Shown: positions 1-64,000 of the stretch, piece after piece
How positions within the stretch are numbered: position 1 is the stretch's first letter
Layout of the letters: each line of letters begins with the position of its first letter
The notes under the pieces: generated by a model
Database searches by the model: none
What the model saw: the letters and a program-made list of their open reading frames with translations, nothing else
Told to the model about the DNA's origin: nothing
Translations under genes and position numbers: made by a program
Assembly (NCBI RefSeq): GCF_000756715.1
Contig: NZ_CCSE01000001.1
Location: forward strand, 806,001-870,000
DNA from: Jeotgalicoccus saudimassiliensis
GTDB taxonomy: Bacteria > Bacillota > Bacilli > Staphylococcales > Salinicoccaceae
Direction of reading: 5' to 3'
Length of the DNA: 64,000 bases

Positions 1-967
1 TCTGAACCCGGAGCATAAAAAGCCGATTCCTGCTTTCCCGGAACACATTGCCATCGTGTCTTCCAGTACAAGTGCAGCTATTAAAGATATGATTACCACT
101 TTATCACGCAGATATCCGCTGGTTAAAGTGACATTATTAAATACATACGTACAGGGCGGACGAAGTCAGGAGAGTGTCCTGACAAACTTAAGCCGTGCGG
201 ACAAGCTTGGTGCGGATACAGTGATTCTCGCACGGGGCGGAGGGTCTATTGAAGATCTCTGGACGTTTAACGAGCTGGAAGTCGCGCTGCAGGTATTTAA
301 TATGAATACACCGGTAATTACCGGTGTCGGCCACGAAACGGACATTACGCTTGTGGATTACGTGAGTGATCTGCGTGCACCGACGCCGACAGCTGCAGCG
401 GAACAGGCAGTGCCGAACATGCGGGATTTACATCTCCGCCTCGGTGAACTCAAGAGGCAGTCCGACAGTCTCTTACTGACTAAAATTGACCGTTCCAAAA
501 AACATCTCGAGAGTTTATCAAACTATTATAAGTTTAAAAATCCGAATTTATTATATACAGAGCAGACGGAAAAACTCAGAGATCTGACTTTGACGCTCGA
601 CAACTATATGTCGATGTCGCTCCGTGAACACCGTTACACGCTCGATAAAACAAAAGCATCACTGTCGTATAACAACCCGGCTCCCCGTATTAAAGATTCA
701 CAGGCGGAGCGGCTGAGAACAGAAGACGAGCTGAAACGCCGCATGAAAGCACTGCTTGGCCAGAAGGCAGAGCGGCTTGCCGGCAATATTAACATGCTGG
801 AATCAGTCAGTCCGGTGCAGATATTAAAAAGAGGCTATTCTTATACGACGTTTAATAATAAAATAGTCACAGAAGCAGAAAACTTAAAAGTTGGCGATAT
901 GATTGAAACTTCATTTAATCGGGGAACAGTCAGCGCGAAAGTGACAGAGGTGAATACAGATGACTAA
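1..967 (+). CDS. xseA: Exodeoxyribonuclease VII large subunit (5'-truncated by window edge)
   Basis: This is the C-terminal part of the large, catalytic subunit of exonuclease VII, which degrades single-stranded DNA from both ends in the cytoplasm. The frame is open from base 2, and residues upstream of the first possible GTG (56) already match the family (the PIPAFPEH stretch leading into the SSSTSAAIKD motif), so the true start lies before the window. The nuclease-domain motifs ARGGGSIEDLW and GVGHETDITLVDYVSDLRAPTPTAAAE are family hallmarks. The stop overlaps xseB by 8 bp, as expected for a translationally coupled two-subunit enzyme. Confidence 0.96.
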   Translation, partial: LNPEHKKPIPAFPEHIAIVSSSTSAAIKDMITTLSRRYPLVKVTLLNTYVQGGRSQESVLTNLSRADKLGADTVILARGGGSIEDLWTFNELEVALQVFNMNTPVITGVGHETDITLVDYVSDLRAPTPTAAAEQAVPNMRDLHLRLGELKRQSDSLLLTKIDRSKKHLESLSNYYKFKNPNLLYTEQTEKLRDLTLTLDNYMSMSLREHRYTLDKTKASLSYNNPAPRIKDSQAERLRTEDELKRRMKALLGQKAERLAGNINMLESVSPVQILKRGYSYTTFNNKIVTEAENLKVGDMIETSFNRGTVSAKVTEVNTDD

Positions 968-1169
968 AAATGATCAGACTTTTGAAATGAAAATGACCAG
1001 ATTGGAAACAATCGTCAAGTCGCTGGACGAAGAGGAAGTATCTCTTGAGAAGTCGCTTGAGCTTTATCAGGAAGGTATTAAACTTTCACAGGAATGCGAC
1101 AACATACTGAAAAATGCAGAGTTAAAAGTTGAAGAACTGAATAAGGACACTGACAGCGATGGAGAATAA
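960..1169 (+). CDS. xseB: Exodeoxyribonuclease VII small subunit
   Basis: This 69-residue acidic, helical protein has the usual size and pattern of XseB (FEMKMTRLETIVKSLDEEEV, then SLELYQEGIKLSQECD). It forms the helical stalk that binds the large subunit. The ATG overlaps the end of xseA, and its own end overlaps the start of ispA by 11 bp, so xseA-xseB-ispA is one tightly coupled transcription unit, the same order as in B. subtilis. Confidence 0.95.
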   Translation: MTKNDQTFEMKMTRLETIVKSLDEEEVSLEKSLELYQEGIKLSQECDNILKNAELKVEELNKDTDSDGE

Positions 1170-2034
1170 CTTATCCGGCATCGCTAAAGTGAGAGCGAAC
1201 ATTCTCAATCACCTGAATACGTATCAGCATTCTGAAACGATTTACAACGCAAGTAAATATTCGATTGAAGCCGGCGGCAAGGGACTGCGTCCTCTGCTTT
1301 TATTTACTGTACTTGAAGCGCTGGGAGAATCTCCTGATAAAGGAATCAGCGCCGCATCCGCAATTGAAATGATTCATACGTATTCGCTTATTCACGACGA
1401 TCTGCCGGCGATGGATAACGATGACTTAAGACGCGGCAAGCCGACGAATCATATCGTCTTCGGTGAAGGTACTGCGATCCTCGCGGGAGATAATCTGCTG
1501 AACGAAAGCTTTAACGTGATTGCAAAAGATAAGGAATTAACTGCAGAAGTGAGAATCAGACTCGTTGAAACCATCTCAACTGCAAGTGGACAGTCGGGCA
1601 TGATCAGCGGACAGATGCTTGATATCGAGGCTGAAAAACGGGCAACAACGCTGGAAGAGCTTGAAACGATTCACGCATATAAAACCGGCGCACTGATAAA
1701 AGCACCGGTAACCGCAGCATGCATTATTGCAGATGCTGCGCAGGAAGTTACCCGCCGGCTTGAGAATTTCAGCGAGGTAATCGGTGTGCTTTTCCAGATA
1801 AAAGATGATATTTTAGACATGGAAGGAAATCCTGAACTGACAGGTAAAAATACAGGCAGTGACGTTAAAAAAGGCAAAGTCACTTATGTAAGCGAACTTG
1901 GACTGGACGGAGCAAAAGGTGCATTAGCTGACAAAGTTGACGAAGCGTACCGTATTCTTGACAGCCTGAATGAATTAATATCGACAGCAGGATTACGTAA
2001 AATCGTTCAGAAGTTTGCTGAAAGAGATCAATGA
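1159..2034 (+). CDS. ispA: Farnesyl diphosphate synthase (geranyltranstransferase)
   Basis: A 291-residue trans-polyprenyl synthase that condenses IPP with DMAPP and GPP to give farnesyl diphosphate. The first aspartate-rich motif, HDDLPAMDNDDLRRGKPT, is at about residues 79-96, and the second, FQIKDDILDMEG, is at about residues 213-224. GGKGLRP near residue 40 is the IPP-binding region. Its place between xseB and dxs links it to MEP-pathway prenyl supply. The shorter-chain IspA assignment rests on similarity and neighbourhood; hepT at 42.8 kb is the separate long-chain enzyme. Confidence 0.94.
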   Translation: MENNLSGIAKVRANILNHLNTYQHSETIYNASKYSIEAGGKGLRPLLLFTVLEALGESPDKGISAASAIEMIHTYSLIHDDLPAMDNDDLRRGKPTNHIVFGEGTAILAGDNLLNESFNVIAKDKELTAEVRIRLVETISTASGQSGMISGQMLDIEAEKRATTLEELETIHAYKTGALIKAPVTAACIIADAAQEVTRRLENFSEVIGVLFQIKDDILDMEGNPELTGKNTGSDVKKGKVTYVSELGLDGAKGALADKVDEAYRILDSLNELISTAGLRKIVQKFAERDQ

Positions 2035-2072
2035 TAATTCATATGTCAGTATGAATTATCATTTTTCTTTTT
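2030..2072 (+). terminator. Rho-independent terminator after ispA
   Basis: A perfect 14-bp stem (2030-2043 with 2050-2063) has a 6-nt loop and is followed by a T-rich tract to 2072. The stem includes the ispA stop codon. It separates xseA-xseB-ispA from dxs, which has a TATAAT at 2092-2097 that may be its own -10 box. Confidence 0.85.
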
Positions 2073-2128
2073 GGTCCGAACATTAAAGTGTTATAATTAT
2101 TATTAGTAAATTTAAAGGTGGTTGCTAT

Positions 2129-4021
2129 ATGAATATATATAGTATTGACGAGCCTGCATTTTTGAAAGACTTAAATGAAAAAGAGCTCGTTCAGCTAGCA
2201 AGTGACGTAAGAGAATTTCTCATCGAGTCATGTGCAGTGACAGGCGGCCACATCGGAGCAAACTTAGGTGTTGTTGAATTGACAATTGCACTTCATAAGT
2301 ACTTTGATTCACCGTCGGATAAACTGATTTTCGATGTAGGGCATCAGGCCTATATACACAAAATATTAACGGGCAGAAGTGCGGATTTCGCTACGCTCAG
2401 ACAATATAAAGGGTTATGCGGATTTCCTAAAATGCGTGAAAGCGAACACGATGTATGGGAAGCGGGTCATTCATCTACGTCTCTTTCAGCAGCTATGGGG
2501 TTTGCAAAAGCACGCGATATCAAAGGTGAAAAAAATCACGTTGTACCGATTATCGGAGACGGCGCGTTAACCGGCGGTATGGCGCTTGAAGCATTAAACC
2601 ATATCGGCAGTGACAAAACGAACATGACGATTATTTTAAACGATAATGAAATGAGTATCGCTCCGAATGTCGGTGCGCTGCACAACATGCTCGGGCGCAT
2701 GAGAACAAACACGCAGTACAACAAATTTAAACACGGTGCCGAAGAGTTTATCGAACGTCTGCCGCAGGTCGGCACGACGCTCCGGGACCTTGCAGACCGT
2801 TTTAAAGACAGCACAAAATATATGTTTGTCGACGGCATCTTCTTTGAAGAGCTCGGCATTAAATATATCGGTCCGGTGGACGGGCACAATTTCGAAGACC
2901 TCGGTGCTGCAATTAAAACATCGAAGGAATATGACGGACCGGTTATTATCCATGTAATTACAAAAAAAGGTAAGGGATATCATCCGGCAGAACACGATAA
3001 GCTTGGTATCTGGCACGGTCTCGGACCGTATAAGATTGAAACGGGAGAAGTGCTCGGTACGAAGAAGACCGAATCATGGAGTGCATTTATGTCGAATACT
3101 GTACTCGACCGTGCACATAAAGATGAATCGATCGTTGCAATGACACCGGCTATGCCGGTCGGCAGCAAGCTGACAAAGTTCCAGAACGAACTGCCGGAGC
3201 GTTTCTTTGATACGGGCATTGCTGAACAGCACGCTGTAACGATGGCTGCGGGAATGGCAGCTGCAGGAATGAAACCTTATCTTGCAATCTATTCGACGTT
3301 CCTACAGCGCGGTTACGATCAGCTGCTGCACGATGTCGACAGACAGAACCTCGACGTCCTGCTCGGAATTGACCGCAGCGGTCTTGTCGGGGCAGACGGT
3401 GAAACACACCAGGGTGTATTCGACTTAAGCTTTATTGCACCGCTGCCGAACATCACTTTAATGATGCCAAGAGACGAAAAGGAAGCTGAAATGATGATCG
3501 ATCTGTCGTTTAGTACTCCGGGCCCGATGGCCATCCGTTATCCTAGAGGCAACGTGCACGGCATCGATATGAACGAAGACCGCGGGCCGCTTGAAATCGG
3601 TACGTGGGAAGTACTCCGTGAAGGGACGGATGCAGCGCTCGTTTCATACGGTCCGACACTGCAGACTGTTATGGAAGCAGCAGACAAATTAAGTGCAGAA
3701 GGCATCGAAGTTAAAGTGATCAACGCGCGCTTCATTAAACCGCTCGATAACGCTATGCTCGATACGCTCGGTGAGAGCGGTGTTCCTGTCTTCGTCATTG
3801 AAGAAGCGATGCTGACAGGCGGTCTCGGCAGCATGATTTCATCTTATATGCACGACAAAATGTATACGAATAAAATGCAGCGTCTCGGCATCGATAATGA
3901 GTATATCGAACACGGTGATGTGAATCTGCTGCTCCGTGATATCGGCATTACAGCGGAAAACATCGCCGGGCGTACGAAACAGCTGACAGGGGAAACGCAT
4001 GAAAAAAATACGAATCGATGA
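2129..4021 (+). CDS. dxs: 1-deoxy-D-xylulose-5-phosphate synthase
   Basis: This 630-residue thiamine-diphosphate enzyme condenses pyruvate and glyceraldehyde-3-phosphate, the first step of the MEP isoprenoid pathway. Visible signatures are [16 protein letters not shown], the ThDP motif starting at GDGALTGG and ending at ILNDNEMSI, and the transketolase segment with [25 protein letters not shown] precedes the ATG by a suitable distance, and a TATAAT lies at 2092-2097. The C-terminus overlaps the next gene by 23 bp. S. aureus uses the mevalonate route, so this gene helps place the organism outside Staphylococcus. Confidence 0.97.
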
Positions 4022-4784
4022 GTATATTTTTGAACATTTCAATGTCGGTTCACTCGATGTCATCCAAAAGCTGATCATGGCCGGAAAAGTATTGAATAAT
4101 AACGAACCGGTCTATAAAGCTTCGGATAAAATAGCGCCGGACAAAGCGAACGTCAGATTTAAAAACGTGAAGCAGTTCGTTTCAAGAGGCGGTTTAAAAC
4201 TGAAACATGCCATCGATCATTTCGGACTGGATTTAAATGACAGAGTCATGCTCGATATCGGTTCGTCGACAGGCGGGTTCACTGACTGTGCACTGCAGCA
4301 CGGTGCGAAATATGTCTATGCCGTCGATGTCGGTACGAACCAGCTCGCTTATCAGCTCCGTATCGATGAGCGTGTCTGTGTGATGGAGCAGACGAATTTT
4401 AAAGATACGGTAATTGAAAACTTCAATCCTGTGCCGGAAGTTATTTCAATCGATGTCTCGTTTACATCGATCGTTCCGATTCTGAGACATATTAAGTCTC
4501 TGTTTTCCGACACGGTGGAAATCGCCGCTTTAATTAAGCCGCAGTTTGAAAGTTACCTTGAAGAACGTGAGGAGAGCGGCATTATTACGAACCTCGATAC
4601 ACATACACATGTCATCGAACGCGTACTGAAAGAATGCTCTGCACTCGGCCTTAATTCAGCCGGCATCGAACGTTCTCCGATTACCGGAACAAAAGGCAAT
4701 GTAGAATATTTATTCTATCTGACACCTGCCGAAACTGAATATGCAATAACAGACAAAGACATCAAAACCGTCGTGTACGGCTGA
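3999..4784 (+). CDS. yqxC: TlyA/YqxC-family S4-domain rRNA methyltransferase
   Basis: A 261-residue protein with an N-terminal S4 RNA-binding domain ([20 protein letters not shown] through [15 protein letters not shown]) and a C-terminal Rossmann SAM-dependent methyltransferase domain ([20 protein letters not shown]). Homologues 2'-O-methylate ribose in rRNA, or are annotated as hemolysin A for historical reasons. The start inside the dxs end is supported by a GGGGAAA box just upstream. The dxs-yqxC-argR-recN order is conserved across Bacillales. The substrate nucleotide cannot be told from sequence. Confidence 0.9.
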
Positions 4785-4798
4785 TGTCTTTGTTTTTG
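4753..4798 (+). terminator. Rho-independent terminator overlapping the end of yqxC
   Basis: A perfect 12-bp stem (4753-4764 with 4782-4793) is followed by TTTTT. The left arm lies in the last codons of yqxC and the right arm begins at the stop codon. Confidence 0.85.
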
Positions 4799-4825
4799 CT
4801 ATGCATTTGGAACACCTTATGATAG

Positions 4826-4846
4826 TATAATGAATAAATATTCAAT
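4826..4846 (+). promoter_or_regulatory. argR -10 box and candidate ARG box (autoregulation)
   Basis: TATAAT at 4826-4831 runs directly into ATGAATAAATATTCAAT (4830-4846), which agrees closely with the Bacillus/Staphylococcus ARG box (a TGAATA-type half site facing a TATTCA-type half site). No convincing -35 hexamer sits at 16-18 bp. Placement across the -10/+1 region suggests that ArgR represses its own gene. The match is seen directly; the regulation is inferred. Confidence 0.65.
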
Positions 4847-4872
4847 AATTCATTTATAAAGGGGGGATTTTA

Positions 4873-5325
4873 ATGTCTAATAAATCAATCAGACAAATTA
4901 AAATCAGGGAAATCATTACGAACAACCGCATCGAAACACAAGAAGAGCTTGTCGATAAACTTATCGAGCACAAGTTTAATGTGACTCAGGCTACAGTATC
5001 AAGAGACATAAAAGAGCTGCAGCTGATTAAAGTACCTTCACCGGGCGGGGAATACGTTTACAGTATGCCAAAAGACAGGCAGTATCATCCGCTCGAGAAA
5101 CTCGGCCGCTATCTGATGGACAGTTTTGTAAAACTGGACTTCACAGGTAATCTTCTCGTTTTAAAAACACTGCCTGGTAACGCACAATCTATCGGTGCGA
5201 TAATCGACCAGCTGGAGTGGGAAGAAGTTATCGGAACTATTTGCGGAGATGACACATGTCTCTTAATCTGCCGTGATGAAGAATCACAGCAGTTAATTAA
5301 GGATCGTATTTTTAATCTTATTTAA
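4873..5325 (+). CDS. argR: Arginine repressor ArgR/AhrC
   Basis: A 150-residue transcription factor with an N-terminal winged helix ([20 protein letters not shown], recognition segment [18 protein letters not shown]) and a C-terminal arginine-binding oligomerisation domain ([31 protein letters not shown]). It is a hexameric arginine-responsive repressor of arginine synthesis and activator of catabolism. A strong AGGGGGG ribosome site precedes the ATG. It sits between yqxC and recN as in B. subtilis ahrC. Confidence 0.95.
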
Positions 5326-5339
5326 CCGGGGTGTTTAAT

Positions 5340-7004
5340 GTGCTGCTCAGATTAAGCGTGCAGAATTTTGCCGTACTTGAAAATGTTGAACTGGATTTCT
5401 CCAGAGGAATGACCGTTTTTACCGGCGAATCAGGTGCCGGTAAGTCGAAGATTATCGAAGCAGTCAGTTACCTTGAAGGCCGCCGTGCTTCTGCAGACGA
5501 CATCCGTTACGGAAGCAGCGGTGCTGTCATTGAAGGTGTCTTTGACTTTCCTGAGAGTGACAAGCTAAGCAGTATGCTGAAGTCACTCGGTATTGAAGAA
5601 GACGAGTTGTATATCGTGAGACGCGAAGTCATGGCGAGCAGCAAAAGTCTGATTAAAATTAACAATCAGATGGTCACGCTGAATAACTTAAAACAGATTA
5701 TGGCGCTGGTACTGTCAATTCACTCCCAGTCTTCGCAAACCGAAGTGCTGCAAAAGAGCGAACAGATCGAATACCTGGACCGCTATATCGGTCTCGGCAA
5801 AGAAAATATTTTTACAGATTACCGGAAACATTACGAAGCATATCAGCAGGTTAAAGAACGGATTGAAGAGCTCGAGTATAAAGACCGCAACCGTCTGACG
5901 CAGCTGGAGCTGTTAAAAATGCAGCATGCCGAACTTTCTGCGCTCGAGCTGAAAGAAGATGAAGAGGAAGAGCTTGAAAACGAGCTTGAGTTTTTATCCA
6001 ATTACGAAAATATTCACGGCGCTCTCAGTCAGATTAAGTCACTGCTCGTCAGTGAATATCCTCCGCAGGGCATGCTGTACGATATTAATCAGTCGCTCGA
6101 TACCGTGACAAAGTTCGACGAATCCTATACATCTTATAAAGATACACTGATGGATGCATATTATCTCTTAACGGAACTGAATTCGCATGTGACAAACGAC
6201 CTGTCCTCAATCGACTATGATGCGGAGCGGCTGAATTCAATTCAGTCTCGTTTAAATCAGTTTAACCAGATGAAACGCAAGTTTACGAAAACTTACCCGG
6301 GTCTGCTCGAATTCCAGCAGGAGCTGCAGGAGGATATCGACGATCTTGAAAATATTTCGCAGTCGTTTACGAGACTGGAAGAAGAACAGAAGGAACTCTA
6401 TTTAAAAATGGAGCAGTCCGCACAAAAACTGCATAAGTACAGAGCGGAGCGCAAGCATTTCCTTGAGAGCAAGCTGCGCCGTGAACTGAATGAGCTCGAA
6501 ATGCCGAACGTGCAGTTTGAAATCAGTCTGAAAGAATCACATTTTAATCCGCTCGGTTTCACCGACGTTGAGTTTTTAATCGCTACAAATAAAGGCGAAC
6601 CGTTAAAACCGCTGAACAAAATTGCTTCCGGCGGGGAAGTTTCACGCGTCAGCCTGGCACTCCGGACAATTTTCTCGGAGTTTGACAGCGACTCGCTGAT
6701 TATTTTTGATGAGATCGATACCGGTGTCAGCGGTCAGGTTGCTGCACGCATGGTCGAGAAAATGAAATTGTTATCAAAACAGCGCCAGGTGCTGGCTATT
6801 TCACATCTGCCACAGGCAGCAGCAACTGCAGATCATCTGCTGCACGTCGAAAAGAATACTGACGGAGAACGCACGCATTCAACGGCAGGATATCTTAAAT
6901 ACGAAGATAAAATCGAAGAGATTGCACGCATGATCAGCGGCTCGAAAATTACTGAAGCCGCAAGGTTAAATGCCGCGGAATTACTAAAATCCAGTGAAGA
7001 TTAA
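5340..7004 (+). CDS. recN: DNA repair protein RecN
   Basis: A 554-residue SMC-like ATPase acting early in double-strand break repair. The Walker A motif GESGAGKS is at residues 29-36, a long coiled coil fills the middle, and the ABC signature ASGGEVSRVSLALR and Walker B LIIFDEIDTGVSG follow near the C-terminus. An in-frame GTG at 5331 lies within its own ribosome site (GGGGTG), whereas GTG 5340 has proper spacing and gives the normal RecN start MLLRLSVQNFAVLE, so 5340 is preferred. In B. subtilis spoIVB and spo0A follow; here they are absent. Confidence 0.95.
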   Translation: MLLRLSVQNFAVLENVELDFSRGMTVFTGESGAGKSKIIEAVSYLEGRRASADDIRYGSSGAVIEGVFDFPESDKLSSMLKSLGIEEDELYIVRREVMASSKSLIKINNQMVTLNNLKQIMALVLSIHSQSSQTEVLQKSEQIEYLDRYIGLGKENIFTDYRKHYEAYQQVKERIEELEYKDRNRLTQLELLKMQHAELSALELKEDEEEELENELEFLSNYENIHGALSQIKSLLVSEYPPQGMLYDINQSLDTVTKFDESYTSYKDTLMDAYYLLTELNSHVTNDLSSIDYDAERLNSIQSRLNQFNQMKRKFTKTYPGLLEFQQELQEDIDDLENISQSFTRLEEEQKELYLKMEQSAQKLHKYRAERKHFLESKLRRELNELEMPNVQFEISLKESHFNPLGFTDVEFLIATNKGEPLKPLNKIASGGEVSRVSLALRTIFSEFDSDSLIIFDEIDTGVSGQVAARMVEKMKLLSKQRQVLAISHLPQAAATADHLLHVEKNTDGERTHSTAGYLKYEDKIEEIARMISGSKITEAARLNAAELLKSSED

Positions 7005-7026
7005 TTAATCTTCACCGGATTTTTTT
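6989..7026 (+). terminator. Rho-independent terminator of recN
   Basis: A 12-bp stem with one mismatch (6989-7000 with 7007-7018) has an AT-rich loop, is followed by seven T residues, and spans the stops of the two convergent genes. Confidence 0.75.
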
Positions 7027-7262
7027 GTCTGTTTCATGAAACGTTCCTGTGCACGTTTGTTTTTACGCTCGCGGTAGAGGAGATATCCTCCGATAAACCA
7101 AATACCAAGTGCCGTCATAATAAGACCGGCGAAGAACTGCAGTGCAGTGTATGTAAACGGATCGATAACGATACCGAATATGCTGTCCCGCATCAGTTTA
7201 ATTCCAACTCCCGCAATAATGCCGGGAATGACGAGTATAATTAAGGCGATTATTTTCATCAT
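7005..7262 (-). CDS. yqzF: DUF2627 (YqzF-like) small membrane protein
   Basis: An 85-residue protein with two hydrophobic segments (IIALIILVIPGIIAGVGIKL, and FFAGLIMTALGIWFIGGYLL) and a basic, charged tail. The IPGIIAGVGIKLMRDSIFGI pattern matches DUF2627, whose B. subtilis member lies next to the bkd locus, as here. The start at 7262 is chosen because AGGAGA precedes it by 7 nt; the longer frame from 7283 would put the ribosome site inside the gene. A TATAAT for this strand lies at 7294-7299. The function is unknown. Confidence 0.75.
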   Translation of the reverse strand: MMKIIALIILVIPGIIAGVGIKLMRDSIFGIVIDPFTYTALQFFAGLIMTALGIWFIGGYLLYRERKNKRAQERFMKQTKKSGED

Positions 7263-7500
7263 AAGTAATTCTCCTAAAATCATTTCTAAATGTATTATAC
7301 ATCAAACTGTAGAAAGTAAAATTTATAATTTATGAAACATCTATGAAATAACGTATTGAAATATTCTCAATACTTAAACATTTTTAATACGCTTTTCTTT
7401 TACTAAAATTAATTGTATGATTTTTGTAAGGGCTTTCAAAAGGGGTTCTGCAAATGTATTTTCACGAAATATTGTATAATAATTCCGGGGAGGCGAATTC

Positions 7501-8406
7501 ATGAATTTTGATGAAACATTAAAAATAAATTCCAGCACAAGAGCATCAATAGCACTCGTCAAAGCAGCCTCAGAAGATCTGCTTGAACTGGTCACGGAGA
7601 CTGCAGGGGAACTCGGTATAATATGGCACCTGTTCGACGATGAACAGACGCTTAAAGAAATGTTCAGCGAATTAAACCATGATTATAAATTACATAACAT
7701 CACGATTCACCACAGTACGGATGATACCGGCGCAGCACAGCAGGCCGGACGTTTTATTGCAGACGGCGGAGCGGATGTACTGATGAAAGGGCTCATTTCG
7801 ACAGGTGTCATTTTAAAAGCAGTTTTGAACAAAGAACTTAAACTTTTAGATCAGGAACTGCTCTCTCACGTTGCACTGTTCAGCATGCCTAATTACCATA
7901 AACCGGTAATCATCAGCGACGCAGCGATGAATATCGATCCGGATACAGAAACTAAAATTAAAATAATAGAAAACGCAGTTACCGCATCACACAGGCTCGG
8001 AATTGAAAAACCAAAAGTTGCACTGCTTTCTGCGGTGGAAAAATTGAATGAAAAAATAGCTTCTACCGTCACAAATGATACAATAGTATCAGGTCATAAA
8101 TTTGATAATGCAATTATCGACGGACCGATGCAGTATGATCTTGCAATGTCAAAATCAGCTGCAGCAATTAAAGGCTACACTTCAGAAGTAGCGGGGGATG
8201 CCGATATACTTATTATGCCGCACATCGATGCAGGCAATATACTGTATAAAGCACTCGTTACGACTGCCGGCGGCCACGTGGCCGGTATGATTACGGGACT
8301 TAAAGTACCGTTCGTACTGACTTCACGTGCTGATTCAAAAGAAGAAAAGTATAATTCAATTAAATTGGCAATTAAAATGATGGAACACAACCAGGAGGAT
8401 GTTTAA
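7501..8406 (+). CDS. ptb: Phosphate butyryltransferase
   Basis: A 301-residue acyltransferase of the Pta/Ptb family that interconverts (branched) acyl-CoA and acyl phosphate. Family features include [20 protein letters not shown] and the C-terminal [19 protein letters not shown] segment. It opens the bkd cluster behind a strong GGGGAGG site. The 217-bp space upstream holds a TATAAT at 7475-7480 with no good -35 and a short dyad ATTTTC-A-CGAAAT (7460-7472); neither a sigma-54 promoter nor a bkdR gene is seen. Paired with buk, it links branched acyl-CoA to ATP formation or fatty-acid scavenging. Confidence 0.93.
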
Positions 8407-8407
8407 T

Positions 8408-9505
8408 ATGATTTTTACTGAAATGGAACAGGGCGATTACGAACAATTGGTATTTTGTCAGGATAAAGCAAGCGGACTTAAAGCAATCATTTGTATCCAC
8501 GATACTACACTCGGACCGGCACTCGGCGGAATCAGATTCTGGAACTACGAACGTGAAGAAGATGCAATTACAGACGTGCTCCGTCTCGCTAAAGGAATGA
8601 CATACAAAAATGCAGCTGCAGGACTTAACCTCGGCGGCGGTAAAGCAGTCGTTATCGGCGATGCTTCAAAAGACAAATCGGAAGCATTCTTCCGTTCACT
8701 CGGGCGTTACATCAACAACCTCGGCGGCCGTTATATCGCAGCTGAAGACGTTGGCACAACAGTTGAGGACATGGATTTCATTTACCAGGAAACTGATTAC
8801 GTCTGCGGTGTCAGCGAAGCATACGGCTCAAGCGGTAACCCGAGCCCGTTCACGGCTCTCGGATTATTCGTTGCAACGCAGCGGACTGCTAAAGAAGCAT
8901 TCGGCAGTGACGACCTGACAGGTAAAACAGTTTCTGTGCAGGGTGTCGGCAACGTCGCTTACAGTCTCTGTAAACACCTGCATGAAGCAGGCGCGAAATT
9001 AATTGTTACTGATATTAACGAAAGAGCTGTACAGCGTGCAGTGGATGACTTCGGTGCTGAAGCTGTCGGTCTCGATGATATTTACAGCGTTGAAGCTGAT
9101 ATCTTTGCACCATGTGCACTCGGCGGAATTTTAAATGACGAAACTATTCCCGAGCTGAAAGTTAAAGCAATCTGCGGAAGTGCGAACAACCAGTTACTGG
9201 ACATTGAAAAACACGGGAAGATGCTGCAGGATGCAGGTATCGTTTACGCACCGGACTATGTAGTAAACTCAGGCGGGGTAATTAACGTTGCAGACGAACT
9301 TGAAGGGTACAACAAAGAACGTGCCACTGCGAAAGTCAAAGACGTTTACAACCAGATAGACAAGATCTTTACGATTGCAAAAGAAGAGAACATTTCACCG
9401 CAGCATGCAGCGGATCACCTGGCTGAAGCCCGTATTAAAGCAATCCAGAACGTGAAGAGCGTGTACACTCAAACTGATAAAAACATCCTTTCCGGAAGAA
9501 AATAG
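8408..9505 (+). CDS. bcd: Leucine (branched-chain amino acid) dehydrogenase
   Basis: A 365-residue Glu/Leu/Phe/Val dehydrogenase that deaminates leucine, isoleucine and valine to 2-oxo acids with NAD. The substrate-binding segment [11 protein letters not shown] and the catalytic-lysine stretch [17 protein letters not shown] are intact, and the Rossmann motif [11 protein letters not shown] follows in the second half. The ATG at 8408 is preferred over 8399 because AGGAGG (8393-8398) directly abuts the upstream ATG but sits 9 nt before this one. Its oxo-acid products feed the dehydrogenase complex encoded downstream. Confidence 0.93.
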
Positions 9506-9507
9506 TA

Positions 9508-10590
9508 ATGAAAAAGTTTATACTTGTATTAAATCTCGGGAGTACAACGACGAAAGTTGCGCTCTTCCGGGATTTAAATTGCCATATAGTTAAGACCTAC
9601 TCCCATGACAAGGAGCTAATCAGTCAGGGCATTAACGAGCAGAAGGCAGTACGTTATGACACAATCATTCAATTTTTGAACGAGAGCAATGTTAATCCGG
9701 AAGAAATCAGTATCGTCGCAGCACGCGGCGGTCTGCTGCAGCCGGTTGAAGGCGGCACGTATTTAGTCAACGATGATATGCTTAATGATTTAACATCGGG
9801 TAAATACGGCGAGCATGCCTCGAATTTAAGCGGTATTCTGGCAGCTGAATTTGCCGGCAATTATAACATTGAAGCAGTAATTACTGATCCTGTCGTTGTT
9901 GATGAGCTGTCTGTTCAGGCACAGTATACCGGTATTGAAGGCATCAGACGCACATCGATTTTCCACGCTCTGAACCAAAAAGCAGTGGCGAGAAAATATG
10001 CGTCTTCCGCCGGTAAAAATTACGAAGACTTAAACTTAATCGTCATTCATATGGGCGGCGGCATTACAGTCGGGGCACATCACCTCGGCCGTGTAATCGA
10101 TGTAAACAACGGCTTAAACGGTGACGGACCGATGAGTCCGACACGCGCAGGCAGTCTGCCGGCAGCAGGGCTGTTAAAATACATCGACAGAAATAATTTG
10201 TCGCATCAGGAATTCAATAAACTTATTTCAAAAAAGGGCGGTCTCCTGTCTCATTTAAACACTGAGGATGTCCGTGATATTACAGCAGATATCGACAATG
10301 GAGATGCACACAGCGCCGAAGTACTGGAAGCGATGGCATTTCAGATTGGCAAGGAAATCGGTGCAAAGGCAGCGGTGCTGCACGGTGAGATCGATCAGAT
10401 TATTTTCACCGGCGGTGTCAGCTACAGTGAATACGTAATGGATTTAATCAAACCTTACATTTCATTCCTTGCACCGGTTACCGTGTATCCGGGTGAACTG
10501 GAAATGGAAGCACTGGCATACGGTGCATATACGGTTGAACAGGACAGATCGTTGCTTAAGACTTATAAAGCGGAGGTTTCACATGACTAA
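9508..10590 (+). CDS. buk: Butyrate kinase
   Basis: A 360-residue ASKHA-fold acyl kinase that transfers phosphate between branched acyl phosphate and ADP. The N-terminal phosphate loop VLNLGSTTTKVALF and the internal VIHMGGGITVGAH and IFTGGVSYSEYV motifs are typical. It begins 2 nt after bcd and its end overlaps lpdV by 8 bp, so it is translationally coupled within the bkd operon. Confidence 0.94.
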   Translation: MKKFILVLNLGSTTTKVALFRDLNCHIVKTYSHDKELISQGINEQKAVRYDTIIQFLNESNVNPEEISIVAARGGLLQPVEGGTYLVNDDMLNDLTSGKYGEHASNLSGILAAEFAGNYNIEAVITDPVVVDELSVQAQYTGIEGIRRTSIFHALNQKAVARKYASSAGKNYEDLNLIVIHMGGGITVGAHHLGRVIDVNNGLNGDGPMSPTRAGSLPAAGLLKYIDRNNLSHQEFNKLISKKGGLLSHLNTEDVRDITADIDNGDAHSAEVLEAMAFQIGKEIGAKAAVLHGEIDQIIFTGGVSYSEYVMDLIKPYISFLAPVTVYPGELEMEALAYGAYTVEQDRSLLKTYKAEVSHD

Positions 10591-11995
10591 AAACTACGAT
10601 ACAGTCATTATCGGCGGCGGCACAGGCGGCTACGTGACAGCGATTAAACTCAGCCAGCTCGGTCATCAGGTTGCAGTTGTTGAAAAAAGCAGTCTCGGCG
10701 GTACATGCCTGAACAAAGGCTGTATTCCAACAAAGAGCTTTTTAAAGAGTGCAGATGTTATCAATACGATGAAAAATGCGGACCTGTACGGCATAGCACC
10801 GAATGAACCGTCAGTTGAAATAGCAAAAATTATCGAACGTAAAGATGAGATTGTTAATAAGATGCAAAACGGTATTAAATATCTGCTCGATAAAAATAAA
10901 GTGGACGTATACGAGGGTACGGCAACTGTACTCGGACCGTCATTATTTTCACCGCTTGCAGGCGCTGTCAGTGTCAGCTATGCGGATGAAGAAAAAGAAA
11001 GCGACATACTCGTTAACGACTTCGTCGTAATCGCTGCAGGTTCAAAACCGGCAGAACTGCCGTTTATGCCGTTTGACGGCAAAGTGATTTTATCGAGCGA
11101 TGACCTGATGTATTTAGAGGACGTGCCGAAAAAAATCGCCATTGTCGGCGGAGGCATAATCGGGGTGGAATTTGCGACTGTACTGAATGCATTCGGTTCT
11201 GATGTAACGATTATTGAGGCGTCAGAACAAATTCTGCCGACAGAAGATAAAGACGTGGCACAGGCGGTGAAAAAATCACTGACTGAGAGCGGCGTAACGA
11301 TTCACACAGGCGTTAAACTGTCAGAAGAAGGCACAGCGGTTAAGGATGACAGTGTATCGCTGCAGATCGATGGTGCAGAAACGTTATTCGACAAAGCAGT
11401 TGTTGCGATCGGCCGGAAGGCAAATACAGCTGAACTCGGACTTCAGAACACGAAAGTCAAACTCGAAAACGGTATAATCGAAGTGAACGAGTTTCAACAG
11501 ACGAAAGAATCGCACATTTACGCGATCGGCGATGTGACATCATCACCGCAGCTCGCACACGTTGCCATAGAGGAAGGGTTAATTGCAGCAGAACACATTA
11601 CCGACAATAATCCGCTTACGCTTAATTACAGCAATGTACCGCGATGTATCTATACATCACCGGAAGTCGCTTCCATTGGTCATACCACTGAGGCGCTGAA
11701 AGCACAAAATACAGATTTTAAAACTCATAAATTACCGCTGTCGTCAATCGCCAAAGCAGTAATCGAAGACGGCGGGGAAGGGTTTATTAAATTAAATGTC
11801 TCACCGTCAGGAGATATATTGGGCGCGTCGATTGTCGGCGCCAATGCAACGGAACTGATTAACCAGCTGTCGCTTGCAAAATTTATGGATGCATCTGCAC
11901 TTGAACTGTCGAGTGCGGTATTCGCACATCCGTCAGTCGGAGAAATCATTAAAGAAATCGGACTCGATGCCGAAGGTATCGCAATCCACGTTTAG
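10583..11995 (+). CDS. lpdV: Dihydrolipoyl dehydrogenase (E3) of the branched-chain oxo-acid dehydrogenase complex
   Basis: A 470-residue FAD/NAD disulfide oxidoreductase that reoxidises the dihydrolipoyl arm of E2. It shows the FAD Rossmann motif GGGTGGYVTA, the redox pair C42/C47 in GGTCLNKGCIPTKS, the NAD motif IVGGGIIGVEFA, and the C-terminal interface motif with AHPSVGEIIKE (catalytic His). The ATG at 10583 follows GGAGG and overlaps the buk stop. This E3 sits in the bkd operon and so is assigned to this complex; a second lpd for pyruvate dehydrogenase would lie elsewhere. Confidence 0.94.
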   Translation: MTKNYDTVIIGGGTGGYVTAIKLSQLGHQVAVVEKSSLGGTCLNKGCIPTKSFLKSADVINTMKNADLYGIAPNEPSVEIAKIIERKDEIVNKMQNGIKYLLDKNKVDVYEGTATVLGPSLFSPLAGAVSVSYADEEKESDILVNDFVVIAAGSKPAELPFMPFDGKVILSSDDLMYLEDVPKKIAIVGGGIIGVEFATVLNAFGSDVTIIEASEQILPTEDKDVAQAVKKSLTESGVTIHTGVKLSEEGTAVKDDSVSLQIDGAETLFDKAVVAIGRKANTAELGLQNTKVKLENGIIEVNEFQQTKESHIYAIGDVTSSPQLAHVAIEEGLIAAEHITDNNPLTLNYSNVPRCIYTSPEVASIGHTTEALKAQNTDFKTHKLPLSSIAKAVIEDGGEGFIKLNVSPSGDILGASIVGANATELINQLSLAKFMDASALELSSAVFAHPSVGEIIKEIGLDAEGIAIHV

Positions 11996-12008
11996 GAAGG
12001 TGAAATTC

Positions 12009-13004
12009 TTGTTATCTTATAAAGAAACAGATTTAACAGAAACAGACTTACAGGAAATGTACAAAACGATGCTGCTCTCACGCCGTCTTGATGAGCGTAT
12101 GTGGCTGTTAAACCGTGCAGGTAAACTGCCGTTTGTAATTTCATGTCAGGGTCAGGAAGCGACTCAGGTCGGTGCAGCTTTCGCACTGGATAAAAAAGTC
12201 GATATTATAAATCCGTACTACAGAGATCTGGCACTCGTTACGCATTTTGGCATGACGCCGGAAGAGACTATGCTGTCGGCATTTGCACGCGGTGCCGATG
12301 TTCAGAGCGGCGGCCGTCAGATGCCCGGTCACTTCAGTAAAAAAGCGAGCAATATTATGACGCAGGGTTCTGCCGTAACGACGCAGATACCACACGCTGT
12401 CGGTGCGAGCTACGTATTTAAGATGGACGGGGAGAAGCGCGTTTCACTGGCAACTCTTGGTGAAGGTTCAACTTCCCAGGGGGATTTCCACGAAGGTATG
12501 AACTTTGCAGGGGTGCACAAGCTGCCGTTTATCTGTCTGATTGAAAACAACAAGTACGCAATCAGCGTACCGACACACCTGCAGTATGCTGCAGAAAAAC
12601 TGTCGGACCGTGCAATCGGTTACGGTATGCACGGAGAACAGGTCGACGGTAACGATCCGATTGCTGTGTATAAAGTAATGCAGGAAGCAAGAGAACGTGC
12701 AGTTAACGGCGACGGCCCCTCATTAATCGAAGCGATGTCCATCCGTTTAACGCCGCACTCATCAGATGATGACGATAAATACCGTGAATCAGAAGAACTT
12801 CTGAAAAATAAAGAAGACGACTGTCTGGAAACATTTAAGCAGTACCTCTTCGATGAGAAAGTGATCGATGAAGCGTGGCTTGAAACAGTCGAGTCGGAAA
12901 TAAAAGATACTGTTAACAAAGCGACAAAAGCAGCCGAAGCTGCACCGTACGCAGAGCCGGAACATGCTTTAAAACACGTTTATGAGGAGGTCAACAATGG
13001 CTAA
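12009..13004 (+). CDS. bkdAA: Branched-chain 2-oxo-acid dehydrogenase E1 alpha
   Basis: A 331-residue thiamine-diphosphate subunit that decarboxylates branched 2-oxo acids. The ThDP motif runs from LGEGSTSQGDFHEGMNFA to ENNKYAIS, and the phosphorylation-loop-type segment RLTPHSSDDDDKYR is present. No ATG fits; TTG at 12009 lies 7 nt after the box AGGAAGG and yields the normal N-terminus (LLSYKETDLTETDLQEMYK). The 45 codons in frame before it lie inside lpdV and are not expected to be translated. It is coupled to E1 beta by an 8-bp overlap. Confidence 0.92.
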   Translation: MLSYKETDLTETDLQEMYKTMLLSRRLDERMWLLNRAGKLPFVISCQGQEATQVGAAFALDKKVDIINPYYRDLALVTHFGMTPEETMLSAFARGADVQSGGRQMPGHFSKKASNIMTQGSAVTTQIPHAVGASYVFKMDGEKRVSLATLGEGSTSQGDFHEGMNFAGVHKLPFICLIENNKYAISVPTHLQYAAEKLSDRAIGYGMHGEQVDGNDPIAVYKVMQEARERAVNGDGPSLIEAMSIRLTPHSSDDDDKYRESEELLKNKEDDCLETFKQYLFDEKVIDEAWLETVESEIKDTVNKATKAAEAAPYAEPEHALKHVYEEVNNG

Positions 13005-13980
13005 GTTGTCTTATCTCGATGCAATACGCGACGCACTGTTTGTCGCGATGGAACAGGACGATGATGTTTTTGTATTAGGTGAGGACGTTGGTAAAAAAGG
13101 CGGCGTCTTTAAAGTGACAGAAGGACTTCAGGAGAAGTTCGGGGAAATGCGCGTGCTCGATACACCGCTTGCTGAAAGTAATATTGTCGGGACGAGTGTC
13201 GGCGCTGCGATGATGGGTAAACGACCGGTTGCGGAAATTCAATTCGCTGAATATATTCTGCCGGCAGTGAACCAGATTTTAAACGAGGCGGCGAAAATCC
13301 GCTACCGTTCGGATAACGACTGGAGTGCGCCGATGGTTATCCGCGCGCCGTTCGGCGGGGGAATTCACGGTGCACTCTACCATTCGCAGTCAATCGAATC
13401 GATTTTTGTTTCGACACCGGGACTTAAAGTTGTTGCGCCGTCGACGCCGGCGGATGCCAAAGGATTATTAATGGCTGCAATTAAAGACAACGATCCGGTA
13501 TTATTTTTTGAACATAAAAAAGCGTACCGTCTGTTAAAAGGCGAAGTGCCGGAAGGCGACTATACAATTCCATTGGGCAAAGCCGATGTTAAACGAGAAG
13601 GCGATGACATTACCGTCATTACCTACGGTTTGTGTGTAAACTATGCAATGCAGGCGGCAGAACAGCTCGCAAACGACGGCTATCAGGCGGAAATTCTCGA
13701 CCTGCGCACACTGTATCCGCTGGATAAAGAATCGATTATTAAAGCGGCTTCGAAAACAGGGAAAGTTCTGCTCATTACAGAAGACAACCTCGAAGGCAGT
13801 CTGATCAGTGAAGTATCTGCAATTATCGGTGAAAACTGTCTGTACGACCTGGACGCGCCGATTATGCGCCTTGCAGGTCCTGACGTGCCGTCGATGCCGT
13901 ATGCACCGCCGATGGAAGATTACTTTATGATCAATCCGGAAAAAATCTACAATAAAATGCTCGAACTGAGCGAGTATTAA
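12997..13980 (+). CDS. bkdAB: Branched-chain 2-oxo-acid dehydrogenase E1 beta
   Basis: A 327-residue transketolase-like subunit that completes the E1 active site. Typical segments are VFVLGEDVGKKGGVFKVTEG, LDTPLAESNIVGTSVGAAMMG and VIRAPFGGGIHGALYHSQS. ATG 12997 follows a perfect AGGAGG at normal distance and lies within the end of E1 alpha. It belongs to the ptb-to-bkdB transcription unit. Confidence 0.94.
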   Translation: MAKLSYLDAIRDALFVAMEQDDDVFVLGEDVGKKGGVFKVTEGLQEKFGEMRVLDTPLAESNIVGTSVGAAMMGKRPVAEIQFAEYILPAVNQILNEAAKIRYRSDNDWSAPMVIRAPFGGGIHGALYHSQSIESIFVSTPGLKVVAPSTPADAKGLLMAAIKDNDPVLFFEHKKAYRLLKGEVPEGDYTIPLGKADVKREGDDITVITYGLCVNYAMQAAEQLANDGYQAEILDLRTLYPLDKESIIKAASKTGKVLLITEDNLEGSLISEVSAIIGENCLYDLDAPIMRLAGPDVPSMPYAPPMEDYFMINPEKIYNKMLELSEY

Positions 13981-13992
13981 GAGGTGACAAAC

Positions 13993-15240
13993 ATGACGGA
14001 AATTACAATGCCAAAACTCGGGGAAAGTGTTACCGAGGGAACGATAGAAAACTGGCTGGTGAAAGTTGGCGATCATGTCAGCGAATACGATCCGGTCTGT
14101 GAAGTCAACACAGCTAAAGTCACTGCAGAAGTACCTTCAGTGTACGACGGTGTCATTACGGAAATCCTCGTACAGGAAGGGGAAACTGTCGAAGTCGGCG
14201 TGCCGATCTATAAAATTGAAGTGGACGGCGCCGCCGAGGAAACTGAACCGGAGGACGAGGCAGTGTCTGAAGATACTGCACCAAAAGAAAAACCTGTTAA
14301 ACAGAGTAAGCCTGCTGCAGCCGGACAGCCGGGAGACCGCAGACTGTCACCTGTAGTGATGCGTTTAATCGGTGAGCATAATATTAACATCGATGAGCTT
14401 CAGGGTACCGGCTTTAAGGGCCGTATTACAAAAAAAGATGTTGAAAAATATCTTGCAGACGGTCCGAAAGAACAGCCGGCAATTGAAGCTGCAGCACAGG
14501 AAGATAAAGCACCGGTTCAGCCGGCGGCATCTTCAGTGAAAAGCGGGGAATCGATTAAAGTCTCAGGTGTCCGTAAGGAAATTGCACGCCGCATGGTTCA
14601 GTCGAAAACAGAAATCCCTCATGCATGGCTTATGATGGAAGTGGATGCGACAAACCTTGTCAACCTGCGCAACAAGCATAAGGCACGTTTTAAAGAGCAG
14701 GAAGGGTACAACTTAACATTTTTCAGTTTCTTCGTTAAGGCGGTATCTGAAGTGCTGAAAGACTATCCGATACTGAACAGTTCATGGGACGGTGACACGA
14801 TTACTGTCCACGACGATATTAACTTATCTATTGCAGTCGCAAACGAAGATAAATTATTCGTACCTGTCATTAAAAATGCAGATGAGCGTTCATTAACGGG
14901 TATCGCAAAATCTATCAGCACGCTTGCAAATAAAGCGCGCTCAAATAAATTAACAGGTGATGATATGGCCGGCGGCACGTTCACTGTAAACAATACAGGT
15001 GCATTCGGATCCGTTCAGTCGATGGGCATTATCAATCAGCCGCAGGTTGCTATTTTGCAGGTTGAATCTATCATCAAGAAACCGGTCTTTATCGGAGATA
15101 TGCTCGCAGCACGCCACATGGTGAACCTGTGTCTGTCAATTGACCACCGCGTTCTCGACGGGCTGGTTGCCGGACAGTTCCTGAAAGCAGTCAAAGAGAA
15201 AATTGAAAATCTTGATCCGGATGCCGATTCGGTTTATTAA
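13993..15240 (+). CDS. bkdB: Branched-chain 2-oxo-acid dehydrogenase E2 (lipoyl acyltransferase)
   Basis: A 415-residue core subunit. It has an N-terminal lipoyl domain with lipoyl lysine K42 in NTAKVTAEVPS, an acidic linker, an E1/E3-binding domain (RRLSPVVMRLIGEHNI through GRITKKDVEKYL), and a catalytic domain ending in the active-site motif DHRVLDG (His near residue 384). ATG 13993 follows GAGGTG at 6 nt; the GTG at 13984 lies inside that ribosome site and is rejected. There is one lipoyl domain, as usual for this family. Confidence 0.94.
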   Translation: MTEITMPKLGESVTEGTIENWLVKVGDHVSEYDPVCEVNTAKVTAEVPSVYDGVITEILVQEGETVEVGVPIYKIEVDGAAEETEPEDEAVSEDTAPKEKPVKQSKPAAAGQPGDRRLSPVVMRLIGEHNINIDELQGTGFKGRITKKDVEKYLADGPKEQPAIEAAAQEDKAPVQPAASSVKSGESIKVSGVRKEIARRMVQSKTEIPHAWLMMEVDATNLVNLRNKHKARFKEQEGYNLTFFSFFVKAVSEVLKDYPILNSSWDGDTITVHDDINLSIAVANEDKLFVPVIKNADERSLTGIAKSISTLANKARSNKLTGDDMAGGTFTVNNTGAFGSVQSMGIINQPQVAILQVESIIKKPVFIGDMLAARHMVNLCLSIDHRVLDGLVAGQFLKAVKEKIENLDPDADSVY

Positions 15241-15241
15241 C

Positions 15242-15270
15242 TTTACAAACAGTCAGGCGCTCGCTAAAAT
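15242..15270 (+). promoter_or_regulatory. Candidate sigma-A promoter for brxB
   Basis: TTTACA (15242-15247) and TAAAAT (15265-15270) are separated by 17 bp in the gap between bkdB and brxB. No terminator is visible after bkdB, so brxB may be read both from the bkd operon and from this promoter. Confidence 0.55.
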
Positions 15271-15320
15271 ATACAGTACTGACATGACTTTATACGAGTC
15301 GTACAAAGGAGATTTTCAAT

Positions 15321-15758
15321 ATGGAATTAGATTTTAATTTATACATGCAGGATTTAGTTCAGAATGCACGTAACGAATTAACTGAAGCAGGCTATACTCA
15401 GCTTTTAACACCTGACGATGTTGATGCACATTTAAACAAAGAGGGTACTGCTCTCGTTATGGTTAACTCTGTGTGCGGCTGTGCCGGCGGTATTGCACGC
15501 CCTGCAGCAATTCACTCGTTAAACTACGACAAGCTTCCGGACCAGATTCTGACTGTATTTGCCGGACAGGATAAAGAAGCAACTGAACAGATGCGCGACA
15601 AAGCACCTGATTATTTACCATCTTCTCCTTCATTTGCGTTCTTTAAAGACGGTGAAATCGTCGATATGATCGAACGCCACCAGATTGAAGGCCACGAAAT
15701 CATGAGCGTGATTACTGGTCTTCAGGCATGGTTTGAAGAGCACGGCAAAGAAGCGTAA
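15321..15758 (+). CDS. brxB: Bacilliredoxin (YphP/YqiW family)
   Basis: A 145-residue thioredoxin-like protein of the BrxA/BrxB family with the diagnostic CGC motif (C52-G-C54 in [14 protein letters not shown]). Bacilliredoxins remove bacillithiol from S-bacillithiolated proteins in the cytoplasm. bshA for bacillithiol synthesis is present at 54.5 kb, which fits. The position after bkdB matches B. subtilis yqiW, so BrxB is preferred over BrxA. AAAGGAG precedes the ATG. Confidence 0.9.
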
Positions 15759-15763
15759 AAATG

Positions 15764-15804
15764 AAAACACCCTCTGCCGGCAGCTGCCGTAAGAGGGTGT
15801 TTTT
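15764..15804 (+). terminator. Rho-independent terminator after brxB
   Basis: A perfect 12-bp stem (15764-15775 with 15792-15803) ends in a T run; the AAAACACCCTCT arm pairs with AGAGGGTGTTTT. It would also work for the minus-strand miniprotein gene just downstream. Confidence 0.88.
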
Positions 15805-15818
15805 ATACTGAAATATAT

Positions 15819-15920
15819 TTAGAATGAAGTTAAGTAGCTGACGCCCATTAAGAGGCCCGACACTACGATGAGAACTATCATAAACCATATGATCAGTCTC
15901 TGAACTTTTTTATTGCCCAT
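15819..15920 (-). CDS. prli42: Prli42-like stressosome-associated membrane miniprotein (33 aa)
   Basis: The minus strand encodes a 33-residue protein starting MGNKKVQRLIIW and ending SYLTSF, with a basic N-terminus followed by one hydrophobic helix. This fits the Prli42 pattern (M-x-NKKVQR then a transmembrane segment with a small-residue turn) known from Listeria, where the basic tail contacts the stressosome protein RsbR. An AGGTG box lies 8 nt before the ATG, and the gene faces brxB across a shared terminator. The assignment is by pattern recognition on a very short protein; no stressosome gene is visible in this window. Confidence 0.7.
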   Translation of the reverse strand: MGNKKVQRLIIWFMIVLIVVSGLLMGVSYLTSF

Positions 15921-16005
15921 TTGCCCATCACCTTTAAGAATTTATTGTTATAATTAACTATACATGAATACAAATCAATATATCAACTGCTGGAGGCATA
16001 TTTTT

Positions 16006-17130
16006 ATGAATAAAGAACGTCTGACAGAACAATTTTTGGAAATCGTACAGATTGACTCGGAATCAGGACAGGAGCGCCGGGTGGCGGATTATCTTCTCGG
16101 CCTGTTAAATGAACTGGAACTTGCCGGTTTTGAAGATGACACTCAGGAAATTACAGGCTACGGTGCAGGCAATCTAATCTTTACGCTAAAAGGCGAAGAA
16201 AATATTTCACCGGTCGCATTCATGGTCCATATGGATACAGTGACGCCCGGTATCGGTGTGAAACCGCATATTAAAGACGGCTACGTATACAGCGACGGGA
16301 CGACTATTTTAGGTGCCGATGACAAAGCAGGAATTTCTGCGGTTATCGAAGCGGTACGTGTCCTTAAAGAAGAAAACGTTCCGCACGGCGACGTTGAAGT
16401 GATTATTACAGTCGGTGAGGAGACAGGTTTAATCGGCGCAAAAGCACTGGATATTAACAATATTAAGAGTAAATTCGGCTATGCAGTCGACGGGACGGGC
16501 CCGGTAGGCACAATTGTTAACCGTGCACCGACACAGACGAAAATTAAAGCGACGATTTTCGGTAAGAAAGCCCATGCGGGCATCGAACCGGAAAAAGGCG
16601 TCAGTGCAATCAACCTTGCTGCCAAAGCAATCAGCAAGATGCATCTTGGGCGCATCGATGAGGAAACAACATCAAACATCGGTACGATTAAAGGCGGTCA
16701 GGCGACGAACATCGTTGCAGACAACGTTGAAATTTTAGCGGAAGTCCGCAGTTTATCAGATGAAAAACTGCATATTGAATCAGATAAAATTAAAAAAGCA
16801 TTCGAAGAAACAGCAGCGGAACTCGGCGGCAGCGCAGATGTGCAGGTGGACGTAATGTACCCGGCACTTCACGCACCAAAGGAAGATCCTGTTATTACAA
16901 CTGCAGCCGAGGCAATTAAAAATATCGGCAGAAACACAGACATCATCAGCCTCGGCGGCGGCAGCGACGGCAACATTTTCCACGGTCAGGGCGTACCGAC
17001 AGCAATTCTCGGCGTCGGTTATGAATACATCCACACGACGAGCGAGCGCATGCCGCTTGAAGAGCTGTACAAAATGACTGAACTCATTATTGAAATCGTT
17101 AAAGTTCACTATGCAAACGAGAGTAAATAA
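16006..17130 (+). CDS. M20-family peptidase (peptidase T-like, YqjE type)
   Basis: A 374-residue zinc aminopeptidase. Metal and catalytic motifs are intact: VHMDTVTPG, LGADDKAGISAV, GEETGLIGA and the late EYIHTTSERM histidine. The inserted dimerisation domain (AHAGIEPEKGVSAINLAA) is present. It resembles tripeptidase T and the B. subtilis YqjE branch, and probably trims small peptides in the cytoplasm. ATG 16006 follows GGAGG by 9 nt; the 14 in-frame codons upstream look untranslated. The exact substrate is unknown. Confidence 0.87.
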   Translation: MNKERLTEQFLEIVQIDSESGQERRVADYLLGLLNELELAGFEDDTQEITGYGAGNLIFTLKGEENISPVAFMVHMDTVTPGIGVKPHIKDGYVYSDGTTILGADDKAGISAVIEAVRVLKEENVPHGDVEVIITVGEETGLIGAKALDINNIKSKFGYAVDGTGPVGTIVNRAPTQTKIKATIFGKKAHAGIEPEKGVSAINLAAKAISKMHLGRIDEETTSNIGTIKGGQATNIVADNVEILAEVRSLSDEKLHIESDKIKKAFEETAAELGGSADVQVDVMYPALHAPKEDPVITTAAEAIKNIGRNTDIISLGGGSDGNIFHGQGVPTAILGVGYEYIHTTSERMPLEELYKMTELIIEIVKVHYANESK

Positions 17131-17141
17131 ATTTAAGTAAA

Positions 17142-17175
17142 AAAGAACCGCAGCGCGGCCGCGCTGCGGTTCTTT
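17142..17175. terminator. Bidirectional terminator (34-bp perfect palindrome)
   Basis: Bases 17142-17158 and 17159-17175 form an uninterrupted 34-bp palindrome with a GC core and A/T ends (AAAG on one side, CTTT on the other). It serves the plus-strand peptidase and the minus-strand AraC-type gene that converge here. Confidence 0.85.
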
Positions 17176-17187
17176 GTGTTTCATCTT

Positions 17188-18033
17188 CTATTCGTCCAGC
17201 GCCTGCCACACTTGTATTTTTGTTGCAGGGTCGTCCAGTGAGTATGTATGCTTAATTAATTCAAGCGAGAAATCGCACGTCATATTGACGTCTTCTTTGA
17301 AGTGCCATCTGCGGAAAATATATTCATATACTTTATCAATTTCGACATCAAATGCGCCCGATGTATCAAAAATTTCATACAACATCGATTCTGTAAATGT
17401 CTCGTCAAACGGGGTGTGCTGGTAGCTCGATGTCCCGACGAATATTTCCATCTCACCGTCGATGACGCGCTCCTGTACGAATATGCCTTTGACAAAGCCG
17501 TCGTTGTAACGGAGTATTTCATCGATCAGACCGTCGCGTTCAAGTATTTTTAAAAACTTATACTTGTAGTCCGGCTGGTAAGTGTTGATATCGAAATACT
17601 GCGCAATGCCAATCAGACGGAAACTTTCGACAAATGTACGGTATGACTGATATTTCGGCTGTTTCGTCGGTACAACTTCAAATGAAATGTAGTCGAGCAG
17701 GTCCATTTTCTTAATGTTGCGCTCGGTTTCATGCACCGGAATGCCGAATGTACGTGTGTAAACTTTTTTAAACTTGTCCACATCGCGGTAGCCGTAATAT
17801 TTAGTAATATCAACGAGACGTCTGTGTCCCTGGTAAACTTCATATGCAATTTCCGTCATGCAGCGTTTTTCCTGGTACTGCGCCGGCGTCATTCCGACGA
17901 GCGATTTAAAAATCGTCATAAATGATTTCGGCTCAACACCCATATTTTCCAAAACCTCACCGAAGTCGATTTTTTCCCGGAGATGGTCTTCTATATATAC
18001 GATAAATCTCTCTACAAATCTGATCGTTTCCAT
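17188..18033 (-). CDS. AraC-family transcriptional regulator with GyrI-like C-terminal domain
   Basis: A 281-residue protein. The first 100 residues form a double helix-turn-helix of the AraC/XylS type (FGEVLENMGVEPKSFMTIFK, then DITKYYGYRDVDKFKKVYTR and FGIPVHETER). The remainder (from about SFEVVPTKQPKYQSYRTF) resembles the GyrI/Rob-type effector-binding domain. With the DNA-binding part N-terminal, it follows the Rob/SoxS-like order rather than AraC. ATG 18033 follows AGGTGA; an upstream frame extension to 18093 is rejected. The target and ligand are unknown. Confidence 0.75.
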   Translation of the reverse strand: METIRFVERFIVYIEDHLREKIDFGEVLENMGVEPKSFMTIFKSLVGMTPAQYQEKRCMTEIAYEVYQGHRRLVDITKYYGYRDVDKFKKVYTRTFGIPVHETERNIKKMDLLDYISFEVVPTKQPKYQSYRTFVESFRLIGIAQYFDINTYQPDYKYKFLKILERDGLIDEILRYNDGFVKGIFVQERVIDGEMEIFVGTSSYQHTPFDETFTESMLYEIFDTSGAFDVEIDKVYEYIFRRWHFKEDVNMTCDFSLELIKHTYSLDDPATKIQVWQALDE

Positions 18034-18138
18034 GTAATCACCTATACTTATTGTACTGTTATTTATTATTCCACCCGCGGCTGAAAAACACAACTGATTA
18101 TATGATATAATAAAGCAATTAATTAACGAGGTGTCGAA

Positions 18139-19065
18139 ATGAAATTTACTGTTTTGGGGTCGGGCGCAGGGCTCCCGTCCAAAGATAGAAATACGCAGAG
18201 TTTTGTCATTGACTGCGTACTTGAATATAATGAATACATTTTAATCGATGCCGGTGAAGCTCTGCAGCACCGCATCCTTCATACCCATATTAAACCATCT
18301 AAAATTAAAAACATATTTATTACGCATCTTCACGGCGATCATATCTTCGGGCTGCCCGGGTTTTTATCGTCGAGAGCTTTCCAGGGCGGGGAAGGGATTC
18401 CGCTTAAGCTTTACGGTCCGAAAGGACTTGCCGAGTGGATTGAAACAACGTTCCGCATTTCAGAAAGTACGCTAAACTATCCGCTTGAAATTATTGAAGT
18501 CGAACCGGATATGAACATCCGTCTGAATAATTTTGATGTTCGTGTCATTCCATTATCTCATGGTATTGATTCCTATGCCTACATTTTTAAAGAGGATGAC
18601 AAAATCGGTGAACTGCAGACGGATAAACTCCGTGAACTCGGTATCAGACCCGGACCGGTTTACGGTGAAATTAAAGCAGGCGAAACGTTTACGCATGAAG
18701 GTAAAGTCTATCAGACGTCGGACTTTATCGGTGAGACGATTGAAGGGCGTAAAATTTCAGTACACGGTGATACGCGTTTAAACAGCAGTACAGTGTATCT
18801 CGATGCAATCAGGGATTCCGATCTCCTCGTGCATGAAGCAACGTTTTTAAATAACGAAAAAGAAAAAGCACATGATTACTTCCATTCGGAAATTAACCAC
18901 GTGCTCGACGTTTTTAAAGATGTGAATTACAAGCAGCTGTTAATCGTGCATATCAGCAGCCGCTATACGGATGAGGATATTAAACAGGTCAGCGCTTCAA
19001 TAGAAGGGCGTGCAGTTATTGCCTGTGACTATTTCGAACTTCCCATCCCGCGTAACGTGAAATAA
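18139..19065 (+). CDS. rnz: Ribonuclease Z
   Basis: A 308-residue metallo-beta-lactamase-fold endonuclease that removes 3' trailers from tRNA precursors. The zinc motif THLHGDH is at residues 62-68 (H63, H65, D67, H68), the long flexible-arm region lies around residues 160-200, and ISVHGDTRLNSST and VHEATF provide further metal ligands. A GAGGTG site precedes the ATG, and a TATAAT lies at 18106-18111. Its last 50 bases overlap the end of the convergent hydrolase gene. Confidence 0.93.
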   Translation: MKFTVLGSGAGLPSKDRNTQSFVIDCVLEYNEYILIDAGEALQHRILHTHIKPSKIKNIFITHLHGDHIFGLPGFLSSRAFQGGEGIPLKLYGPKGLAEWIETTFRISESTLNYPLEIIEVEPDMNIRLNNFDVRVIPLSHGIDSYAYIFKEDDKIGELQTDKLRELGIRPGPVYGEIKAGETFTHEGKVYQTSDFIGETIEGRKISVHGDTRLNSSTVYLDAIRDSDLLVHEATFLNNEKEKAHDYFHSEINHVLDVFKDVNYKQLLIVHISSRYTDEDIKQVSASIEGRAVIACDYFELPIPRNVK

Positions 19066-19960
19066 AATCAGCGACCGTATGACGGTACATTTTCGGATTG
19101 CGGTTGTAGCTTTCCACGTGATTGCCGCGGTCCGGGTACCATTGTTCTTTCGGTCCTTTTTTCCTGTTATACAGTTCAACCGACGCTTCATAAGGAATAA
19201 ACGAATCGCGTTTTGAATGAATAAACAGTACAGGCTGTTCAATTTTGTCGACTACTTTAACCGGTGACACATGGTACATGCTGAATTTACTGCGCAGTTT
19301 TAAAAAGACGTATGTAAACAGCAGTACAACCGGCGATGCCACACGCGAGTATGATGAATAAATATGGGCCAGCTGATCTCTGAACTTCGCAAACGAAGCA
19401 TCTGAAATATAGAATTTCGCTTTGTTCGACAGTTCACCTGCATAGAGCAGTGTTGTCGCAGCACCCATCGATTCCCCGTGAACGCCGAATTCGATATCAT
19501 CGCCGTAGTTTTCAAGCAGATATTCAGCAACAGTTTCAAGATCGAACTTTTCATAGAAACCGTATGTTGAATCCACACCGCCTGAACTGCCGTGACGGCG
19601 TGCATCGTAGACGACACAGTTAAAGCCCATGTCATTAAACAGGTTGACGTATTTGGTTGAGCTCAGTTTGTTTTCGGATACGCCGTGACATATGATAACC
19701 CATTTATTCGTTTCGTTCGGGTAGATGAACGACGCGCTGATGTTGTAGCCGAATCTCGACGGCACGTTCACAATGTCTTTAGGAAGTTTATCGTATTCTT
19801 CCATATTCATGCGTTTTGCACGTGTTTCGCGGCGTTTAATAATTTCAATGTCCCGCAGTTTGAAAAACATTATCTGGCTCGACGCGAAGTAGCCGAGCGA
19901 TATAAAGAGCACGACTGCGGATGTAACAAGTGCAGCGAGCCATTTGGAAAAATTTTTCAT
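19016..19960 (-). CDS. yqkD: Membrane-anchored alpha/beta hydrolase (YqkD-like)
   Basis: A 314-residue hydrolase with one N-terminal membrane segment (about residues 8-26) and an alpha/beta hydrolase fold facing outward or membrane-associated. The nucleophile elbow is GESMG (S164), a late acidic region is in FIHSKRDSFIPYEAS, and the histidine is in DRGNHVESYN. The CHGVSENKLSSTKYV segment corresponds to the oxyanion loop. ATG 19960 follows GGAGG. The position between rnz and nudF matches B. subtilis yqkD. The substrate is unknown. Confidence 0.78.
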   Translation of the reverse strand: MKNFSKWLAALVTSAVVLFISLGYFASSQIMFFKLRDIEIIKRRETRAKRMNMEEYDKLPKDIVNVPSRFGYNISASFIYPNETNKWVIICHGVSENKLSSTKYVNLFNDMGFNCVVYDARRHGSSGGVDSTYGFYEKFDLETVAEYLLENYGDDIEFGVHGESMGAATTLLYAGELSNKAKFYISDASFAKFRDQLAHIYSSYSRVASPVVLLFTYVFLKLRSKFSMYHVSPVKVVDKIEQPVLFIHSKRDSFIPYEASVELYNRKKGPKEQWYPDRGNHVESYNRNPKMYRHTVADFISRYAGWEVRNSHRQ

Positions 19961-20070
19961 TGGAATCCTCCATTCTTTCTGACACACATTATTATATCAC
20001 CTGGTTTTATTTTTCAAATCGTTATTTTTGTATTGGAATATGATATATTGATTATAACTCTTAAAAAGCG

Positions 20071-20625
20071 GTGATTACTATTTCTAACGAACATTTAATA
20101 GAGAAGACACGTTCAAAAGAAGATATATATGACGGTAAAATAATCGATGTTAAAAAACTGTCGGTGGAATTGCCAAACGGCAATGAATCATTCAGGGAAG
20201 TTGTTTATCATAAAGGTGCTGTCGCAGTCATTGCAGCGGACAGAGACAATATGTATTTTGTTAAACAGTTCAGAATTTCAACAGAGGAAGTTCTGCTCGA
20301 AGTACCGGCAGGAAAAATTGAAATTGACGAACATCCCGATGAAACTGCTCGTAAAGAGCTGAAAGAGGAAATCGGCGGGGAAGCAGGGGAACTGAAAAAA
20401 CTGTATGAGTTTTACGTTTCACCCGGATTCTCAAATGAACTGATTCACTTATACGAAGCGGTGGACATTTCATTCGGCGATTCTCAATTGGAAGAAGATG
20501 AATTTCTGGATATCGTCAAGGTGCCATTGACGGAGTTAAAAACGAGAATGCATAACGGCGAGTTCCGTGACGGTAAAACACTGGTTGCTGTACACCATGT
20601 GCTGTTGTCAAAAGGTTATTTATAA
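20071..20625 (+). CDS. nudF: ADP-ribose pyrophosphatase (Nudix hydrolase)
   Basis: A 184-residue Nudix enzyme hydrolysing ADP-ribose to AMP and ribose-5-phosphate. The upstream signature VPAGKIEIDE leads into the Nudix box, GKIEIDE through KELKEEIGG. The usual Arg of the REUxEE core is Lys here (KELKEE), a conservative but noteworthy change. No ATG precedes the conserved region. GTG 20071 has no good ribosome site, whereas AGCGGTGAT would fit an ATT at 20080, so the start is uncertain. It precedes fur as in B. subtilis. Confidence 0.88.
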   Translation: MITISNEHLIEKTRSKEDIYDGKIIDVKKLSVELPNGNESFREVVYHKGAVAVIAADRDNMYFVKQFRISTEEVLLEVPAGKIEIDEHPDETARKELKEEIGGEAGELKKLYEFYVSPGFSNELIHLYEAVDISFGDSQLEEDEFLDIVKVPLTELKTRMHNGEFRDGKTLVAVHHVLLSKGYL

Positions 20626-20661
20626 TCATTACAGATAACTTTTAAAAAGAGCCGTTCTTAT

Positions 20662-20676
20662 GTATAATTGTTATCA
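20662..20676 (+). promoter_or_regulatory. Candidate Fur box over the fur -10 region
   Basis: GTATAATTGTTATCA agrees with the 7-1-7 Fur box TGATAATNATTATCA at 11 of the 14 defined positions, and contains the probable -10 TATAAT (20663-20668). This suggests negative autoregulation of fur. The match is by eye and the AT-rich background makes chance agreement possible. Confidence 0.45.
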
Positions 20677-20705
20677 ATAAGATTAAGAAGTTGGAAGGTG
20701 CAGTT

Positions 20706-21164
20706 GTGGAAAAGAGAATTGAGCGAATTAAAGAAGCTTTACACGAAGCTCGTTATAAATTAACTCCACAGCGGGAAGTCACTGTGAGAGTTTTGCTTGA
20801 AAATGAAAGCTCTCATCTGAGTGCTGAAGATGTTTTTATGAAAGTTAAAGATAAGTATCCGGAAATCGGACTGGCAACAGTATACCGTACACTTGAGCTT
20901 TTAAATGAACTGAATGTACTCGACAAGGTGAATTTTGGCGATGGTGTATCAAGATATGATTTAAGAAAAGAAGGTGCACAGCACTTTCATCATCATTTAA
21001 TTTGCATCCATTGCGGTTCGGTGGAAGAAATTGAAGAAGACTTACTGACGGATGTTGAAAAAATCGTGACACGCGATTTCGAGTTTGACATTATCGATCA
21101 CAGGTTAACTTTCCACGGCGTCTGCAAATTATGCAAAGGGAAAGAAGGAAACACAGATGCTTGA
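20706..21164 (+). CDS. fur: Ferric uptake regulator Fur
   Basis: A 152-residue winged-helix metalloregulator. The DNA-binding domain holds YKLTPQREVTVRVLLENE and GLATVYRTLELLNELNV; the dimerisation domain holds the metal-binding run HFHHHLICIHCG and a second CxxC (CKLC), the usual structural zinc site. The sequence resembles staphylococcal Fur more than PerR or Zur. GTG 20706 follows AAGGTG; the in-frame TTG at 20691 precedes that ribosome site. The gene overlaps xerD by 8 bp. Confidence 0.9.
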   Translation: MEKRIERIKEALHEARYKLTPQREVTVRVLLENESSHLSAEDVFMKVKDKYPEIGLATVYRTLELLNELNVLDKVNFGDGVSRYDLRKEGAQHFHHHLICIHCGSVEEIEEDLLTDVEKIVTRDFEFDIIDHRLTFHGVCKLCKGKEGNTDA

Positions 21165-22044
21165 CCGTTATGTTGATGAATATTTAACGTATTTAAAAAT
21201 CGAGCGTGGTTTAAGTGATGCTTCAATCTCATCATACAAACAGGATTTAAAACAATACAGTCAATATTTAACTGATGAAAATGTTACGGGTGTCGAGCAG
21301 ATTACGACAGAAATCCTCGTAACATTTTTACAGTTTTTATCAGAAAACGGCAAGAGCAATAAAACCATCAGACGCATTCAGTCGACGCTCAGAAACTTTC
21401 ATCAGTTTTTGCAGCTGGAGCAGGTCATCGATACGAACCCTGCGCTCAGACTGAATACGCCTAAAGAAGAACGCGAATTGCCGGTCGTATTAACCGTCGA
21501 AGAAATGGAGACTCTCCTTCATGCACCGGATAATACAGCACAGGGCATCCGCGATAACGCGATTATGGAGCTCCTGTATGCGAGCGGTCTCAGGGTAAGC
21601 GAACTGATCAACTTAAAGCTCAGCGACCTGAACCTCGATATGGGTTTTATACATGTATACGGTAAAGGAGACAAGGAAAGAATTGTACCGACGACCGAAT
21701 ATGTGGCGGATAAATTAAACAATTATATAAAAAATCAGCGATTAACGTTATTAAAACATGAAAATACTGATATACTGTTTCTTACAAACAGAGGTAAGGG
21801 ATTCACCCGTCAGGGATTATGGAAGACAATTAAGAAGTATGTACTGATTAGCGGCATCGGTAAAAATATCACCCCGCACACGTTCAGACATTCATTTGCG
21901 ACGCATTTAATCGAAAACGGTGCGGACCTCCGTGCCGTGCAGGAAATGCTAGGTCATTCCGATATATCAACGACGCAGGTATACACACAGATCTCTGCAA
22001 CGAAAATCAGAGAAATGTATAAGCAGTTCCATCCAAGAAAGTAG
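21157..22044 (+). CDS. xerD: Site-specific tyrosine recombinase XerD
   Basis: A 295-residue recombinase that, with XerC/CodV, resolves chromosome dimers at dif. The catalytic set is complete: R146 (GLRVSEL), K170 or K173 in GKGDKERIVP, H241 and R244 in HTFRHSFATHL, H267 (LGHSDIS) and nucleophile Y276. An N-terminal SAM-like core-binding domain is present. It is a housekeeping copy: the fur-xerD-deoB order is conserved in Bacillales, and no integrative element surrounds it. Confidence 0.93.
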   Translation: MLDRYVDEYLTYLKIERGLSDASISSYKQDLKQYSQYLTDENVTGVEQITTEILVTFLQFLSENGKSNKTIRRIQSTLRNFHQFLQLEQVIDTNPALRLNTPKEERELPVVLTVEEMETLLHAPDNTAQGIRDNAIMELLYASGLRVSELINLKLSDLNLDMGFIHVYGKGDKERIVPTTEYVADKLNNYIKNQRLTLLKHENTDILFLTNRGKGFTRQGLWKTIKKYVLISGIGKNITPHTFRHSFATHLIENGADLRAVQEMLGHSDISTTQVYTQISATKIREMYKQFHPRK

Positions 22045-22054
22045 GTAAATTATT

Positions 22055-23227
22055 ATGTACAAAAAAATTCATTTAATCGTTCTTGATTCAGTCGGTATCG
22101 GTGAGGCACCGGATGCGGCGGATTTTGGAGACAAAGGTACCCACACTTTAAAACATACATTGGAATCACATCCAAACACATTGCCGAACCTTGCAAAACT
22201 CGGCCTCGGCAACATCGATAAACTTCCGGGTGTTGACAAACAGGACAGCACGACAGGATTCTATACTAAAATGCAGGAAGTATCCAAAGGTAAAGATACG
22301 ATGACAGGACACTGGGAAATTGCCGGCCTGAACATCGACACAGCATTTAAAGTATATCCCGACGGATTCTCTGATGAGCTTCTGAACAAAATTACAGAAG
22401 CAACAGGCCGCGGTATTATCGGCAACAAACCGGCAAGCGGAACTGACATTATCGAGGAATTCGGTGAGCATCAGATTGAAACGGGCGATTTAATCATCTA
22501 TACATCAAACGACCCTGTACTTCAGATCGCAGCAAACGAAGAAGTGATTCCGCTGGACGAACTTTACGACATCTGTGAAAAAGTACGTGAAATGACGAAA
22601 GAAGCCGAACACCTTGTCGGCCGCGTTATCGCACGTCCATTCGTCGGCTCTAAAAAAGGCGAATTTAAACGTACGGAAAACCGTCACGACTATGCGCTTG
22701 AGCCATTCGGCAGAACGGTATTAAACGCGCTGAAAGACGATAACAAAGACGTGATTGCAATCGGTAAAATCAACGACATCTTTACGGGAAGCGGAATTAC
22801 AGACGCAGTCCGTACGAAAAGCAATGACGACGGAGTCAACAAGCTGCTGGAAGTAATGGACCGCGACTTTAACGGACTGTCATTCCTTAACCTTGTGGAC
22901 TTCGACGCAGAATACGGCCACCGCCGTGACCCGGTCGGCTACAGCAATGCATTAAAAGCATTCGACGACAGACTTCCTGAATTAACAGATAAGCTGACAG
23001 AAGATGATCTGTTAATCATCACTGCAGACCACGGCAATGATCCGACATACACAGGAACAGACCACACGAGAGAATATGTGCCTTTATTAGTGACGACAGG
23101 CAGAGAACTTAACTTCGGTGAGATTGACCAGTGTGCAACATTCAGCAACATCGCCGCAACAGTCGCTGAAAACTTCGGTGTCGACTATGAAACGCACGGC
23201 GAAAGCTTTCTTAAGGATATTAAATAA
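22055..23227 (+). CDS. deoB: Phosphopentomutase
   Basis: A 390-residue alkaline-phosphatase-superfamily enzyme that interconverts ribose/deoxyribose 1- and 5-phosphates in nucleoside salvage. Metal motifs are visible at the N-terminus ([12 protein letters not shown]), in [13 protein letters not shown] (phospho-acceptor Thr), and near the C-terminus ([19 protein letters not shown]). The length is normal. punA and the sporulation genes that follow it in B. subtilis are absent; a 28-aa ORF and tandem array 1 follow instead. Confidence 0.95.
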
Positions 23228-23314
23228 ATGAAAAAAGCAAAATACATTATCTTTCTCGGAATACTCATCATGAGTATTTTCTGGGGATTCATGTACTGGA
23301 TGTTTTTAGTATAA
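23228..23314 (+). CDS. Possible 28-aa hydrophobic miniprotein
   Basis: An ORF starting MKKAKYIIFLGI and ending MFLV begins immediately after the deoB stop, with AAGGAT 9 nt upstream, and ends before a strong terminator. The basic start followed by a single transmembrane helix rich in Trp, Phe and Met is typical of bacterial membrane miniproteins. I do not recognise a family. Its position inside the deoB transcript supports expression, but a chance ORF of this length cannot be excluded. Confidence 0.5.
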   Translation: MKKAKYIIFLGILIMSIFWGFMYWMFLV

Positions 23315-23338
23315 AAAGAATACGACTGATGGAAGAGA

Positions 23339-23380
23339 CGGCTCAAACACCTTCACTTTAAGGTGTTTGAGCCGTTTTTT
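23339..23380 (+). terminator. Rho-independent terminator after deoB
   Basis: A perfect 15-bp stem (23339-23353 with 23360-23374) has a 6-nt loop and is followed by six T residues. It ends the xerD-deoB-miniORF transcript just before array 1. Confidence 0.92.
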
Positions 23381-23430
23381 GGTTTTGCGGGGGAGTGTGA
23401 TTGTGTCCAATGAGCGGGCGACGACGGATT

Positions 23431-23717
23431 AATAAGCCGGGTTTGGACCAACGAACAGTCCACGACGGACCAATAAGCCGGGTTTGGACCAACGAGCAGT
23501 CCACGACGGACCAATAAGCCAGTTTTGGACCAACGAACAGTCCACGACGGACCAATAAGCCAGGTTTGGACCAACGAACAGTCCACGACGGACCAATAAG
23601 CCAGTTTTGGACCAACGAGCAATCCACGACGGACCAATAAGCCGGGTTTGGACCAACGAGCAATCCACGACGGACCAATAAGCCAGTTTTGGAGCAACGA
23701 GCAGTCCACGACGGACC
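23431..23717. repeat. Tandem array 1: seven 41-bp units
   Basis: Seven units of exactly 41 bp start at 23431, 23472, 23513, 23554, 23595, 23636 and 23677; a degenerate partial unit precedes them. Each reads AATAAGCCGGGTTTGG, then ACCAACGAACAGTCC, then ACGACGGACC, with two recurrent variants (CCGGGTTT or CCAGTTTT; GAACAGTCC or GAGCAATCC). Within a unit TGGAC and GTCCA form an inverted repeat, GTCC-ACGAC-GGAC a second, and TTGGACCAA a small dyad. The array lies between the terminators of two convergent genes. It has no stop in the minus frames, but this looks incidental; no ribosome site or protein family supports coding. Confidence 0.95.
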
Positions 23718-23754
23718 AGGAAACCACGGAAACCACCTAAACCACGTACCCGGC

Positions 23755-23782
23755 AAAAAACCACCCCGAATCGGGGTGGTTT
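23755..23782 (-). terminator. Rho-independent terminator for the DUF309 gene
   Basis: A perfect 12-bp stem (23758-23769 with 23771-23782) is flanked by six A residues at 23755-23760, which form the T run on the minus strand. The core is CCACCCCGA against TCGGGGTGG. Confidence 0.85.
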
Positions 23783-23791
23783 CCAAATTAA

Positions 23792-24337
23792 CTATCCTTT
23801 CCGCTGTTTTAGTCTCCGGTTCAGCGCCTCCAATCGTGCTTCAATCACGTCTTCGCGGTCACGCAGGCGGTGGCGGTGGATAATGTGCTCGTCTTTTTCA
23901 AAACGGTTGAGTATTTCGAGTGTGAATGCGCTGTATGACTCATAGTCATCACGGTACATGTCGTACAGCGACTCGTACACCCACTGTTTGACAGGATAAT
24001 GCATCGGTGTAAATGGCACTTCGGCAAGCGATTCGAACCGCTCTGAAATCACATCGGCAAATTCCGCATCAAAGCCGAACGCGCCAACGTCGTATTCGTA
24101 TTTCTCATACAGTTTCAGGGCGCGTTTGTACGATGTTGCGGCGCCGATAATATTATCACGTCTGTAGTGGTATTCACCGGTTACTATCAGCACAAGGAAC
24201 ACTTCCGGGTCTTCTTTCGTAAAGTTTTCCTTATCTTTCCATGCTTCTTCCATGATTTCATGGCATTCGAAGTAATCTTGCTTTATAATTAATTCGTTAA
24301 AGAATTGTAAAAGTATTTCTTTATCGATACGTATCAC
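23792..24337 (-). CDS. ypuF: DUF309 (YpuF-like) protein
   Basis: A 181-residue protein with the DUF309 core, FECHEIMEEAWKDK followed by LVLIVTGEYHYRRDNIIGA, a helical metal-binding-type bundle of unknown function. The C-terminal half is rich in Glu and Arg. In B. subtilis ypuF precedes scpA-scpB; here it is divergent from scpA. The start is unclear: GTG 24337 overlaps the only ribosome box (AGGAG), and no ATG, GTG or TTG lies at the right distance, so a rare ATC/ATA start or an annotation-resistant start is possible. Confidence 0.75.
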   Translation of the reverse strand: MIRIDKEILLQFFNELIIKQDYFECHEIMEEAWKDKENFTKEDPEVFLVLIVTGEYHYRRDNIIGAATSYKRALKLYEKYEYDVGAFGFDAEFADVISERFESLAEVPFTPMHYPVKQWVYESLYDMYRDDYESYSAFTLEILNRFEKDEHIIHRHRLRDREDVIEARLEALNRRLKQRKG

Positions 24338-24358
24338 TCCTAAAATTGAGGTTTTGTA

Positions 24359-25069
24359 ATGACTGCTTATAAAGTTAAATTAGATGTTTTTGAAGGACCG
24401 CTCGATCTGCTCCTTCATTTGATAAAAGAACTTGAAATTGATATTTACGACATTCCGATGAAAATGCTCACCGAGCAGTATATGGAATATATCAATCAGA
24501 TGAAAGAACTTGAACTCAACGTTGCGAGCGACTATCTCGTGATGGCGAGCGAGCTTGTGAAAATTAAAAGCCACATGCTGCTGCCGGAGCCGCCGATGGC
24601 CGATGAGGATTATGAAGATCCCCGCGAGCAATTGATGTCCCAACTGATAGAATATCAAAATTATAAATTATATGCTGAGGAACTGAATAAACTGAAAGAG
24701 GAATCCGGACTTCAGTTCGTGAAAGCACCACACCTGTTTGAAGATGACGGGGATGACACGGAGACACTCGAGCTGAGTCTTCACGATCTGCTTGAAGCGT
24801 ATAATAAAGTGAAGTCTCGCGTCTCTCTTACCGAAGAGTCATACGTCGTTGTCCCGCGCGAGGTATACACGAAAGAAGAGGCAGTCGAGTTTATCGCGTC
24901 GAAGTTTAAAAATGCAAAGACGTTAAAAATGACCGAACTGCTTACTTTCGACGAACCCCGCACTAAAGTGGTGCAGGTATTTATTACTATATTAGATTAT
25001 ATCAGTCAGAATCTCTATCAGATTACACGCATCGATGAAGATGATTTTGAGCTCGAAAGGTTGGCTTAA
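24359..25069 (+). CDS. scpA: Segregation and condensation protein A
   Basis: A 236-residue kleisin subunit of the SMC-ScpAB condensin that compacts and segregates the origin region. The N-terminal SMC-neck-binding helix (VFEGPLDLLLHLIKELEIDI), the middle PLLP-type segment HMLLPEPP, and the C-terminal winged helix (VVQVFITILDYISQNLYQI) are all present. scpB follows 2 nt later. Confidence 0.94.
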   Translation: MTAYKVKLDVFEGPLDLLLHLIKELEIDIYDIPMKMLTEQYMEYINQMKELELNVASDYLVMASELVKIKSHMLLPEPPMADEDYEDPREQLMSQLIEYQNYKLYAEELNKLKEESGLQFVKAPHLFEDDGDDTETLELSLHDLLEAYNKVKSRVSLTEESYVVVPREVYTKEEAVEFIASKFKNAKTLKMTELLTFDEPRTKVVQVFITILDYISQNLYQITRIDEDDFELERLA

Positions 25070-25071
25070 GT

Positions 25072-25605
25072 ATGGAAAAAATAAACATTATCGAAGGTTT
25101 ATTATATATTGCCGGCGACCTCGGTTTAAGTGAGGAGGCACTGATGATGCACGTGCCGATTACTAAAATGCAGCTGGAAATAGAAGTGGAAAAATACGAC
25201 AAGGAACATTTAACGATTGACCGCCACGGCGATATGTACTTTTTAAAAACGACGGACAACATGGAGAAGTATATTAAGAGAGTGCTCGCAGACCGTCCGG
25301 CGAAAAAATTATCACAGGCTGCATTAGAAGTGCTGGCAATTATTGCCTATAATCAGCCGATTTCACGAAACGGTATAGAAAGTGTCCGGGGTATCGTGTC
25401 AGACGGCCCGATTTCTACGCTGATCAACAAAGGCCTGGTGAAAAAGAAAAACATTACCGACGAACGTGCCGCGCACTTTGAAACGACACAGAGCTTTTTG
25501 GAAACATTCGGTCTGAAATCTTTAGATGACTTACCGGCAGATGATATGATAGCAGAACAGGAAGAAATTGACCTGTTCTTCAATAGCTTAAAGGAGCAAA
25601 ACTAA
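25072..25605 (+). CDS. scpB: Segregation and condensation protein B
   Basis: A 177-residue protein with two winged helices that dimerises and binds the central part of ScpA. Characteristic motifs are LSQAALEVLAIIAYNQPISR and IESVRGIVSDGPISTL, then LVKKKNITDERAAHFETT. The ATG follows scpA directly and the stop overlaps the rluB start by one base. In B. subtilis ypuI, dacB and spmAB separate scpB from rluB; none is present here. Confidence 0.94.
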   Translation: MEKINIIEGLLYIAGDLGLSEEALMMHVPITKMQLEIEVEKYDKEHLTIDRHGDMYFLKTTDNMEKYIKRVLADRPAKKLSQAALEVLAIIAYNQPISRNGIESVRGIVSDGPISTLINKGLVKKKNITDERAAHFETTQSFLETFGLKSLDDLPADDMIAEQEEIDLFFNSLKEQN

Positions 25606-26327
25606 TGAAAACTACACGTTTAAATAAAAAAATTGCAGATGCAGGTATTACTTCACGCCGTAAAGCAGACAAGTTAATCGAAGAAGGCCGCGTATACGTC
25701 AACGACAAGCTCGTGACGGAACTCGGTCTGCAGGTTACCGACAAAGACCGCGTAACGGTCGACGGTATTCAGCTGACGAAGGAAGAACCCGTGCACATTT
25801 TATACTACAAGCCGACAGGCGAAATCTCAGCAGCGGAAGACGATAAAAAACGCGACACAGTTATCGACGCATTTCATGATATCGACGCACGTCTGTATCC
25901 GGTAGGGCGTCTTGACTACGATACATCAGGGCTTCTGCTCGTGACAAACGACGGTGAGTTCACGCAGCTGATGACACACCCGAAATTCGAAATGAAGAAA
26001 ACATACAGAGTAAAAACAGACGGCATTCTTCTCCGTCACCAGCAGGATGAAATGCGCCGCGGCATTAAACTGGACGACGGTAAAACAGCACCGTGCGACC
26101 TGAAAGTCATCCGCGACAAGGGCGGCAAAGATATGATTCTTGAAATAACAATTCACGAAGGACGCAACCGTCAGGTCAGAAGAATGTTTGAACATTTTGG
26201 ACTGAACGTTACGAAACTTACACGTATCCGTTTTGACTTCCTGACACTCGACGGCTTAAAAGAAGGCGAGTACCGTTTCCTGAAACCGCATGAAGTGAAA
26301 AAGCTTATTGCGAACAGTAAGAAATAA
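25605..26327 (+). CDS. rluB: 23S rRNA pseudouridine synthase RluB
   Basis: A 240-residue enzyme with an N-terminal S4 domain (TRLNKKIADAGITSRRKADK) and a pseudouridine synthase domain with catalytic D104 in GRLDYDTSGLLLVTND. The C-terminal RNRQVRRMFEHFGLNVTKLTRIR motif is typical of the RsuA/RluB group. By context (scpB-rluB-res) it is the B. subtilis RluB (YpuL) counterpart, acting on helix 89/90 of 23S rRNA. It is an ordinary housekeeping gene. Confidence 0.92.
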   Translation: MKTTRLNKKIADAGITSRRKADKLIEEGRVYVNDKLVTELGLQVTDKDRVTVDGIQLTKEEPVHILYYKPTGEISAAEDDKKRDTVIDAFHDIDARLYPVGRLDYDTSGLLLVTNDGEFTQLMTHPKFEMKKTYRVKTDGILLRHQQDEMRRGIKLDDGKTAPCDLKVIRDKGGKDMILEITIHEGRNRQVRRMFEHFGLNVTKLTRIRFDFLTLDGLKEGEYRFLKPHEVKKLIANSKK

Positions 26328-26351
26328 GCTGCTAAATGTCATAATAATGTC

Positions 26352-26411
26352 AAACCGCAACAAAATGTGCAGTGTTATAATTATTGCTACGTACGCATTT
26401 TATTGCGGTTT
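26352..26411 (+). promoter_or_regulatory. Long imperfect inverted repeat enclosing the resA -10 box
   Basis: AAACCGCAACAAAATG (26352-26367) pairs with CATTTTATTGCGGTTT (26396-26411) at 15 of 16 positions. The 28-nt interior contains TATAAT (26376-26381), the best -10 candidate for resA. No T run follows the second arm, so it is not a standard terminator. A transcript from the internal promoter would carry only the right arm, while read-through RNA from rluB could fold the entire hairpin. Confidence 0.55.
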
Positions 26412-26437
26412 ATATTAATTTGGAAAGGGGCCTGACG

Positions 26438-26968
26438 TTGAAAAAAGGAACTAGAAAAATTATTCGTACAGGTACAATTATTACAATTGCTGCGCTGCTC
26501 GGCATTACTTTGTATTTAAATTTGAGGGATGGCTCTCAAACGGTAAATGTCGGAGACGAAGCAGTCGATTTTAAACTGGAAACACTGGACGGCGAAGAGA
26601 TTCAGCTGTCTGAAATAACAAAAGACAAAGGTGTCATTGTTAACTTCTGGGGCACGTGGTGTAAGCCGTGCCGCGAAGAAATGCCGGAAATGAACCAGGT
26701 ATATAACGAAGGTCATGAAGACTACGAAATTATCGCTGTAAACGTCTCTGAAAACAAACAGCAGATTGAGCAGTTTATTTCAGGTCTTTCAGAAGACCTC
26801 GATTATCCAATCGCTTTAGATCCAAACCGCAGTGTCACGAAAGCTTACAATATCGGACCGCTGCCGACGACAATCGCGATTAACAAAGACGGTGTTGTCG
26901 TTAAAAAACAGGAATATCAACTGACTAAAGAGGATATCTACACATTTATAGATGAATCTCTGGAATAG
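26438..26968 (+). CDS. resA: Thiol-disulfide oxidoreductase ResA
   Basis: A 176-residue membrane-anchored thioredoxin-like protein with a transmembrane helix at about residues 9-28 and the extracytoplasmic redox motif WGTWCKPCREEMPE (C75, C78). It keeps apocytochrome c heme-binding cysteines reduced. TTG 26438 is the start: AAAGGGG lies 7 nt upstream and the next residues are MKKGTRKIIR. The earlier in-frame ATG at 26384 would give an implausible leader. It is followed at 11 bp by resB. Confidence 0.93.
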   Translation: MKKGTRKIIRTGTIITIAALLGITLYLNLRDGSQTVNVGDEAVDFKLETLDGEEIQLSEITKDKGVIVNFWGTWCKPCREEMPEMNQVYNEGHEDYEIIAVNVSENKQQIEQFISGLSEDLDYPIALDPNRSVTKAYNIGPLPTTIAINKDGVVVKKQEYQLTKEDIYTFIDESLE

Positions 26969-26979
26969 GATGACCTAAC

Positions 26980-28617
26980 ATGGAACTTAAGGAAATACAA
27001 TGCAGTCACTGCGGTCATGAAAACCCGCCCGGCACCCAGCTGTGCCAGTCGTGCGGTAAAATGATCAATGAAGACTACGACAAGAAAAAAATTAAAGACC
27101 TGATGCGCTACGACGGAAGTGCCGTGCGTTCGAAAGTCCGCTCTCAGAGTATCTTTGATAAAATCTGGAACTTCTTCACTTCCATTAAAGTCGGCGTAGC
27201 CATTATCGCAGTTATCGCGATATCCGCAGCAATCGGGACGATTCTTCCGCAGGAATACTTCATTCCGATCGGTGCAGACCCGCTTGAGCACTATACAGAA
27301 CATTACGGAACGTTCGGACGTCTGTACTACGAGCTCGGCTTTACACAGCTCTATTCATCATGGTGGTTTGTACTGCTGATGGGAATGCTTGCACTGTCAC
27401 TCGTTGCAGCAAGTATTGACCGCGGTGTGCCGCTTTATAAATCTTTAAAGAATCAGCGCGTTAAAAAGCACGCTTCATTCTTTAAACGCCAGCGTCTGTT
27501 TTCGGAATACGATTCAGCAGACACAGCACCGGAACTTGCAAAGTCATTTGAACAGAAAAAGTACAAACTGAGAACTGACGGAGAGCACTACCTGTTTGAA
27601 AAAGGCCGCCTGTCCAGATGGGGCCCTTACATTAACCACACAGGTTTAATCATCCTGCTTATTGGAAGCATGCTTAGATTTTTCCCGGGAGTGTATATCG
27701 ATGAAATCATCTATGCACAGGAAGGTGAAACAGTCAGCATTCCGACAACAGACGGCAAGTACTACATGCGTAACGACGGTTTCACACTCGATACATACGA
27801 TGAAGAAGCCGGCACTGTATTTGATGAGTCACTGCAGAATAACCAGGCCATGACGATCAGTAACTTCCAGACGGATATTACAATGTTTGAAAATAAAACA
27901 GCGGATATCGTCGGCTCTAAACCGGAACTGGAAGAGATTGAAGACTACAGCATCCGCGTCAATCATCCGTACCGCTTTGACGATTACGAACTGTACCAGT
28001 CAAGCTACGACAACTCGCAGATGAAATCGATGACGTTCAGACTTGAAGATTCAGAAGGCAGCGTTATCGGTGAAAACTTTGAAGTAAATCTCGACGATCC
28101 GGCAGACAGCTACAAAATCACTGAAGACATTACTGTCAATATGAAGGCCTATTCACCGGACTTCCTGGAAATCGATGAGAACGGTACACTGATATCAGCC
28201 ACACCGGTGCCGACGAACCCGGCATTCGTCTTTGAAGTTGCAGCAGGCGGGGAGAACGAACTGAGTCTCCTGCAGATTATGAACTCAACGAATATTACCA
28301 AGGACAACGAGTACAGCATTAAATTCGTCGAAGCTGAACAGCATATGGCGAGTGTACTGACATTGAAAAAAGACCTGGCAATGCCGATCATTGCTGTTGG
28401 ATTTGTTATTTTCCTGATTGGGCTGTTTATCGGTTCGTACATTAACCACCGCAGAATCTGGATTAATGCAGAAGACGGTACGATGAATCTCGCAGCTCAC
28501 ACAAATAAAAACTACTTCGGCATGAAGAAGGAAATGGATGAAGTACTGGAATCCCACAATCTTCACGAAGTGTTCGACAAACAGGCAAAAGAGGAAAATG
28601 ACAAGCTGAAAGGATAG
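26980..28617 (+). CDS. resB: Cytochrome c biogenesis protein ResB
   Basis: A 545-residue membrane protein of the System II heme-handling complex. A short zinc-ribbon-like start (CSHCGHENPPGTQLCQSCG) is followed by transmembrane segments around residues 72-90, 130-150 and 220-240, a large extracytoplasmic domain, and a last segment near the C-terminus (AMPIIAVGFVIFLIGLFIGS). With ResC it delivers heme to apocytochrome c. It is in one transcription unit with resA and resC. Confidence 0.93.
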   Translation: MELKEIQCSHCGHENPPGTQLCQSCGKMINEDYDKKKIKDLMRYDGSAVRSKVRSQSIFDKIWNFFTSIKVGVAIIAVIAISAAIGTILPQEYFIPIGADPLEHYTEHYGTFGRLYYELGFTQLYSSWWFVLLMGMLALSLVAASIDRGVPLYKSLKNQRVKKHASFFKRQRLFSEYDSADTAPELAKSFEQKKYKLRTDGEHYLFEKGRLSRWGPYINHTGLIILLIGSMLRFFPGVYIDEIIYAQEGETVSIPTTDGKYYMRNDGFTLDTYDEEAGTVFDESLQNNQAMTISNFQTDITMFENKTADIVGSKPELEEIEDYSIRVNHPYRFDDYELYQSSYDNSQMKSMTFRLEDSEGSVIGENFEVNLDDPADSYKITEDITVNMKAYSPDFLEIDENGTLISATPVPTNPAFVFEVAAGGENELSLLQIMNSTNITKDNEYSIKFVEAEQHMASVLTLKKDLAMPIIAVGFVIFLIGLFIGSYINHRRIWINAEDGTMNLAAHTNKNYFGMKKEMDEVLESHNLHEVFDKQAKEENDKLKG

Positions 28618-28627
28618 TGTTTAATTT

Positions 28628-29833
28628 ATGGATGCAACATTTTTATCACTGAGCAACACACTGATATATATCGCATTTATTATGCTCTTAGTGGCACTCG
28701 TGCCGCTGGCGGTAAGTGTTAAGGAAAAATCTGAGTCACACAAGTTCGAAAAAATTGCAATCTGGATGATCAGCATCGCATTCGTGATGGAACTCGCATA
28801 CTTCATCCTCCGCTGGATGGCAACAGGACATGCACCGGTTTCAAACATGTATGAATTTATCGCGATGTTCTCGATCATGCTGATTGGCGGATATTTAATT
28901 ACGTATCACTATTTCAAATCGAAAGTCTTCGGACTGTTCGCCATTCCAATTTCGCTGCTGCTGCTGGCATACGGCAGTTTGTTCTCTACAGACGTTCAGC
29001 CGCTGATTCCGGCACTGCAGAGTAACTGGCTGGCTATTCACGTTATTACAGTGACATTGTCTTATGGTATACTGTCAATGAGTGCAGTAGCAGGACTTAT
29101 CTACCTGATAAAAGCAATTCCTGCAGAAGAAAATTCATGGCGCGCACGCTCGCTGGAACTGATCATGTTCGGAATTCTTACAGTCATTATGTACATGGTT
29201 ACAACAGTATTTATGCAGAACATTATCGGTTACAACGATGAGTTCTACTATACTGACCAGCAGGGCCAGCAGGTAATTGCAGAGTATCACCTGCCGAGTC
29301 TCGTGAACTACAACGAAGCAATTCCGGTCAGTCATGTCGGAGACAATGAATATGAGCCGGCAGACCACTTCCACCTTGGAATCGACCTGCCGCCGGTAAT
29401 TAAGGCACACACTTTAAATACAGTAATATGGTCAATTATTGTCGGTTTAATTACGTACGGGATCGTTCGTCTGATTATTAGAAAACGACTGTTCACGCTT
29501 GTTAAGCCGTTAACTAAAAAGGCCGATCTTGCATTGATGGATGAAATTGGCTACCGTTCAGTTATTATCGGTTTCCCGCTGTTTGCACTCGGAGGCATTT
29601 TCTTCGCTGCAATATGGGCTCAGATTGCATGGAGCAGATTCTGGGGCTGGGATCCGAAAGAAACGTGGGCATTCATCACATTTATGTTCTATACAATTTT
29701 CCTTCACCTCCGCTTAAACCGCGGTTATGAAGGTGAGAAGTCTGCATGGTTAGCCGTAGGCGGGTTCATTCTTATTCTGTTCAACCTGATTGCGATTAAC
29801 TTAATTGTAGCCGGCCTGCATTCGTACGCATAA
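28628..29833 (+). CDS. resC: Cytochrome c biogenesis protein ResC (CcsB/CcsA type)
   Basis: A 401-residue polytopic membrane protein with the tryptophan-rich heme-binding WWD signature near the C-terminus (WSRFWGWDPKETWAFITF) and flanking histidines, including LAIHVITVTLSYG and FLHLRLNRGYEG. It forms the heme channel of System II with ResB. The resABC set serves the c-type heme site in QcrC at 51.4 kb. Confidence 0.93.
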   Translation: MDATFLSLSNTLIYIAFIMLLVALVPLAVSVKEKSESHKFEKIAIWMISIAFVMELAYFILRWMATGHAPVSNMYEFIAMFSIMLIGGYLITYHYFKSKVFGLFAIPISLLLLAYGSLFSTDVQPLIPALQSNWLAIHVITVTLSYGILSMSAVAGLIYLIKAIPAEENSWRARSLELIMFGILTVIMYMVTTVFMQNIIGYNDEFYYTDQQGQQVIAEYHLPSLVNYNEAIPVSHVGDNEYEPADHFHLGIDLPPVIKAHTLNTVIWSIIVGLITYGIVRLIIRKRLFTLVKPLTKKADLALMDEIGYRSVIIGFPLFALGGIFFAAIWAQIAWSRFWGWDPKETWAFITFMFYTIFLHLRLNRGYEGEKSAWLAVGGFILILFNLIAINLIVAGLHSYA

Positions 29834-29851
29834 TATGAAAAGAGGGTAATT

Positions 29852-30562
29852 ATGGCAGAAAAAATACTTTTAGTCGATGATGAAGAACGTATTCGTAAAT
29901 TGCTCAACCTGTACCTGACGAGAGAAGGGTACGAAATTACTGAAGCCGGAGACGGTAAAGAAGCACTGGAACTGGCACTACAGGAAGATTTCCATTGTAT
30001 TCTGCTCGATCTGATGATGCCTGAAATGGACGGGATTGAAGTTGCGAAAGAACTGCGCAAGGAAAAATCAACACCCGTCATTATGCTGACAGCTAAAGGC
30101 GAAGAGGCGGACCGCGTTGAAGGGCTTGAAGTCGGTGCCGACGATTATATCGTCAAGCCGTTTTCACCCCGTGAAGTCGTCTTAAGAGTAAAAGCAATAT
30201 TACGCCGTTCTTCCGAAACGGCATTTATCGAAAAAGATTCATCAGTGAAAGATATGATTGTTTATGAACACCTTGTGATCGACAACGACGCACACCGCGT
30301 GCTTGCCGATGACAAAAAAGTTAATTTAACACCGAAAGAATACGAACTGTTATTATTCCTAGCGAAGAGTCCTGATAAAGTATTTAACCGCGAAGAACTG
30401 CTGAAGGAAGTTTGGAACTATGACTTCTACGGCGACTTAAGAACAGTCGATACGCACGTCAAACGCCTCCGCGAGAAACTGAACAAAGTATCTCCGGAAG
30501 CGAGCCAGATGATTCACACAGTCTGGGGTATCGGCTATAAATTTGAGGTTAATGAAAAATGA
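29852..30562 (+). CDS. resD: Response regulator ResD (SrrA)
   Basis: A 236-residue OmpR-type regulator. The receiver domain carries D9, D10, phospho-acceptor D53 (LLDLMMPEMDG), T82-region and K104 motifs; the C-terminal winged helix contains LTPKEYELLLFLAKSPDKVF and VDTHVKRLREKL. It forms a redox/oxygen-responsive system with ResE controlling respiration genes (ResDE in Bacillus, SrrAB in Staphylococcus). Its stop overlaps the resE start (ATGA). Confidence 0.94.
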   Translation: MAEKILLVDDEERIRKLLNLYLTREGYEITEAGDGKEALELALQEDFHCILLDLMMPEMDGIEVAKELRKEKSTPVIMLTAKGEEADRVEGLEVGADDYIVKPFSPREVVLRVKAILRRSSETAFIEKDSSVKDMIVYEHLVIDNDAHRVLADDKKVNLTPKEYELLLFLAKSPDKVFNREELLKEVWNYDFYGDLRTVDTHVKRLREKLNKVSPEASQMIHTVWGIGYKFEVNEK

Positions 30563-32247
30563 GTTTTTTCTCCAGCGTTGTAACTAAACTGTGGTTTACT
30601 ATCTTAATGATAGTGACTACAGTTTTAATTATATTATCGATCATTTTGAGTTTTTACTTCAGAAACTATGCGCTCAGCAGCACGGAGGACAACCTGGAAG
30701 AAGAGCTGACGCGGATAGAAAACGTGGTACTCAGCAACCACACTCTGGACTTAAACGACTCATATCTTGCATCCGAAGAAAATCTGATCATATACTCGGA
30801 CGGGCAGTTTATCGCGGGAAGCAGCCAGGTCGCCGAGGAAATCTACAATGAGATGACGAAGTCAAATCTGTCGAGCAGCACGTTTATCGTACACGATATT
30901 AACGACCGTGAATTTATGGTTAAGGTATCCGATTTAAGCGAGTACTTTGAATCCGACACGGCCATTATTAAATACAGCGATCTCGATGCGCTGAACCAGT
31001 CCTTTTTAACAGTCCTGATTATTTTAATTATTACAGCGGCGATACTGTTTTTAATTACGACATTTTTCGCGTTCTTTCTTATATCGAGAATTACAAAACC
31101 GCTTATCGCGCTGAAGAACTCGTCGTTCTCTACAGCAGCAGGAAATTACAACCAGCTGAAAGTCACATCGCGCGATGAAATCGGCGAACTGACACTGGCA
31201 TTTAACAAGATGAACGACAACATTAAAAATACAATTACCGAGCTGACACACGAAAAAAACCTCCGGGAGACTGTGTTCTCATCTCTGTCAAACGGTATTC
31301 TGTACTTTGATACCGAAGCACGTCCTGTCTATTCGAACGAACCGGGCCGGACTTATTACGACATGTTCCGGCAAAACGGCGAAGCCTTCGAATACTTTAA
31401 GCGTTTAATTATCGACGTGTCGGCAGCCGATGAAAACCATCTCGAACGTCTGGATATTGACGACCTTCATCTGCAGCTTGCGATGTCCCCGGTAAAATCA
31501 GCGGAAGAACAAAACGGGGTAACCGTCCTGATCCGCGATATTACCGACGAATACAATACAGAGAAAATGCGCACCGACTTTATTTCCAGCGTATCCCACG
31601 AACTGAAAACGCCGATGGTGATGCTGAGCGGATATTCGGAAGCGCTGCTCGATGACATCGTGACCGACCCGGAAGAGATTAAGGATATGGTGTCGATTAT
31701 TAAAGACGAATCCGACCGCATGAACAAACTCGTCTCGGAACTCCTGATTATTGCACGCATGGATTCCGACGATGTGCTGTACGATATTAAACCGCAGAAC
31801 TTTAACACGCTGCTCGGTGAACTTTATCAGCGTTTCGATTACAAGCTGAAAGAAAACGGCATCGGTATTAACGTAACCGGCAGTGAAGAACCGGTCGAAT
31901 TCCCGTTCGACTACGATAAACTGAACCAGGTCTTCACAAACTTAATCGACAATGCAATACGCTATACAAAAGCAGGCGATACGATTACAATAAATATTGC
32001 AGAAGATGACACAGGCTGTGTGGAAATCAAAGTCAGCGACACCGGCACAGGTATAAAACGGGAAAATCTCAAACATATATTTGAGCGGTTTTACAAAGCC
32101 GATGAAGCACGGACGAGAGGTAAACACGGCACCGGGCTCGGACTGTATATCGTAAGCAACATTATCACGAAGCACGGCGGGACGATAACAGCAGACAGCA
32201 TCTTCGGTGAAGGTACAACATTTACAATTAAACTGCCTAAAGAATAG
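30559..32247 (+). CDS. resE: Sensor histidine kinase ResE (SrrB)
   Basis: A 562-residue kinase with transmembrane helix 1 (about 12-34), an extracytoplasmic sensor region (35-148), helix 2 (about 150-175), a HAMP domain (176-228), a PAS-like segment (about 235-325), a DHp domain with phospho-accepting H347 (SVSHELKTPMVM), and an ATPase domain with N box NLIDNAIRYT, G1 DTGTGIKRENL and G2 GKHGTGLGLYI. It is coupled to resD. It belongs to the redox-sensing ResE/SrrB group. Confidence 0.94.
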   Translation: MSFFSSVVTKLWFTILMIVTTVLIILSIILSFYFRNYALSSTEDNLEEELTRIENVVLSNHTLDLNDSYLASEENLIIYSDGQFIAGSSQVAEEIYNEMTKSNLSSSTFIVHDINDREFMVKVSDLSEYFESDTAIIKYSDLDALNQSFLTVLIILIITAAILFLITTFFAFFLISRITKPLIALKNSSFSTAAGNYNQLKVTSRDEIGELTLAFNKMNDNIKNTITELTHEKNLRETVFSSLSNGILYFDTEARPVYSNEPGRTYYDMFRQNGEAFEYFKRLIIDVSAADENHLERLDIDDLHLQLAMSPVKSAEEQNGVTVLIRDITDEYNTEKMRTDFISSVSHELKTPMVMLSGYSEALLDDIVTDPEEIKDMVSIIKDESDRMNKLVSELLIIARMDSDDVLYDIKPQNFNTLLGELYQRFDYKLKENGIGINVTGSEEPVEFPFDYDKLNQVFTNLIDNAIRYTKAGDTITINIAEDDTGCVEIKVSDTGTGIKRENLKHIFERFYKADEARTRGKHGTGLGLYIVSNIITKHGGTITADSIFGEGTTFTIKLPKE

Positions 32248-32262
32248 AAAGGAATGAGCCAT

Positions 32263-32817
32263 TTGGACAGACAGCGCTTGAGAAAAATTATTTACATCAG
32301 TATATTGAGTGCACTGGCATTCATTCTGATGCTGATACAATTTCCGCTGCCGTTCCTGCCGCCATTTTTAATGCTTGATCTGTCGGACATCCCGGCCTTC
32401 ATCGGTTTCATACTCTTTGGAGGCATCGGCGGCTCGCTGATCATCATTATGAAAATTGTGCTATACAGCATACTTATGGCAAGCGAACCCATCGGTCCCA
32501 TCGCCAACATGCTCGCAGCATTTTCATTCCTGCTGCCGGTATACTTTTTCTACTACAGACGAAAAACAGCGAAAAGCCTAATTATGGGATTCATTGCGGG
32601 AACTATTGTGCTGACAGTCGCACTCGCAGTACTCAACTACTTTGTGCTGCTGCCGGCATACGGTATAATCGTCGACCAGACGGACGTCATCAACAACCTC
32701 CGTACGATAATTACAGCGGGAATTATTCCGTTCAATATCGTTAAGGGAATCATTTTAAGTCTGGTATGCTATGTCATTTATAAAAAAGCAATTCCTGTTC
32801 TGATGAACAGACAATAA
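32263..32817 (+). CDS. ribU: Riboflavin ECF transporter substrate-binding component RibU
   Basis: A 184-residue hydrophobic S component with about six transmembrane segments. The riboflavin-site segment LDLSDIPAFIGFILFGGIGG and the N-terminal basic KIIYISILSALAFILM are typical of RibU/FmnP. ATG 32254 is directly abutted by its ribosome box AAAGGA, whereas TTG 32263 lies 9 nt after it, so TTG is favoured. It starts close behind resE, and no FMN riboswitch fits in the gap. Confidence 0.88.
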   Translation: MDRQRLRKIIYISILSALAFILMLIQFPLPFLPPFLMLDLSDIPAFIGFILFGGIGGSLIIIMKIVLYSILMASEPIGPIANMLAAFSFLLPVYFFYYRRKTAKSLIMGFIAGTIVLTVALAVLNYFVLLPAYGIIVDQTDVINNLRTIITAGIIPFNIVKGIILSLVCYVIYKKAIPVLMNRQ

Positions 32818-32828
32818 CAGGAAAATCA

Positions 32829-32861
32829 CCCGGCACTGAGTGAAGTGGCGGGGGGTTTTTT
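32829..32861 (+). terminator. Rho-independent terminator after ribU
   Basis: A 9-bp stem with one mismatch (32829-32837 with 32844-32852) is followed by a G run and six T residues (32856-32861). It ends the res-ribU transcript just before array 2. Confidence 0.65.
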
Positions 32862-32883
32862 GTGGGATTGGGGGTGGGGACGT

Positions 32884-33546
32884 GGAACCGCCGTTGTCAT
32901 CCGGGGACGCTCGGTTCACAACGGGAAACTGCCGTTGTCATTCGGGGCTGCTCGGTTTACAACAGGGAACCGCCGTTGTCATCCGGGGCTGCTCGGTTTA
33001 CAACAGGAAACTGCCGTTGTCATCCGGGAGCGCTCGGTTTACAACGGGGAACCGCCGTTGTCATTCGGGGCTGCTCGGTTTACAACAGGGAACCGCCGTT
33101 GTCATTCGGGGACGCTCGGTTCACAACGGGAAACTGCCGTTGTCATTCGGAACCGCCCGGTTCACAACAGGAAACCGCCGTTGTCACTCGGAACCGCCCG
33201 GTTCACAACAGGAAACCGCCGTTGTCATTCGGGGCTGCTCGGTTTACAACAGGGAAACGCCGTTGTCATCCGGGGCTGCTCGGTTTACAACAGGGAACCG
33301 CCGTTGTCATCCGGGGACGCGCGGTTCACAACAGGCAACCGCCGTTGTCATTCGGGGACGCCCGGTTTACAACGGGAAACTGCCGTTGTCATTCGGGGAC
33401 GCTCGGTTTACAACAGGAAACTGCCGTTGTCACTCGGGGACGCTTGGTTCACAACAGGGAAACTGCCGTTGTCATTCAGGACCACTCGATTCACAACAGG
33501 CAACCGCCGTTGTCATCCGGAACCACACGGTTCACAACAGGGAGCG
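32884..33546. repeat. Tandem array 2: sixteen 41-bp units
   Basis: The anchor GCCGTTGTCA, or a close variant, recurs at 32890 and then every 41 bp through 33423, followed by one 42-bp step to 33465 and a last copy at 33506. A unit reads GCCGTTGTCATTCGGGG, then ACGCTCGGTTTACAACAGGG, then AACC. Recurrent variants are GGGGACGC, GGGGCTGC or GGAACCGC, and TTCACAACGGG or TTTACAACAGG. ACAACGG and CCGTTGT across unit junctions form a 7-bp hairpin with a 7-nt loop in perfect copies. It sits between ribU and the convergent ferredoxin gene. All three plus frames are open, which produces spurious ORFs of 262-305 codons. Confidence 0.95.
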
Positions 33547-33583
33547 ACCGCCAAACCAAACACCCAACCCAACCGCATCAAAC

Positions 33584-33619
33584 AAAAAAGGACAGAACCA
33601 CCGGGGTCCCATCCTTTTA
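33584..33619 (-). terminator. Probable terminator of the ferredoxin gene
   Basis: AAAAGGA (33586-33592) pairs with TCCTTTT (33612-33618), with further interior G-C pairs, and the six A residues on the plus strand give a T run for minus-strand RNA. The interior is irregular, so confidence is moderate. Confidence 0.45.
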
Positions 33620-33631
33620 TCTGGTTAAATT

Positions 33632-33898
<267 letters not shown>

Positions 33899-33910
33899 TT
33901 AACGTTTACG

Positions 33911-33968
33911 ATTAGTTCATAACTAATATTAAGAGAAAATCGAAAAATTATCAATGAACAATCATTGA
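33911..33968 (-). promoter_or_regulatory. fer promoter with two palindromes
   Basis: On the minus strand TTGATA (plus 33949-33954) and TAATAT (plus 33926-33931) are 17 bp apart. A 17-bp palindrome, ATTAGTT-CAT-AACTAAT (33911-33927), lies at and just downstream of the -10 box, and a second, TCAATGA-ACAA-TCATTGA (33951-33968), overlaps the -35 box. Both arms of both palindromes are perfect. This arrangement suggests operator sites, but the regulator is unknown. Confidence 0.6.
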
Positions 33969-34002
33969 ATTCGTCAACAATACACCTGAAGTATGATTAC
34001 TC

Positions 34003-34031
34003 TTTAAATGTCCATACAAACAATATATAAT
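34003..34031 (+). promoter_or_regulatory. Candidate sigma-A promoter for the ebpS-like gene
   Basis: TTTAAA (34003-34008) and TATAAT (34026-34031) are separated by 17 bp, 35 bp before the ATG of the next gene. The -35 match is weak (4 of 6). Confidence 0.45.
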
Positions 34032-34065
34032 TAAATCAAGAATCAAGTTACTAGGAGAATGCGCT

Positions 34066-35214
34066 ATGAAAGATGATTTTTACAAAGATATTAAGCATAA
34101 GCGTGCACAGGATGAGAAATCTAGTAAAACAAGTGCAGGTAACAAAAAGTCAGATAATGAGCCTAAAGAAACTTTGAGCCGCAGTGCACGACATAAATCC
34201 AAAGATGCCGGCGACAGTAAACAGCCGGATAAAAAAGTGCCGCCGAAAAAACAGCAGCAGAAAGAGAATAACTTTACCGATAAGCTGAAAGGCTATTTCA
34301 CCGCTGAAAACGCAGCAAAAGGGAAGGCACTGTTTGCCGGAACTCTCGCTTCATATCAGCAACGCATAAAAAATGAACTTAAGATTTCAAAAGAGAAACT
34401 CGGCAGCATCACTGCCGCGAAGGGGACTGTTAAAAGGCCTCAAAAAAACAGCGGTGACAAAGATAAAAAGAAGCGTATGCTTCCGTGGGTTTTTGGCGTC
34501 CTGATTTTACTGCCGATTACAATCTTACTGGCATTTTTAATCTTTTCGAACTTCTGGCCGTCGCTGAATGATGAAATTCAGACGGCGAACGAAGGCACAA
34601 CAGAAGAAACAGCTGATAGCGGAAATGGAGATAGCGGTGCTGAAGACGGGACGGACAATGCTGAAGGTTTCAACGAAGAACTTGAAGCTCAAAAAGCCGA
34701 GCACGAACGCCGCCTTGCAGAAAACCGCAATGAAGATCTGAGTACGAAGAACATCGATACAAATTATTCACAGGAAGAACTTCTCGAACTCGAAGAAGCT
34801 GCACTTGCTGCGATCCGCAGCAAGGAAGATGGTTCAGATGACGCTGACGAAAAGAAATCTGACAGCACTGAACCTGAATCAGAATCAGACACAGCAGCGG
34901 ATGCAGAAGAAGACTCCGATTCCGATCAGGCATCACAGCAGTCGGAATCAGAATCTCAGGAATCGAAATCCCAGTCACAGCAGCAGACAGAAACTGAAGC
35001 TGCAGACAGCAGTACAGAAACGGATGCCAATACCAATTCTGCAGAAACACAAAACGCAAATGCTTCACATGTCGTTACACCGGAAGATAACCTCTACCGT
35101 ATAGCAATCCGGTACTACGGTGACGGCAGCGCTGAAAACGTTCAGCGCATCATGGAAGCAAACGGTGTCACACCGGACAGCCTGTCAATCGGGCAGGAAC
35201 TTATAATACCGTAA
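34066..35214 (+). CDS. ebpS: EbpS-like membrane LysM protein
   Basis: A 382-residue protein with a long basic, hydrophilic N-terminal region (about 1-138), a single transmembrane helix (about 141-166, LPWVFGVLILLPITILLAFL), a very acidic Ser/Glu/Asp/Gln-rich region (about 170-330), and a C-terminal LysM domain (HVVTPEDNLYRIAIRYYGDG to the end). This is the architecture of staphylococcal elastin-binding protein EbpS, found in the same place near cmk-rpsA, and is related to B. subtilis YpbE. LysM implies peptidoglycan binding; elastin binding is not implied. AGGAG precedes the ATG. Confidence 0.78.
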   Translation: MKDDFYKDIKHKRAQDEKSSKTSAGNKKSDNEPKETLSRSARHKSKDAGDSKQPDKKVPPKKQQQKENNFTDKLKGYFTAENAAKGKALFAGTLASYQQRIKNELKISKEKLGSITAAKGTVKRPQKNSGDKDKKKRMLPWVFGVLILLPITILLAFLIFSNFWPSLNDEIQTANEGTTEETADSGNGDSGAEDGTDNAEGFNEELEAQKAEHERRLAENRNEDLSTKNIDTNYSQEELLELEEAALAAIRSKEDGSDDADEKKSDSTEPESESDTAADAEEDSDSDQASQQSESESQESKSQSQQQTETEAADSSTETDANTNSAETQNANASHVVTPEDNLYRIAIRYYGDGSAENVQRIMEANGVTPDSLSIGQELIIP

Positions 35215-35232
35215 ATGAAAGTAGGCCATTAA

Positions 35233-35886
35233 ATGTCACATATCAGCATCGCAATTGACGGGCCGGCTGCTGCCGGCAAAAGTACAATTGCCAAACGCGT
35301 CGCAAAAAAATTAGAGTACTTATACATCGATACCGGAGCAATGTACCGTGCAGTCACCCTGTACGTACTTGAGCACGGCGATGACATCATTAAGGATATC
35401 GGCAGTCATATCCACATTACATTCGGCATCAACGACGAAGTATACTTAAACGATAAAGATGTCTCAGCGGAAATCCGCTCGCCGGAAGTGACGAACAACG
35501 TAAGCCGTGTTGCAGCAATCGGCGAGGTCAGAACGTATCTCGTCGACATGCAGCGCGAAATAAGCAAAACCGCAAGCGTCGTCATGGACGGCAGGGATAT
35601 CGGCACGACCGTGCTGCCGGATGCCGAAGTTAAAATCTTTATGCAGGCGTCACCGAAAGTTAGAGCAGAGCGCAGACTGCTTGAAGAAACTGCACGGGGC
35701 AACGACATCGATCTTGAAACGCTGACAGCGGAAATTATCCGCCGCGACGAGATTGACAGCACGAGGGAAATTTCACCGCTTGTTCAGGCTGATGATGCAG
35801 TGCTTCTCGATACGAGCCATTTATCGATCGAAGAAGCAGAAGCGGAAATCATCCAGCTGGTGGAAGACAAACTGGAGGTACAGTAA
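35233..35886 (+). CDS. cmk: Cytidylate kinase
   Basis: A 217-residue (d)CMP kinase with P-loop GPAAAGKS at residues 10-17 and the CMP-binding segments DTGAMYRAVTLYVLEH and MDGRDIGTTVLPDAEVKIFM. It feeds CTP and dCTP pools. It abuts the acyltransferase gene with no gap. Confidence 0.95.
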   Translation: MSHISIAIDGPAAAGKSTIAKRVAKKLEYLYIDTGAMYRAVTLYVLEHGDDIIKDIGSHIHITFGINDEVYLNDKDVSAEIRSPEVTNNVSRVAAIGEVRTYLVDMQREISKTASVVMDGRDIGTTVLPDAEVKIFMQASPKVRAERRLLEETARGNDIDLETLTAEIIRRDEIDSTREISPLVQADDAVLLDTSHLSIEEAEAEIIQLVEDKLEVQ

Positions 35887-36468
35887 ATGATTTATGAAGG
35901 TGCGAAGTTTTTACTTAAAGTTTACTACAAAGCAAGGTTTAAAATGACGTTTATCGGAGCGGACAGAGTGCCTGCGGAAGGTCCGGTAATGCTCTGTTCC
36001 AACCACGTGTCGGATTTCGACCCGCCGCTTATCGGCATCGGACTCCGCCGTCCGCTGTCATTCTTTGCAAAGAAAGAATTATTCGAGCTGCCGGTCATCG
36101 GGAAAGTTTTCCCGAGTTTAAATGCGATTCCCGTGTCACGCGGAAAAAGTGACAGATCAGCACTTAAATCTTCAATCAGTGCATTGAAAGAAAACCGCTG
36201 CCTGCTAATTTTCCCGGAAGGGAGCCGCAACAAAGGCGACGTGAACAAGCTGCAGGAGCTGCAGGAGGGAGCTAGCTTTATCGCTTCCAAATCCGAAGCA
36301 CCGATTGTCCCTGTAATTATTAAAGGTGAGTACAATCGCAAAAAAGGTGTTACAATTATATACGGCAAGCCGATTAACACGAAGGAATTTCTTGCTGCGG
36401 GGAATACCCGTAAAGATTTAACACGTAAATTGGAAGAAAATCTTAACAATTTACTATTTTCTGAATAA
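35887..36468 (+). CDS. plsC: 1-acyl-sn-glycerol-3-phosphate acyltransferase
   Basis: A 193-residue PlsC-type acyltransferase that makes phosphatidic acid at the membrane. Motif I NHVSDFD holds the catalytic His and Asp (H40, D45), and motif III FPEGSRN is at residues 109-115; VPVIIKGEYNRKKG is motif IV. It follows cmk directly and precedes rpsA, a common Firmicute arrangement. The exact acyl donor is not deducible. Confidence 0.9.
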   Translation: MIYEGAKFLLKVYYKARFKMTFIGADRVPAEGPVMLCSNHVSDFDPPLIGIGLRRPLSFFAKKELFELPVIGKVFPSLNAIPVSRGKSDRSALKSSISALKENRCLLIFPEGSRNKGDVNKLQELQEGASFIASKSEAPIVPVIIKGEYNRKKGVTIIYGKPINTKEFLAAGNTRKDLTRKLEENLNNLLFSE

Positions 36469-36537
36469 TCACTTGACAAATGGTTCGAATTGTAAGAAGT
36501 TAAATATATACATTGGATAGTAATTGGAGGCAAGCAC

Positions 36538-37788
36538 ATGGCGACAGAAGACATTAAGAACGAAGAATCAAACATTGAAGAAACACAGGTAAACGATGCA
36601 CCTGACAACAGCGAAGAACTACAGAACGAAACTGCAGCAGCTGACAACAGTCCGTTTGCAGTTGGTGACACGGTAACAGGTAAGATTTTCAACATCGAAG
36701 ACAAGTTTGTAAAAGTTCAAGTAGATGATTCTGATTACGAAGGCATAATTCCAATCAGTCAGCTTACAAACAAACGTATCGAGCACCCGAACGATATTAT
36801 TGCACTTGACGATGCAGTCACTGCAACAGTTATCAAAGTTGAAGATGATGCTAAAAACATTATCATTTCAATCCGCAAGCTCGATGAACAAAAAGCTTAC
36901 GAAGATTTAAAACAGAAACAGGATGCTGATGCAACGCTGGAAGGTACTGTTGTTGAAGCAGTTAAAGCCGGTCTTGTATTAGACGTCGGCGTCAGAGGAT
37001 TTATTCCTGCATCACTTCTTTCTGATGAATATATTGAAGACCTCGAACAATTCAACGGTCAGACTCTTGAAGTTAAAGTTGAAGATATCGATCAGGAGAA
37101 AAACAGAGTAATTCTTAACCGTAAACGAATCGTCGAAGGCGAAAAATCGAAAGAGCGCCAGGCTGAACTTGAAGACCTGGAAATCGGCAGTATCATCGAT
37201 GGTGAAGTTGTCCGCACAACGACTTTCGGTGCTTTCATTAACATCGGCAGCGTAGACGGGCTTGCTCATATTTCAGAGTTAAGCTACAGCCGCGTTAACA
37301 GCGTTGAAGATGCTGTTGAAATCGGCCAGAAAGTTAAAGTTAAAGTTCTCGATGTAAATCCTGAACAGGAACGTATCAGTCTTTCTGTTAAACAGGCAGG
37401 CGAATCTCCGTTCAACAAATTTATCGATGCGCACAATACAGGCGATGTGTTAACAGGTACTGTTAAACGCTTAGTAGACTTCGGTGCATTCGTTGAAGTT
37501 GAACCTGGTGTTGAGGGACTTGTGCACATTTCTGAAATTGCACATGATCACGTTAACGTACCGGGAGATGTTCTGAAAGAAGAACAGGAAATTGAAGTGA
37601 AAATCATCGGTCTTGATAAGGACAATGAGAAAATTTCATTATCAATTAAAGCGCTGGAATCAGCACCGGCTAAGCCTAAACAGGCGAAGCGCGAAGAAAA
37701 TACACAGGTTTACACAGATGATACTGAAGACGATGCACCAACTTTAGGTGACGTGTTCGGCGATCGTTTTAAAAACTTAGATTTATAA
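36538..37788 (+). CDS. rpsA: 30S ribosomal protein S1 homologue (YpfD)
   Basis: A 416-residue protein with four S1 RNA-binding domains (about 38-105, 123-187, 206-275, 292-361) after an acidic N-terminal extension. The repeated signature appears in VRTTTFGAFINIGSVDGLAH and VKRLVDFGAFVEVEPGVEGL. Firmicute S1 homologues are shorter than the six-domain E. coli S1. TTGACA at 36473-36478 lies upstream, but no matching -10 at 16-18 bp was found. GGAGG precedes the ATG. Confidence 0.93.
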   Translation: MATEDIKNEESNIEETQVNDAPDNSEELQNETAAADNSPFAVGDTVTGKIFNIEDKFVKVQVDDSDYEGIIPISQLTNKRIEHPNDIIALDDAVTATVIKVEDDAKNIIISIRKLDEQKAYEDLKQKQDADATLEGTVVEAVKAGLVLDVGVRGFIPASLLSDEYIEDLEQFNGQTLEVKVEDIDQEKNRVILNRKRIVEGEKSKERQAELEDLEIGSIIDGEVVRTTTFGAFINIGSVDGLAHISELSYSRVNSVEDAVEIGQKVKVKVLDVNPEQERISLSVKQAGESPFNKFIDAHNTGDVLTGTVKRLVDFGAFVEVEPGVEGLVHISEIAHDHVNVPGDVLKEEQEIEVKIIGLDKDNEKISLSIKALESAPAKPKQAKREENTQVYTDDTEDDAPTLGDVFGDRFKNLDL

Positions 37789-37805
37789 TATTAGACTCAC
37801 TCAGA

Positions 37806-37841
37806 AATAAAGAGCGATGATACTATCGCTCTTTATTTTAT
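37806..37841 (+). terminator. Rho-independent terminator after rpsA
   Basis: A perfect 13-bp stem (37806-37818 with 37825-37837) has a 6-nt loop and is followed by a T-rich tract. Confidence 0.85.
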
Positions 37842-37878
37842 TTGTGTTAAAATATATGTGCATACAGGGAGGGTAACA

Positions 37879-39192
37879 ATGTATAAACCAACAGTAGCAG
37901 TAGTCGGGCGGCCGAACGTCGGCAAGTCCACACTTTTTAACAGAATTATCGGAGAACGGAAGGCAATTGTCGAAGATACTCCGGGTGTTACAAGAGACAG
38001 ATTGTACGCCGAAGGTGACTGGTTAAATTATACTTTTAATTTAATCGATACCGGCGGTATTGAAATTAAAGATGAGCCGTTCCAGCAGCAGATTAAAATG
38101 CAGGCTGAAATCGCGATTCTTGAAGCAGATGTTATTTTAATGATTGTGAACGGGAGAGACGGTGTAACGAGCGACGATTTATTCGTGGCACGTATATTGC
38201 AGAAATCAAAGAAACCCGTCGTTCTTGCGGTTAACAAAATTGATAACTATGAAATGCGCAGTGAAATATACGAGTTTTACCAGCTCGGGCTCGGTGAGCC
38301 GTGGCCGGTATCCGGCTCACACGGTCTCGGACTCGGAGATGCGCTCGATGAAGTGGTCCAGCACTTTAAAACACTGGAAGCAGATATTGAAGAAGATCCA
38401 TCGGTTAAAGTTTCTTTAATCGGTCGTCCGAATGTTGGTAAATCCAGCCTGGTAAACGCTATTCTCGGCGAGGAACGTGTTATCGTTTCCGATATTGCCG
38501 GTACGACGCGTGACGCAGTCGATACAGCATATACTTTCGAGGATCAGCCGTACACATTAATTGATACAGCAGGAATGCGTAAACGCGGTAAAGTGTATGA
38601 AGCAACAGAGAAGTACTCTGTACTCCGTGCAACGCGTGCAATTGAACGTTCCGATGTCGTTCTCGTCGTGTTAAACGGTGAGGAAGGCATACGTGAACAG
38701 GATAAAAGAATTGCAGGTCTTGCCCACGAGGCTGGACGTGCGATTATTATCGTCGTTAATAAATGGGATGCAGTCGAAAAAGATGAGAAGACAATGCGTG
38801 AATTCGAACTGGATATCCGTTCGAACTTCCAGTATCTGGACTACGCACCGATCACTTTCGTTTCAGCGATGACAAAAGTCCGTTTGAAAACATTGTTCCC
38901 GCTAATCCAGCAGGCATACGCATCGAGCCACACACGCGTGAAGTCGAGCACACTGAACGAAGTTCTCGTAGACAGCGTCAGCATGAACCCGACGCCGACA
39001 GATTCGACAGGACGCCGCTTAAGCATCTATTACGGTACACAGGTCAGTGTCGGACCGCCGACATTCGTACTGTTCGTGAACGATGTGGAACTGATGCATT
39101 TCAGTTACAGAAGGTATATCGAAAATCAGCTGCGTAAAGCGTTTGATTTCACCGGTACGCCGATCCACATTATCACCCGCAAAAGAAATTAG
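37879..39192 (+). CDS. der: Ribosome-assembly GTPase Der (EngA)
   Basis: A 437-residue protein with two tandem Era-like GTPase domains, each starting with GRPNVGKS (from residue 10, and about residue 180), with DTPGVTRD and [14 protein letters not shown] switch regions and NKxD motifs (NKID, NKWD), then a KH-like domain. It is essential for 50S maturation. ATG 37879 follows GGGAGGG; the GTG at 37858 is too far upstream. Confidence 0.95.
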
Positions 39193-39208
39193 AAAGTAGG
39201 GTATCAAT

Positions 39209-40264
39209 ATGAACATCTCAGTCATTGGAACAGGTAGTTTTGGTACAAGCCTCGCGATGGTCTTAAATGATAATGACAATCGGGTAATGATGTACGGGAG
39301 AAATCAAGATACTGTCCTGGAAATAAATGAATCACACACCAACAGCCGTTATTTAAAAGACATCGAGCTCGATGAAGGGATTCGTGCCACCGGCTCACTT
39401 CAGGAAGCAGCGGCACATGCCGAACTTCTCGTGCTCGCAGTACCCGTTAATGCAATGCGTAAAGTTGCAGGGGAACTGAACGGCCTGCTAAAAAAATTAG
39501 ATAAAAAAGTCCTCGTTGTACACGTCGCAAAAGGACTGGAACTCGACACATACAAACGCGTATCCCAGGTACTTGAAGAAGTATTTGATGAAGACCGCGT
39601 TACAGATATCGGTGTTCTCAGCGGCCCGAGCCATGCTGAGGAAGTAGCCTTGAGACAGCCTACAACTGTATCTGCCGCGTCAATACGTGAGGACGGTGCG
39701 GAAGTTATACAGGATGCGTTTATGACGGATTACTTCAGAGTATACGTCAATAATGATATGGTCGGTGTCGAAATCGGCGGTGCGTTAAAAAACATCGTCG
39801 CACTTGCTGTCGGTGCATTGTCGGGCTACGGCTTCGGCGATAACCCGAAAGCAGCTGTAATTACACGCGGACTGCATGAAATTGCTCGTCTCGGTACGAA
39901 ACTCGGTGCCAATCCGCTGACATTCCTCGGGTTAACGGGAATGGGCGATTTAATCGTTACAGCGACGAGCAGGCACTCGAGAAACTACCGCTGCGGGCAG
40001 ATGCTTGCAGGCGGCATGTCGCTCGATGAGGCAACGGAAAATATGGGCATGGTGGTTGAAGGCGTCAATACGACGAGAGCCACATACGAGCTTGCCAAAC
40101 AGTACGATGTCGATATGCCGATCACGAAAGTACTTTACGGCTATCTGTTTAACAACATCAGCGAAGACGAAGCATTCAGCGCGCTCATGAAGCGTGAAAA
40201 AACTTCGGAATCGGAAGGCCTGAAGCAGCTGCTCGAAAGTCAGATAAAAAATAGTGAACAGTAA
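39209..40264 (+). CDS. gpsA: Glycerol-3-phosphate dehydrogenase [NAD(P)+]
   Basis: A 351-residue enzyme making sn-glycerol-3-phosphate for phospholipids. The dinucleotide motif IGTGSFGTSLA is at the N-terminus, LSGPSHAEEVA follows in the middle, and the catalytic lysine lies in GVEIGGALKNIVALAVG. der-gpsA-yphE-yphF is the Bacillales order. A few residues longer than average at the C-terminus. Confidence 0.95.
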   Translation: MNISVIGTGSFGTSLAMVLNDNDNRVMMYGRNQDTVLEINESHTNSRYLKDIELDEGIRATGSLQEAAAHAELLVLAVPVNAMRKVAGELNGLLKKLDKKVLVVHVAKGLELDTYKRVSQVLEEVFDEDRVTDIGVLSGPSHAEEVALRQPTTVSAASIREDGAEVIQDAFMTDYFRVYVNNDMVGVEIGGALKNIVALAVGALSGYGFGDNPKAAVITRGLHEIARLGTKLGANPLTFLGLTGMGDLIVTATSRHSRNYRCGQMLAGGMSLDEATENMGMVVEGVNTTRATYELAKQYDVDMPITKVLYGYLFNNISEDEAFSALMKREKTSESEGLKQLLESQIKNSEQ

Positions 40265-40275
40265 GAGGGAAATGT

Positions 40276-40482
40276 ATGTTTGATATTTCAAGAATGGACT
40301 TAATGTGGGTGTCGTTTGTCTCTATCGGATTTATGGCACTTGCTGCAGTATTAATTTACCTGGCGCGTTATGTTATTACTATACGTTTCGTCAGCGTGAT
40401 CGTTACTTTAATTTCATGGGTCCTGTTAATACTTGCGTTTCTGCTGATGATTTTAGTCATCGGAGGATCGTCCCATGCGTAA
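40276..40482 (+). CDS. yphE: DUF2768 (YphE-like) small membrane protein
   Basis: A 68-residue protein with two transmembrane segments (about 8-28 and 35-62) separated by RYVITIRFVS. Length and place between gpsA and yphF match B. subtilis YphE (DUF2768), of unknown function. AGAGGGA precedes the ATG, and the end overlaps the next gene by 8 bp. Confidence 0.72.
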   Translation: MFDISRMDLMWVSFVSIGFMALAAVLIYLARYVITIRFVSVIVTLISWVLLILAFLLMILVIGGSSHA

Positions 40483-41194
40483 ATTCGGTTTTGTTTTAAT
40501 TTTCACACTGGCACTTTTAGTATTAACAGGATGTATGTACCCGGATAACCAGAAGAAGGGGAGCAGTATCCCTCCGGAAACAGACATCCAGAACGTACAG
40601 AATGCAGTGGACAACTTCCAGGAGTCAGAAGGCGGCATTCTGCCGATCAAGACGACTGAGAACGCTGCAGAATACATGAAGTACCCGGTGGACTTTACGC
40701 GTATTGTACCCGGCTATTTGAGTGAAATTCCGGTAACAGCTTATGAAAACGGCGGAACGTACCAGTATATAATACTCGATGCTGAAGAGGATCCCGCGGT
40801 GAAACTGGCGGATCTGGCAATCATCGAAGAACTCCGTTCGCTCCGCCTCCGTATTAACGGCATGGGGGAGCACGTGGAACTCGGCGAGCAGGTGGGACCG
40901 AACGTTTATCAGCTTGACCTTGAGCATTACAATCTCGCTGAGAATCCAACTGTAACAAGCCCGTATTCAGACCGTGAACTGAACGTTTACTACAGCGGCG
41001 GTCAGGAATTCGTCGTCGATTACAGAGACGATCTGAACTTAATCATTGAAAATGAAGGTCTCGAATTTGAGACGGGCGAAGATATCCGCAATATATTGTA
41101 TGAATACACGCCGGTCGTCCCGATATACTCACCTGAGATGACAGTTGACGAAAATAACGAAGCAATATTTATGACAAGCGTGCATAAAAGTTAA
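40475..41194 (+). CDS. yphF: YphF-like lipoprotein
   Basis: A 239-residue secreted lipoprotein: lysine/arginine start, hydrophobic stretch and lipobox LTGC with lipidated C20, followed by an acidic, soluble extracellular domain. The order gpsA-yphE-yphF supports orthology with B. subtilis YphF, whose function is unknown. GGAGG precedes the ATG. In B. subtilis spoIVA lies between this gene and the HU gene; it is absent here. Confidence 0.75.
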   Translation: MRKFGFVLIFTLALLVLTGCMYPDNQKKGSSIPPETDIQNVQNAVDNFQESEGGILPIKTTENAAEYMKYPVDFTRIVPGYLSEIPVTAYENGGTYQYIILDAEEDPAVKLADLAIIEELRSLRLRINGMGEHVELGEQVGPNVYQLDLEHYNLAENPTVTSPYSDRELNVYYSGGQEFVVDYRDDLNLIIENEGLEFETGEDIRNILYEYTPVVPIYSPEMTVDENNEAIFMTSVHKS

Positions 41195-41310
41195 TTTCCG
41201 CTGAATTTTTACAGGAAAAAACGGTTAAATCCGTTGCAGTACCTACGGTCGTATGGTAAAGTCAAAACATAATGATAAATTCATTATACAGATTATAGGA
41301 GGTCTATCAG

Positions 41311-41583
41311 ATGAATAAGACAGATTTAATCAACGCTGTCAGCGACAAAGCTGACCTTACAAAAAAAGAAGCAGGAGCTGCAGTAGACGCAGTTTTTGAA
41401 TCAATCCAAACTTCACTTCAAAATGGTGAAAAAGTACAGTTAATCGGATTCGGTAACTTTGAAGTACGTGACCGTGCTGCAAGAAAAGGCCGTAACCCGC
41501 AGTCTGGTGAAGAAATCGAAATCCCAGCATCTAAAGTACCTGCATTTAAAGCTGGTAAAGCACTTAAAGACGCAGTTAAATAA
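41311..41583 (+). CDS. hup: DNA-binding protein HU
   Basis: A 90-residue histone-like protein with the arm motif [20 protein letters not shown] and the start [20 protein letters not shown], which are diagnostic of HU. It bends DNA and organises the nucleoid. A possible promoter is TTGCAG (41234) with TAAAGT 17 bp later (41257). AGGAGG precedes the ATG. Confidence 0.95.
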
Positions 41584-41594
41584 TTTATCTAAAC

Positions 41595-41630
41595 TAGGCC
41601 TAACATTGAAACGTTAGGTCTATTCATTTA
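41595..41630 (+). terminator. Terminator after hup
   Basis: A 10-bp stem with one G-U pair (41595-41604 with 41613-41622) is followed by a short T-rich stretch. The weak T run suggests partial read-through into hepS. Confidence 0.5.
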
Positions 41631-41643
41631 TAAGGTGATATTT

Positions 41644-42150
41644 ATGAAATACTCAGCCGTTGAAGCCTATAACGATTCAGAACTGACTGAATTGATTAAA
41701 AAGCTCGATCAAAATGAAATTACTGATTTTTTTTCAGACAGCAAAAATATTATACATAAAAGATATGTCTCAGACGCGGTTCTTTTATTTACATATGCTT
41801 TAAATCAGCTCGACACAATACCATCTGCAGGCAGCCGTGAAAGCCATGTGCTGACAGGAGATGCATATTTCAGCGAATTCTACTCGGCGCTTGCAAACCA
41901 CGGTGAAATGCAGGTCGTTCACGATATGGTCGAAATCTCGAAAGATCTGTCGTCGAGAAAATCAAGACAGTACGAAAATGCACTTGAACTTTCCGACAGC
42001 GAACTGAAGTACCTGCTATTTGCACCGCTTTTGTATTTAATGGATAATGGGTATGTAACGACCGACCTCGATAACGTACTCGGCTGTTTTATTCAAAACA
42101 TGAACCGTTCGGAGCTGGCATACATAATAAATACAAAAGGTGAAGGCTAA
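41644..42150 (+). CDS. hepS: Heptaprenyl diphosphate synthase component I
   Basis: A 168-residue regulatory subunit that pairs with HepT. Similarity is mainly in the LTGDAYFSEFYSALANHGEM segment and the following helices, and position (hup-hepS-menG-hepT) supports it strongly. This family is poorly conserved, and the protein is shorter than the B. subtilis version. ATG 41644 follows AAGGTGAT at a good distance; GTG 41635 lies within that box. The stop overlaps the menG ATG by one base. Confidence 0.8.
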   Translation: MKYSAVEAYNDSELTELIKKLDQNEITDFFSDSKNIIHKRYVSDAVLLFTYALNQLDTIPSAGSRESHVLTGDAYFSEFYSALANHGEMQVVHDMVEISKDLSSRKSRQYENALELSDSELKYLLFAPLLYLMDNGYVTTDLDNVLGCFIQNMNRSELAYIINTKGEG

Positions 42151-42851
42151 TGCAAACAGAAAACAGAATTCAGACTATCTTTAATTCAATTTCGGATGAT
42201 TATGATCACATGAATGACATCATCAGTTTCAATCAGCATACGATATGGCGCAACCGGACGAACAGGGAAATCTTCGTAAAACCCGGCCACCAGGTACTCG
42301 ATTTATGCTGCGGTACAGGCGACTGGACAATTCAGCTTGCCAAAAACGCCGGTGCTGATATTACGGGCCTTGACTTCAGTGAAAATATGCTGAAAGTTGC
42401 CCGCGAAAAAACAGCTGATATCGAAAACATTACACTCGTCCAGGGCGATGCAACGGAGCTGCCTTATGACAACAATGCATTCGATATTATTACGATCGGT
42501 TTCGGCCTCCGCAACCTGCCTGACTACGAAAAAGCGGTTAAGGAGTTCTACCGCGTGCTGAAGCCCGGCGGACAGCTTGTTATTCTTGAAACGTCGAATC
42601 CGGAAAACGCCCTGATTAATTACGGCTTTAATATTTACTTCGGTAAAATTATGCCGTTCCTCGGTGAAAAAATCACCGGCAGCGGTCAGGAGTATGCATG
42701 GCTGTATGAATCAACGAGCAATTTCCTGTCGAAGGCTGAACTGAAATCAATGATGCATACAAACGGTTATATAAATATCAAAGTAATCCCTCATACATTT
42801 GGTACTGCAGCAACTCATATCGGATATAAACCGCTAGAGGCTGCAATGTGA
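42150..42851 (+). CDS. menG: Demethylmenaquinone methyltransferase
   Basis: A 233-residue SAM-dependent methyltransferase of the UbiE/MenG family, the last step of menaquinone synthesis. The SAM motif VLDLCCGTGDWTI is at about residues 49-61; GDATELPYDNNAFDIITIGF and FYRVLKPGGQLVILE are further family marks. It is translationally coupled to hepS and hepT. Confidence 0.94.
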   Translation: MQTENRIQTIFNSISDDYDHMNDIISFNQHTIWRNRTNREIFVKPGHQVLDLCCGTGDWTIQLAKNAGADITGLDFSENMLKVAREKTADIENITLVQGDATELPYDNNAFDIITIGFGLRNLPDYEKAVKEFYRVLKPGGQLVILETSNPENALINYGFNIYFGKIMPFLGEKITGSGQEYAWLYESTSNFLSKAELKSMMHTNGYINIKVIPHTFGTAATHIGYKPLEAAM

Positions 42852-43801
42852 AATCTTTAAAGAAATTTATGGCGGGGGAGTTATCCCGTGTTAAGAAAAT
42901 CGTTAAGAAAGAACTTAAACCGAATGGGACAATAGTTAACGATAAGAGTTTTGAGCTGTTTAATTCCGGGGGAAAGAAACTTCGTCCCATGTTTACAATA
43001 CTCGCAGGAAAACTCGGGGACGAGGCACATTACGACAATGTGCTGAAAACGGGTGCGAGTCTCGAACTGCTCCATATGGCAACACTTGTACACGATGACA
43101 TTATCGATGACAGTGAGCTCCGCCGCGGCAAACCGACTGTGTATTACGAACACGGTTACTTCCAGGCGGTCAATACGGGCAATTATTTACTGTCTTCGGC
43201 GCTGCAGGTGATCAGTAAAATCGATAATGTGGAATTTCATGAAACATACGCTGCAGGAATCAGGGAGATTGTGCAGGGTGAGCTCATTCAGTTTGATACG
43301 CAGTTCGATGCGGCTCAGTCGCTGGATGACTATTACAGAAAAATTTACCGCAAAACCGCACTCCTGATCGTTCTGTCAATCGAGCTCGGCAGCCATGCTG
43401 CACAGCTCGATAAGGAAACGATGGAAAGGCTGAGCACATACGGTTACCATATCGGCATGAGTTTCCAGATTATCGATGACTGTCTCGACTTTACAGGCAG
43501 CACGAAAACACTCGGCAAACCGAACTTCGCTGATATTAAAAACGGGCATTATACTTTACCGGTGCTGCTCCTTAGAGACAGCGACCCGGAATTTAAAGCG
43601 ATGCTCGAGAAGTATTCACAGACTAAAGAGAATCCTGATGCACTCATCGAACGTATATTACAGAGCGATGCAGTGGACCGGGCACTGGCAGTCAGCACGG
43701 AGCATATAGAGAAAGCCGAAGCAGAAATCGTTAATATTGATGACCCTGTCAGACATTATTTAACGGTAATTGCCGGTATGTTGAAAAACAGGCGGAATTA
43801 G
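42848..43801 (+). CDS. hepT: Heptaprenyl diphosphate synthase component II
   Basis: A 317-residue long-chain trans-prenyl synthase, the catalytic subunit making the C35 menaquinone side chain. The first aspartate-rich motif HDDIIDD begins at residue 82, with LRRGKPTV after it, and the second is IIDDCLDF near residue 206. The GTG start overlaps the menG stop (ATGTGA). Chain length is set by partner HepS and cannot be proved from sequence. Confidence 0.92.
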   Translation: MKSLKKFMAGELSRVKKIVKKELKPNGTIVNDKSFELFNSGGKKLRPMFTILAGKLGDEAHYDNVLKTGASLELLHMATLVHDDIIDDSELRRGKPTVYYEHGYFQAVNTGNYLLSSALQVISKIDNVEFHETYAAGIREIVQGELIQFDTQFDAAQSLDDYYRKIYRKTALLIVLSIELGSHAAQLDKETMERLSTYGYHIGMSFQIIDDCLDFTGSTKTLGKPNFADIKNGHYTLPVLLLRDSDPEFKAMLEKYSQTKENPDALIERILQSDAVDRALAVSTEHIEKAEAEIVNIDDPVRHYLTVIAGMLKNRRN

Positions 43802-43802
43802 T

Positions 43803-43832
43803 TTGTACAGATAGTCTATAAAATGCTAAAAT
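43803..43832 (+). promoter_or_regulatory. Candidate sigma-A promoter for ndk
   Basis: TTGTAC (43803-43808) and TAAAAT (43827-43832) are separated by 18 bp, starting right after the hepT stop codon. Confidence 0.5.
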
Positions 43833-43866
43833 AATAATCGAAAACACATTTAAGGAGCTTATTATA

Positions 43867-44313
43867 ATGGAAAAAACATTTCTTATGATTAAACCCGACG
43901 GTGTCCAGAGAAATCTTATCGGACCAATCGTTGAAAGATTAGAAAACAAAGGATTCAAAGTTGTTGGTGCTAAATTAATGCAGGTTTCTGAAGATCTTGC
44001 TAAAACTCACTACGGTGAACACAGCGAAAGACCTTTCTTCGGCGAGCTTGTAGAGTTCATCACATCAGGTCCTGTTTTCGCAATGGTTCTTGAAGGTGAA
44101 AACGTAATTAAAACTGCACGTCTTGTAGTTGGTGCAACTAACCCGCAGGAAGCCGCTCCGGGAACAATCCGCGGCGACTTCGGTTTAACTGTCGGCAAAA
44201 ACATCATCCACGGTTCAGATTCACCTGAAAGTGCTGAAAGAGAAATCAACTTATTCTTCGATGAGTCTGAAGTATTAGATTACAACCTGTCTAATAGCGC
44301 TTGGATTTACTAA
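43867..44313 (+). CDS. ndk: Nucleoside diphosphate kinase
   Basis: A 148-residue enzyme equilibrating NTP pools via phospho-histidine H115 in [15 protein letters not shown]. The start [19 protein letters not shown] is diagnostic. It lies between hepT and aroC as in B. subtilis, except that cheR is missing between ndk and aroC. Confidence 0.96.
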
Positions 44314-44327
44314 GAATTTAAAAAACC

Positions 44328-44361
44328 AGGCTGGGTAATAACATTACTCAGTCTTTTTTTT
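44328..44361 (+). terminator. Rho-independent terminator after ndk
   Basis: A 10-bp stem with two G-U pairs (44328-44337 with 44345-44354) is followed by a run of T residues to 44361. Confidence 0.75.
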
Positions 44362-44404
44362 CATATAAATATATAAACTAATAATTCAGATAGAGGTGCT
44401 TACA

Positions 44405-45571
44405 ATGAGATTTTTAACTTCAGGAGAATCGCACGGCCCGAAAGTCAACGCAATTGTCGAAGGATTCCCTTCCAATTTACCAGTCAATAAAGAACGTATG
44501 CAGGAAGAGCTCTTTAAACGTCAGGGCGGCTACGGCCGCGGACGCCGCATGCAGATTGAAAAAGATACGTTCGAATTCGGTTCAGGCGTCCGCCACGGTA
44601 AAACGCTCGGCAGCCCGATTATGATGGAAGTCAACAACGATGACTTCAAACACTGGGTAAACATCATGGGTGCAGAACCGATCACAAAAGAACAGGAAGC
44701 AGAGATGAAACGCATCATTACCAAACCGCGTCCCGGTCATGCGGATCTTGTCGGCGGCATGAAATACAACCACCGCGACCTCCGCAACATTTTAGAGCGT
44801 TCTTCTGCACGTGAAACGACTGCCCGTGTCGCTGTAGGCGCACTATGTAAAGAATTACTGCACGCTCTCGACATTAATATTACATCACGCGTAACAAAAA
44901 TCGGCCGGGTAACAGATGACGGTGCTTACGATTACGCGGAATTAAGTACTAAAAATACTGAATCAAGCGTCCGCATGATTTCACAGGAAGCGACTAAAGA
45001 AGCCGAAGCTGCAATCGACGCCGCGAAAAAAGCCGGAGATACACTGGGCGGTGTCGTTGAAGTCATCGTTGAAAATCCGCCGGTCGGACTCGGCTCACAC
45101 GTTCATTACGACCGCAAACTCGATGCTAAAATTGCACGCAGCATCGTCAGCATCAACGCATTTAAAGGCGTTGAATTCGGAATGGGCTTTAAAATGGCCG
45201 AAACTCCCGGATCTTCAGTACAGGACGAAATCAAATTTGACTCAGAAGACGGATTCTACCGCAGCTCGAACAACCTCGGCGGTTTTGAAGGCGGGATGAC
45301 GACGGGAATGCCGATCGTTGTACGCGGTGTCATGAAGCCGATACCAACGCTGTACAAGCCGTTAATGAGTGTCGATATCGAAACGAAGGAAGCATTTACC
45401 GCAACGATCGAGCGCAGTGACCCTTGTGCGGTGCCGGCAGCATCGATCGTCGCAGAACACATGGTGGCAATTGAAGTCGCAGAAGCAATTCTCGATAAGT
45501 TCCCAAGCGATGACTTCGGCGATCTGAAAGCATCACTTGAACTTTACAATAAACGTTTAAGCGAGTATTAA
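44405..45571 (+). CDS. aroC: Chorismate synthase
   Basis: A 388-residue FMN-dependent enzyme converting EPSP to chorismate. The [10 protein letters not shown] start, [10 protein letters not shown]-type basic segment ([15 protein letters not shown]) and [15 protein letters not shown] motif are typical. ATG 44405 follows AGAGGTG; the in-frame GTG at 44396 falls inside that box. It heads a compact aroC-aroB-aroA block. B. subtilis calls this gene aroF. Confidence 0.95.
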
Positions 45572-45572
45572 T

Positions 45573-46619
45573 ATGGATATTTCGACGGCCTATAAAGATA
45601 ATAATTATAAAATTCACGTTGCCCGCGACATTTTAAGAGACCGGCTGGAAACTTACACCGGCCGATACGAATCTGTATATTATATTATCGATGAGAACGT
45701 ATATGATATTTACAAAGAAACAAAACTGTCATTTATAAAATCACCGCTGGTCGTCACAGGAGGAGAATCGTTTAAATACGTTTCTCCTTTAATGCACACT
45801 ATGGAAGAACTGCTCGCATCCGGCATTAAGCGGAACTCGCTTATCGTCGTTATCGGCGGCGGCGCAACAGGGGATGCCGGCGGCTTTATCGCAAGTATCG
45901 TCCTCCGCGGTGTGGATTATATTCACGTACCGACGACACTGCTCGCACACGATTCGGCAATCGGCGGTAAAACGGCCATTAACTCGGAGCACGGTAAAAA
46001 CCTAATCGGCGCCTTTTACCGTCCGAAAGCAGTGATTTACGATCTCGAATTTCTCGATTCACTGCCTGAATCCGAAGTTTTAAGCGGCTTCGGTGAAGTA
46101 TATAAACATGCGATGCTCAACAGTCCCGGGCTGTTCGAAGAACTCGTACAGGCGACCAGTGACAGTATCGATGTATCTATGCTTCCGCCGTTTATCATCA
46201 AAGGTATTGAAACGAAGATGAAAATTGTTTTAGAAGACGAGCACGAGTCGGGGAGCCGCAAGTTTTTAAATCTCGGTCACACGCTCGCGCACGCTGTGGA
46301 ATACAAGTATAAAATTCCGCACGGCCAGGCGGTCATGCTCGGTATCATCGCAGCGCTGTATATTTCAAACGAATTAAACGGCACTGACTTTAACCTGGAT
46401 GAGCATATCGGTTATATGAGCCGTCACGGCTATCCGGTAAATCTGCTGAGAGAGATGGATACCGGCGAAATGATGCAGCTGATGATGAAGGATAAAAAGA
46501 ACCACCGCAACGATTATATAAGCTATATTGTGTTTAAAGATAAACAGACATTAGAGGTTAAAGATATAAATACAGCAAACCTCGAAAAAATACTGAAAGC
46601 ATTAAAGGAGCGCATATGA
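45573..46619 (+). CDS. aroB: 3-dehydroquinate synthase
   Basis: A 348-residue NAD- and metal-dependent enzyme of the shikimate pathway. Motifs include VVIGGGATGDAGGFIAS, HVPTTLLAHDSAIGGKTAIN and the metal site in LNLGHTLAHAVEYKY. It starts 1 nt after aroC and overlaps aroA by 4 bp. In B. subtilis aroH, the trp operon, hisC and tyrA lie between aroB and the EPSP synthase gene; here they are absent. Confidence 0.95.
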   Translation: MDISTAYKDNNYKIHVARDILRDRLETYTGRYESVYYIIDENVYDIYKETKLSFIKSPLVVTGGESFKYVSPLMHTMEELLASGIKRNSLIVVIGGGATGDAGGFIASIVLRGVDYIHVPTTLLAHDSAIGGKTAINSEHGKNLIGAFYRPKAVIYDLEFLDSLPESEVLSGFGEVYKHAMLNSPGLFEELVQATSDSIDVSMLPPFIIKGIETKMKIVLEDEHESGSRKFLNLGHTLAHAVEYKYKIPHGQAVMLGIIAALYISNELNGTDFNLDEHIGYMSRHGYPVNLLREMDTGEMMQLMMKDKKNHRNDYISYIVFKDKQTLEVKDINTANLEKILKALKERI

Positions 46620-47905
46620 AGCATTTACTTAATGGAACATTCACAGGTACAACCCGTGTGCCGGGAGATAAGTCAATTACACACCGCGCTCTGATGCTCG
46701 GTGCACTGAGTGAAGGGACGACGCATATCAGCCGTCCTCTGATCAGTGCAGATACACTGAGAACACTCGAAAACATGCGTCAGCTCGGCGCTGACATTAC
46801 AAGAGACGGGGACGATTTTACTGTTGTGTCAGCAGGACACAGCAGGCTGAAGTCTCCGCTTGAAACGCTGTATACAGGCAACAGCGGCACAACAACACGG
46901 TTAATTACAGGCCTGCTCGCAGGTCTTAAAAATATTACCGCATCGGTTGAAGGTGATGCGACAATCGCAAAACGTCCGATGGACCGCGTCGTTATACCGC
47001 TGTCACATATGGGTGCCGACATTACGCTGAAAGATGAAAAGTATCCGCCGGTGAATATTCACCCCGCAGTAATTAAGCCGCTGGAGTACGAAATGCCGAT
47101 TGCATCAGCTCAGGTGAAAAGTGCAATACTGTTTGCGGGACTGTTTACTGAAGGGAAGACGATTGTGCACGAAACACACAAGTCGCGTAACCATTCGGAA
47201 ATTATGATGGCGCAGTTCGGTGCCGATATTGCCGTGTCAGGTTCAACAGTGACATTAACCGGCGGCAAAGATTTAACTGCGGTCGATGTTACAGTGCCCG
47301 GAGATATTTCATCGGCTGCATTTTTAATCGTGCTGGCACTGATCACAGAAGGTGCGGATGTTACGATTGAAAATGTCTCACTGAACGAAACGCGTTCCGG
47401 TATTATCGACGTCGTGAAACATATGGGCGGCAATATCGCCATTACTGAACACGATTCGACAGGGGAAAAGTTCGGGGACATCAGAGTGCAGTACACACCT
47501 GATTTAAAACCGTTCCACATCGACGGCGATATTATTCCGCGCCTGATCGATGAAATTCCGATTCTTGCCGTTCTTGCGGCATTCGCAAACGGCGAGAGTA
47601 CTGTCCGCGGGGCTGAGGAACTGCGATTTAAAGAAACCGACCGCATAACTGCAGTCATTTCCGAACTGGAAAAATTCGGCGTCTCGTTCGAAGAGTATAA
47701 AGACGGCTTTAAAGTCACACCGGGATACGGTACAGTTAAGGAAGGTGAACTGTTTAAAGGCTATCACGACCATCGCATTATTATGATGCTGATCGTAATG
47801 GCTATCGCAGTGAATACTAATATAGAAATTGATGACGACAGCGCAATAGACGTATCGTTCCCTTCATTCGTTAGCGATCTTGAGGGTTTAAGAAAGGACC
47901 GGTAA
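46616..47905 (+). CDS. aroA: 3-phosphoshikimate 1-carboxyvinyltransferase (EPSP synthase)
   Basis: A 429-residue enzyme of two inside-out alpha/beta domains. Visible motifs are VPGDKSITHRALML, TGNSGTTTRLITGLLAG (phosphoenolpyruvate/shikimate site), and LRFKETDRI. The ATGA overlap with aroB indicates coupling. Confidence 0.95.
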   Translation: MKHLLNGTFTGTTRVPGDKSITHRALMLGALSEGTTHISRPLISADTLRTLENMRQLGADITRDGDDFTVVSAGHSRLKSPLETLYTGNSGTTTRLITGLLAGLKNITASVEGDATIAKRPMDRVVIPLSHMGADITLKDEKYPPVNIHPAVIKPLEYEMPIASAQVKSAILFAGLFTEGKTIVHETHKSRNHSEIMMAQFGADIAVSGSTVTLTGGKDLTAVDVTVPGDISSAAFLIVLALITEGADVTIENVSLNETRSGIIDVVKHMGGNIAITEHDSTGEKFGDIRVQYTPDLKPFHIDGDIIPRLIDEIPILAVLAAFANGESTVRGAEELRFKETDRITAVISELEKFGVSFEEYKDGFKVTPGYGTVKEGELFKGYHDHRIIMMLIVMAIAVNTNIEIDDDSAIDVSFPSFVSDLEGLRKDR

Positions 47906-47906
47906 T

Positions 47907-49178
47907 ATGCAGGAAGAAATACTCCGTATTATAGATAAGCTCCGTCAGGGGACTTATCCGGAAGAAGATTTAAATTATATACTGAACAGTCTTGAGCAGT
48001 TCCACTCGGAAGAGTCGCTGGAAGCACTGTTTCTGCTCGGCGATGCACTGCAGCAGGCAGGCCTTGACTATCAGGCAAGACAGGTGTTTTTACATTTAAA
48101 CGACAACGTTGACCACGACGATTATGTCATCAGCTATCTCGTCGATTCGTACATTAACGAATCGCGTCTTGACGATGCGCTGACACTGATCAACAACAGT
48201 CCGGAAACGCCGACTGTGCTGATGCTGAAATCTGAAATATTCCAGCAGATGAACTTAACAGACGTTGCGGTAAGACTGCTGTTTGAAGCAAAAACAATGA
48301 CCGATGATATCATTATCGACTTTGCGCTTGCCGAACTTTATTACTCATCAGGAGATCTCGAAGAAGCCATCCGTTTTTACGAAGCGGTGCTGAACGAAGG
48401 TCTCGAAGAAGTAAACGGCATTTACTTAAGTCTCCGTCTTGCGGATATTAATTTAAATCTGTTAAATTTCGACGACGCCCGTGCATATTTCGATAACGTG
48501 CCGGACGAAGCATACGGAAATGAGGATTTCTACAAAGAAGCACTCCTCGAATACAGCTTAAAAGAATACGACCGTGCCAAAACACTGCTCGATAAAGTCA
48601 TCGACAACGAGCCGTACTTTATCAATGCCTATATTCTTTTAATGAACATCTACGAAACAGAACACAATCTCGACGAGGCGCTTGAAACGCTGCTCGGCTA
48701 CCTGCGTGAAAATGACAAGAACGCGCTGATTTACTTTCATATCGGCCGTCTGTATTTCAGGCAGAACAAGCCGGATGAAGCAATCGAGAACTTCAGTATC
48801 GCGACAGCGCTTGATGAGGATTACGACGATGCATATCTCATGCTGTTTGAAAGTATTCTGAAGACAGGCGAAACGGATACGGTTGACGAGTACGTTAAAC
48901 ATCTCGACCTGAACGCGCTGAGCGGGGAGTCCATTTATCTTCTTGCGAAAATAGAAGCTGAAAACGAAAATGATGAAAAAGCGCTGAAGTATTACGAAGA
49001 TGCCGAAGCACTCATCGGGGAAACACCTGAGTTTTACGCTGATTTCTACTACTATCTGATAGAAATCGGCCATCCGAAGAAAAAAGAAGTGCTTGAAAAA
49101 TTAATGAAACTAGAACCCGATAATCCTGAATGGCAGCTGGATTACGAGCGAATAGCAGGTGAGGAAGACGAGCTTTAA
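47907..49178 (+). CDS. ypiA: TPR-repeat protein (YpiA-like)
   Basis: A 423-residue, very acidic cytoplasmic protein built of tandem tetratricopeptide repeats, for example LAELYYSSGDLEEAIRFYEA and IGRLYFRQNKPDEAIENFSI. It is probably a protein-interaction scaffold of unknown partner. The order aroA-ypiA-ypiB-ypiF-qcrA is conserved in Bacillales. Its 3' end overlaps ypiB by 20 bp. Confidence 0.85.
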   Translation: MQEEILRIIDKLRQGTYPEEDLNYILNSLEQFHSEESLEALFLLGDALQQAGLDYQARQVFLHLNDNVDHDDYVISYLVDSYINESRLDDALTLINNSPETPTVLMLKSEIFQQMNLTDVAVRLLFEAKTMTDDIIIDFALAELYYSSGDLEEAIRFYEAVLNEGLEEVNGIYLSLRLADINLNLLNFDDARAYFDNVPDEAYGNEDFYKEALLEYSLKEYDRAKTLLDKVIDNEPYFINAYILLMNIYETEHNLDEALETLLGYLRENDKNALIYFHIGRLYFRQNKPDEAIENFSIATALDEDYDDAYLMLFESILKTGETDTVDEYVKHLDLNALSGESIYLLAKIEAENENDEKALKYYEDAEALIGETPEFYADFYYYLIEIGHPKKKEVLEKLMKLEPDNPEWQLDYERIAGEEDEL

Positions 49179-49635
49179 AAAAGATTTTATAAATTATTGT
49201 TTATATAATTATGAATTCAAAGACCATACAGCAGTGTGGATTTTAAATTTTATAAAATCCCATCCTCTGATAACGCATAATATTTCATTTACCAATACAA
49301 GCCTCGACCGGAAACTGCGTATCGCAGAAAGCAATACGAACCGCCCGACGCTGATGTTTGAAAAAAGCGGTACGGTAACGGCAAACGGCGAGACGATATT
49401 CCACGAACTGAATCTGAACAAAACAGATGAGCTGTACGTTGAATTTATCTTTTCGAAAAACGATCTCCGCTACAATCAGGCGAAGTCCGAAGAGCTTGTA
49501 AAAAACGATGAAATTCTATTGGAAGATATTAAAGAACTCGAAAATTTAATCGATGAAGCGCTCGTGTTAAAAGACGAGGAACGCTTTTACGAGCTGACGG
49601 ATGAACTCCAAAAATTAAATGATAAAAGAGGTTAG
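49159..49635 (+). CDS. ypiB: UPF0302 protein (YpiB-like)
   Basis: A 158-residue acidic protein with the UPF0302 start pattern FINYCLYNYEFKDHTAVWIL, followed by NFIKSHPL, matching staphylococcal and Bacillus YpiB. The function is unknown. Start GTG 49159 has only a weak ribosome site and lies inside the end of ypiA, so initiation probably depends on coupling. The C-terminal helical region ends FYELTDELQKLN, a family feature. Confidence 0.8.
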   Translation: MRKTSFKKDFINYCLYNYEFKDHTAVWILNFIKSHPLITHNISFTNTSLDRKLRIAESNTNRPTLMFEKSGTVTANGETIFHELNLNKTDELYVEFIFSKNDLRYNQAKSEELVKNDEILLEDIKELENLIDEALVLKDEERFYELTDELQKLNDKRG

Positions 49636-49640
49636 TATTT

Positions 49641-50069
49641 GTGCTTTATAATAATCGCGACTTACGTGTGTTAAAAGATGAAATTGAATTTGTGGATACG
49701 GCAATCGTTCCATTTTCGAATGTGGATTTCGACGGCAATCTGCTGCACCACGCCAACAATCTGGAACTGATTCAGCTGATCACAATCCAGCTTGAAAAAC
49801 AGCTGAAAGGGCGTCTGATGATCACACCGGCGCTGACAGCTGTCGGCGGCGACCATGCATCACTCGTACAATACAGAGACCAGCTGACTGAATACGGCTT
49901 TAAAAATGTTGTGAGCCTGTCTTTTGATAATCTTGAAATTGAAGGGATTCACAATATTAAAATCAACAGTATTCCGATCAGCGATATGGACAATGAAATG
50001 AAAATTTCAATCATCAATGATGAAGTTAAAAGTGTCATTAAACAAATCATCGCAGTGTGGAATCAATAA
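49641..50069 (+). CDS. ypiF: DUF2487 (YpiF-like) protein
   Basis: A 142-residue protein fitting DUF2487: EFVDTAIVPFSNVDFDG near the start and KGRLMITPALTAVGG in the middle. It is conserved upstream of qcrA in Bacillales, and its function is unknown. GTG 49641 is 9 nt after AGAGG, and the gene begins 5 nt after ypiB. Confidence 0.78.
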   Translation: MLYNNRDLRVLKDEIEFVDTAIVPFSNVDFDGNLLHHANNLELIQLITIQLEKQLKGRLMITPALTAVGGDHASLVQYRDQLTEYGFKNVVSLSFDNLEIEGIHNIKINSIPISDMDNEMKISIINDEVKSVIKQIIAVWNQ

Positions 50070-50127
50070 TTAAAAGTAGAATTACACAATTCTGTCTGCA
50101 ACATGTGTCAATTATTTGAAAACCATA

Positions 50128-50156
50128 TTGACCGCCTAGTTTTAATGAGCTAAAAT
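50128..50156 (+). promoter_or_regulatory. Sigma-A promoter for qcrABC
   Basis: TTGACC (50128-50133) and TAAAAT (50151-50156) are separated by exactly 17 bp in the 146-bp gap before qcrA. ResD or CcpA sites were not recognised with confidence. Confidence 0.65.
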
Positions 50157-50215
50157 TGAAATGTCCTAGTTATATTATATGTAAAAGTATGTGCGTTTGA
50201 GGAGGGGAAACAAAA

Positions 50216-50716
50216 ATGTCGCAAAAAGTAACAAGACGCCAGTTTATGAACTACTCTTTAATGGGTGTCGGGTCGTTCATGGCGGCAGGTATGATTCTGC
50301 CAATGGGAAGATTCGCAATCGATCCACTGTTTACGGAATCGTCTGCAGGTGACATGATTACTACAAGTGTAAAAATTGATGACATCACAGAAGAACCGGT
50401 CAGTGTAGACTTCACATTCGAACAAAAAGATGGTTGGTATGTGAGTGAAGTAACCGATTTCGCTTGGGTGTATCGCGAAGGCAATGAAATTATTGCATTG
50501 TCACCGGTGTGTAAACACCTCGGCTGTACGGTTTCGTGGGCAACAGATTCCGCTAACCCGGATAGATTCTTCTGTCCATGTCACAACGGACTTTACGAAA
50601 AGAACGGTGCGAACGTACCGGGAACACCGCCTCGTGGACCGCTTGATATGTTCGAAGTCGGAGAATCAGACGGCTACCTGACAATAGGTGCTATACACGA
50701 GAATGAATTGGTATAG
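50216..50716 (+). CDS. qcrA: Menaquinol:cytochrome c oxidoreductase Rieske iron-sulfur subunit
   Basis: A 166-residue Rieske protein of the bc complex. The twin-arginine start TRRQFM (R7, R8) with one membrane anchor (about 11-31) precedes the [2Fe-2S] fold with ligands C99-x-H101 and C120-xx-H123, and disulfide C104/C122 (CKHLGC, CPCH). It takes electrons from menaquinol on the outer membrane face. GGAGG precedes the ATG. Confidence 0.95.
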   Translation: MSQKVTRRQFMNYSLMGVGSFMAAGMILPMGRFAIDPLFTESSAGDMITTSVKIDDITEEPVSVDFTFEQKDGWYVSEVTDFAWVYREGNEIIALSPVCKHLGCTVSWATDSANPDRFFCPCHNGLYEKNGANVPGTPPRGPLDMFEVGESDGYLTIGAIHENELV

Positions 50717-50727
50717 GAGGGAATTAA

Positions 50728-51402
50728 ATGCTAAATCGTATTTATGATTGGATTGATGACAGAATTGACATCACTCCGATCTGGAGAGACGTAGCAGACC
50801 ACGAAGTGCCAGAGCATGTTAACCCTGCCTATCACTTCTCAGCTTTCGTCTACTGTTTTGGGGGACTGACGTTCTTTATTACAGTGATTCAAATTTTATC
50901 TGGAATGTTTTTAACAATGTATTACGTACCGGACATTATTAATGCCTGGAACTCTGTTTACTTCCTGCAGCAGGACGTAGCAGCGGGTGTTATTGTCAGA
51001 GGTATGCACCACTGGGGTGCGAGTTTAGTAGTAGTTATGATGTTCTTACATACTCTCAGAGTATTCTTTACGGGTGCTTACAAGTCACCTCGTGAATTAA
51101 ACTGGGTCGTAGGTGTTCTGTTATTCGCAGTTATGCTTGGTCTGGCATTCACAGGCTACTTACTGCCATGGGACATGAAAGCATTATTCGCTACTAAAGT
51201 AGGCTTGGATATTGCAGAAAGTGTACCGTTCATCGGTGAATGGATTAAGACACTTCTCGCGGGTGATTCGACAATTATTGGTGCTCAGACACTTACTAGG
51301 TTCTTTGCCATCCACGTATTCTTCCTGCCTGCAGCACTGTTTGTATTAATGGCAATACACTTTATTTTAATACGTAGACAAGGTATTTCAGGACCACTAT
51401 AA
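50728..51402 (+). CDS. qcrB: Menaquinol:cytochrome c oxidoreductase cytochrome b6 subunit
   Basis: A 224-residue membrane protein with four transmembrane helices and the paired heme-b histidines (GMHHWGASLVVVMMFLHTLR and later FFAIHVFFLPAALFVLMAIH). The short b6-type form (not fused to subunit IV) is the Bacillus type. The Qo-site PDWY motif lies in the next gene. Confidence 0.95.
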   Translation: MLNRIYDWIDDRIDITPIWRDVADHEVPEHVNPAYHFSAFVYCFGGLTFFITVIQILSGMFLTMYYVPDIINAWNSVYFLQQDVAAGVIVRGMHHWGASLVVVMMFLHTLRVFFTGAYKSPRELNWVVGVLLFAVMLGLAFTGYLLPWDMKALFATKVGLDIAESVPFIGEWIKTLLAGDSTIIGAQTLTRFFAIHVFFLPAALFVLMAIHFILIRRQGISGPL

Positions 51403-51417
51403 GGGGAGGGTAACTAT

Positions 51418-52218
51418 ATGAAACGCGGTAAAGGTCTCACTTTTGTCGGTGACTCACGAATTCAAAAGTATGACAAACCAAAATTAAATCGTGACTATTC
51501 AGAATTCCCTGGTCGTACAGAGGAGTTCTTTCCGGATTACCTGCTCAAAGAGTGGCTGGTAGGAGCGGTATTCTTAATAGGTTTCCTATGCTTGACTGTT
51601 GCGCACCCAGCGCCGCTCGAGCGTATGGCAGACCCAACTGATACAGGTTATATTCCATTACCTGACTGGTATTTCCTTTTCCTTTATCAGATTCTTAAAT
51701 ACACATACGCTTCAGGTCCGTTCAACATTGTCGGTGCCATGATTATTCCTGGTATAGCTTTCGGTGCATTATTACTTGCACCTTGGTTAGACGGCAAAAA
51801 AGAACGTCACTGGAAGAAACGTCCTGTAGCTACAGGAATGATGCTGATTGCTGTTGGTATTATTTTCTACACAACTTGGGAATCAGTAGCTTATCACGAC
51901 TGGGATCAGCAGGCTAAACAAGGTCAGATTGTCTTCTCGAACTTAGATGCAGAAGACCCTGTCTTTAACGACCTGATTCGTACTAACTGTACGAGCTGTC
52001 ACGGTGGTGAACTTGCCGGAGGGTCAGGCCCGAACTTAATCGAGCCGGAACTTGCACCGGAAATGGTTGAAGCTTTCGTCAGAAACGGTACAGAAAACAT
52101 GCCGGCATTCGAAGGCCAGCTTACGGATGAAGAAATCACAGCGATTTCTGAGTACGTTGCAGGTCTTGAACTGACAACTAAAGATGAAGCAGCCAACACT
52201 GAAGAATCAGCAGAATAA
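51418..52218 (+). CDS. qcrC: Menaquinol:cytochrome c oxidoreductase subunit QcrC (subunit IV-cytochrome c fusion)
   Basis: A 266-residue fusion. The first half is subunit-IV-like, with the Qo motif PDWY (residues 82-85) and three membrane helices; the C-terminal half is a cytochrome c domain with CTSCH (C191, C194, H195) and a distal methionine near residue 228. The covalent heme needs the ResABC maturation system found at 26-30 kb. Absent from S. aureus, present in Bacillus. Confidence 0.95.
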   Translation: MKRGKGLTFVGDSRIQKYDKPKLNRDYSEFPGRTEEFFPDYLLKEWLVGAVFLIGFLCLTVAHPAPLERMADPTDTGYIPLPDWYFLFLYQILKYTYASGPFNIVGAMIIPGIAFGALLLAPWLDGKKERHWKKRPVATGMMLIAVGIIFYTTWESVAYHDWDQQAKQGQIVFSNLDAEDPVFNDLIRTNCTSCHGGELAGGSGPNLIEPELAPEMVEAFVRNGTENMPAFEGQLTDEEITAISEYVAGLELTTKDEAANTEESAE

Positions 52219-52225
52219 TAATAAT

Positions 52226-52255
52226 GACCCTTCTGGAAACAGAAGGGTCTTCTTA
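52226..52255 (+). terminator. Rho-independent terminator after qcrC
   Basis: A perfect 10-bp stem, GACCCTTCTG against CAGAAGGGTC (52226-52235 with 52240-52249), has a GAAA tetraloop and is followed by a short T-rich tail. Confidence 0.8.
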
Positions 52256-52266
52256 TAGGTGAAATG

Positions 52267-52845
52267 ATGATATACAACTTATATAAACTGATGTTCAATC
52301 GAATATTTCTGGTCTTCCTGCTTGTCTGCAACATTGTCGGTACAATATACGGCTACATATGGTACGGCGGCCAGCTGTCAATTACGCCGTGGTATTTCTA
52401 TCCGTTCGTCCCCGACAGCCCGACAGCAACGCTGTTTTTATGCATACTGATAATATTAATTCTGTTCAATAAGAAGTTCGGCCTGATCGACGCACTCGCT
52501 TTTACGACACTGATAAAATACGGTGTCTGGGCTGTCATCATGAACATCTGGAACTTTATCGACATGGGCTTTGTCTCATGGATCGGATTAATGCTGATTG
52601 CATCGCACGCTGCGATGGCACTTATGGCATTTATGTTCCTGCCTTATATAGAAATTAAGCCGTGGCACTTTTACGCGACGGCAATATGGCTGTTTCACAA
52701 TGATTTTATCGATTACGTCTATATGCAGTATCCGAAATACGGCAATCTGCACCCGTATGCATCAGAAATCGGCTACATCGCATTCTGGCTGACGGTTATT
52801 GTTCTTGCGCTTCTATACAAGCTCGCAGGCAGACATAATAATTGA
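52267..52845 (+). CDS. ypjA: DUF1405 (YpjA-like) membrane protein
   Basis: A 192-residue polytopic membrane protein with about five to six transmembrane helices. The YGYIWYGGQLSITPWYFYPF start region and IWLFHNDFIDYVYMQYPKYG are DUF1405 signatures. It follows qcrABC as in B. subtilis, and its function is unknown. ATG 52267 is preferred to 52264 on ribosome-site spacing. Confidence 0.82.
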   Translation: MIYNLYKLMFNRIFLVFLLVCNIVGTIYGYIWYGGQLSITPWYFYPFVPDSPTATLFLCILIILILFNKKFGLIDALAFTTLIKYGVWAVIMNIWNFIDMGFVSWIGLMLIASHAAMALMAFMFLPYIEIKPWHFYATAIWLFHNDFIDYVYMQYPKYGNLHPYASEIGYIAFWLTVIVLALLYKLAGRHNN

Positions 52846-52871
52846 CTTGTGTAAAAACAGTTTAGTAAAAT
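52842..52871 (+). promoter_or_regulatory. Sigma-A promoter for the metallopeptidase gene
   Basis: TTGACT (52842-52847) and TAAAAT (52866-52871) are separated by 18 bp and lie directly after ypjA. Confidence 0.6.
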
Positions 52872-52900
52872 AGTACTATGAACCAGACGGAGGGAATAAC

Positions 52901-53599
52901 TTGTATCTTATAATCTATTTTGTAATTTTAATGATTGTACCAATGCTTGCACAAATGAACGTCAAATCGACGTTTAACAAGTATTCAAAAGTACGTTCGA
53001 CAAGCGGCCTTACAGGCCAGCAGGTTGCAGAAGATATCCTCCGGGAAAATGGAATTTACGATGTTTCGGTAGAACGCGGTCAGGGTGTTCTGACAGACTA
53101 TTACGATCCGAAAAACAAAAAAATCGTACTCTCTCCCGGCAACTTCGACAACCCGAGCGTTGCAGGTACAGCAGTCGCTGCACACGAAGTCGGCCATGCC
53201 ATCCAGCATGCAACCGGCTACAAGTTCTTAAACTTCAGATCAGCATTGTTCCCGCTCGCACAATTAGGAAGCAACTTCTCGTACTTCCTGATTATCGCAG
53301 GTATGATTCTTACAGCAGCACAAAGCGCTGCAGGCGGCGGACTTGGTGAAATTCTATTATGGTCGGGTATCGGACTGATGGCATTCGCCGTATTATTCCA
53401 GCTCGTTACACTGCCGGTTGAATTCGACGCATCAAGACGCGCAATGAATCAGATCGAAGAGTTAAACATTGTGAACAGCAAAGAATACCGCCATGCTAAA
53501 AAAGTACTGAACGCTGCAGCGATGACATACGTTGCCGCAACAGCAGTCGCAGTAGCAGAGCTGTTACGCTTTATCATGATCGCAAGAAGCTCGAACTAA
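52901..53599 (+). CDS. YugP-like neutral zinc metallopeptidase
   Basis: A 232-residue membrane protein with an N-terminal anchor, the zinc motif HEVGH (within AVAAHEVGHAIQHATGYKFL), two transmembrane segments in the middle, and a last hydrophobic helix. The third ligand is probably in LPVEFDASRRAMNQIEEL. It belongs to the YugP/DUF zinc metallopeptidase group; substrates are unknown. TTG 52901 follows GGAGGG at 6 nt. B. subtilis has ypjB-dapB-mgsA-bshB1 at this place; here a tandem array follows. Confidence 0.82.
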   Translation: MYLIIYFVILMIVPMLAQMNVKSTFNKYSKVRSTSGLTGQQVAEDILRENGIYDVSVERGQGVLTDYYDPKNKKIVLSPGNFDNPSVAGTAVAAHEVGHAIQHATGYKFLNFRSALFPLAQLGSNFSYFLIIAGMILTAAQSAAGGGLGEILLWSGIGLMAFAVLFQLVTLPVEFDASRRAMNQIEELNIVNSKEYRHAKKVLNAAAMTYVAATAVAVAELLRFIMIARSSN

Positions 53600-53610
53600 T
53601 TATAATTACA

Positions 53611-53650
53611 AACAGCCGCATCACCCAATTATGGGTGGTGCGGCTGTTTT
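53611..53650 (+). terminator. Rho-independent terminator after the metallopeptidase gene
   Basis: A 17-bp stem with one G-U pair (53611-53627 with 53632-53648) is followed by TTTT. It ends the transcript before array 3. Confidence 0.88.
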
Positions 53651-53710
53651 GTTGGGGATGAAGCGCTTATTATGGATGATTTGAGGTTGTAAGGTTGTAA
53701 GGGGAGTTGC

Positions 53711-54403
53711 GGGATTCCTATGAGGCGCGCTCATAGAACTTCTGGAGCGCGCGGATTCCTTTGAGGCGCGCTCATAGAACTTCTAAAGCCCGCGGGTTTC
53801 TATGAAGCGTGCTCATAGAACTTTTGGAGCGCGCGGATTCCTTTGAGGCGCGCTCATAGAACTTCTAAAGCCCGCGGGTTTCTATGAAGCGTGCTTATAG
53901 AACTTCTGAAGGGCGCGGGTTTCTATGAGGCGCGCTCATAGAATTTCTAAAGCCCCGGGATTCCTATGAGGCGCGCTCATAGAACTTCTGGAGCGCGCGG
54001 ATTCCTATGAAGCGTGCTCATAGAACTTCTAAAGGCGGCGGATTCCTATGAGGCGCGCTCATAGAACTTCTGGAGCGCGCGGATTCCTATGAAGCGTGCT
54101 CATAGAACTTTTGGAGCGCGCGGATTCCTTTGAGGCGCGCTCATAGAACTTCTAAAGCCCGCGGGTTCCTATGAGGCGTGCTCATAGAACTTCTGGAGCG
54201 CGCGGATTCCTATGAAGCGTGCTCATAGAACTTTTGGAACGCGCGGATTCCTATGAAGTGTGCTCATAGAACTTCTAAAGCCTCGGGATTCCTATGAAGC
54301 GTGCTCATAGAACTTCTGGAGCGCGCGGATTTCTATGAAGCGTGCTCATAGAACTTCTGGAGCGCGCGGGTTCCTATGAAGTGTGCTCATAGAACTCCTG
54401 GAG
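53711..54403. repeat. Tandem array 3: seventeen 41-bp units
   Basis: TCATAGAACT, or a close variant, recurs at 53731 and every 41 bp to 54387 (17 copies) with no indel at all. A unit reads TCATAGAACTTCTGGAGC, then GCGCGGATTCC, then TATGAAGCGTGC. Two variants recur: GAGGCGCGC or GAAGCGTGC, and CTGGAGCGCGCGGATT or CTAAAGCCCGCGGGTT. TATGA and TCATA flank a 7-nt centre and make a hairpin that extends to 9 bp (TTCTATGAG with CTCATAGAA) in some copies. Stops interrupt every frame, so it cannot encode a repeat protein. It lies between two co-directional genes; 54404-54552 holds only the leader of bshA. Confidence 0.95.
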
Positions 54404-54552
54404 ATCCCAGCATTCCAACACTCCACACCAACACACCGCAGCCTTTATCGTTTTATTACTGTATATAAACAGATTCATTTCCTTTATACTGTAATATTCA
54501 TTATAATTAACAATGATAAACAAGATACTATTTACTTTCGAGGTGCATCATT

Positions 54553-55716
54553 ATGAAAATTGGAATAACATGTTATCCAAGTGTCGGCGGCAGCGGCGTC
54601 ATTGCGACTGAACTTGGACTTCAAATGGCCCGCCGCGGGCACGAGGTGCACTTTATTTCATCGAGTGTGCCGTTTCGGCTGGAGCATAATTATGATAATA
54701 TATACACGCATCGTACAGAGGTTAACGATTACAGCGTGTTCAAATATCCGCCGTACGATATTACTTTATCGAGTAAAATTTCAGAGGTCATCGACCGTTA
54801 TGATTTAGATGTCATTCATATGCATTATGCGATTCCGCATGCAGTGTGCGGCATTCTCGCACGTCAGATGTCCCGAAAAAAAGATGTCGGCATCGTCACG
54901 ACGCTGCACGGTACGGATATTACGGTACTCGGGCACGATATGTCACTCGTCAGCGCGATAAAGTTCGGCATCGACAATTCTGATATCACAACGTCCGTCA
55001 GTAACAGTCTGACCGAGGAAACGTACCAGCTGATTAATCCGGAGAGCGACATTCAGACGGTGTACAACTTCGTCGATGAAACGCGTTTTAACACGGATAA
55101 CAGAATGGAAATTAAGAATGAATTGAAAGAAAAACTGAACATTCCCGACAGTGCGAAAGTGCTCATGCATACTTCGAATTTCAGAAAGATAAAAAACGTG
55201 GATGACATTGTCCGCACGTTCCACGAGACGTCAAAGGAAATCGAATGTCATCTTGTGCTTGTCGGAGACGGCCCCGACATGTACAGCATCAGACAGCTGG
55301 TTCAGGAGCTCGGCATTGAAGACCGCGTTCACTTTTCCGGCCAGCAGTCCGACGTAAGCTCGTATTATAAACTGAGCGATGCATTTCTGCTCCTGAGCGC
55401 GAAGGAAAGTTTCGGCCTCGCGATGCTTGAGGCGATGTACTGCGGTGCGGTGCCGATCGGCTCAACAGCGGGCGGAATTTCCGAAGTTATCCGGCATAAT
55501 GAAACCGGCTATGTTGTCGGCGTCGGTGATTACAAAAAAGCAGCCGGGCATTTAATCAGACTGTTTGAAGACGATGCGCTCTATGAAGAGATGCAGAAAA
55601 ATATGCTTGAAGACGTTAAGAAGCGTTTTGACATGGACAGCATCGTCACTGAATATGAAAATTTATATACTAAGCTTTTAGCAGGTGAAAATGATGACGG
55701 AACAAAATCTGTTTAA
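54553..55716 (+). CDS. bshA: N-acetyl-alpha-D-glucosaminyl L-malate synthase
   Basis: A 387-residue GT4 glycosyltransferase making the first bacillithiol intermediate from UDP-GlcNAc and malate. The N-terminal glycine-rich loop CYPSVGGSGVIATELG and the EX7E motif ESFGLAMLEAM are intact. The pairing bshA-cca-birA is conserved; bshB1, which precedes bshA in B. subtilis, is absent here. GAGGTG precedes the ATG. A TATAAT lies at 54502-54507. Confidence 0.94.
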   Translation: MKIGITCYPSVGGSGVIATELGLQMARRGHEVHFISSSVPFRLEHNYDNIYTHRTEVNDYSVFKYPPYDITLSSKISEVIDRYDLDVIHMHYAIPHAVCGILARQMSRKKDVGIVTTLHGTDITVLGHDMSLVSAIKFGIDNSDITTSVSNSLTEETYQLINPESDIQTVYNFVDETRFNTDNRMEIKNELKEKLNIPDSAKVLMHTSNFRKIKNVDDIVRTFHETSKEIECHLVLVGDGPDMYSIRQLVQELGIEDRVHFSGQQSDVSSYYKLSDAFLLLSAKESFGLAMLEAMYCGAVPIGSTAGGISEVIRHNETGYVVGVGDYKKAAGHLIRLFEDDALYEEMQKNMLEDVKKRFDMDSIVTEYENLYTKLLAGENDDGTKSV

Positions 55717-56914
55717 AACCGGCGCGAAAATTATCGAGCGCTTTGAAAAACATAATTACGAAGGCTTTTTTGTCGGCGGGGCAGTGCGAGATTACACGCT
55801 CGGCCGCAGCGTAAGCGATGTCGATATTACAACCAACGCACTTCCCGATGAGATCGAGAATTTATTCGAAAAAACAATCGACGTCGGCAAGGAACACGGC
55901 ACGATAATCGTGCTGATGGACGATATTCCGTTTGAAGTGACAACATACCGCGTTGAGGGCGAGTATACCGATCACCGCCGGCCGGATAATGTGTACTTTA
56001 CACAGCACCTGACCGAGGACTTGAGCCGCCGTGATTTTACCATTAACGCGATGGCGATGACTCAGGCTATGGAGCTGCACGATCCGCACAACGGCATTAA
56101 AGATTTAAATAACAGGCTGATAAACACCGTCGGCCTTGCGAAAGAGCGTTTCTATGAAGATGCACTCCGCATGGTGCGTGCGGTCCGCTTTATGTCGCAG
56201 CTCGATTTTAAGCTGGCAGATGAAGCGAGAGAGGCAATTAAAGAGCATGCAGCCGCACTCGATTATGTGGCGGTGGAGCGTATTACGGCAGAGCTTGAAA
56301 AGCTGTACCGCGGTATTAACGTAGAAAGTGCGAAAGAGATGATTGCGCACACCGGACTGTTAAAATATATGCCGTTTTTCCGTCATATCGAAGCCGGTGA
56401 GTACGTCAGTACAAAGGCAGAGTCGCTCGTACAGGAAATTGCTGTTCATATATACAAAGACAGCAGTTTAAGTCAGCATTTAAGTGCGCTGAAGCTGTCA
56501 AACAAACAGAAAACCGCAATCAGAGAGTCTTTAAAAGTAATCGAAGCGCTGGAAGACGGCATCGATGAAAAGCTGATTGCATACCGTTTTGAAACGGGCA
56601 TTTTAACCGGCACAGATGCTATAATAAGATTAAACGCACTGCTCGGTGCACAGCATGCAAAACTTCTTGAACAGTCAATTGCGGCGAAGCCGGACTTAGT
56701 CATTAAAAACCGCAGCGAACTGCGTATTAACGGCAACAGTTTAATGTCCGCGCTGAATGCACGGGGCGGCCCGTGGCTCCGCGACTGTCTCGACAGCGCG
56801 GAAGAGGCGGTGCTCCTCGGAACTGTAAATAATAATGAATCAGAAATAATTAATTGGGTGAAATCACATGTCAAAAACGAAGACGGAAATATTGTCTTTA
56901 CTGATGGAAGGTAA
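55694..56914 (+). CDS. cca: CCA-adding tRNA nucleotidyltransferase
   Basis: A 406-residue class II polymerase that builds or repairs the tRNA 3' CCA end. The catalytic GGAVRDYTLGRSVSDVDITT (DxD in SDVDIT) and RRPDNVYFTQHLTEDLSRRD-type region (RRDFTINAMAM) are present. Start choice: AGGTG (55683-55687) gives 6 nt to ATG 55694 and 3 nt to ATG 55691. It overlaps bshA by 23 bp and birA by 47 bp. Confidence 0.94.
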   Translation: MTEQNLFKTGAKIIERFEKHNYEGFFVGGAVRDYTLGRSVSDVDITTNALPDEIENLFEKTIDVGKEHGTIIVLMDDIPFEVTTYRVEGEYTDHRRPDNVYFTQHLTEDLSRRDFTINAMAMTQAMELHDPHNGIKDLNNRLINTVGLAKERFYEDALRMVRAVRFMSQLDFKLADEAREAIKEHAAALDYVAVERITAELEKLYRGINVESAKEMIAHTGLLKYMPFFRHIEAGEYVSTKAESLVQEIAVHIYKDSSLSQHLSALKLSNKQKTAIRESLKVIEALEDGIDEKLIAYRFETGILTGTDAIIRLNALLGAQHAKLLEQSIAAKPDLVIKNRSELRINGNSLMSALNARGGPWLRDCLDSAEEAVLLGTVNNNESEIINWVKSHVKNEDGNIVFTDGR

Positions 56915-57824
56915 TTATTTATCAGGGGCAAAGCTCGCAGAAATGCTCGGTGTTTCGCGAACAGCTGTATGGAAAAATATTCAGCGCCTGAAAGAAGACG
57001 GCTACAGCATTGAAGCAGTTACAAACAAAGGCTACCGGCTCGTCGAAGCGTCGGGCAGGATCAACGAATCCCTGCTCGCCGGCACTGTACAGGAATCACA
57101 GCTCTTCGATGACCTAATCTACAAAAATACGATTGATTCCACACAGAATCACGCATTCAGGATTTTAGACCGGTATGATGGTAATATAGTAATCGTAAGC
57201 GGCCATCAGACCTCAGGCCGCGGACGCTTTAAACGCGAATGGCTGTCGCCTGCAGCGACGGGACTGTATATGTCGCTCGTACTGCGGCCGAACGTGACCA
57301 ATCAGAATATGATTGTCTTTAATTTATTTCTGTCTCTTGCTGTCAGCGATGCGATACGTGAGGCGACGGGACTTGAGAGCGGTATTAAGTGGCCGAACGA
57401 TATTTTTATCAACGACAAAAAAGTATGCGGATTTTTAACCGAAGTCATCAGCGCAGATAATATCGTGGAAACGATTGTCTGCGGCATCGGCATTAATATT
57501 AATCCGTCGGTGGAAACTGACGCACTCGGCACCGCAACGTCCATTACGGATGAGCTTGATAATGAATTTGATGTAAATCGGTTTATCAGTGTACTGTTTA
57601 GGAAAATAGAGTATTACTACGATAAGTTTTTACATGAATCATTCAGCGAAATTAAAGAAGACTGGCTGGATCAGGCGATTATTTTTAACCGCGAACTGAC
57701 GATTACAACAGTCAGGGAAAAACTGAGAGGTAAAGCTCTCGACATTACTGATGAAGGGTACCTGATCATACTGGACGGGGACCATAATATACATAAGGTA
57801 ATCAGTGCCGATATTGAAATTTAA
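56868..57824 (+). CDS. birA: Biotin-protein ligase / biotin operon repressor BirA
   Basis: A 318-residue bifunctional protein: N-terminal winged helix (LAEMLGVSRTAVWKNIQRLK), a biotin-ligase catalytic domain with GRGR at 117-120 (SGRGRFKREW) and KWPNDIFI, and a C-terminal SH3-like domain. It biotinylates acetyl-CoA carboxylase and represses biotin genes. The start inside cca is supported by GGGTGA and by the normal winged-helix beginning. Confidence 0.94.
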   Translation: MSKTKTEILSLLMEGNYLSGAKLAEMLGVSRTAVWKNIQRLKEDGYSIEAVTNKGYRLVEASGRINESLLAGTVQESQLFDDLIYKNTIDSTQNHAFRILDRYDGNIVIVSGHQTSGRGRFKREWLSPAATGLYMSLVLRPNVTNQNMIVFNLFLSLAVSDAIREATGLESGIKWPNDIFINDKKVCGFLTEVISADNIVETIVCGIGININPSVETDALGTATSITDELDNEFDVNRFISVLFRKIEYYYDKFLHESFSEIKEDWLDQAIIFNRELTITTVREKLRGKALDITDEGYLIILDGDHNIHKVISADIEI

Positions 57825-57836
57825 CCTGGTGATATA

Positions 57837-60356
57837 ATGTTAAATAAAACATTCGCCGTCGTCGATTTGGAGACGACCGGCAATAATTTGGAAAAAGACA
57901 ATATCATTCAACTGAGTATTGCTTTCGTGCGTAATTTTGAAATTACCGGACAGTACAATACTTTTTTAAGTGATGAAACAACAGTGTCACCGTTTATCCG
58001 TGAACTGACGAATATTTCGTCTGACATGCTGATCGGCGCACCGAAGTTTAAAGATGTCGCAGCAGAAATTAAGGAACAGCTGAATGATGCGGTCTTCGTT
58101 GCACATAACGTCGACTTCGATTTGACGTTCCTGAAATCTGCTTTTGATTCTGCAGGACTGACATATAATCCGGTACAGACACTCGATACGGTCGAACTCG
58201 CCCGTATCTTTCTGCCGTCTGTGGCCGGTTACCAGCTGCATCTCGTCTCGGAACACCTCGGCATTGAACTGTCCCAGGCACACCGGGCGGATGAAGATGC
58301 GCGTGCCACGGCGGAAGTACTGATTTACATCATGCGGAAAATGACCCGCATGCATCGTGAAACGCTGATAAAAATTTATCATCTCTCGAAAATGATGCGG
58401 ACGAATTTAACGGATCTGCTGTTTTCAATTCTGAACAGATATTCAGACGACAATGATGACAATATTATCAGCTACAATCAGTTTTATATTAAAGAGTCTG
58501 ACGTGACGCATAAAAACATTGAGCCGGTAACTGTTCACGATCTTTATCATAAATATCTCGACATGACGGGGAACGAATACCGTGAAGACCAGTACAAGCT
58601 TGCGCTGTTAATTTACGATTCACTCGTCGACGGCAGGTATCACGCGATAGAGGCGTATACAGGGCTCGGTAAGAGCGATGCGTTTCTCATTGCGGCACTC
58701 AGCTACTATTCAGCACATGATGCACAGGTAGTCGTGTCGACGTCGCGTAAAATTTTACAGAATCAATTGATTGAGCAGTCGTTAATGCGCCTTCGTCAGG
58801 TCGTGTCGTATGACACGCCGTTTGCACTGTTAAAAGGGAAGCTGAACTACGTCGATCTGAACGCATTTACTGCACTGCTGCAGCTCGATGATTCGAATCC
58901 TGAAATCTGTTTCCTTAAAATGCGCATGCTTGTCTGGCTCATTGAAACGGAAACGGGTGATCTGTCGGAAGTCAATCTGCGCGGACCGGAGAAGTCATAC
59001 TATGAAACGATGCTGATTCAGGCAGGGGATAAAAAACATCATTTTTACTTTAAGCGTGCATTGTCCAATGCGAAAAAAGTGCCGATTATCGTAACGAATC
59101 ATTATTTCCTGAACGACTGTCTGAATAACCTGGAAGGCATTCAGGCGCTCATTATCGATGAGGCCCATCAGCTGAAACAGGCACTCGACCTGAAAGAACG
59201 CCGGACGTTCAACTATCCGGAACTGAAGTTTTTTATCGGGCAGGTGGGGCTCATTAATCAGGACAGGCTGCTTGCGGGATACAGTAAAACAAACAGTGCG
59301 GTATCACTGTATCTCCTCGAAGATATCGTCATTAATTTAAATAAAAATATCGATCTCGTGTTCCAGCAGCTGTCGTGGAAAAAAATTGACGATGCGCTCG
59401 AAACACTCGACAGCATCGTGAAATTTACGGATATGTTTCTCAGCACAATCCGCGGCACGGACAACTACCAGGCGCTGTACAATCATATGCATTACTTCGA
59501 TGCATCGCTGAAAAGTCTCCGTCACGCAATTCAGTACGATGACTATCATATTAAGAGCAGCAGAAACTTCCAGAAAACGGAAGTGACCATCCGTACGGAA
59601 GTGCTCGATACGCTGGCCGATGCACTGCGGACGATTCCGTGCCAGATTCTGCTGTCCGGCACGCTTGAAGTGCACGACAGCTTTAAACATTTAAAATACT
59701 GGTTCGGCGATTACGACTTTAAGACGACGGTCATGAACAATACGTCGATGTACAGCGATATCAGGCTCTTTATCCCGAATGATATAGAGAGCTATGATCC
59801 TAAAGACGACAATTATATAATTGACATTCTCGATTATATTGCGCTGTATTTAAGCGAAACGGACTCGAAGCTCGTCGTTATATTTTCGAACTACGAACTG
59901 CTTGAGCGGGTGTACAGTTTCACAGGGGACATCGAACTGTTCGATGAAATCCCAGTACTCCGCCAGACGCACAACTCGAACAACGAGAAGCTGCTCGGGC
60001 AGTATAACCAGCTGAGCCAGTGTCTGCTGCTCGGGACTTATACCTTCACAGAAGGCATTAACCTGGTCAGCGATAAAGACAAAGCACTGATGCTGACGAA
60101 GCTGCCGTTCCCGGTACCAAAAGGCGACAGCAGTTTCAGGGACTTTTATACGACGGACCTGCCGGAAGCTGTCATTCACTTCAGGCAGATCATCGGACGC
60201 GTCAAGCGGAGCAGTGAAGACAAAGGTGTCGTACTGCTGTTTGACGACCGGATTATGACGAAACCGTATAAAAATGCATTTTTAAAATATTTTCCTGAAG
60301 AAAATGTGATTCATGACACCAGAGAAACTTTTAAAGCGCTCCTTTTTGGTCTATAA
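57837..60356 (+). CDS. dinG: DinG-family 3'-5' exonuclease/helicase-like protein
   Basis: An 839-residue fusion of an N-terminal DEDD exonuclease domain (FAVVDLETTG with D10 and E12, NVDFDLTFL, HRADEDARATAEVL) and a C-terminal XPD-like superfamily 2 domain (EAYTGLGKS at 272-280, DEAH at 441-444, and a late QIIGRVKRS motif VI). Firmicute members of this type lack the iron-sulfur cluster of E. coli DinG, and no four-cysteine group is seen here. Walker A has Tyr where EAGTG or EASTG is usual. Confidence 0.92.
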   Translation: MLNKTFAVVDLETTGNNLEKDNIIQLSIAFVRNFEITGQYNTFLSDETTVSPFIRELTNISSDMLIGAPKFKDVAAEIKEQLNDAVFVAHNVDFDLTFLKSAFDSAGLTYNPVQTLDTVELARIFLPSVAGYQLHLVSEHLGIELSQAHRADEDARATAEVLIYIMRKMTRMHRETLIKIYHLSKMMRTNLTDLLFSILNRYSDDNDDNIISYNQFYIKESDVTHKNIEPVTVHDLYHKYLDMTGNEYREDQYKLALLIYDSLVDGRYHAIEAYTGLGKSDAFLIAALSYYSAHDAQVVVSTSRKILQNQLIEQSLMRLRQVVSYDTPFALLKGKLNYVDLNAFTALLQLDDSNPEICFLKMRMLVWLIETETGDLSEVNLRGPEKSYYETMLIQAGDKKHHFYFKRALSNAKKVPIIVTNHYFLNDCLNNLEGIQALIIDEAHQLKQALDLKERRTFNYPELKFFIGQVGLINQDRLLAGYSKTNSAVSLYLLEDIVINLNKNIDLVFQQLSWKKIDDALETLDSIVKFTDMFLSTIRGTDNYQALYNHMHYFDASLKSLRHAIQYDDYHIKSSRNFQKTEVTIRTEVLDTLADALRTIPCQILLSGTLEVHDSFKHLKYWFGDYDFKTTVMNNTSMYSDIRLFIPNDIESYDPKDDNYIIDILDYIALYLSETDSKLVVIFSNYELLERVYSFTGDIELFDEIPVLRQTHNSNNEKLLGQYNQLSQCLLLGTYTFTEGINLVSDKDKALMLTKLPFPVPKGDSSFRDFYTTDLPEAVIHFRQIIGRVKRSSEDKGVVLLFDDRIMTKPYKNAFLKYFPEENVIHDTRETFKALLFGL

Positions 60357-60388
60357 TAAGGAAAACATAATTGTTAGGAGACTGCAGC

Positions 60389-61573
60389 ATGGAATTATCA
60401 AAAAAGGTAAAGTCAATCACACCCAGCCAAACGATAGAAATCACTAATACTGCAAGACAATTAAAAGCTGAAGGCGTCGATGTAATCAGCCTGTCGGCAG
60501 GCGAACCGGATTTTAACACCCCGGATGAGATTATCGAAGCTGTGTACGAAGCTGCAAAAGCAGGCCATACTAAATATACAGCATCTGCCGGACTCCCTGA
60601 ATTACGCGAAGCAATCGCCCGTAAAATGAAGCGCGACAACAACCTGGAATATGCAGCGAACGAAGTTTACGTCGGCAACGGCGCAAAACAGGTTCTGTAT
60701 AACATCTTCATGGCAACGCTTGACGAAGGCGATGAGGTCATCGTACCCGCACCGTACTGGGTCAGCTACACCGAACAGGTTAAAATTGTCGGCGGCGAGC
60801 CGGTTACGGCGGTCACTTCGGTAGACAATCAGTTTAAACTGACACCCGAACTTCTGAAAGCGCATATTACAGAAAAAACGAAAATGCTCGTCTTAAATAC
60901 TCCGAACAATCCAACGGGATCTGTCTATACGAAAGAGGAACTTCAGGCACTTGCCGATGTTCTTGCAGATACTGATATAATTATCGTCGTCGATGAGATT
61001 TACGAAGTGCTTACATACGGTGAGCCGCAAGTATCCATCGCGTCATTAAATGATAAAATCAAGGCGCAGACAATCATCGTCAACGGCGTCAGCAAGTCAC
61101 ATGCAATGACAGGCTGGAGAGTCGGCTATGCCTGCGGTGACAAAGAGCTTATCTCCGCGCTCTCGTCACTGACATCGCAGTCTACAACAAGCGTTGCAGA
61201 ACCGGCGCAGTACGGTGCAATCGCAGCATACGATATGGCACCGGAATCTGCTGAAAAGTACCGCGCCATCTTTGAAGCACGCCGCGACAACGCATATGAA
61301 AAAATTATGGAACTGCCGCATGTCACATGCGTTAAACCGGAAGGCGCATTTTACCTGTTCCCGTACATGCAGACCGTGGCAGAAAAATGCGGCTACAATA
61401 CAGTGGACGACTTTGTTAAAGATGTCCTCCGCGAAAAGCATGTGGCATTCGTTCCGGGCTCGGGCTTCGGTACTCCGGAATACGCCCGTATCAGCTACTC
61501 GCTGAACGAAGAAACATTTAACGATGCGCTTCGCCGCATCAAGGAATTTATCGAAGAAAAAACTAAAATCTAA
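60389..61573 (+). CDS. aspB: Aspartate aminotransferase
   Basis: A 394-residue class I PLP aminotransferase (Bacillus-type AspB). The PLP lysine is K236 in VNGVSKSHAMTGWRVGY; NTPNNPTGSVYTKEEL and YRAIFEARRD are other family marks. ATG 60389 follows AGGAGA at 7 nt; the upstream frame from 60371 is rejected. dinG-aspB-asnS-dnaD-nth follows the Bacillus order, without panBCD between birA and dinG and without ypmA-ypmB before aspB. Confidence 0.94.
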   Translation: MELSKKVKSITPSQTIEITNTARQLKAEGVDVISLSAGEPDFNTPDEIIEAVYEAAKAGHTKYTASAGLPELREAIARKMKRDNNLEYAANEVYVGNGAKQVLYNIFMATLDEGDEVIVPAPYWVSYTEQVKIVGGEPVTAVTSVDNQFKLTPELLKAHITEKTKMLVLNTPNNPTGSVYTKEELQALADVLADTDIIIVVDEIYEVLTYGEPQVSIASLNDKIKAQTIIVNGVSKSHAMTGWRVGYACGDKELISALSSLTSQSTTSVAEPAQYGAIAAYDMAPESAEKYRAIFEARRDNAYEKIMELPHVTCVKPEGAFYLFPYMQTVAEKCGYNTVDDFVKDVLREKHVAFVPGSGFGTPEYARISYSLNEETFNDALRRIKEFIEEKTKI

Positions 61574-61587
61574 GGATGTATTAAGTT

Positions 61588-62877
61588 ATGAAAATCACTA
61601 TTAACCAGGCACCACAATATGTTGGACAGGAAGTAACAATCGGCAGCTGGCTGCTGCAAAAACGCGGCAGCGGTAAACTGCAGTTCCTTCAGCTACGCGA
61701 CGGCACAGGCTTTATGCAGGGTGTCGTTGTTAAAGCAAACGACGAAGAACTCTTCAACGTTGCGAAGGGGCTGAATCAGGAAACGTCGATGTACGTGACA
61801 GGAATGATTAAAGAAGACGAGCGTTCTTCATTCGGCTACGAAATGGAAGTTTCAGGCATTGAAATTATCCAGAGTGCCGAAGGATATCCGATCACACCGA
61901 AAGAACACGGACCTGAATTCCTGCTTGATAACAGACATCTATGGCTCCGTTCAAGAAAACAGCATGCTGTTATGAACATCAGAAACCAGATTATTAAGAG
62001 CACGTATGACTTTTACTTCGAGAACGGCTTTAAGAAAATTGATTCACCGATTTTAACGAGCAGTTCACCGGAAGGTACGACGGAGTTATTCCACACTAAA
62101 TACTTCGACGAAGATGCCTATCTGTCTCAAAGCGGTCAGCTGTACGCTGAAGCCGGTGCAATGGCACACGGAAAAGTATTTACATTCGGACCGACATTCC
62201 GCGCAGAGAAGTCAAAAACACGCCGTCATTTAATCGAGTTCTGGATGATCGAGCCGGAAATGGCATTTTATAACCACGAAGACAGCCTTGTAGTCCAGGA
62301 GCAGTACGTTGAGTACCTTGCGAAAAATGTACTCGAGCACTGTAAACTCGACCTCGAGGCGCTGGGACGCGACACGACAGTTTTAGAAAATATTAAAGCA
62401 CCGTTCCCGCGTATTTCATACACGGACGCAATCGAGCTGCTGCACGAAAAAGGATTCGACGATATCCAGTGGGGCGACGACTTCGGTTCTCCGCACGAGA
62501 CTGAAATCGCAAACAGCTTCGACAAACCGGTATTTATCGTCAACTATCCGAAGGAAATCAAATCATTCTACATGAGCACTAACCCGGAAGATCCGCGTAC
62601 AGTGCTGTGTGCCGATTTAATTGCACCTGAAGGCTACGGTGAAATCATCGGGGGCAGTGAGCGTATTTCCGACTACGACGAGCTTAAAGAGCGAATTATT
62701 GAGTCGGGACTTAACGTCGATGCTTACGAGTGGTACCTTGACCTCCGTAAATACGGAAGTGTGCCTCACTCGGGATTCGGACTGGGACTTGAACGTGCCG
62801 TTGCATGGTTCTCAGGCGTTCAGCACGTGAGAGAAACTGCACCGTTCCCAAGATTATTAAATCGTTTATACCCATAA
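61588..62877 (+). CDS. asnS: Asparaginyl-tRNA synthetase
   Basis: A 429-residue class IIb synthetase: an N-terminal OB-fold anticodon domain ([20 protein letters not shown]), class II motif 2 ([20 protein letters not shown]) and motif 3 ([20 protein letters not shown]). No T-box leader is visible in the 14-bp gap after aspB, which suggests transcription from aspB. Confidence 0.95.
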
Positions 62878-62881
62878 AAAC

Positions 62882-62914
62882 AATGGAGATGTTAGGTTCC
62901 CTAATGTCTCCATT
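62882..62914 (+). other. Strong hairpin without T tract between asnS and dnaD
   Basis: A 15-bp stem with two internal G-T/T-G positions (62882-62896 with 62900-62914) closes a 3-nt loop. No run of T follows; the next bases are CTGCTGTTGG, which leads to the dnaD ribosome site. It may be a processing site, an RNA stabiliser or a degenerate terminator. Confidence 0.6.
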
Positions 62915-62934
62915 CTGCTGTTGGAGGGAAAAAT

Positions 62935-63558
62935 ATGGTTAACGATTATTTAAAATACATTACCGTTCCGGTCAATAAAATTCTGCTGGATAATTACGCG
63001 GCAATCGGACTCGATGAACGCGGCGTCATTATTTTAATCAAGCTGCTGGAACGTCACCGCACGTACAACACGCCGCTTGATTTCAGCGAATTGCTGAGCG
63101 GAACAACATTAAATGAAAGCGAACTGACGCACATTATTCAGTCGCTGATTAAAGAGCGCCTGATGGAGCTCGACACGCATGAAATTGACGGCAAGTATAC
63201 CGAAACGTATAATTTTGATCCGCTTTATGCGAAACTCGAGGACTTTATCATGCTGGAAGAAAAAGCGCCGGTGAAAGACGATACGTCACTGCGCGAACTG
63301 TTTGAATACATCGAACAGCTGTACGGACGGGCAATCAGTCCGAATGAATACCAGCGCCTGAACAGCTGGATGAACGATTCGAACTATCAGCCGGAGCAGA
63401 TTCAGGACGCGGTGGACATCGCGTATAAAAGTAACATTACATCGCTGCAGTACGTGGAACGTATTTTGAGCAGCACATCGAAAAGCGAGCCGGTGAAAGG
63501 GACAGGCCTGCCTGTCATATCATGGCTGGATGGAGGTAGCCGACTTGACAACAAGTAA
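62935..63558 (+). CDS. dnaD: DNA replication protein DnaD
   Basis: A 207-residue primosomal protein with an N-terminal winged helix (LDERGVIILIKLLERH) and a C-terminal DnaD/DDBH2 domain (YGRAISPNEYQRLNSWMND, then DAVDIAYKSNITSLQYVERIL). It helps load the replicative helicase at oriC and restart sites. Its end overlaps nth. Confidence 0.93.
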   Translation: MVNDYLKYITVPVNKILLDNYAAIGLDERGVIILIKLLERHRTYNTPLDFSELLSGTTLNESELTHIIQSLIKERLMELDTHEIDGKYTETYNFDPLYAKLEDFIMLEEKAPVKDDTSLRELFEYIEQLYGRAISPNEYQRLNSWMNDSNYQPEQIQDAVDIAYKSNITSLQYVERILSSTSKSEPVKGTGLPVISWLDGGSRLDNK

Positions 63559-64000
63559 GAAAAAAACGATGGAGTTTATCGACGTCATCGCGGAAATGTT
63601 TCCGGATGCCGAAGCCGAACTCAACTACACAAACCCGTTTGAACTGACAATTGCTGTGCTGCTGAGTGCACAGACGACAGACGTCGGGGTGAACAGGGTG
63701 ACAGAAGGTCTATTTAAGAGATTTAAAACGCCGGAAGACTATCTGGCTGTGGACGTTGCTGAGATTGAAAAGTACATTAAAACAATTGGACTCTACCGGA
63801 CGAAAGCGAAAAATATACAAAAGCTGTGCCGTGATTTAATCGATAAATACAACGGCGAAATCCCGGGGAACTACGATGACCTCGTATCACTTGCCGGAGT
63901 CGGGCGGAAAACTGCGAACGTTGTGCTCTCTGTGGCATTTGATACGCCGCGAATCGCAGTCGATACGCACGTTGAACGCATATCGAAGCGACTCGGTATC
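63545..64000 (+). CDS. nth: Endonuclease III (3'-truncated by window edge)
   Basis: The first 152 codons of a DNA glycosylase/AP lyase for oxidised pyrimidines. The helix-hairpin-helix region is LVSLAGVGRKTANVVLSVAF with catalytic K122, and D140 lies in IAVDTHVERISKR; these equal the E. coli catalytic pair in context. TTG 63545 follows GGAGGT and overlaps dnaD by 14 bp. The C-terminal [4Fe-4S] cluster region lies beyond the window. Confidence 0.94.
   Translation, partial: MTTSKKKTMEFIDVIAEMFPDAEAELNYTNPFELTIAVLLSAQTTDVGVNRVTEGLFKRFKTPEDYLAVDVAEIEKYIKTIGLYRTKAKNIQKLCRDLIDKYNGEIPGNYDDLVSLAGVGRKTANVVLSVAFDTPRIAVDTHVERISKRLGI

Follow-up and report, generated by a model that had tools for sequence, protein, structure and literature searches.

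Tandem arrays of fixed period at the gene ends of Jeotgalicoccus: candidate platforms for dimeric DNA-binding proteins

Interspersed intergenic repeats are usually taken as transposon debris, RNA hairpins or neutral minisatellites. REP and BIME elements (the GTAG- and CGTC-tagged families), as outlined in PMC3733652, are short palindromic extragenic repeats present in many copies and sometimes clustered with inverted partners, and that outline counts them by the orientation of the flanking genes. The Jeotgalicoccus arrays described here resemble the elements so portrayed in being extragenic and enriched between convergent genes (none of 45 overlaps a called gene and 26 of 41 lie in convergent gaps), but they are strictly head-to-tail, keep a fixed period across families without detectable sequence likeness and have arms that vary between species at the same sites. 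Transposition of the REP/RAYT type was rejected, the REP-associated tyrosine transposase (Y1_Tnp, PF01797) having no match in this genome; five of 14 control genomes were positive in the same search. BrickBuilt, a minisatellite-MITE of Porphyromonas gingivalis, is presented in PMC4596501 as tandem short units at 19 strictly intergenic loci, mostly conserved between strains, and in that presentation is one element with 23-nt units, a leader, a tail, terminal inverted repeats and signs of target duplication. Against this description, the Jeotgalicoccus arrays comprise several families with periods of 41, 42 and 51, without inverted ends at the sequence level; a MITE-borne minisatellite of the BrickBuilt type was rejected, as terminal inverted repeats were not found and the flanks show a skew in composition only. 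Cyanobacterial LTRR are 37-bp intergenic tandem repeats and, set beside our arrays by description only, share the intergenic tandem arrangement and a similar unit size. The tandem repeats of Borgs, portrayed in PMC9879509 as fast-evolving and said to arise independently, are again alike by description only, in their fast evolution, Borgs being archaeal and extrachromosomal. CRISPR was rejected as well: the units abut, and their variable stretches of 7 and 9-10 bp recur within arrays, leaving no unique spacers. The titles and abstracts searched, a range with subscription papers and preprints outside it, include none on these arrays. They fall within the interspersed intergenic repeats, with a fair chance of being more than that.

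The window, by which we mean the whole stretch of 64,000 nucleotides of Jeotgalicoccus saudimassiliensis that was analysed, holds three such arrays (Table 1). We consider it slightly more probable than improbable that they and their relatives are half-site platforms for dimeric DNA-binding proteins with drifting specificity, perhaps insulating gene ends or organising the chromosome.

Table 1. Features of the window, with positions counted from its first letter.
Feature	Position	Strand	Remarks
Convergent gap, array-free in this genome	17131..17187	.	short period-41 arrays in relatives
Array 1 (family F1)	23407..23718	+	7.6 units x 41 bp, convergent gap
Array 2 (family F2, ACAAC-N11-GTTGT cores)	32886..33541	+	16 units x 41 bp, convergent gap
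Zn_peptidase_2 (PF04298) gene, upstream neighbour of array 3	52901..53599	+	
Intrinsic terminator after the Zn_peptidase_2 gene, ahead of array 3	53610..53653	+	score 39
G+T-rich left flank of array 3	53672..53711	+	G+T 0.75
Array 3 (family F3)	53712..54403	+	17 units x 41 bp; TRF, unit table, logo
A+C-rich right flank of array 3	54404..54443	+	G+T 0.175
bshA, downstream neighbour of array 3	54553..55716	+	TIGR03999

Array 3 was the subject of a sequence-only reading, whose structural claims were borne out in part. TRF run on the window returns the array with period 41 and 16.9 copies, and when its letters are laid out in steps of 41 bases, the 17 units that had been claimed stay in register with no indel. 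The anchor, TCATAG or TTATAG, falls exactly at 53731 plus multiples of 41, the last being at 54387; both reported centres, GGCGCGC and AGCGTGC, are present beside the further variants AGTGTGC and GGCGTGC, and alleles at the centre and at other variable positions do occur in mixed combination. The proposed phased palindromes on DNA are also supported. The hairpin was described too generously: stems exist, but the 9-bp stem said to occur in several units is found in one of the 17 (longest perfect stem, loop 3-9), while the longest stem is 8 bp in two units, 7 bp in four, 6 bp in six and at most 4 bp in four.

The array ends 149 bp before the start of bshA, whose protein has its closest named relative in J. 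coquinae (92%). It had been placed in an interval where the order in B. subtilis is presumably ypjB-dapB-mgsA-bshB1, but a replacement of those genes is unsupported, the gap from the Zn-peptidase gene to bshA being short and, by eye, free of any array in J. aerolatus, J. meleagridis and J. marinus. In J. psychrophilus, the orthologous gap contains 5.3 units of period 41, which are F3-like; an uncultured Jeotgalicoccus has 2.8 there, J. coquinae a single unit, and J. halotolerans and J. nanhaiensis apparent remnants. Since the same gap is occupied in relatives, array 3 is unlikely to be a product of chance or an artefact of a single assembly, and the conservation whose lack had been named as refuting was found, the type and period of the array recurring in related genomes. 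For array 3, a phage or plasmid location was rejected, a distant-mode search with it giving no match in phage or plasmid collections.

Throughout the genome of J. saudimassiliensis (2.19 Mb, single contig), there are at least 46 arrays. The list was made by running TRF at places resembling the three window arrays and in 20 stretches of 20 kb, and is a lower bound, 27% of the genome having been read base by base and the rest searched by likeness to the three window arrays; from the 46 arrays on the TRF list, a 33-bp array inside a gene was dropped, and the periods of the remaining 45 are 41 in 42, 42 in two and 51 in one. The 46th array, 12.9 units of 51 bp with the arms GGTGATAAGT/ACTTATCACC, lies just past the end of the window (contig 870308-870966) between genes resembling those of endonuclease III and of a penicillin-binding protein, the latter with a weak transpeptidase match (21.0 bits vs a cut-off of 22.1, fragment). 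Two smaller observations were made alongside: a lone F2 unit behind a terminator at contig 228028, possibly a seed or a remnant, and, by eye, two apparent diverged units ~41 bp apart and unreported by TRF in a convergent gap at contig ~1666100.

Other arrays of the same kind occur across Jeotgalicoccus and in one second genus. Stretches chosen blind to arrays yielded 36 non-coding arrays under a filter that required a period of 25 or more, a length of 70-80 bp or more and a TRF score of 80-100 or more. The period is 41 in 25 of them, 42 in five and 51 in six; weak members are included, with matches of 66% in one and 74% in another, and some of the relatives' stretches are partly contig ends. 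Six of the 36 come from this genome, three from J. aerolatus and Salinicoccus halitifaciens, and 27 from four Jeotgalicoccus species (J. coquinae, J. psychrophilus, J. halotolerans and J. nanhaiensis) and a genome of genus g2, whose units are Aliicoccus-like. The six of this genome overlap no called gene; of the 30 kept from relatives, 11 are spanned by a stop-free frame, with coding scores of -74 to 8. Nine further arrays of relatives (periods 39, 42, 42, 51, 54, 60, 75, 99 and 234) were excluded as coding, each lying inside a stop-free frame of 432-3915 bases with a coding score of 21-554. No non-coding array was found in 160 kb of genus g6, 120 kb of J. marinus, ~89 kb of genome G005, 60 kb of genus g4 or ~42 kb of genus g5. 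An 81-bp array is present in J. aerolatus.

When 76 consensuses of period 41 are joined by single linkage, with at least 26 of the 41 letters alike once rotated (600 shuffles gave a 99th percentile of 21 and a maximum of 23), they form clusters of 28, 19, 7, 6, 4, 3 and 2 and seven singles. By sequence, F2 is found in six of 33 genomes of the taxonomic family, all of them Jeotgalicoccus. The unit consensus is CGGTTCACAACGG-N7-CCGTTGTCATYC-N9 in F2 (266 units, 26 arrays) and GGATTCCTATGA-N7-TCATAGAACTTC-N10 in F3 (109 units, nine arrays), in each case a pair of near-invariant inverted arms, ~12-13 bp long, and two freely varying loops, one of 7 bp and one of 9-10 bp. Positions 9, 23-27 and 29 of F2 are identical in 264-266 of the 266 units, and loop positions carry ~0.1-1 bit; the 109 units of F3 show the same contrast between near-fixed arms and free loops. 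Units were chosen by at least 62% identity to an arm seed, and few broken ones can have been missed, because the 266 + 109 chosen compare with ~258 + 104 summed TRF copies.

A perfect 6-bp inverted arm pair is present in 58 of the 94 consensuses drawn from all species together, where 9.8 would be expected. The spacer is 7 in 28 of the 44 period-41 consensuses with perfect arms, against 0.7 expected over all 94 consensuses, and these 28 arrays are not independent, since 24 are F2 or F3 of this genome and four are of J. nanhaiensis. Outside F2 and F3, a spacer of 7 is mostly read, by eye, from imperfect arms: the units of F1, of the 42-bp type and of Aliicoccus fit it in this way. Among nine period-51 consensuses with perfect arms, seven have a spacer of 15 or 16. 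A quasi-palindrome covering the whole unit was rejected, with only 19 of 77 consensuses at p < 0.05 against shuffles, and the dyad is thus a local arm pair. At variable paired positions of F2 and F3, Watson–Crick pairing is at or below the independence value (0.38 vs 0.51 for F2 pair 3/31, 0.12 vs 0.37 for F3 pair 14/18), the one exception being F3 pair 36/37 (0.51 vs 0.38), and several variable pairs share information toward non-pairing combinations. The variable pairs thus lack compensation, which argues that the letters, and not the pairing, are conserved.

The register of the units is kept with unusual strictness. Anchors in 91 arrays give 563 spacings of 41, two of those in a 51-bp array, and 11 off-register junctions in 41-bp arrays, seven of 42 and four of 40; other anchor spacings look like secondary anchors within units or at array edges. 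With 2905 substitutions over 561 pairs of adjacent units, there are ~0.004 indels per substitution; four pairs of species, compared over their orthologous intergenic DNA, have 0.055, 0.095, 0.095 and 0.078 gap openings per substitution. Relative to substitutions, indels are ~14-25x rarer in arrays than in nearby intergenic DNA, an approximate ratio because substitutions in arrays are not independent events and are inflated where arrays shift. One site varies in copy number, with 3.3 copies in J. halotolerans and 7.3 in J. nanhaiensis, species with an intergenic divergence of 0.028, and the two consensuses are alike at 40 of 41 letters.

All the arrays fall outside called genes, and most stand behind terminators. 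With a hexamer-based gene caller, no called gene overlaps any of the 45, of which 26 are in convergent and 15 in codirectional gaps, none is in a divergent gap and four could not be classed. Background gaps of at least 60 bp (sample and window, n=195) are convergent in 23 cases, divergent in 49 and codirectional in 123; against these counts, the 26 of 41 convergent and 0 of 41 divergent arrays give binomial p = 8e-15 and 7e-6, and against intergenic bases p = 7e-9 and 4e-5, respectively. Of 69 gene ends that face an array, 48 are separated from it by a terminator-like hairpin, against 0 of 69 after shuffling. These positions led us to reject an operator role, since divergent gaps are devoid of arrays and 26 of 41 arrays have a gene end on either side; the 15 codirectional arrays, array 3 included, lie 66-1048 bp upstream of the next gene start, and those may therefore have a regulatory role.

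The 40-bp flanks of the 42 own 41-bp arrays have a mean G+T of 0.75 on the left and 0.23 on the right, both skews occurring together in 38 of the 42 and in none of the three own 42/51-bp arrays; the corresponding value in array-free gaps is ~0.5. Among arrays of period 41/42 in relatives, both skews are present in four of six in J. coquinae, six of eight in J. psychrophilus, one of two in J. aerolatus, two of four in g2/Aliicoccus, one of ten in J. nanhaiensis and neither of two in J. halotolerans. The skew, G+T entering and A+C leaving, extends to the promoter side of codirectional arrays. No terminal inverted sequence emerged from the 50-bp flanks, those of one array being no more complementary than flanks taken from different arrays (p = 0.27).

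Sites are inherited while the words at them change. When the orthologous region is compared in five relatives, several of its gaps prove to contain arrays that keep the period and are built from other units. The convergent gap that is array-free here has counterparts of 2.0-3.4 copies and period 41 in J. coquinae, J. psychrophilus and J. nanhaiensis. In the gap beside the endonuclease III-like gene, the arrays have a period of 51 bp and differing words in this genome, J. coquinae, J. nanhaiensis and J. meleagridis, a period of 81 bp in J. aerolatus and one of 41 bp in Aliicoccus persicus; the gap has no array in J. psychrophilus and J. halotolerans. The core ACAAC-N11-GTTGT is found, per strand and with the control count in brackets, 259 (1) times in this genome, 45 (1) in J. 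psychrophilus, 20 (0) in J. halotolerans, 19 (2) in J. nanhaiensis, 9 (0) in J. coquinae, 3 (1) in J. aerolatus and 3 (8) in the g2 genome. For ACGAC-N11-GTCGT, the counts are 80 (6) in J. coquinae, 30 (6) in J. nanhaiensis, 9 (8) in J. psychrophilus, 2 (4) in the g2 genome, 1 (6) in this genome, 1 (10) in J. halotolerans and 0 (6) in J. aerolatus; with controls of 4-10, only those of J. coquinae and J. nanhaiensis stand out. Allowing up to one mismatch, the F2 core has 236 matches in this genome (control 0). CTATGA-N7-TCATAG occurs 96 times in this genome, 27 in J. coquinae, 17 in J. psychrophilus and six in the g2 genome (control 0-1), and is absent from J. aerolatus, J. halotolerans and J. 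nanhaiensis.

The clearest case of changed words is the comparison with J. coquinae. Of nine ACGAC loci examined there in addition to the array-2 site, seven, with eight arrays, share their flanks with F2 arrays of this genome and two have no match among the own array flanks compared; none matches a non-F2 array. In the nine orthologous arrays, the array-2 site included, this genome has 89 ACAAC cores and J. coquinae 69 ACGAC cores and one ACAAC; the array orthologous to 1254248 contributes one of the 69. The 11-base interiors of these nine arrays are locus-specific, and whole-unit copying is therefore unlikely, as it would have carried the interiors along. Decay of CpG as the source of the ACGAC/ACAAC difference was rejected by argument only, since decay would yield other products too. 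The F2 loci of J. nanhaiensis are mixed, some ACGAC and some ACAAC: at the locus orthologous to 1000595 (contig 440571-441082 of J. nanhaiensis), adjoining sub-arrays have six ACGAC and three ACAAC cores, against six ACAAC and one ACGAC in J. halotolerans, and at the array orthologous to 906058 the count is six ACGAC in J. nanhaiensis vs four ACAAC in J. halotolerans.

Under the preferred reading, each array would be a platform of sites for a sequence-specific dimeric DNA-binding protein. A unit of F2 or F3 would present two inverted half-sites, the arms of ~12-13 bp, 7 bp apart over one dyad and 9-10 bp apart over the other, and a repeat of 41 bp (four turns at 10.25 bp per turn) would put every bound dimer on one face of the helix; 51 bp would make five turns at 10.2, and 42 and 81 bp come near four and eight turns, an argument from few independent cases because the periods are only 41, 42, 51 and one 81. 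We infer that the protein reads the arms and differs between families and species, and helical phasing would be the reason for the fixed period. In the least supported step, a nucleoprotein block or anchor at gene ends might limit read-through and collisions of convergent genes, or organise the chromosome. A trans-acting reader of the arms would most simply explain why many sites have the same new arm pair. Given the patchy words of J. nanhaiensis and J. halotolerans, however, a single trans-acting switch would not suffice alone, and J. nanhaiensis, with its mixture of words, would call for two readers or for a change still under way. We also count against the platforms that one genome would need several such proteins and that the position at gene ends could be mere tolerance; clustering of 593 own proteins and fragments (~27% of the genome) showed no suspicious paralogue family and yielded no candidate binding protein. 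A wider proposal, that of a bacterial satellite-DNA system akin to the fast-evolving satellites and centromeres of eukaryotes, in which dispersed, phased half-site arrays and family-specific, fast-evolving proteins would serve to mark gene ends or insulate them, with inherited sites and periods and with words that coevolve with the proteins, we put forward tentatively, as a possibility against which the balance still leans.

Neutral minisatellites, expanded and homogenised between genes by slippage and unequal recombination and found at gene ends merely because they are tolerated there, would account for the different copy numbers of near species with a nearly identical unit (3.3 vs 7.3), for the likeness of units within arrays, for the lack of arrays in called genes and divergent gaps, and for words that in J. 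nanhaiensis switch from array to array. We nevertheless regard this as an unlikely explanation: several hundred dispersed units whose arms stay near-invariant while the loops drift, a 14-25 fold suppression of indels, and a single new arm pair shared by nine orthologous arrays whose interiors are locus-specific are all unexpected under neutrality. Hardly more probable, and still unlikely, is a driven element, with the arms as core sites of a recombinase or other enzyme that amplifies and spreads the units and whose specificity the arrays follow. In their 13-7-13 layout the units are reminiscent of lox, FRT or att core sites, inverted arms flanking a spacer of 6-8 bp are indeed found (7 in 28 of 44), the units are dispersed over tens of loci, and single units exist. 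Against such an element, the three tyrosine recombinase hits (PF00589) in the genome include none that is evidently dedicated, being XerD above its NCBIfam cut-off, a XerC-like protein just below the cut-off and one weak match; XerC/XerD may act on the arrays. Y1_Tnp is missing, the ends share no inverted sequence beyond composition, and orthologous gaps are often still occupied, which makes vertical descent likelier than transposition. The gene of the weak match (contig 107706-108227) lies, by eye, between two apparent type I restriction specificity genes, a possible phase-variable locus.

Supercoil sinks that bind gyrase at convergent gene ends, a role proposed for BIME-type repeats, would suit the enrichment in convergent gaps, but a conserved enzyme would not be expected to impose family-specific arms or differences between near species, and we judge this improbable. 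We give least credence to an element in which hairpins or cruciforms of DNA or RNA are what counts. The frequent perfect arm pairs are in its favour, as is the RNA fold of array 3 (z -8.4 vs 20 shuffles), a strength expected of any tandem repeat with an internal dyad; yet, apart from F3 pair 36/37, variable pairs do not exceed independence, in three units of array 3 an unchanged TCATAG stands opposite CTTTGA, arrays mostly lie behind terminators, and the window has no Rfam match at the gathering score. The string of functional RNA hairpins suggested for array 3 is unsupported on the same points, with a terminator preceding the array, no compensation and no Rfam match.

In the arrays of Jeotgalicoccus, period and site outlive sequence. 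Between two species, nine orthologous arrays differ in concert in their arm pair, in what looks like a naturally kept record of sites coevolving with the specificity of a protein, and, with named type strains among the hosts, a binding partner should be findable. If the platform reading is true, bacteria can hold satellite-like DNA at gene ends under selection.
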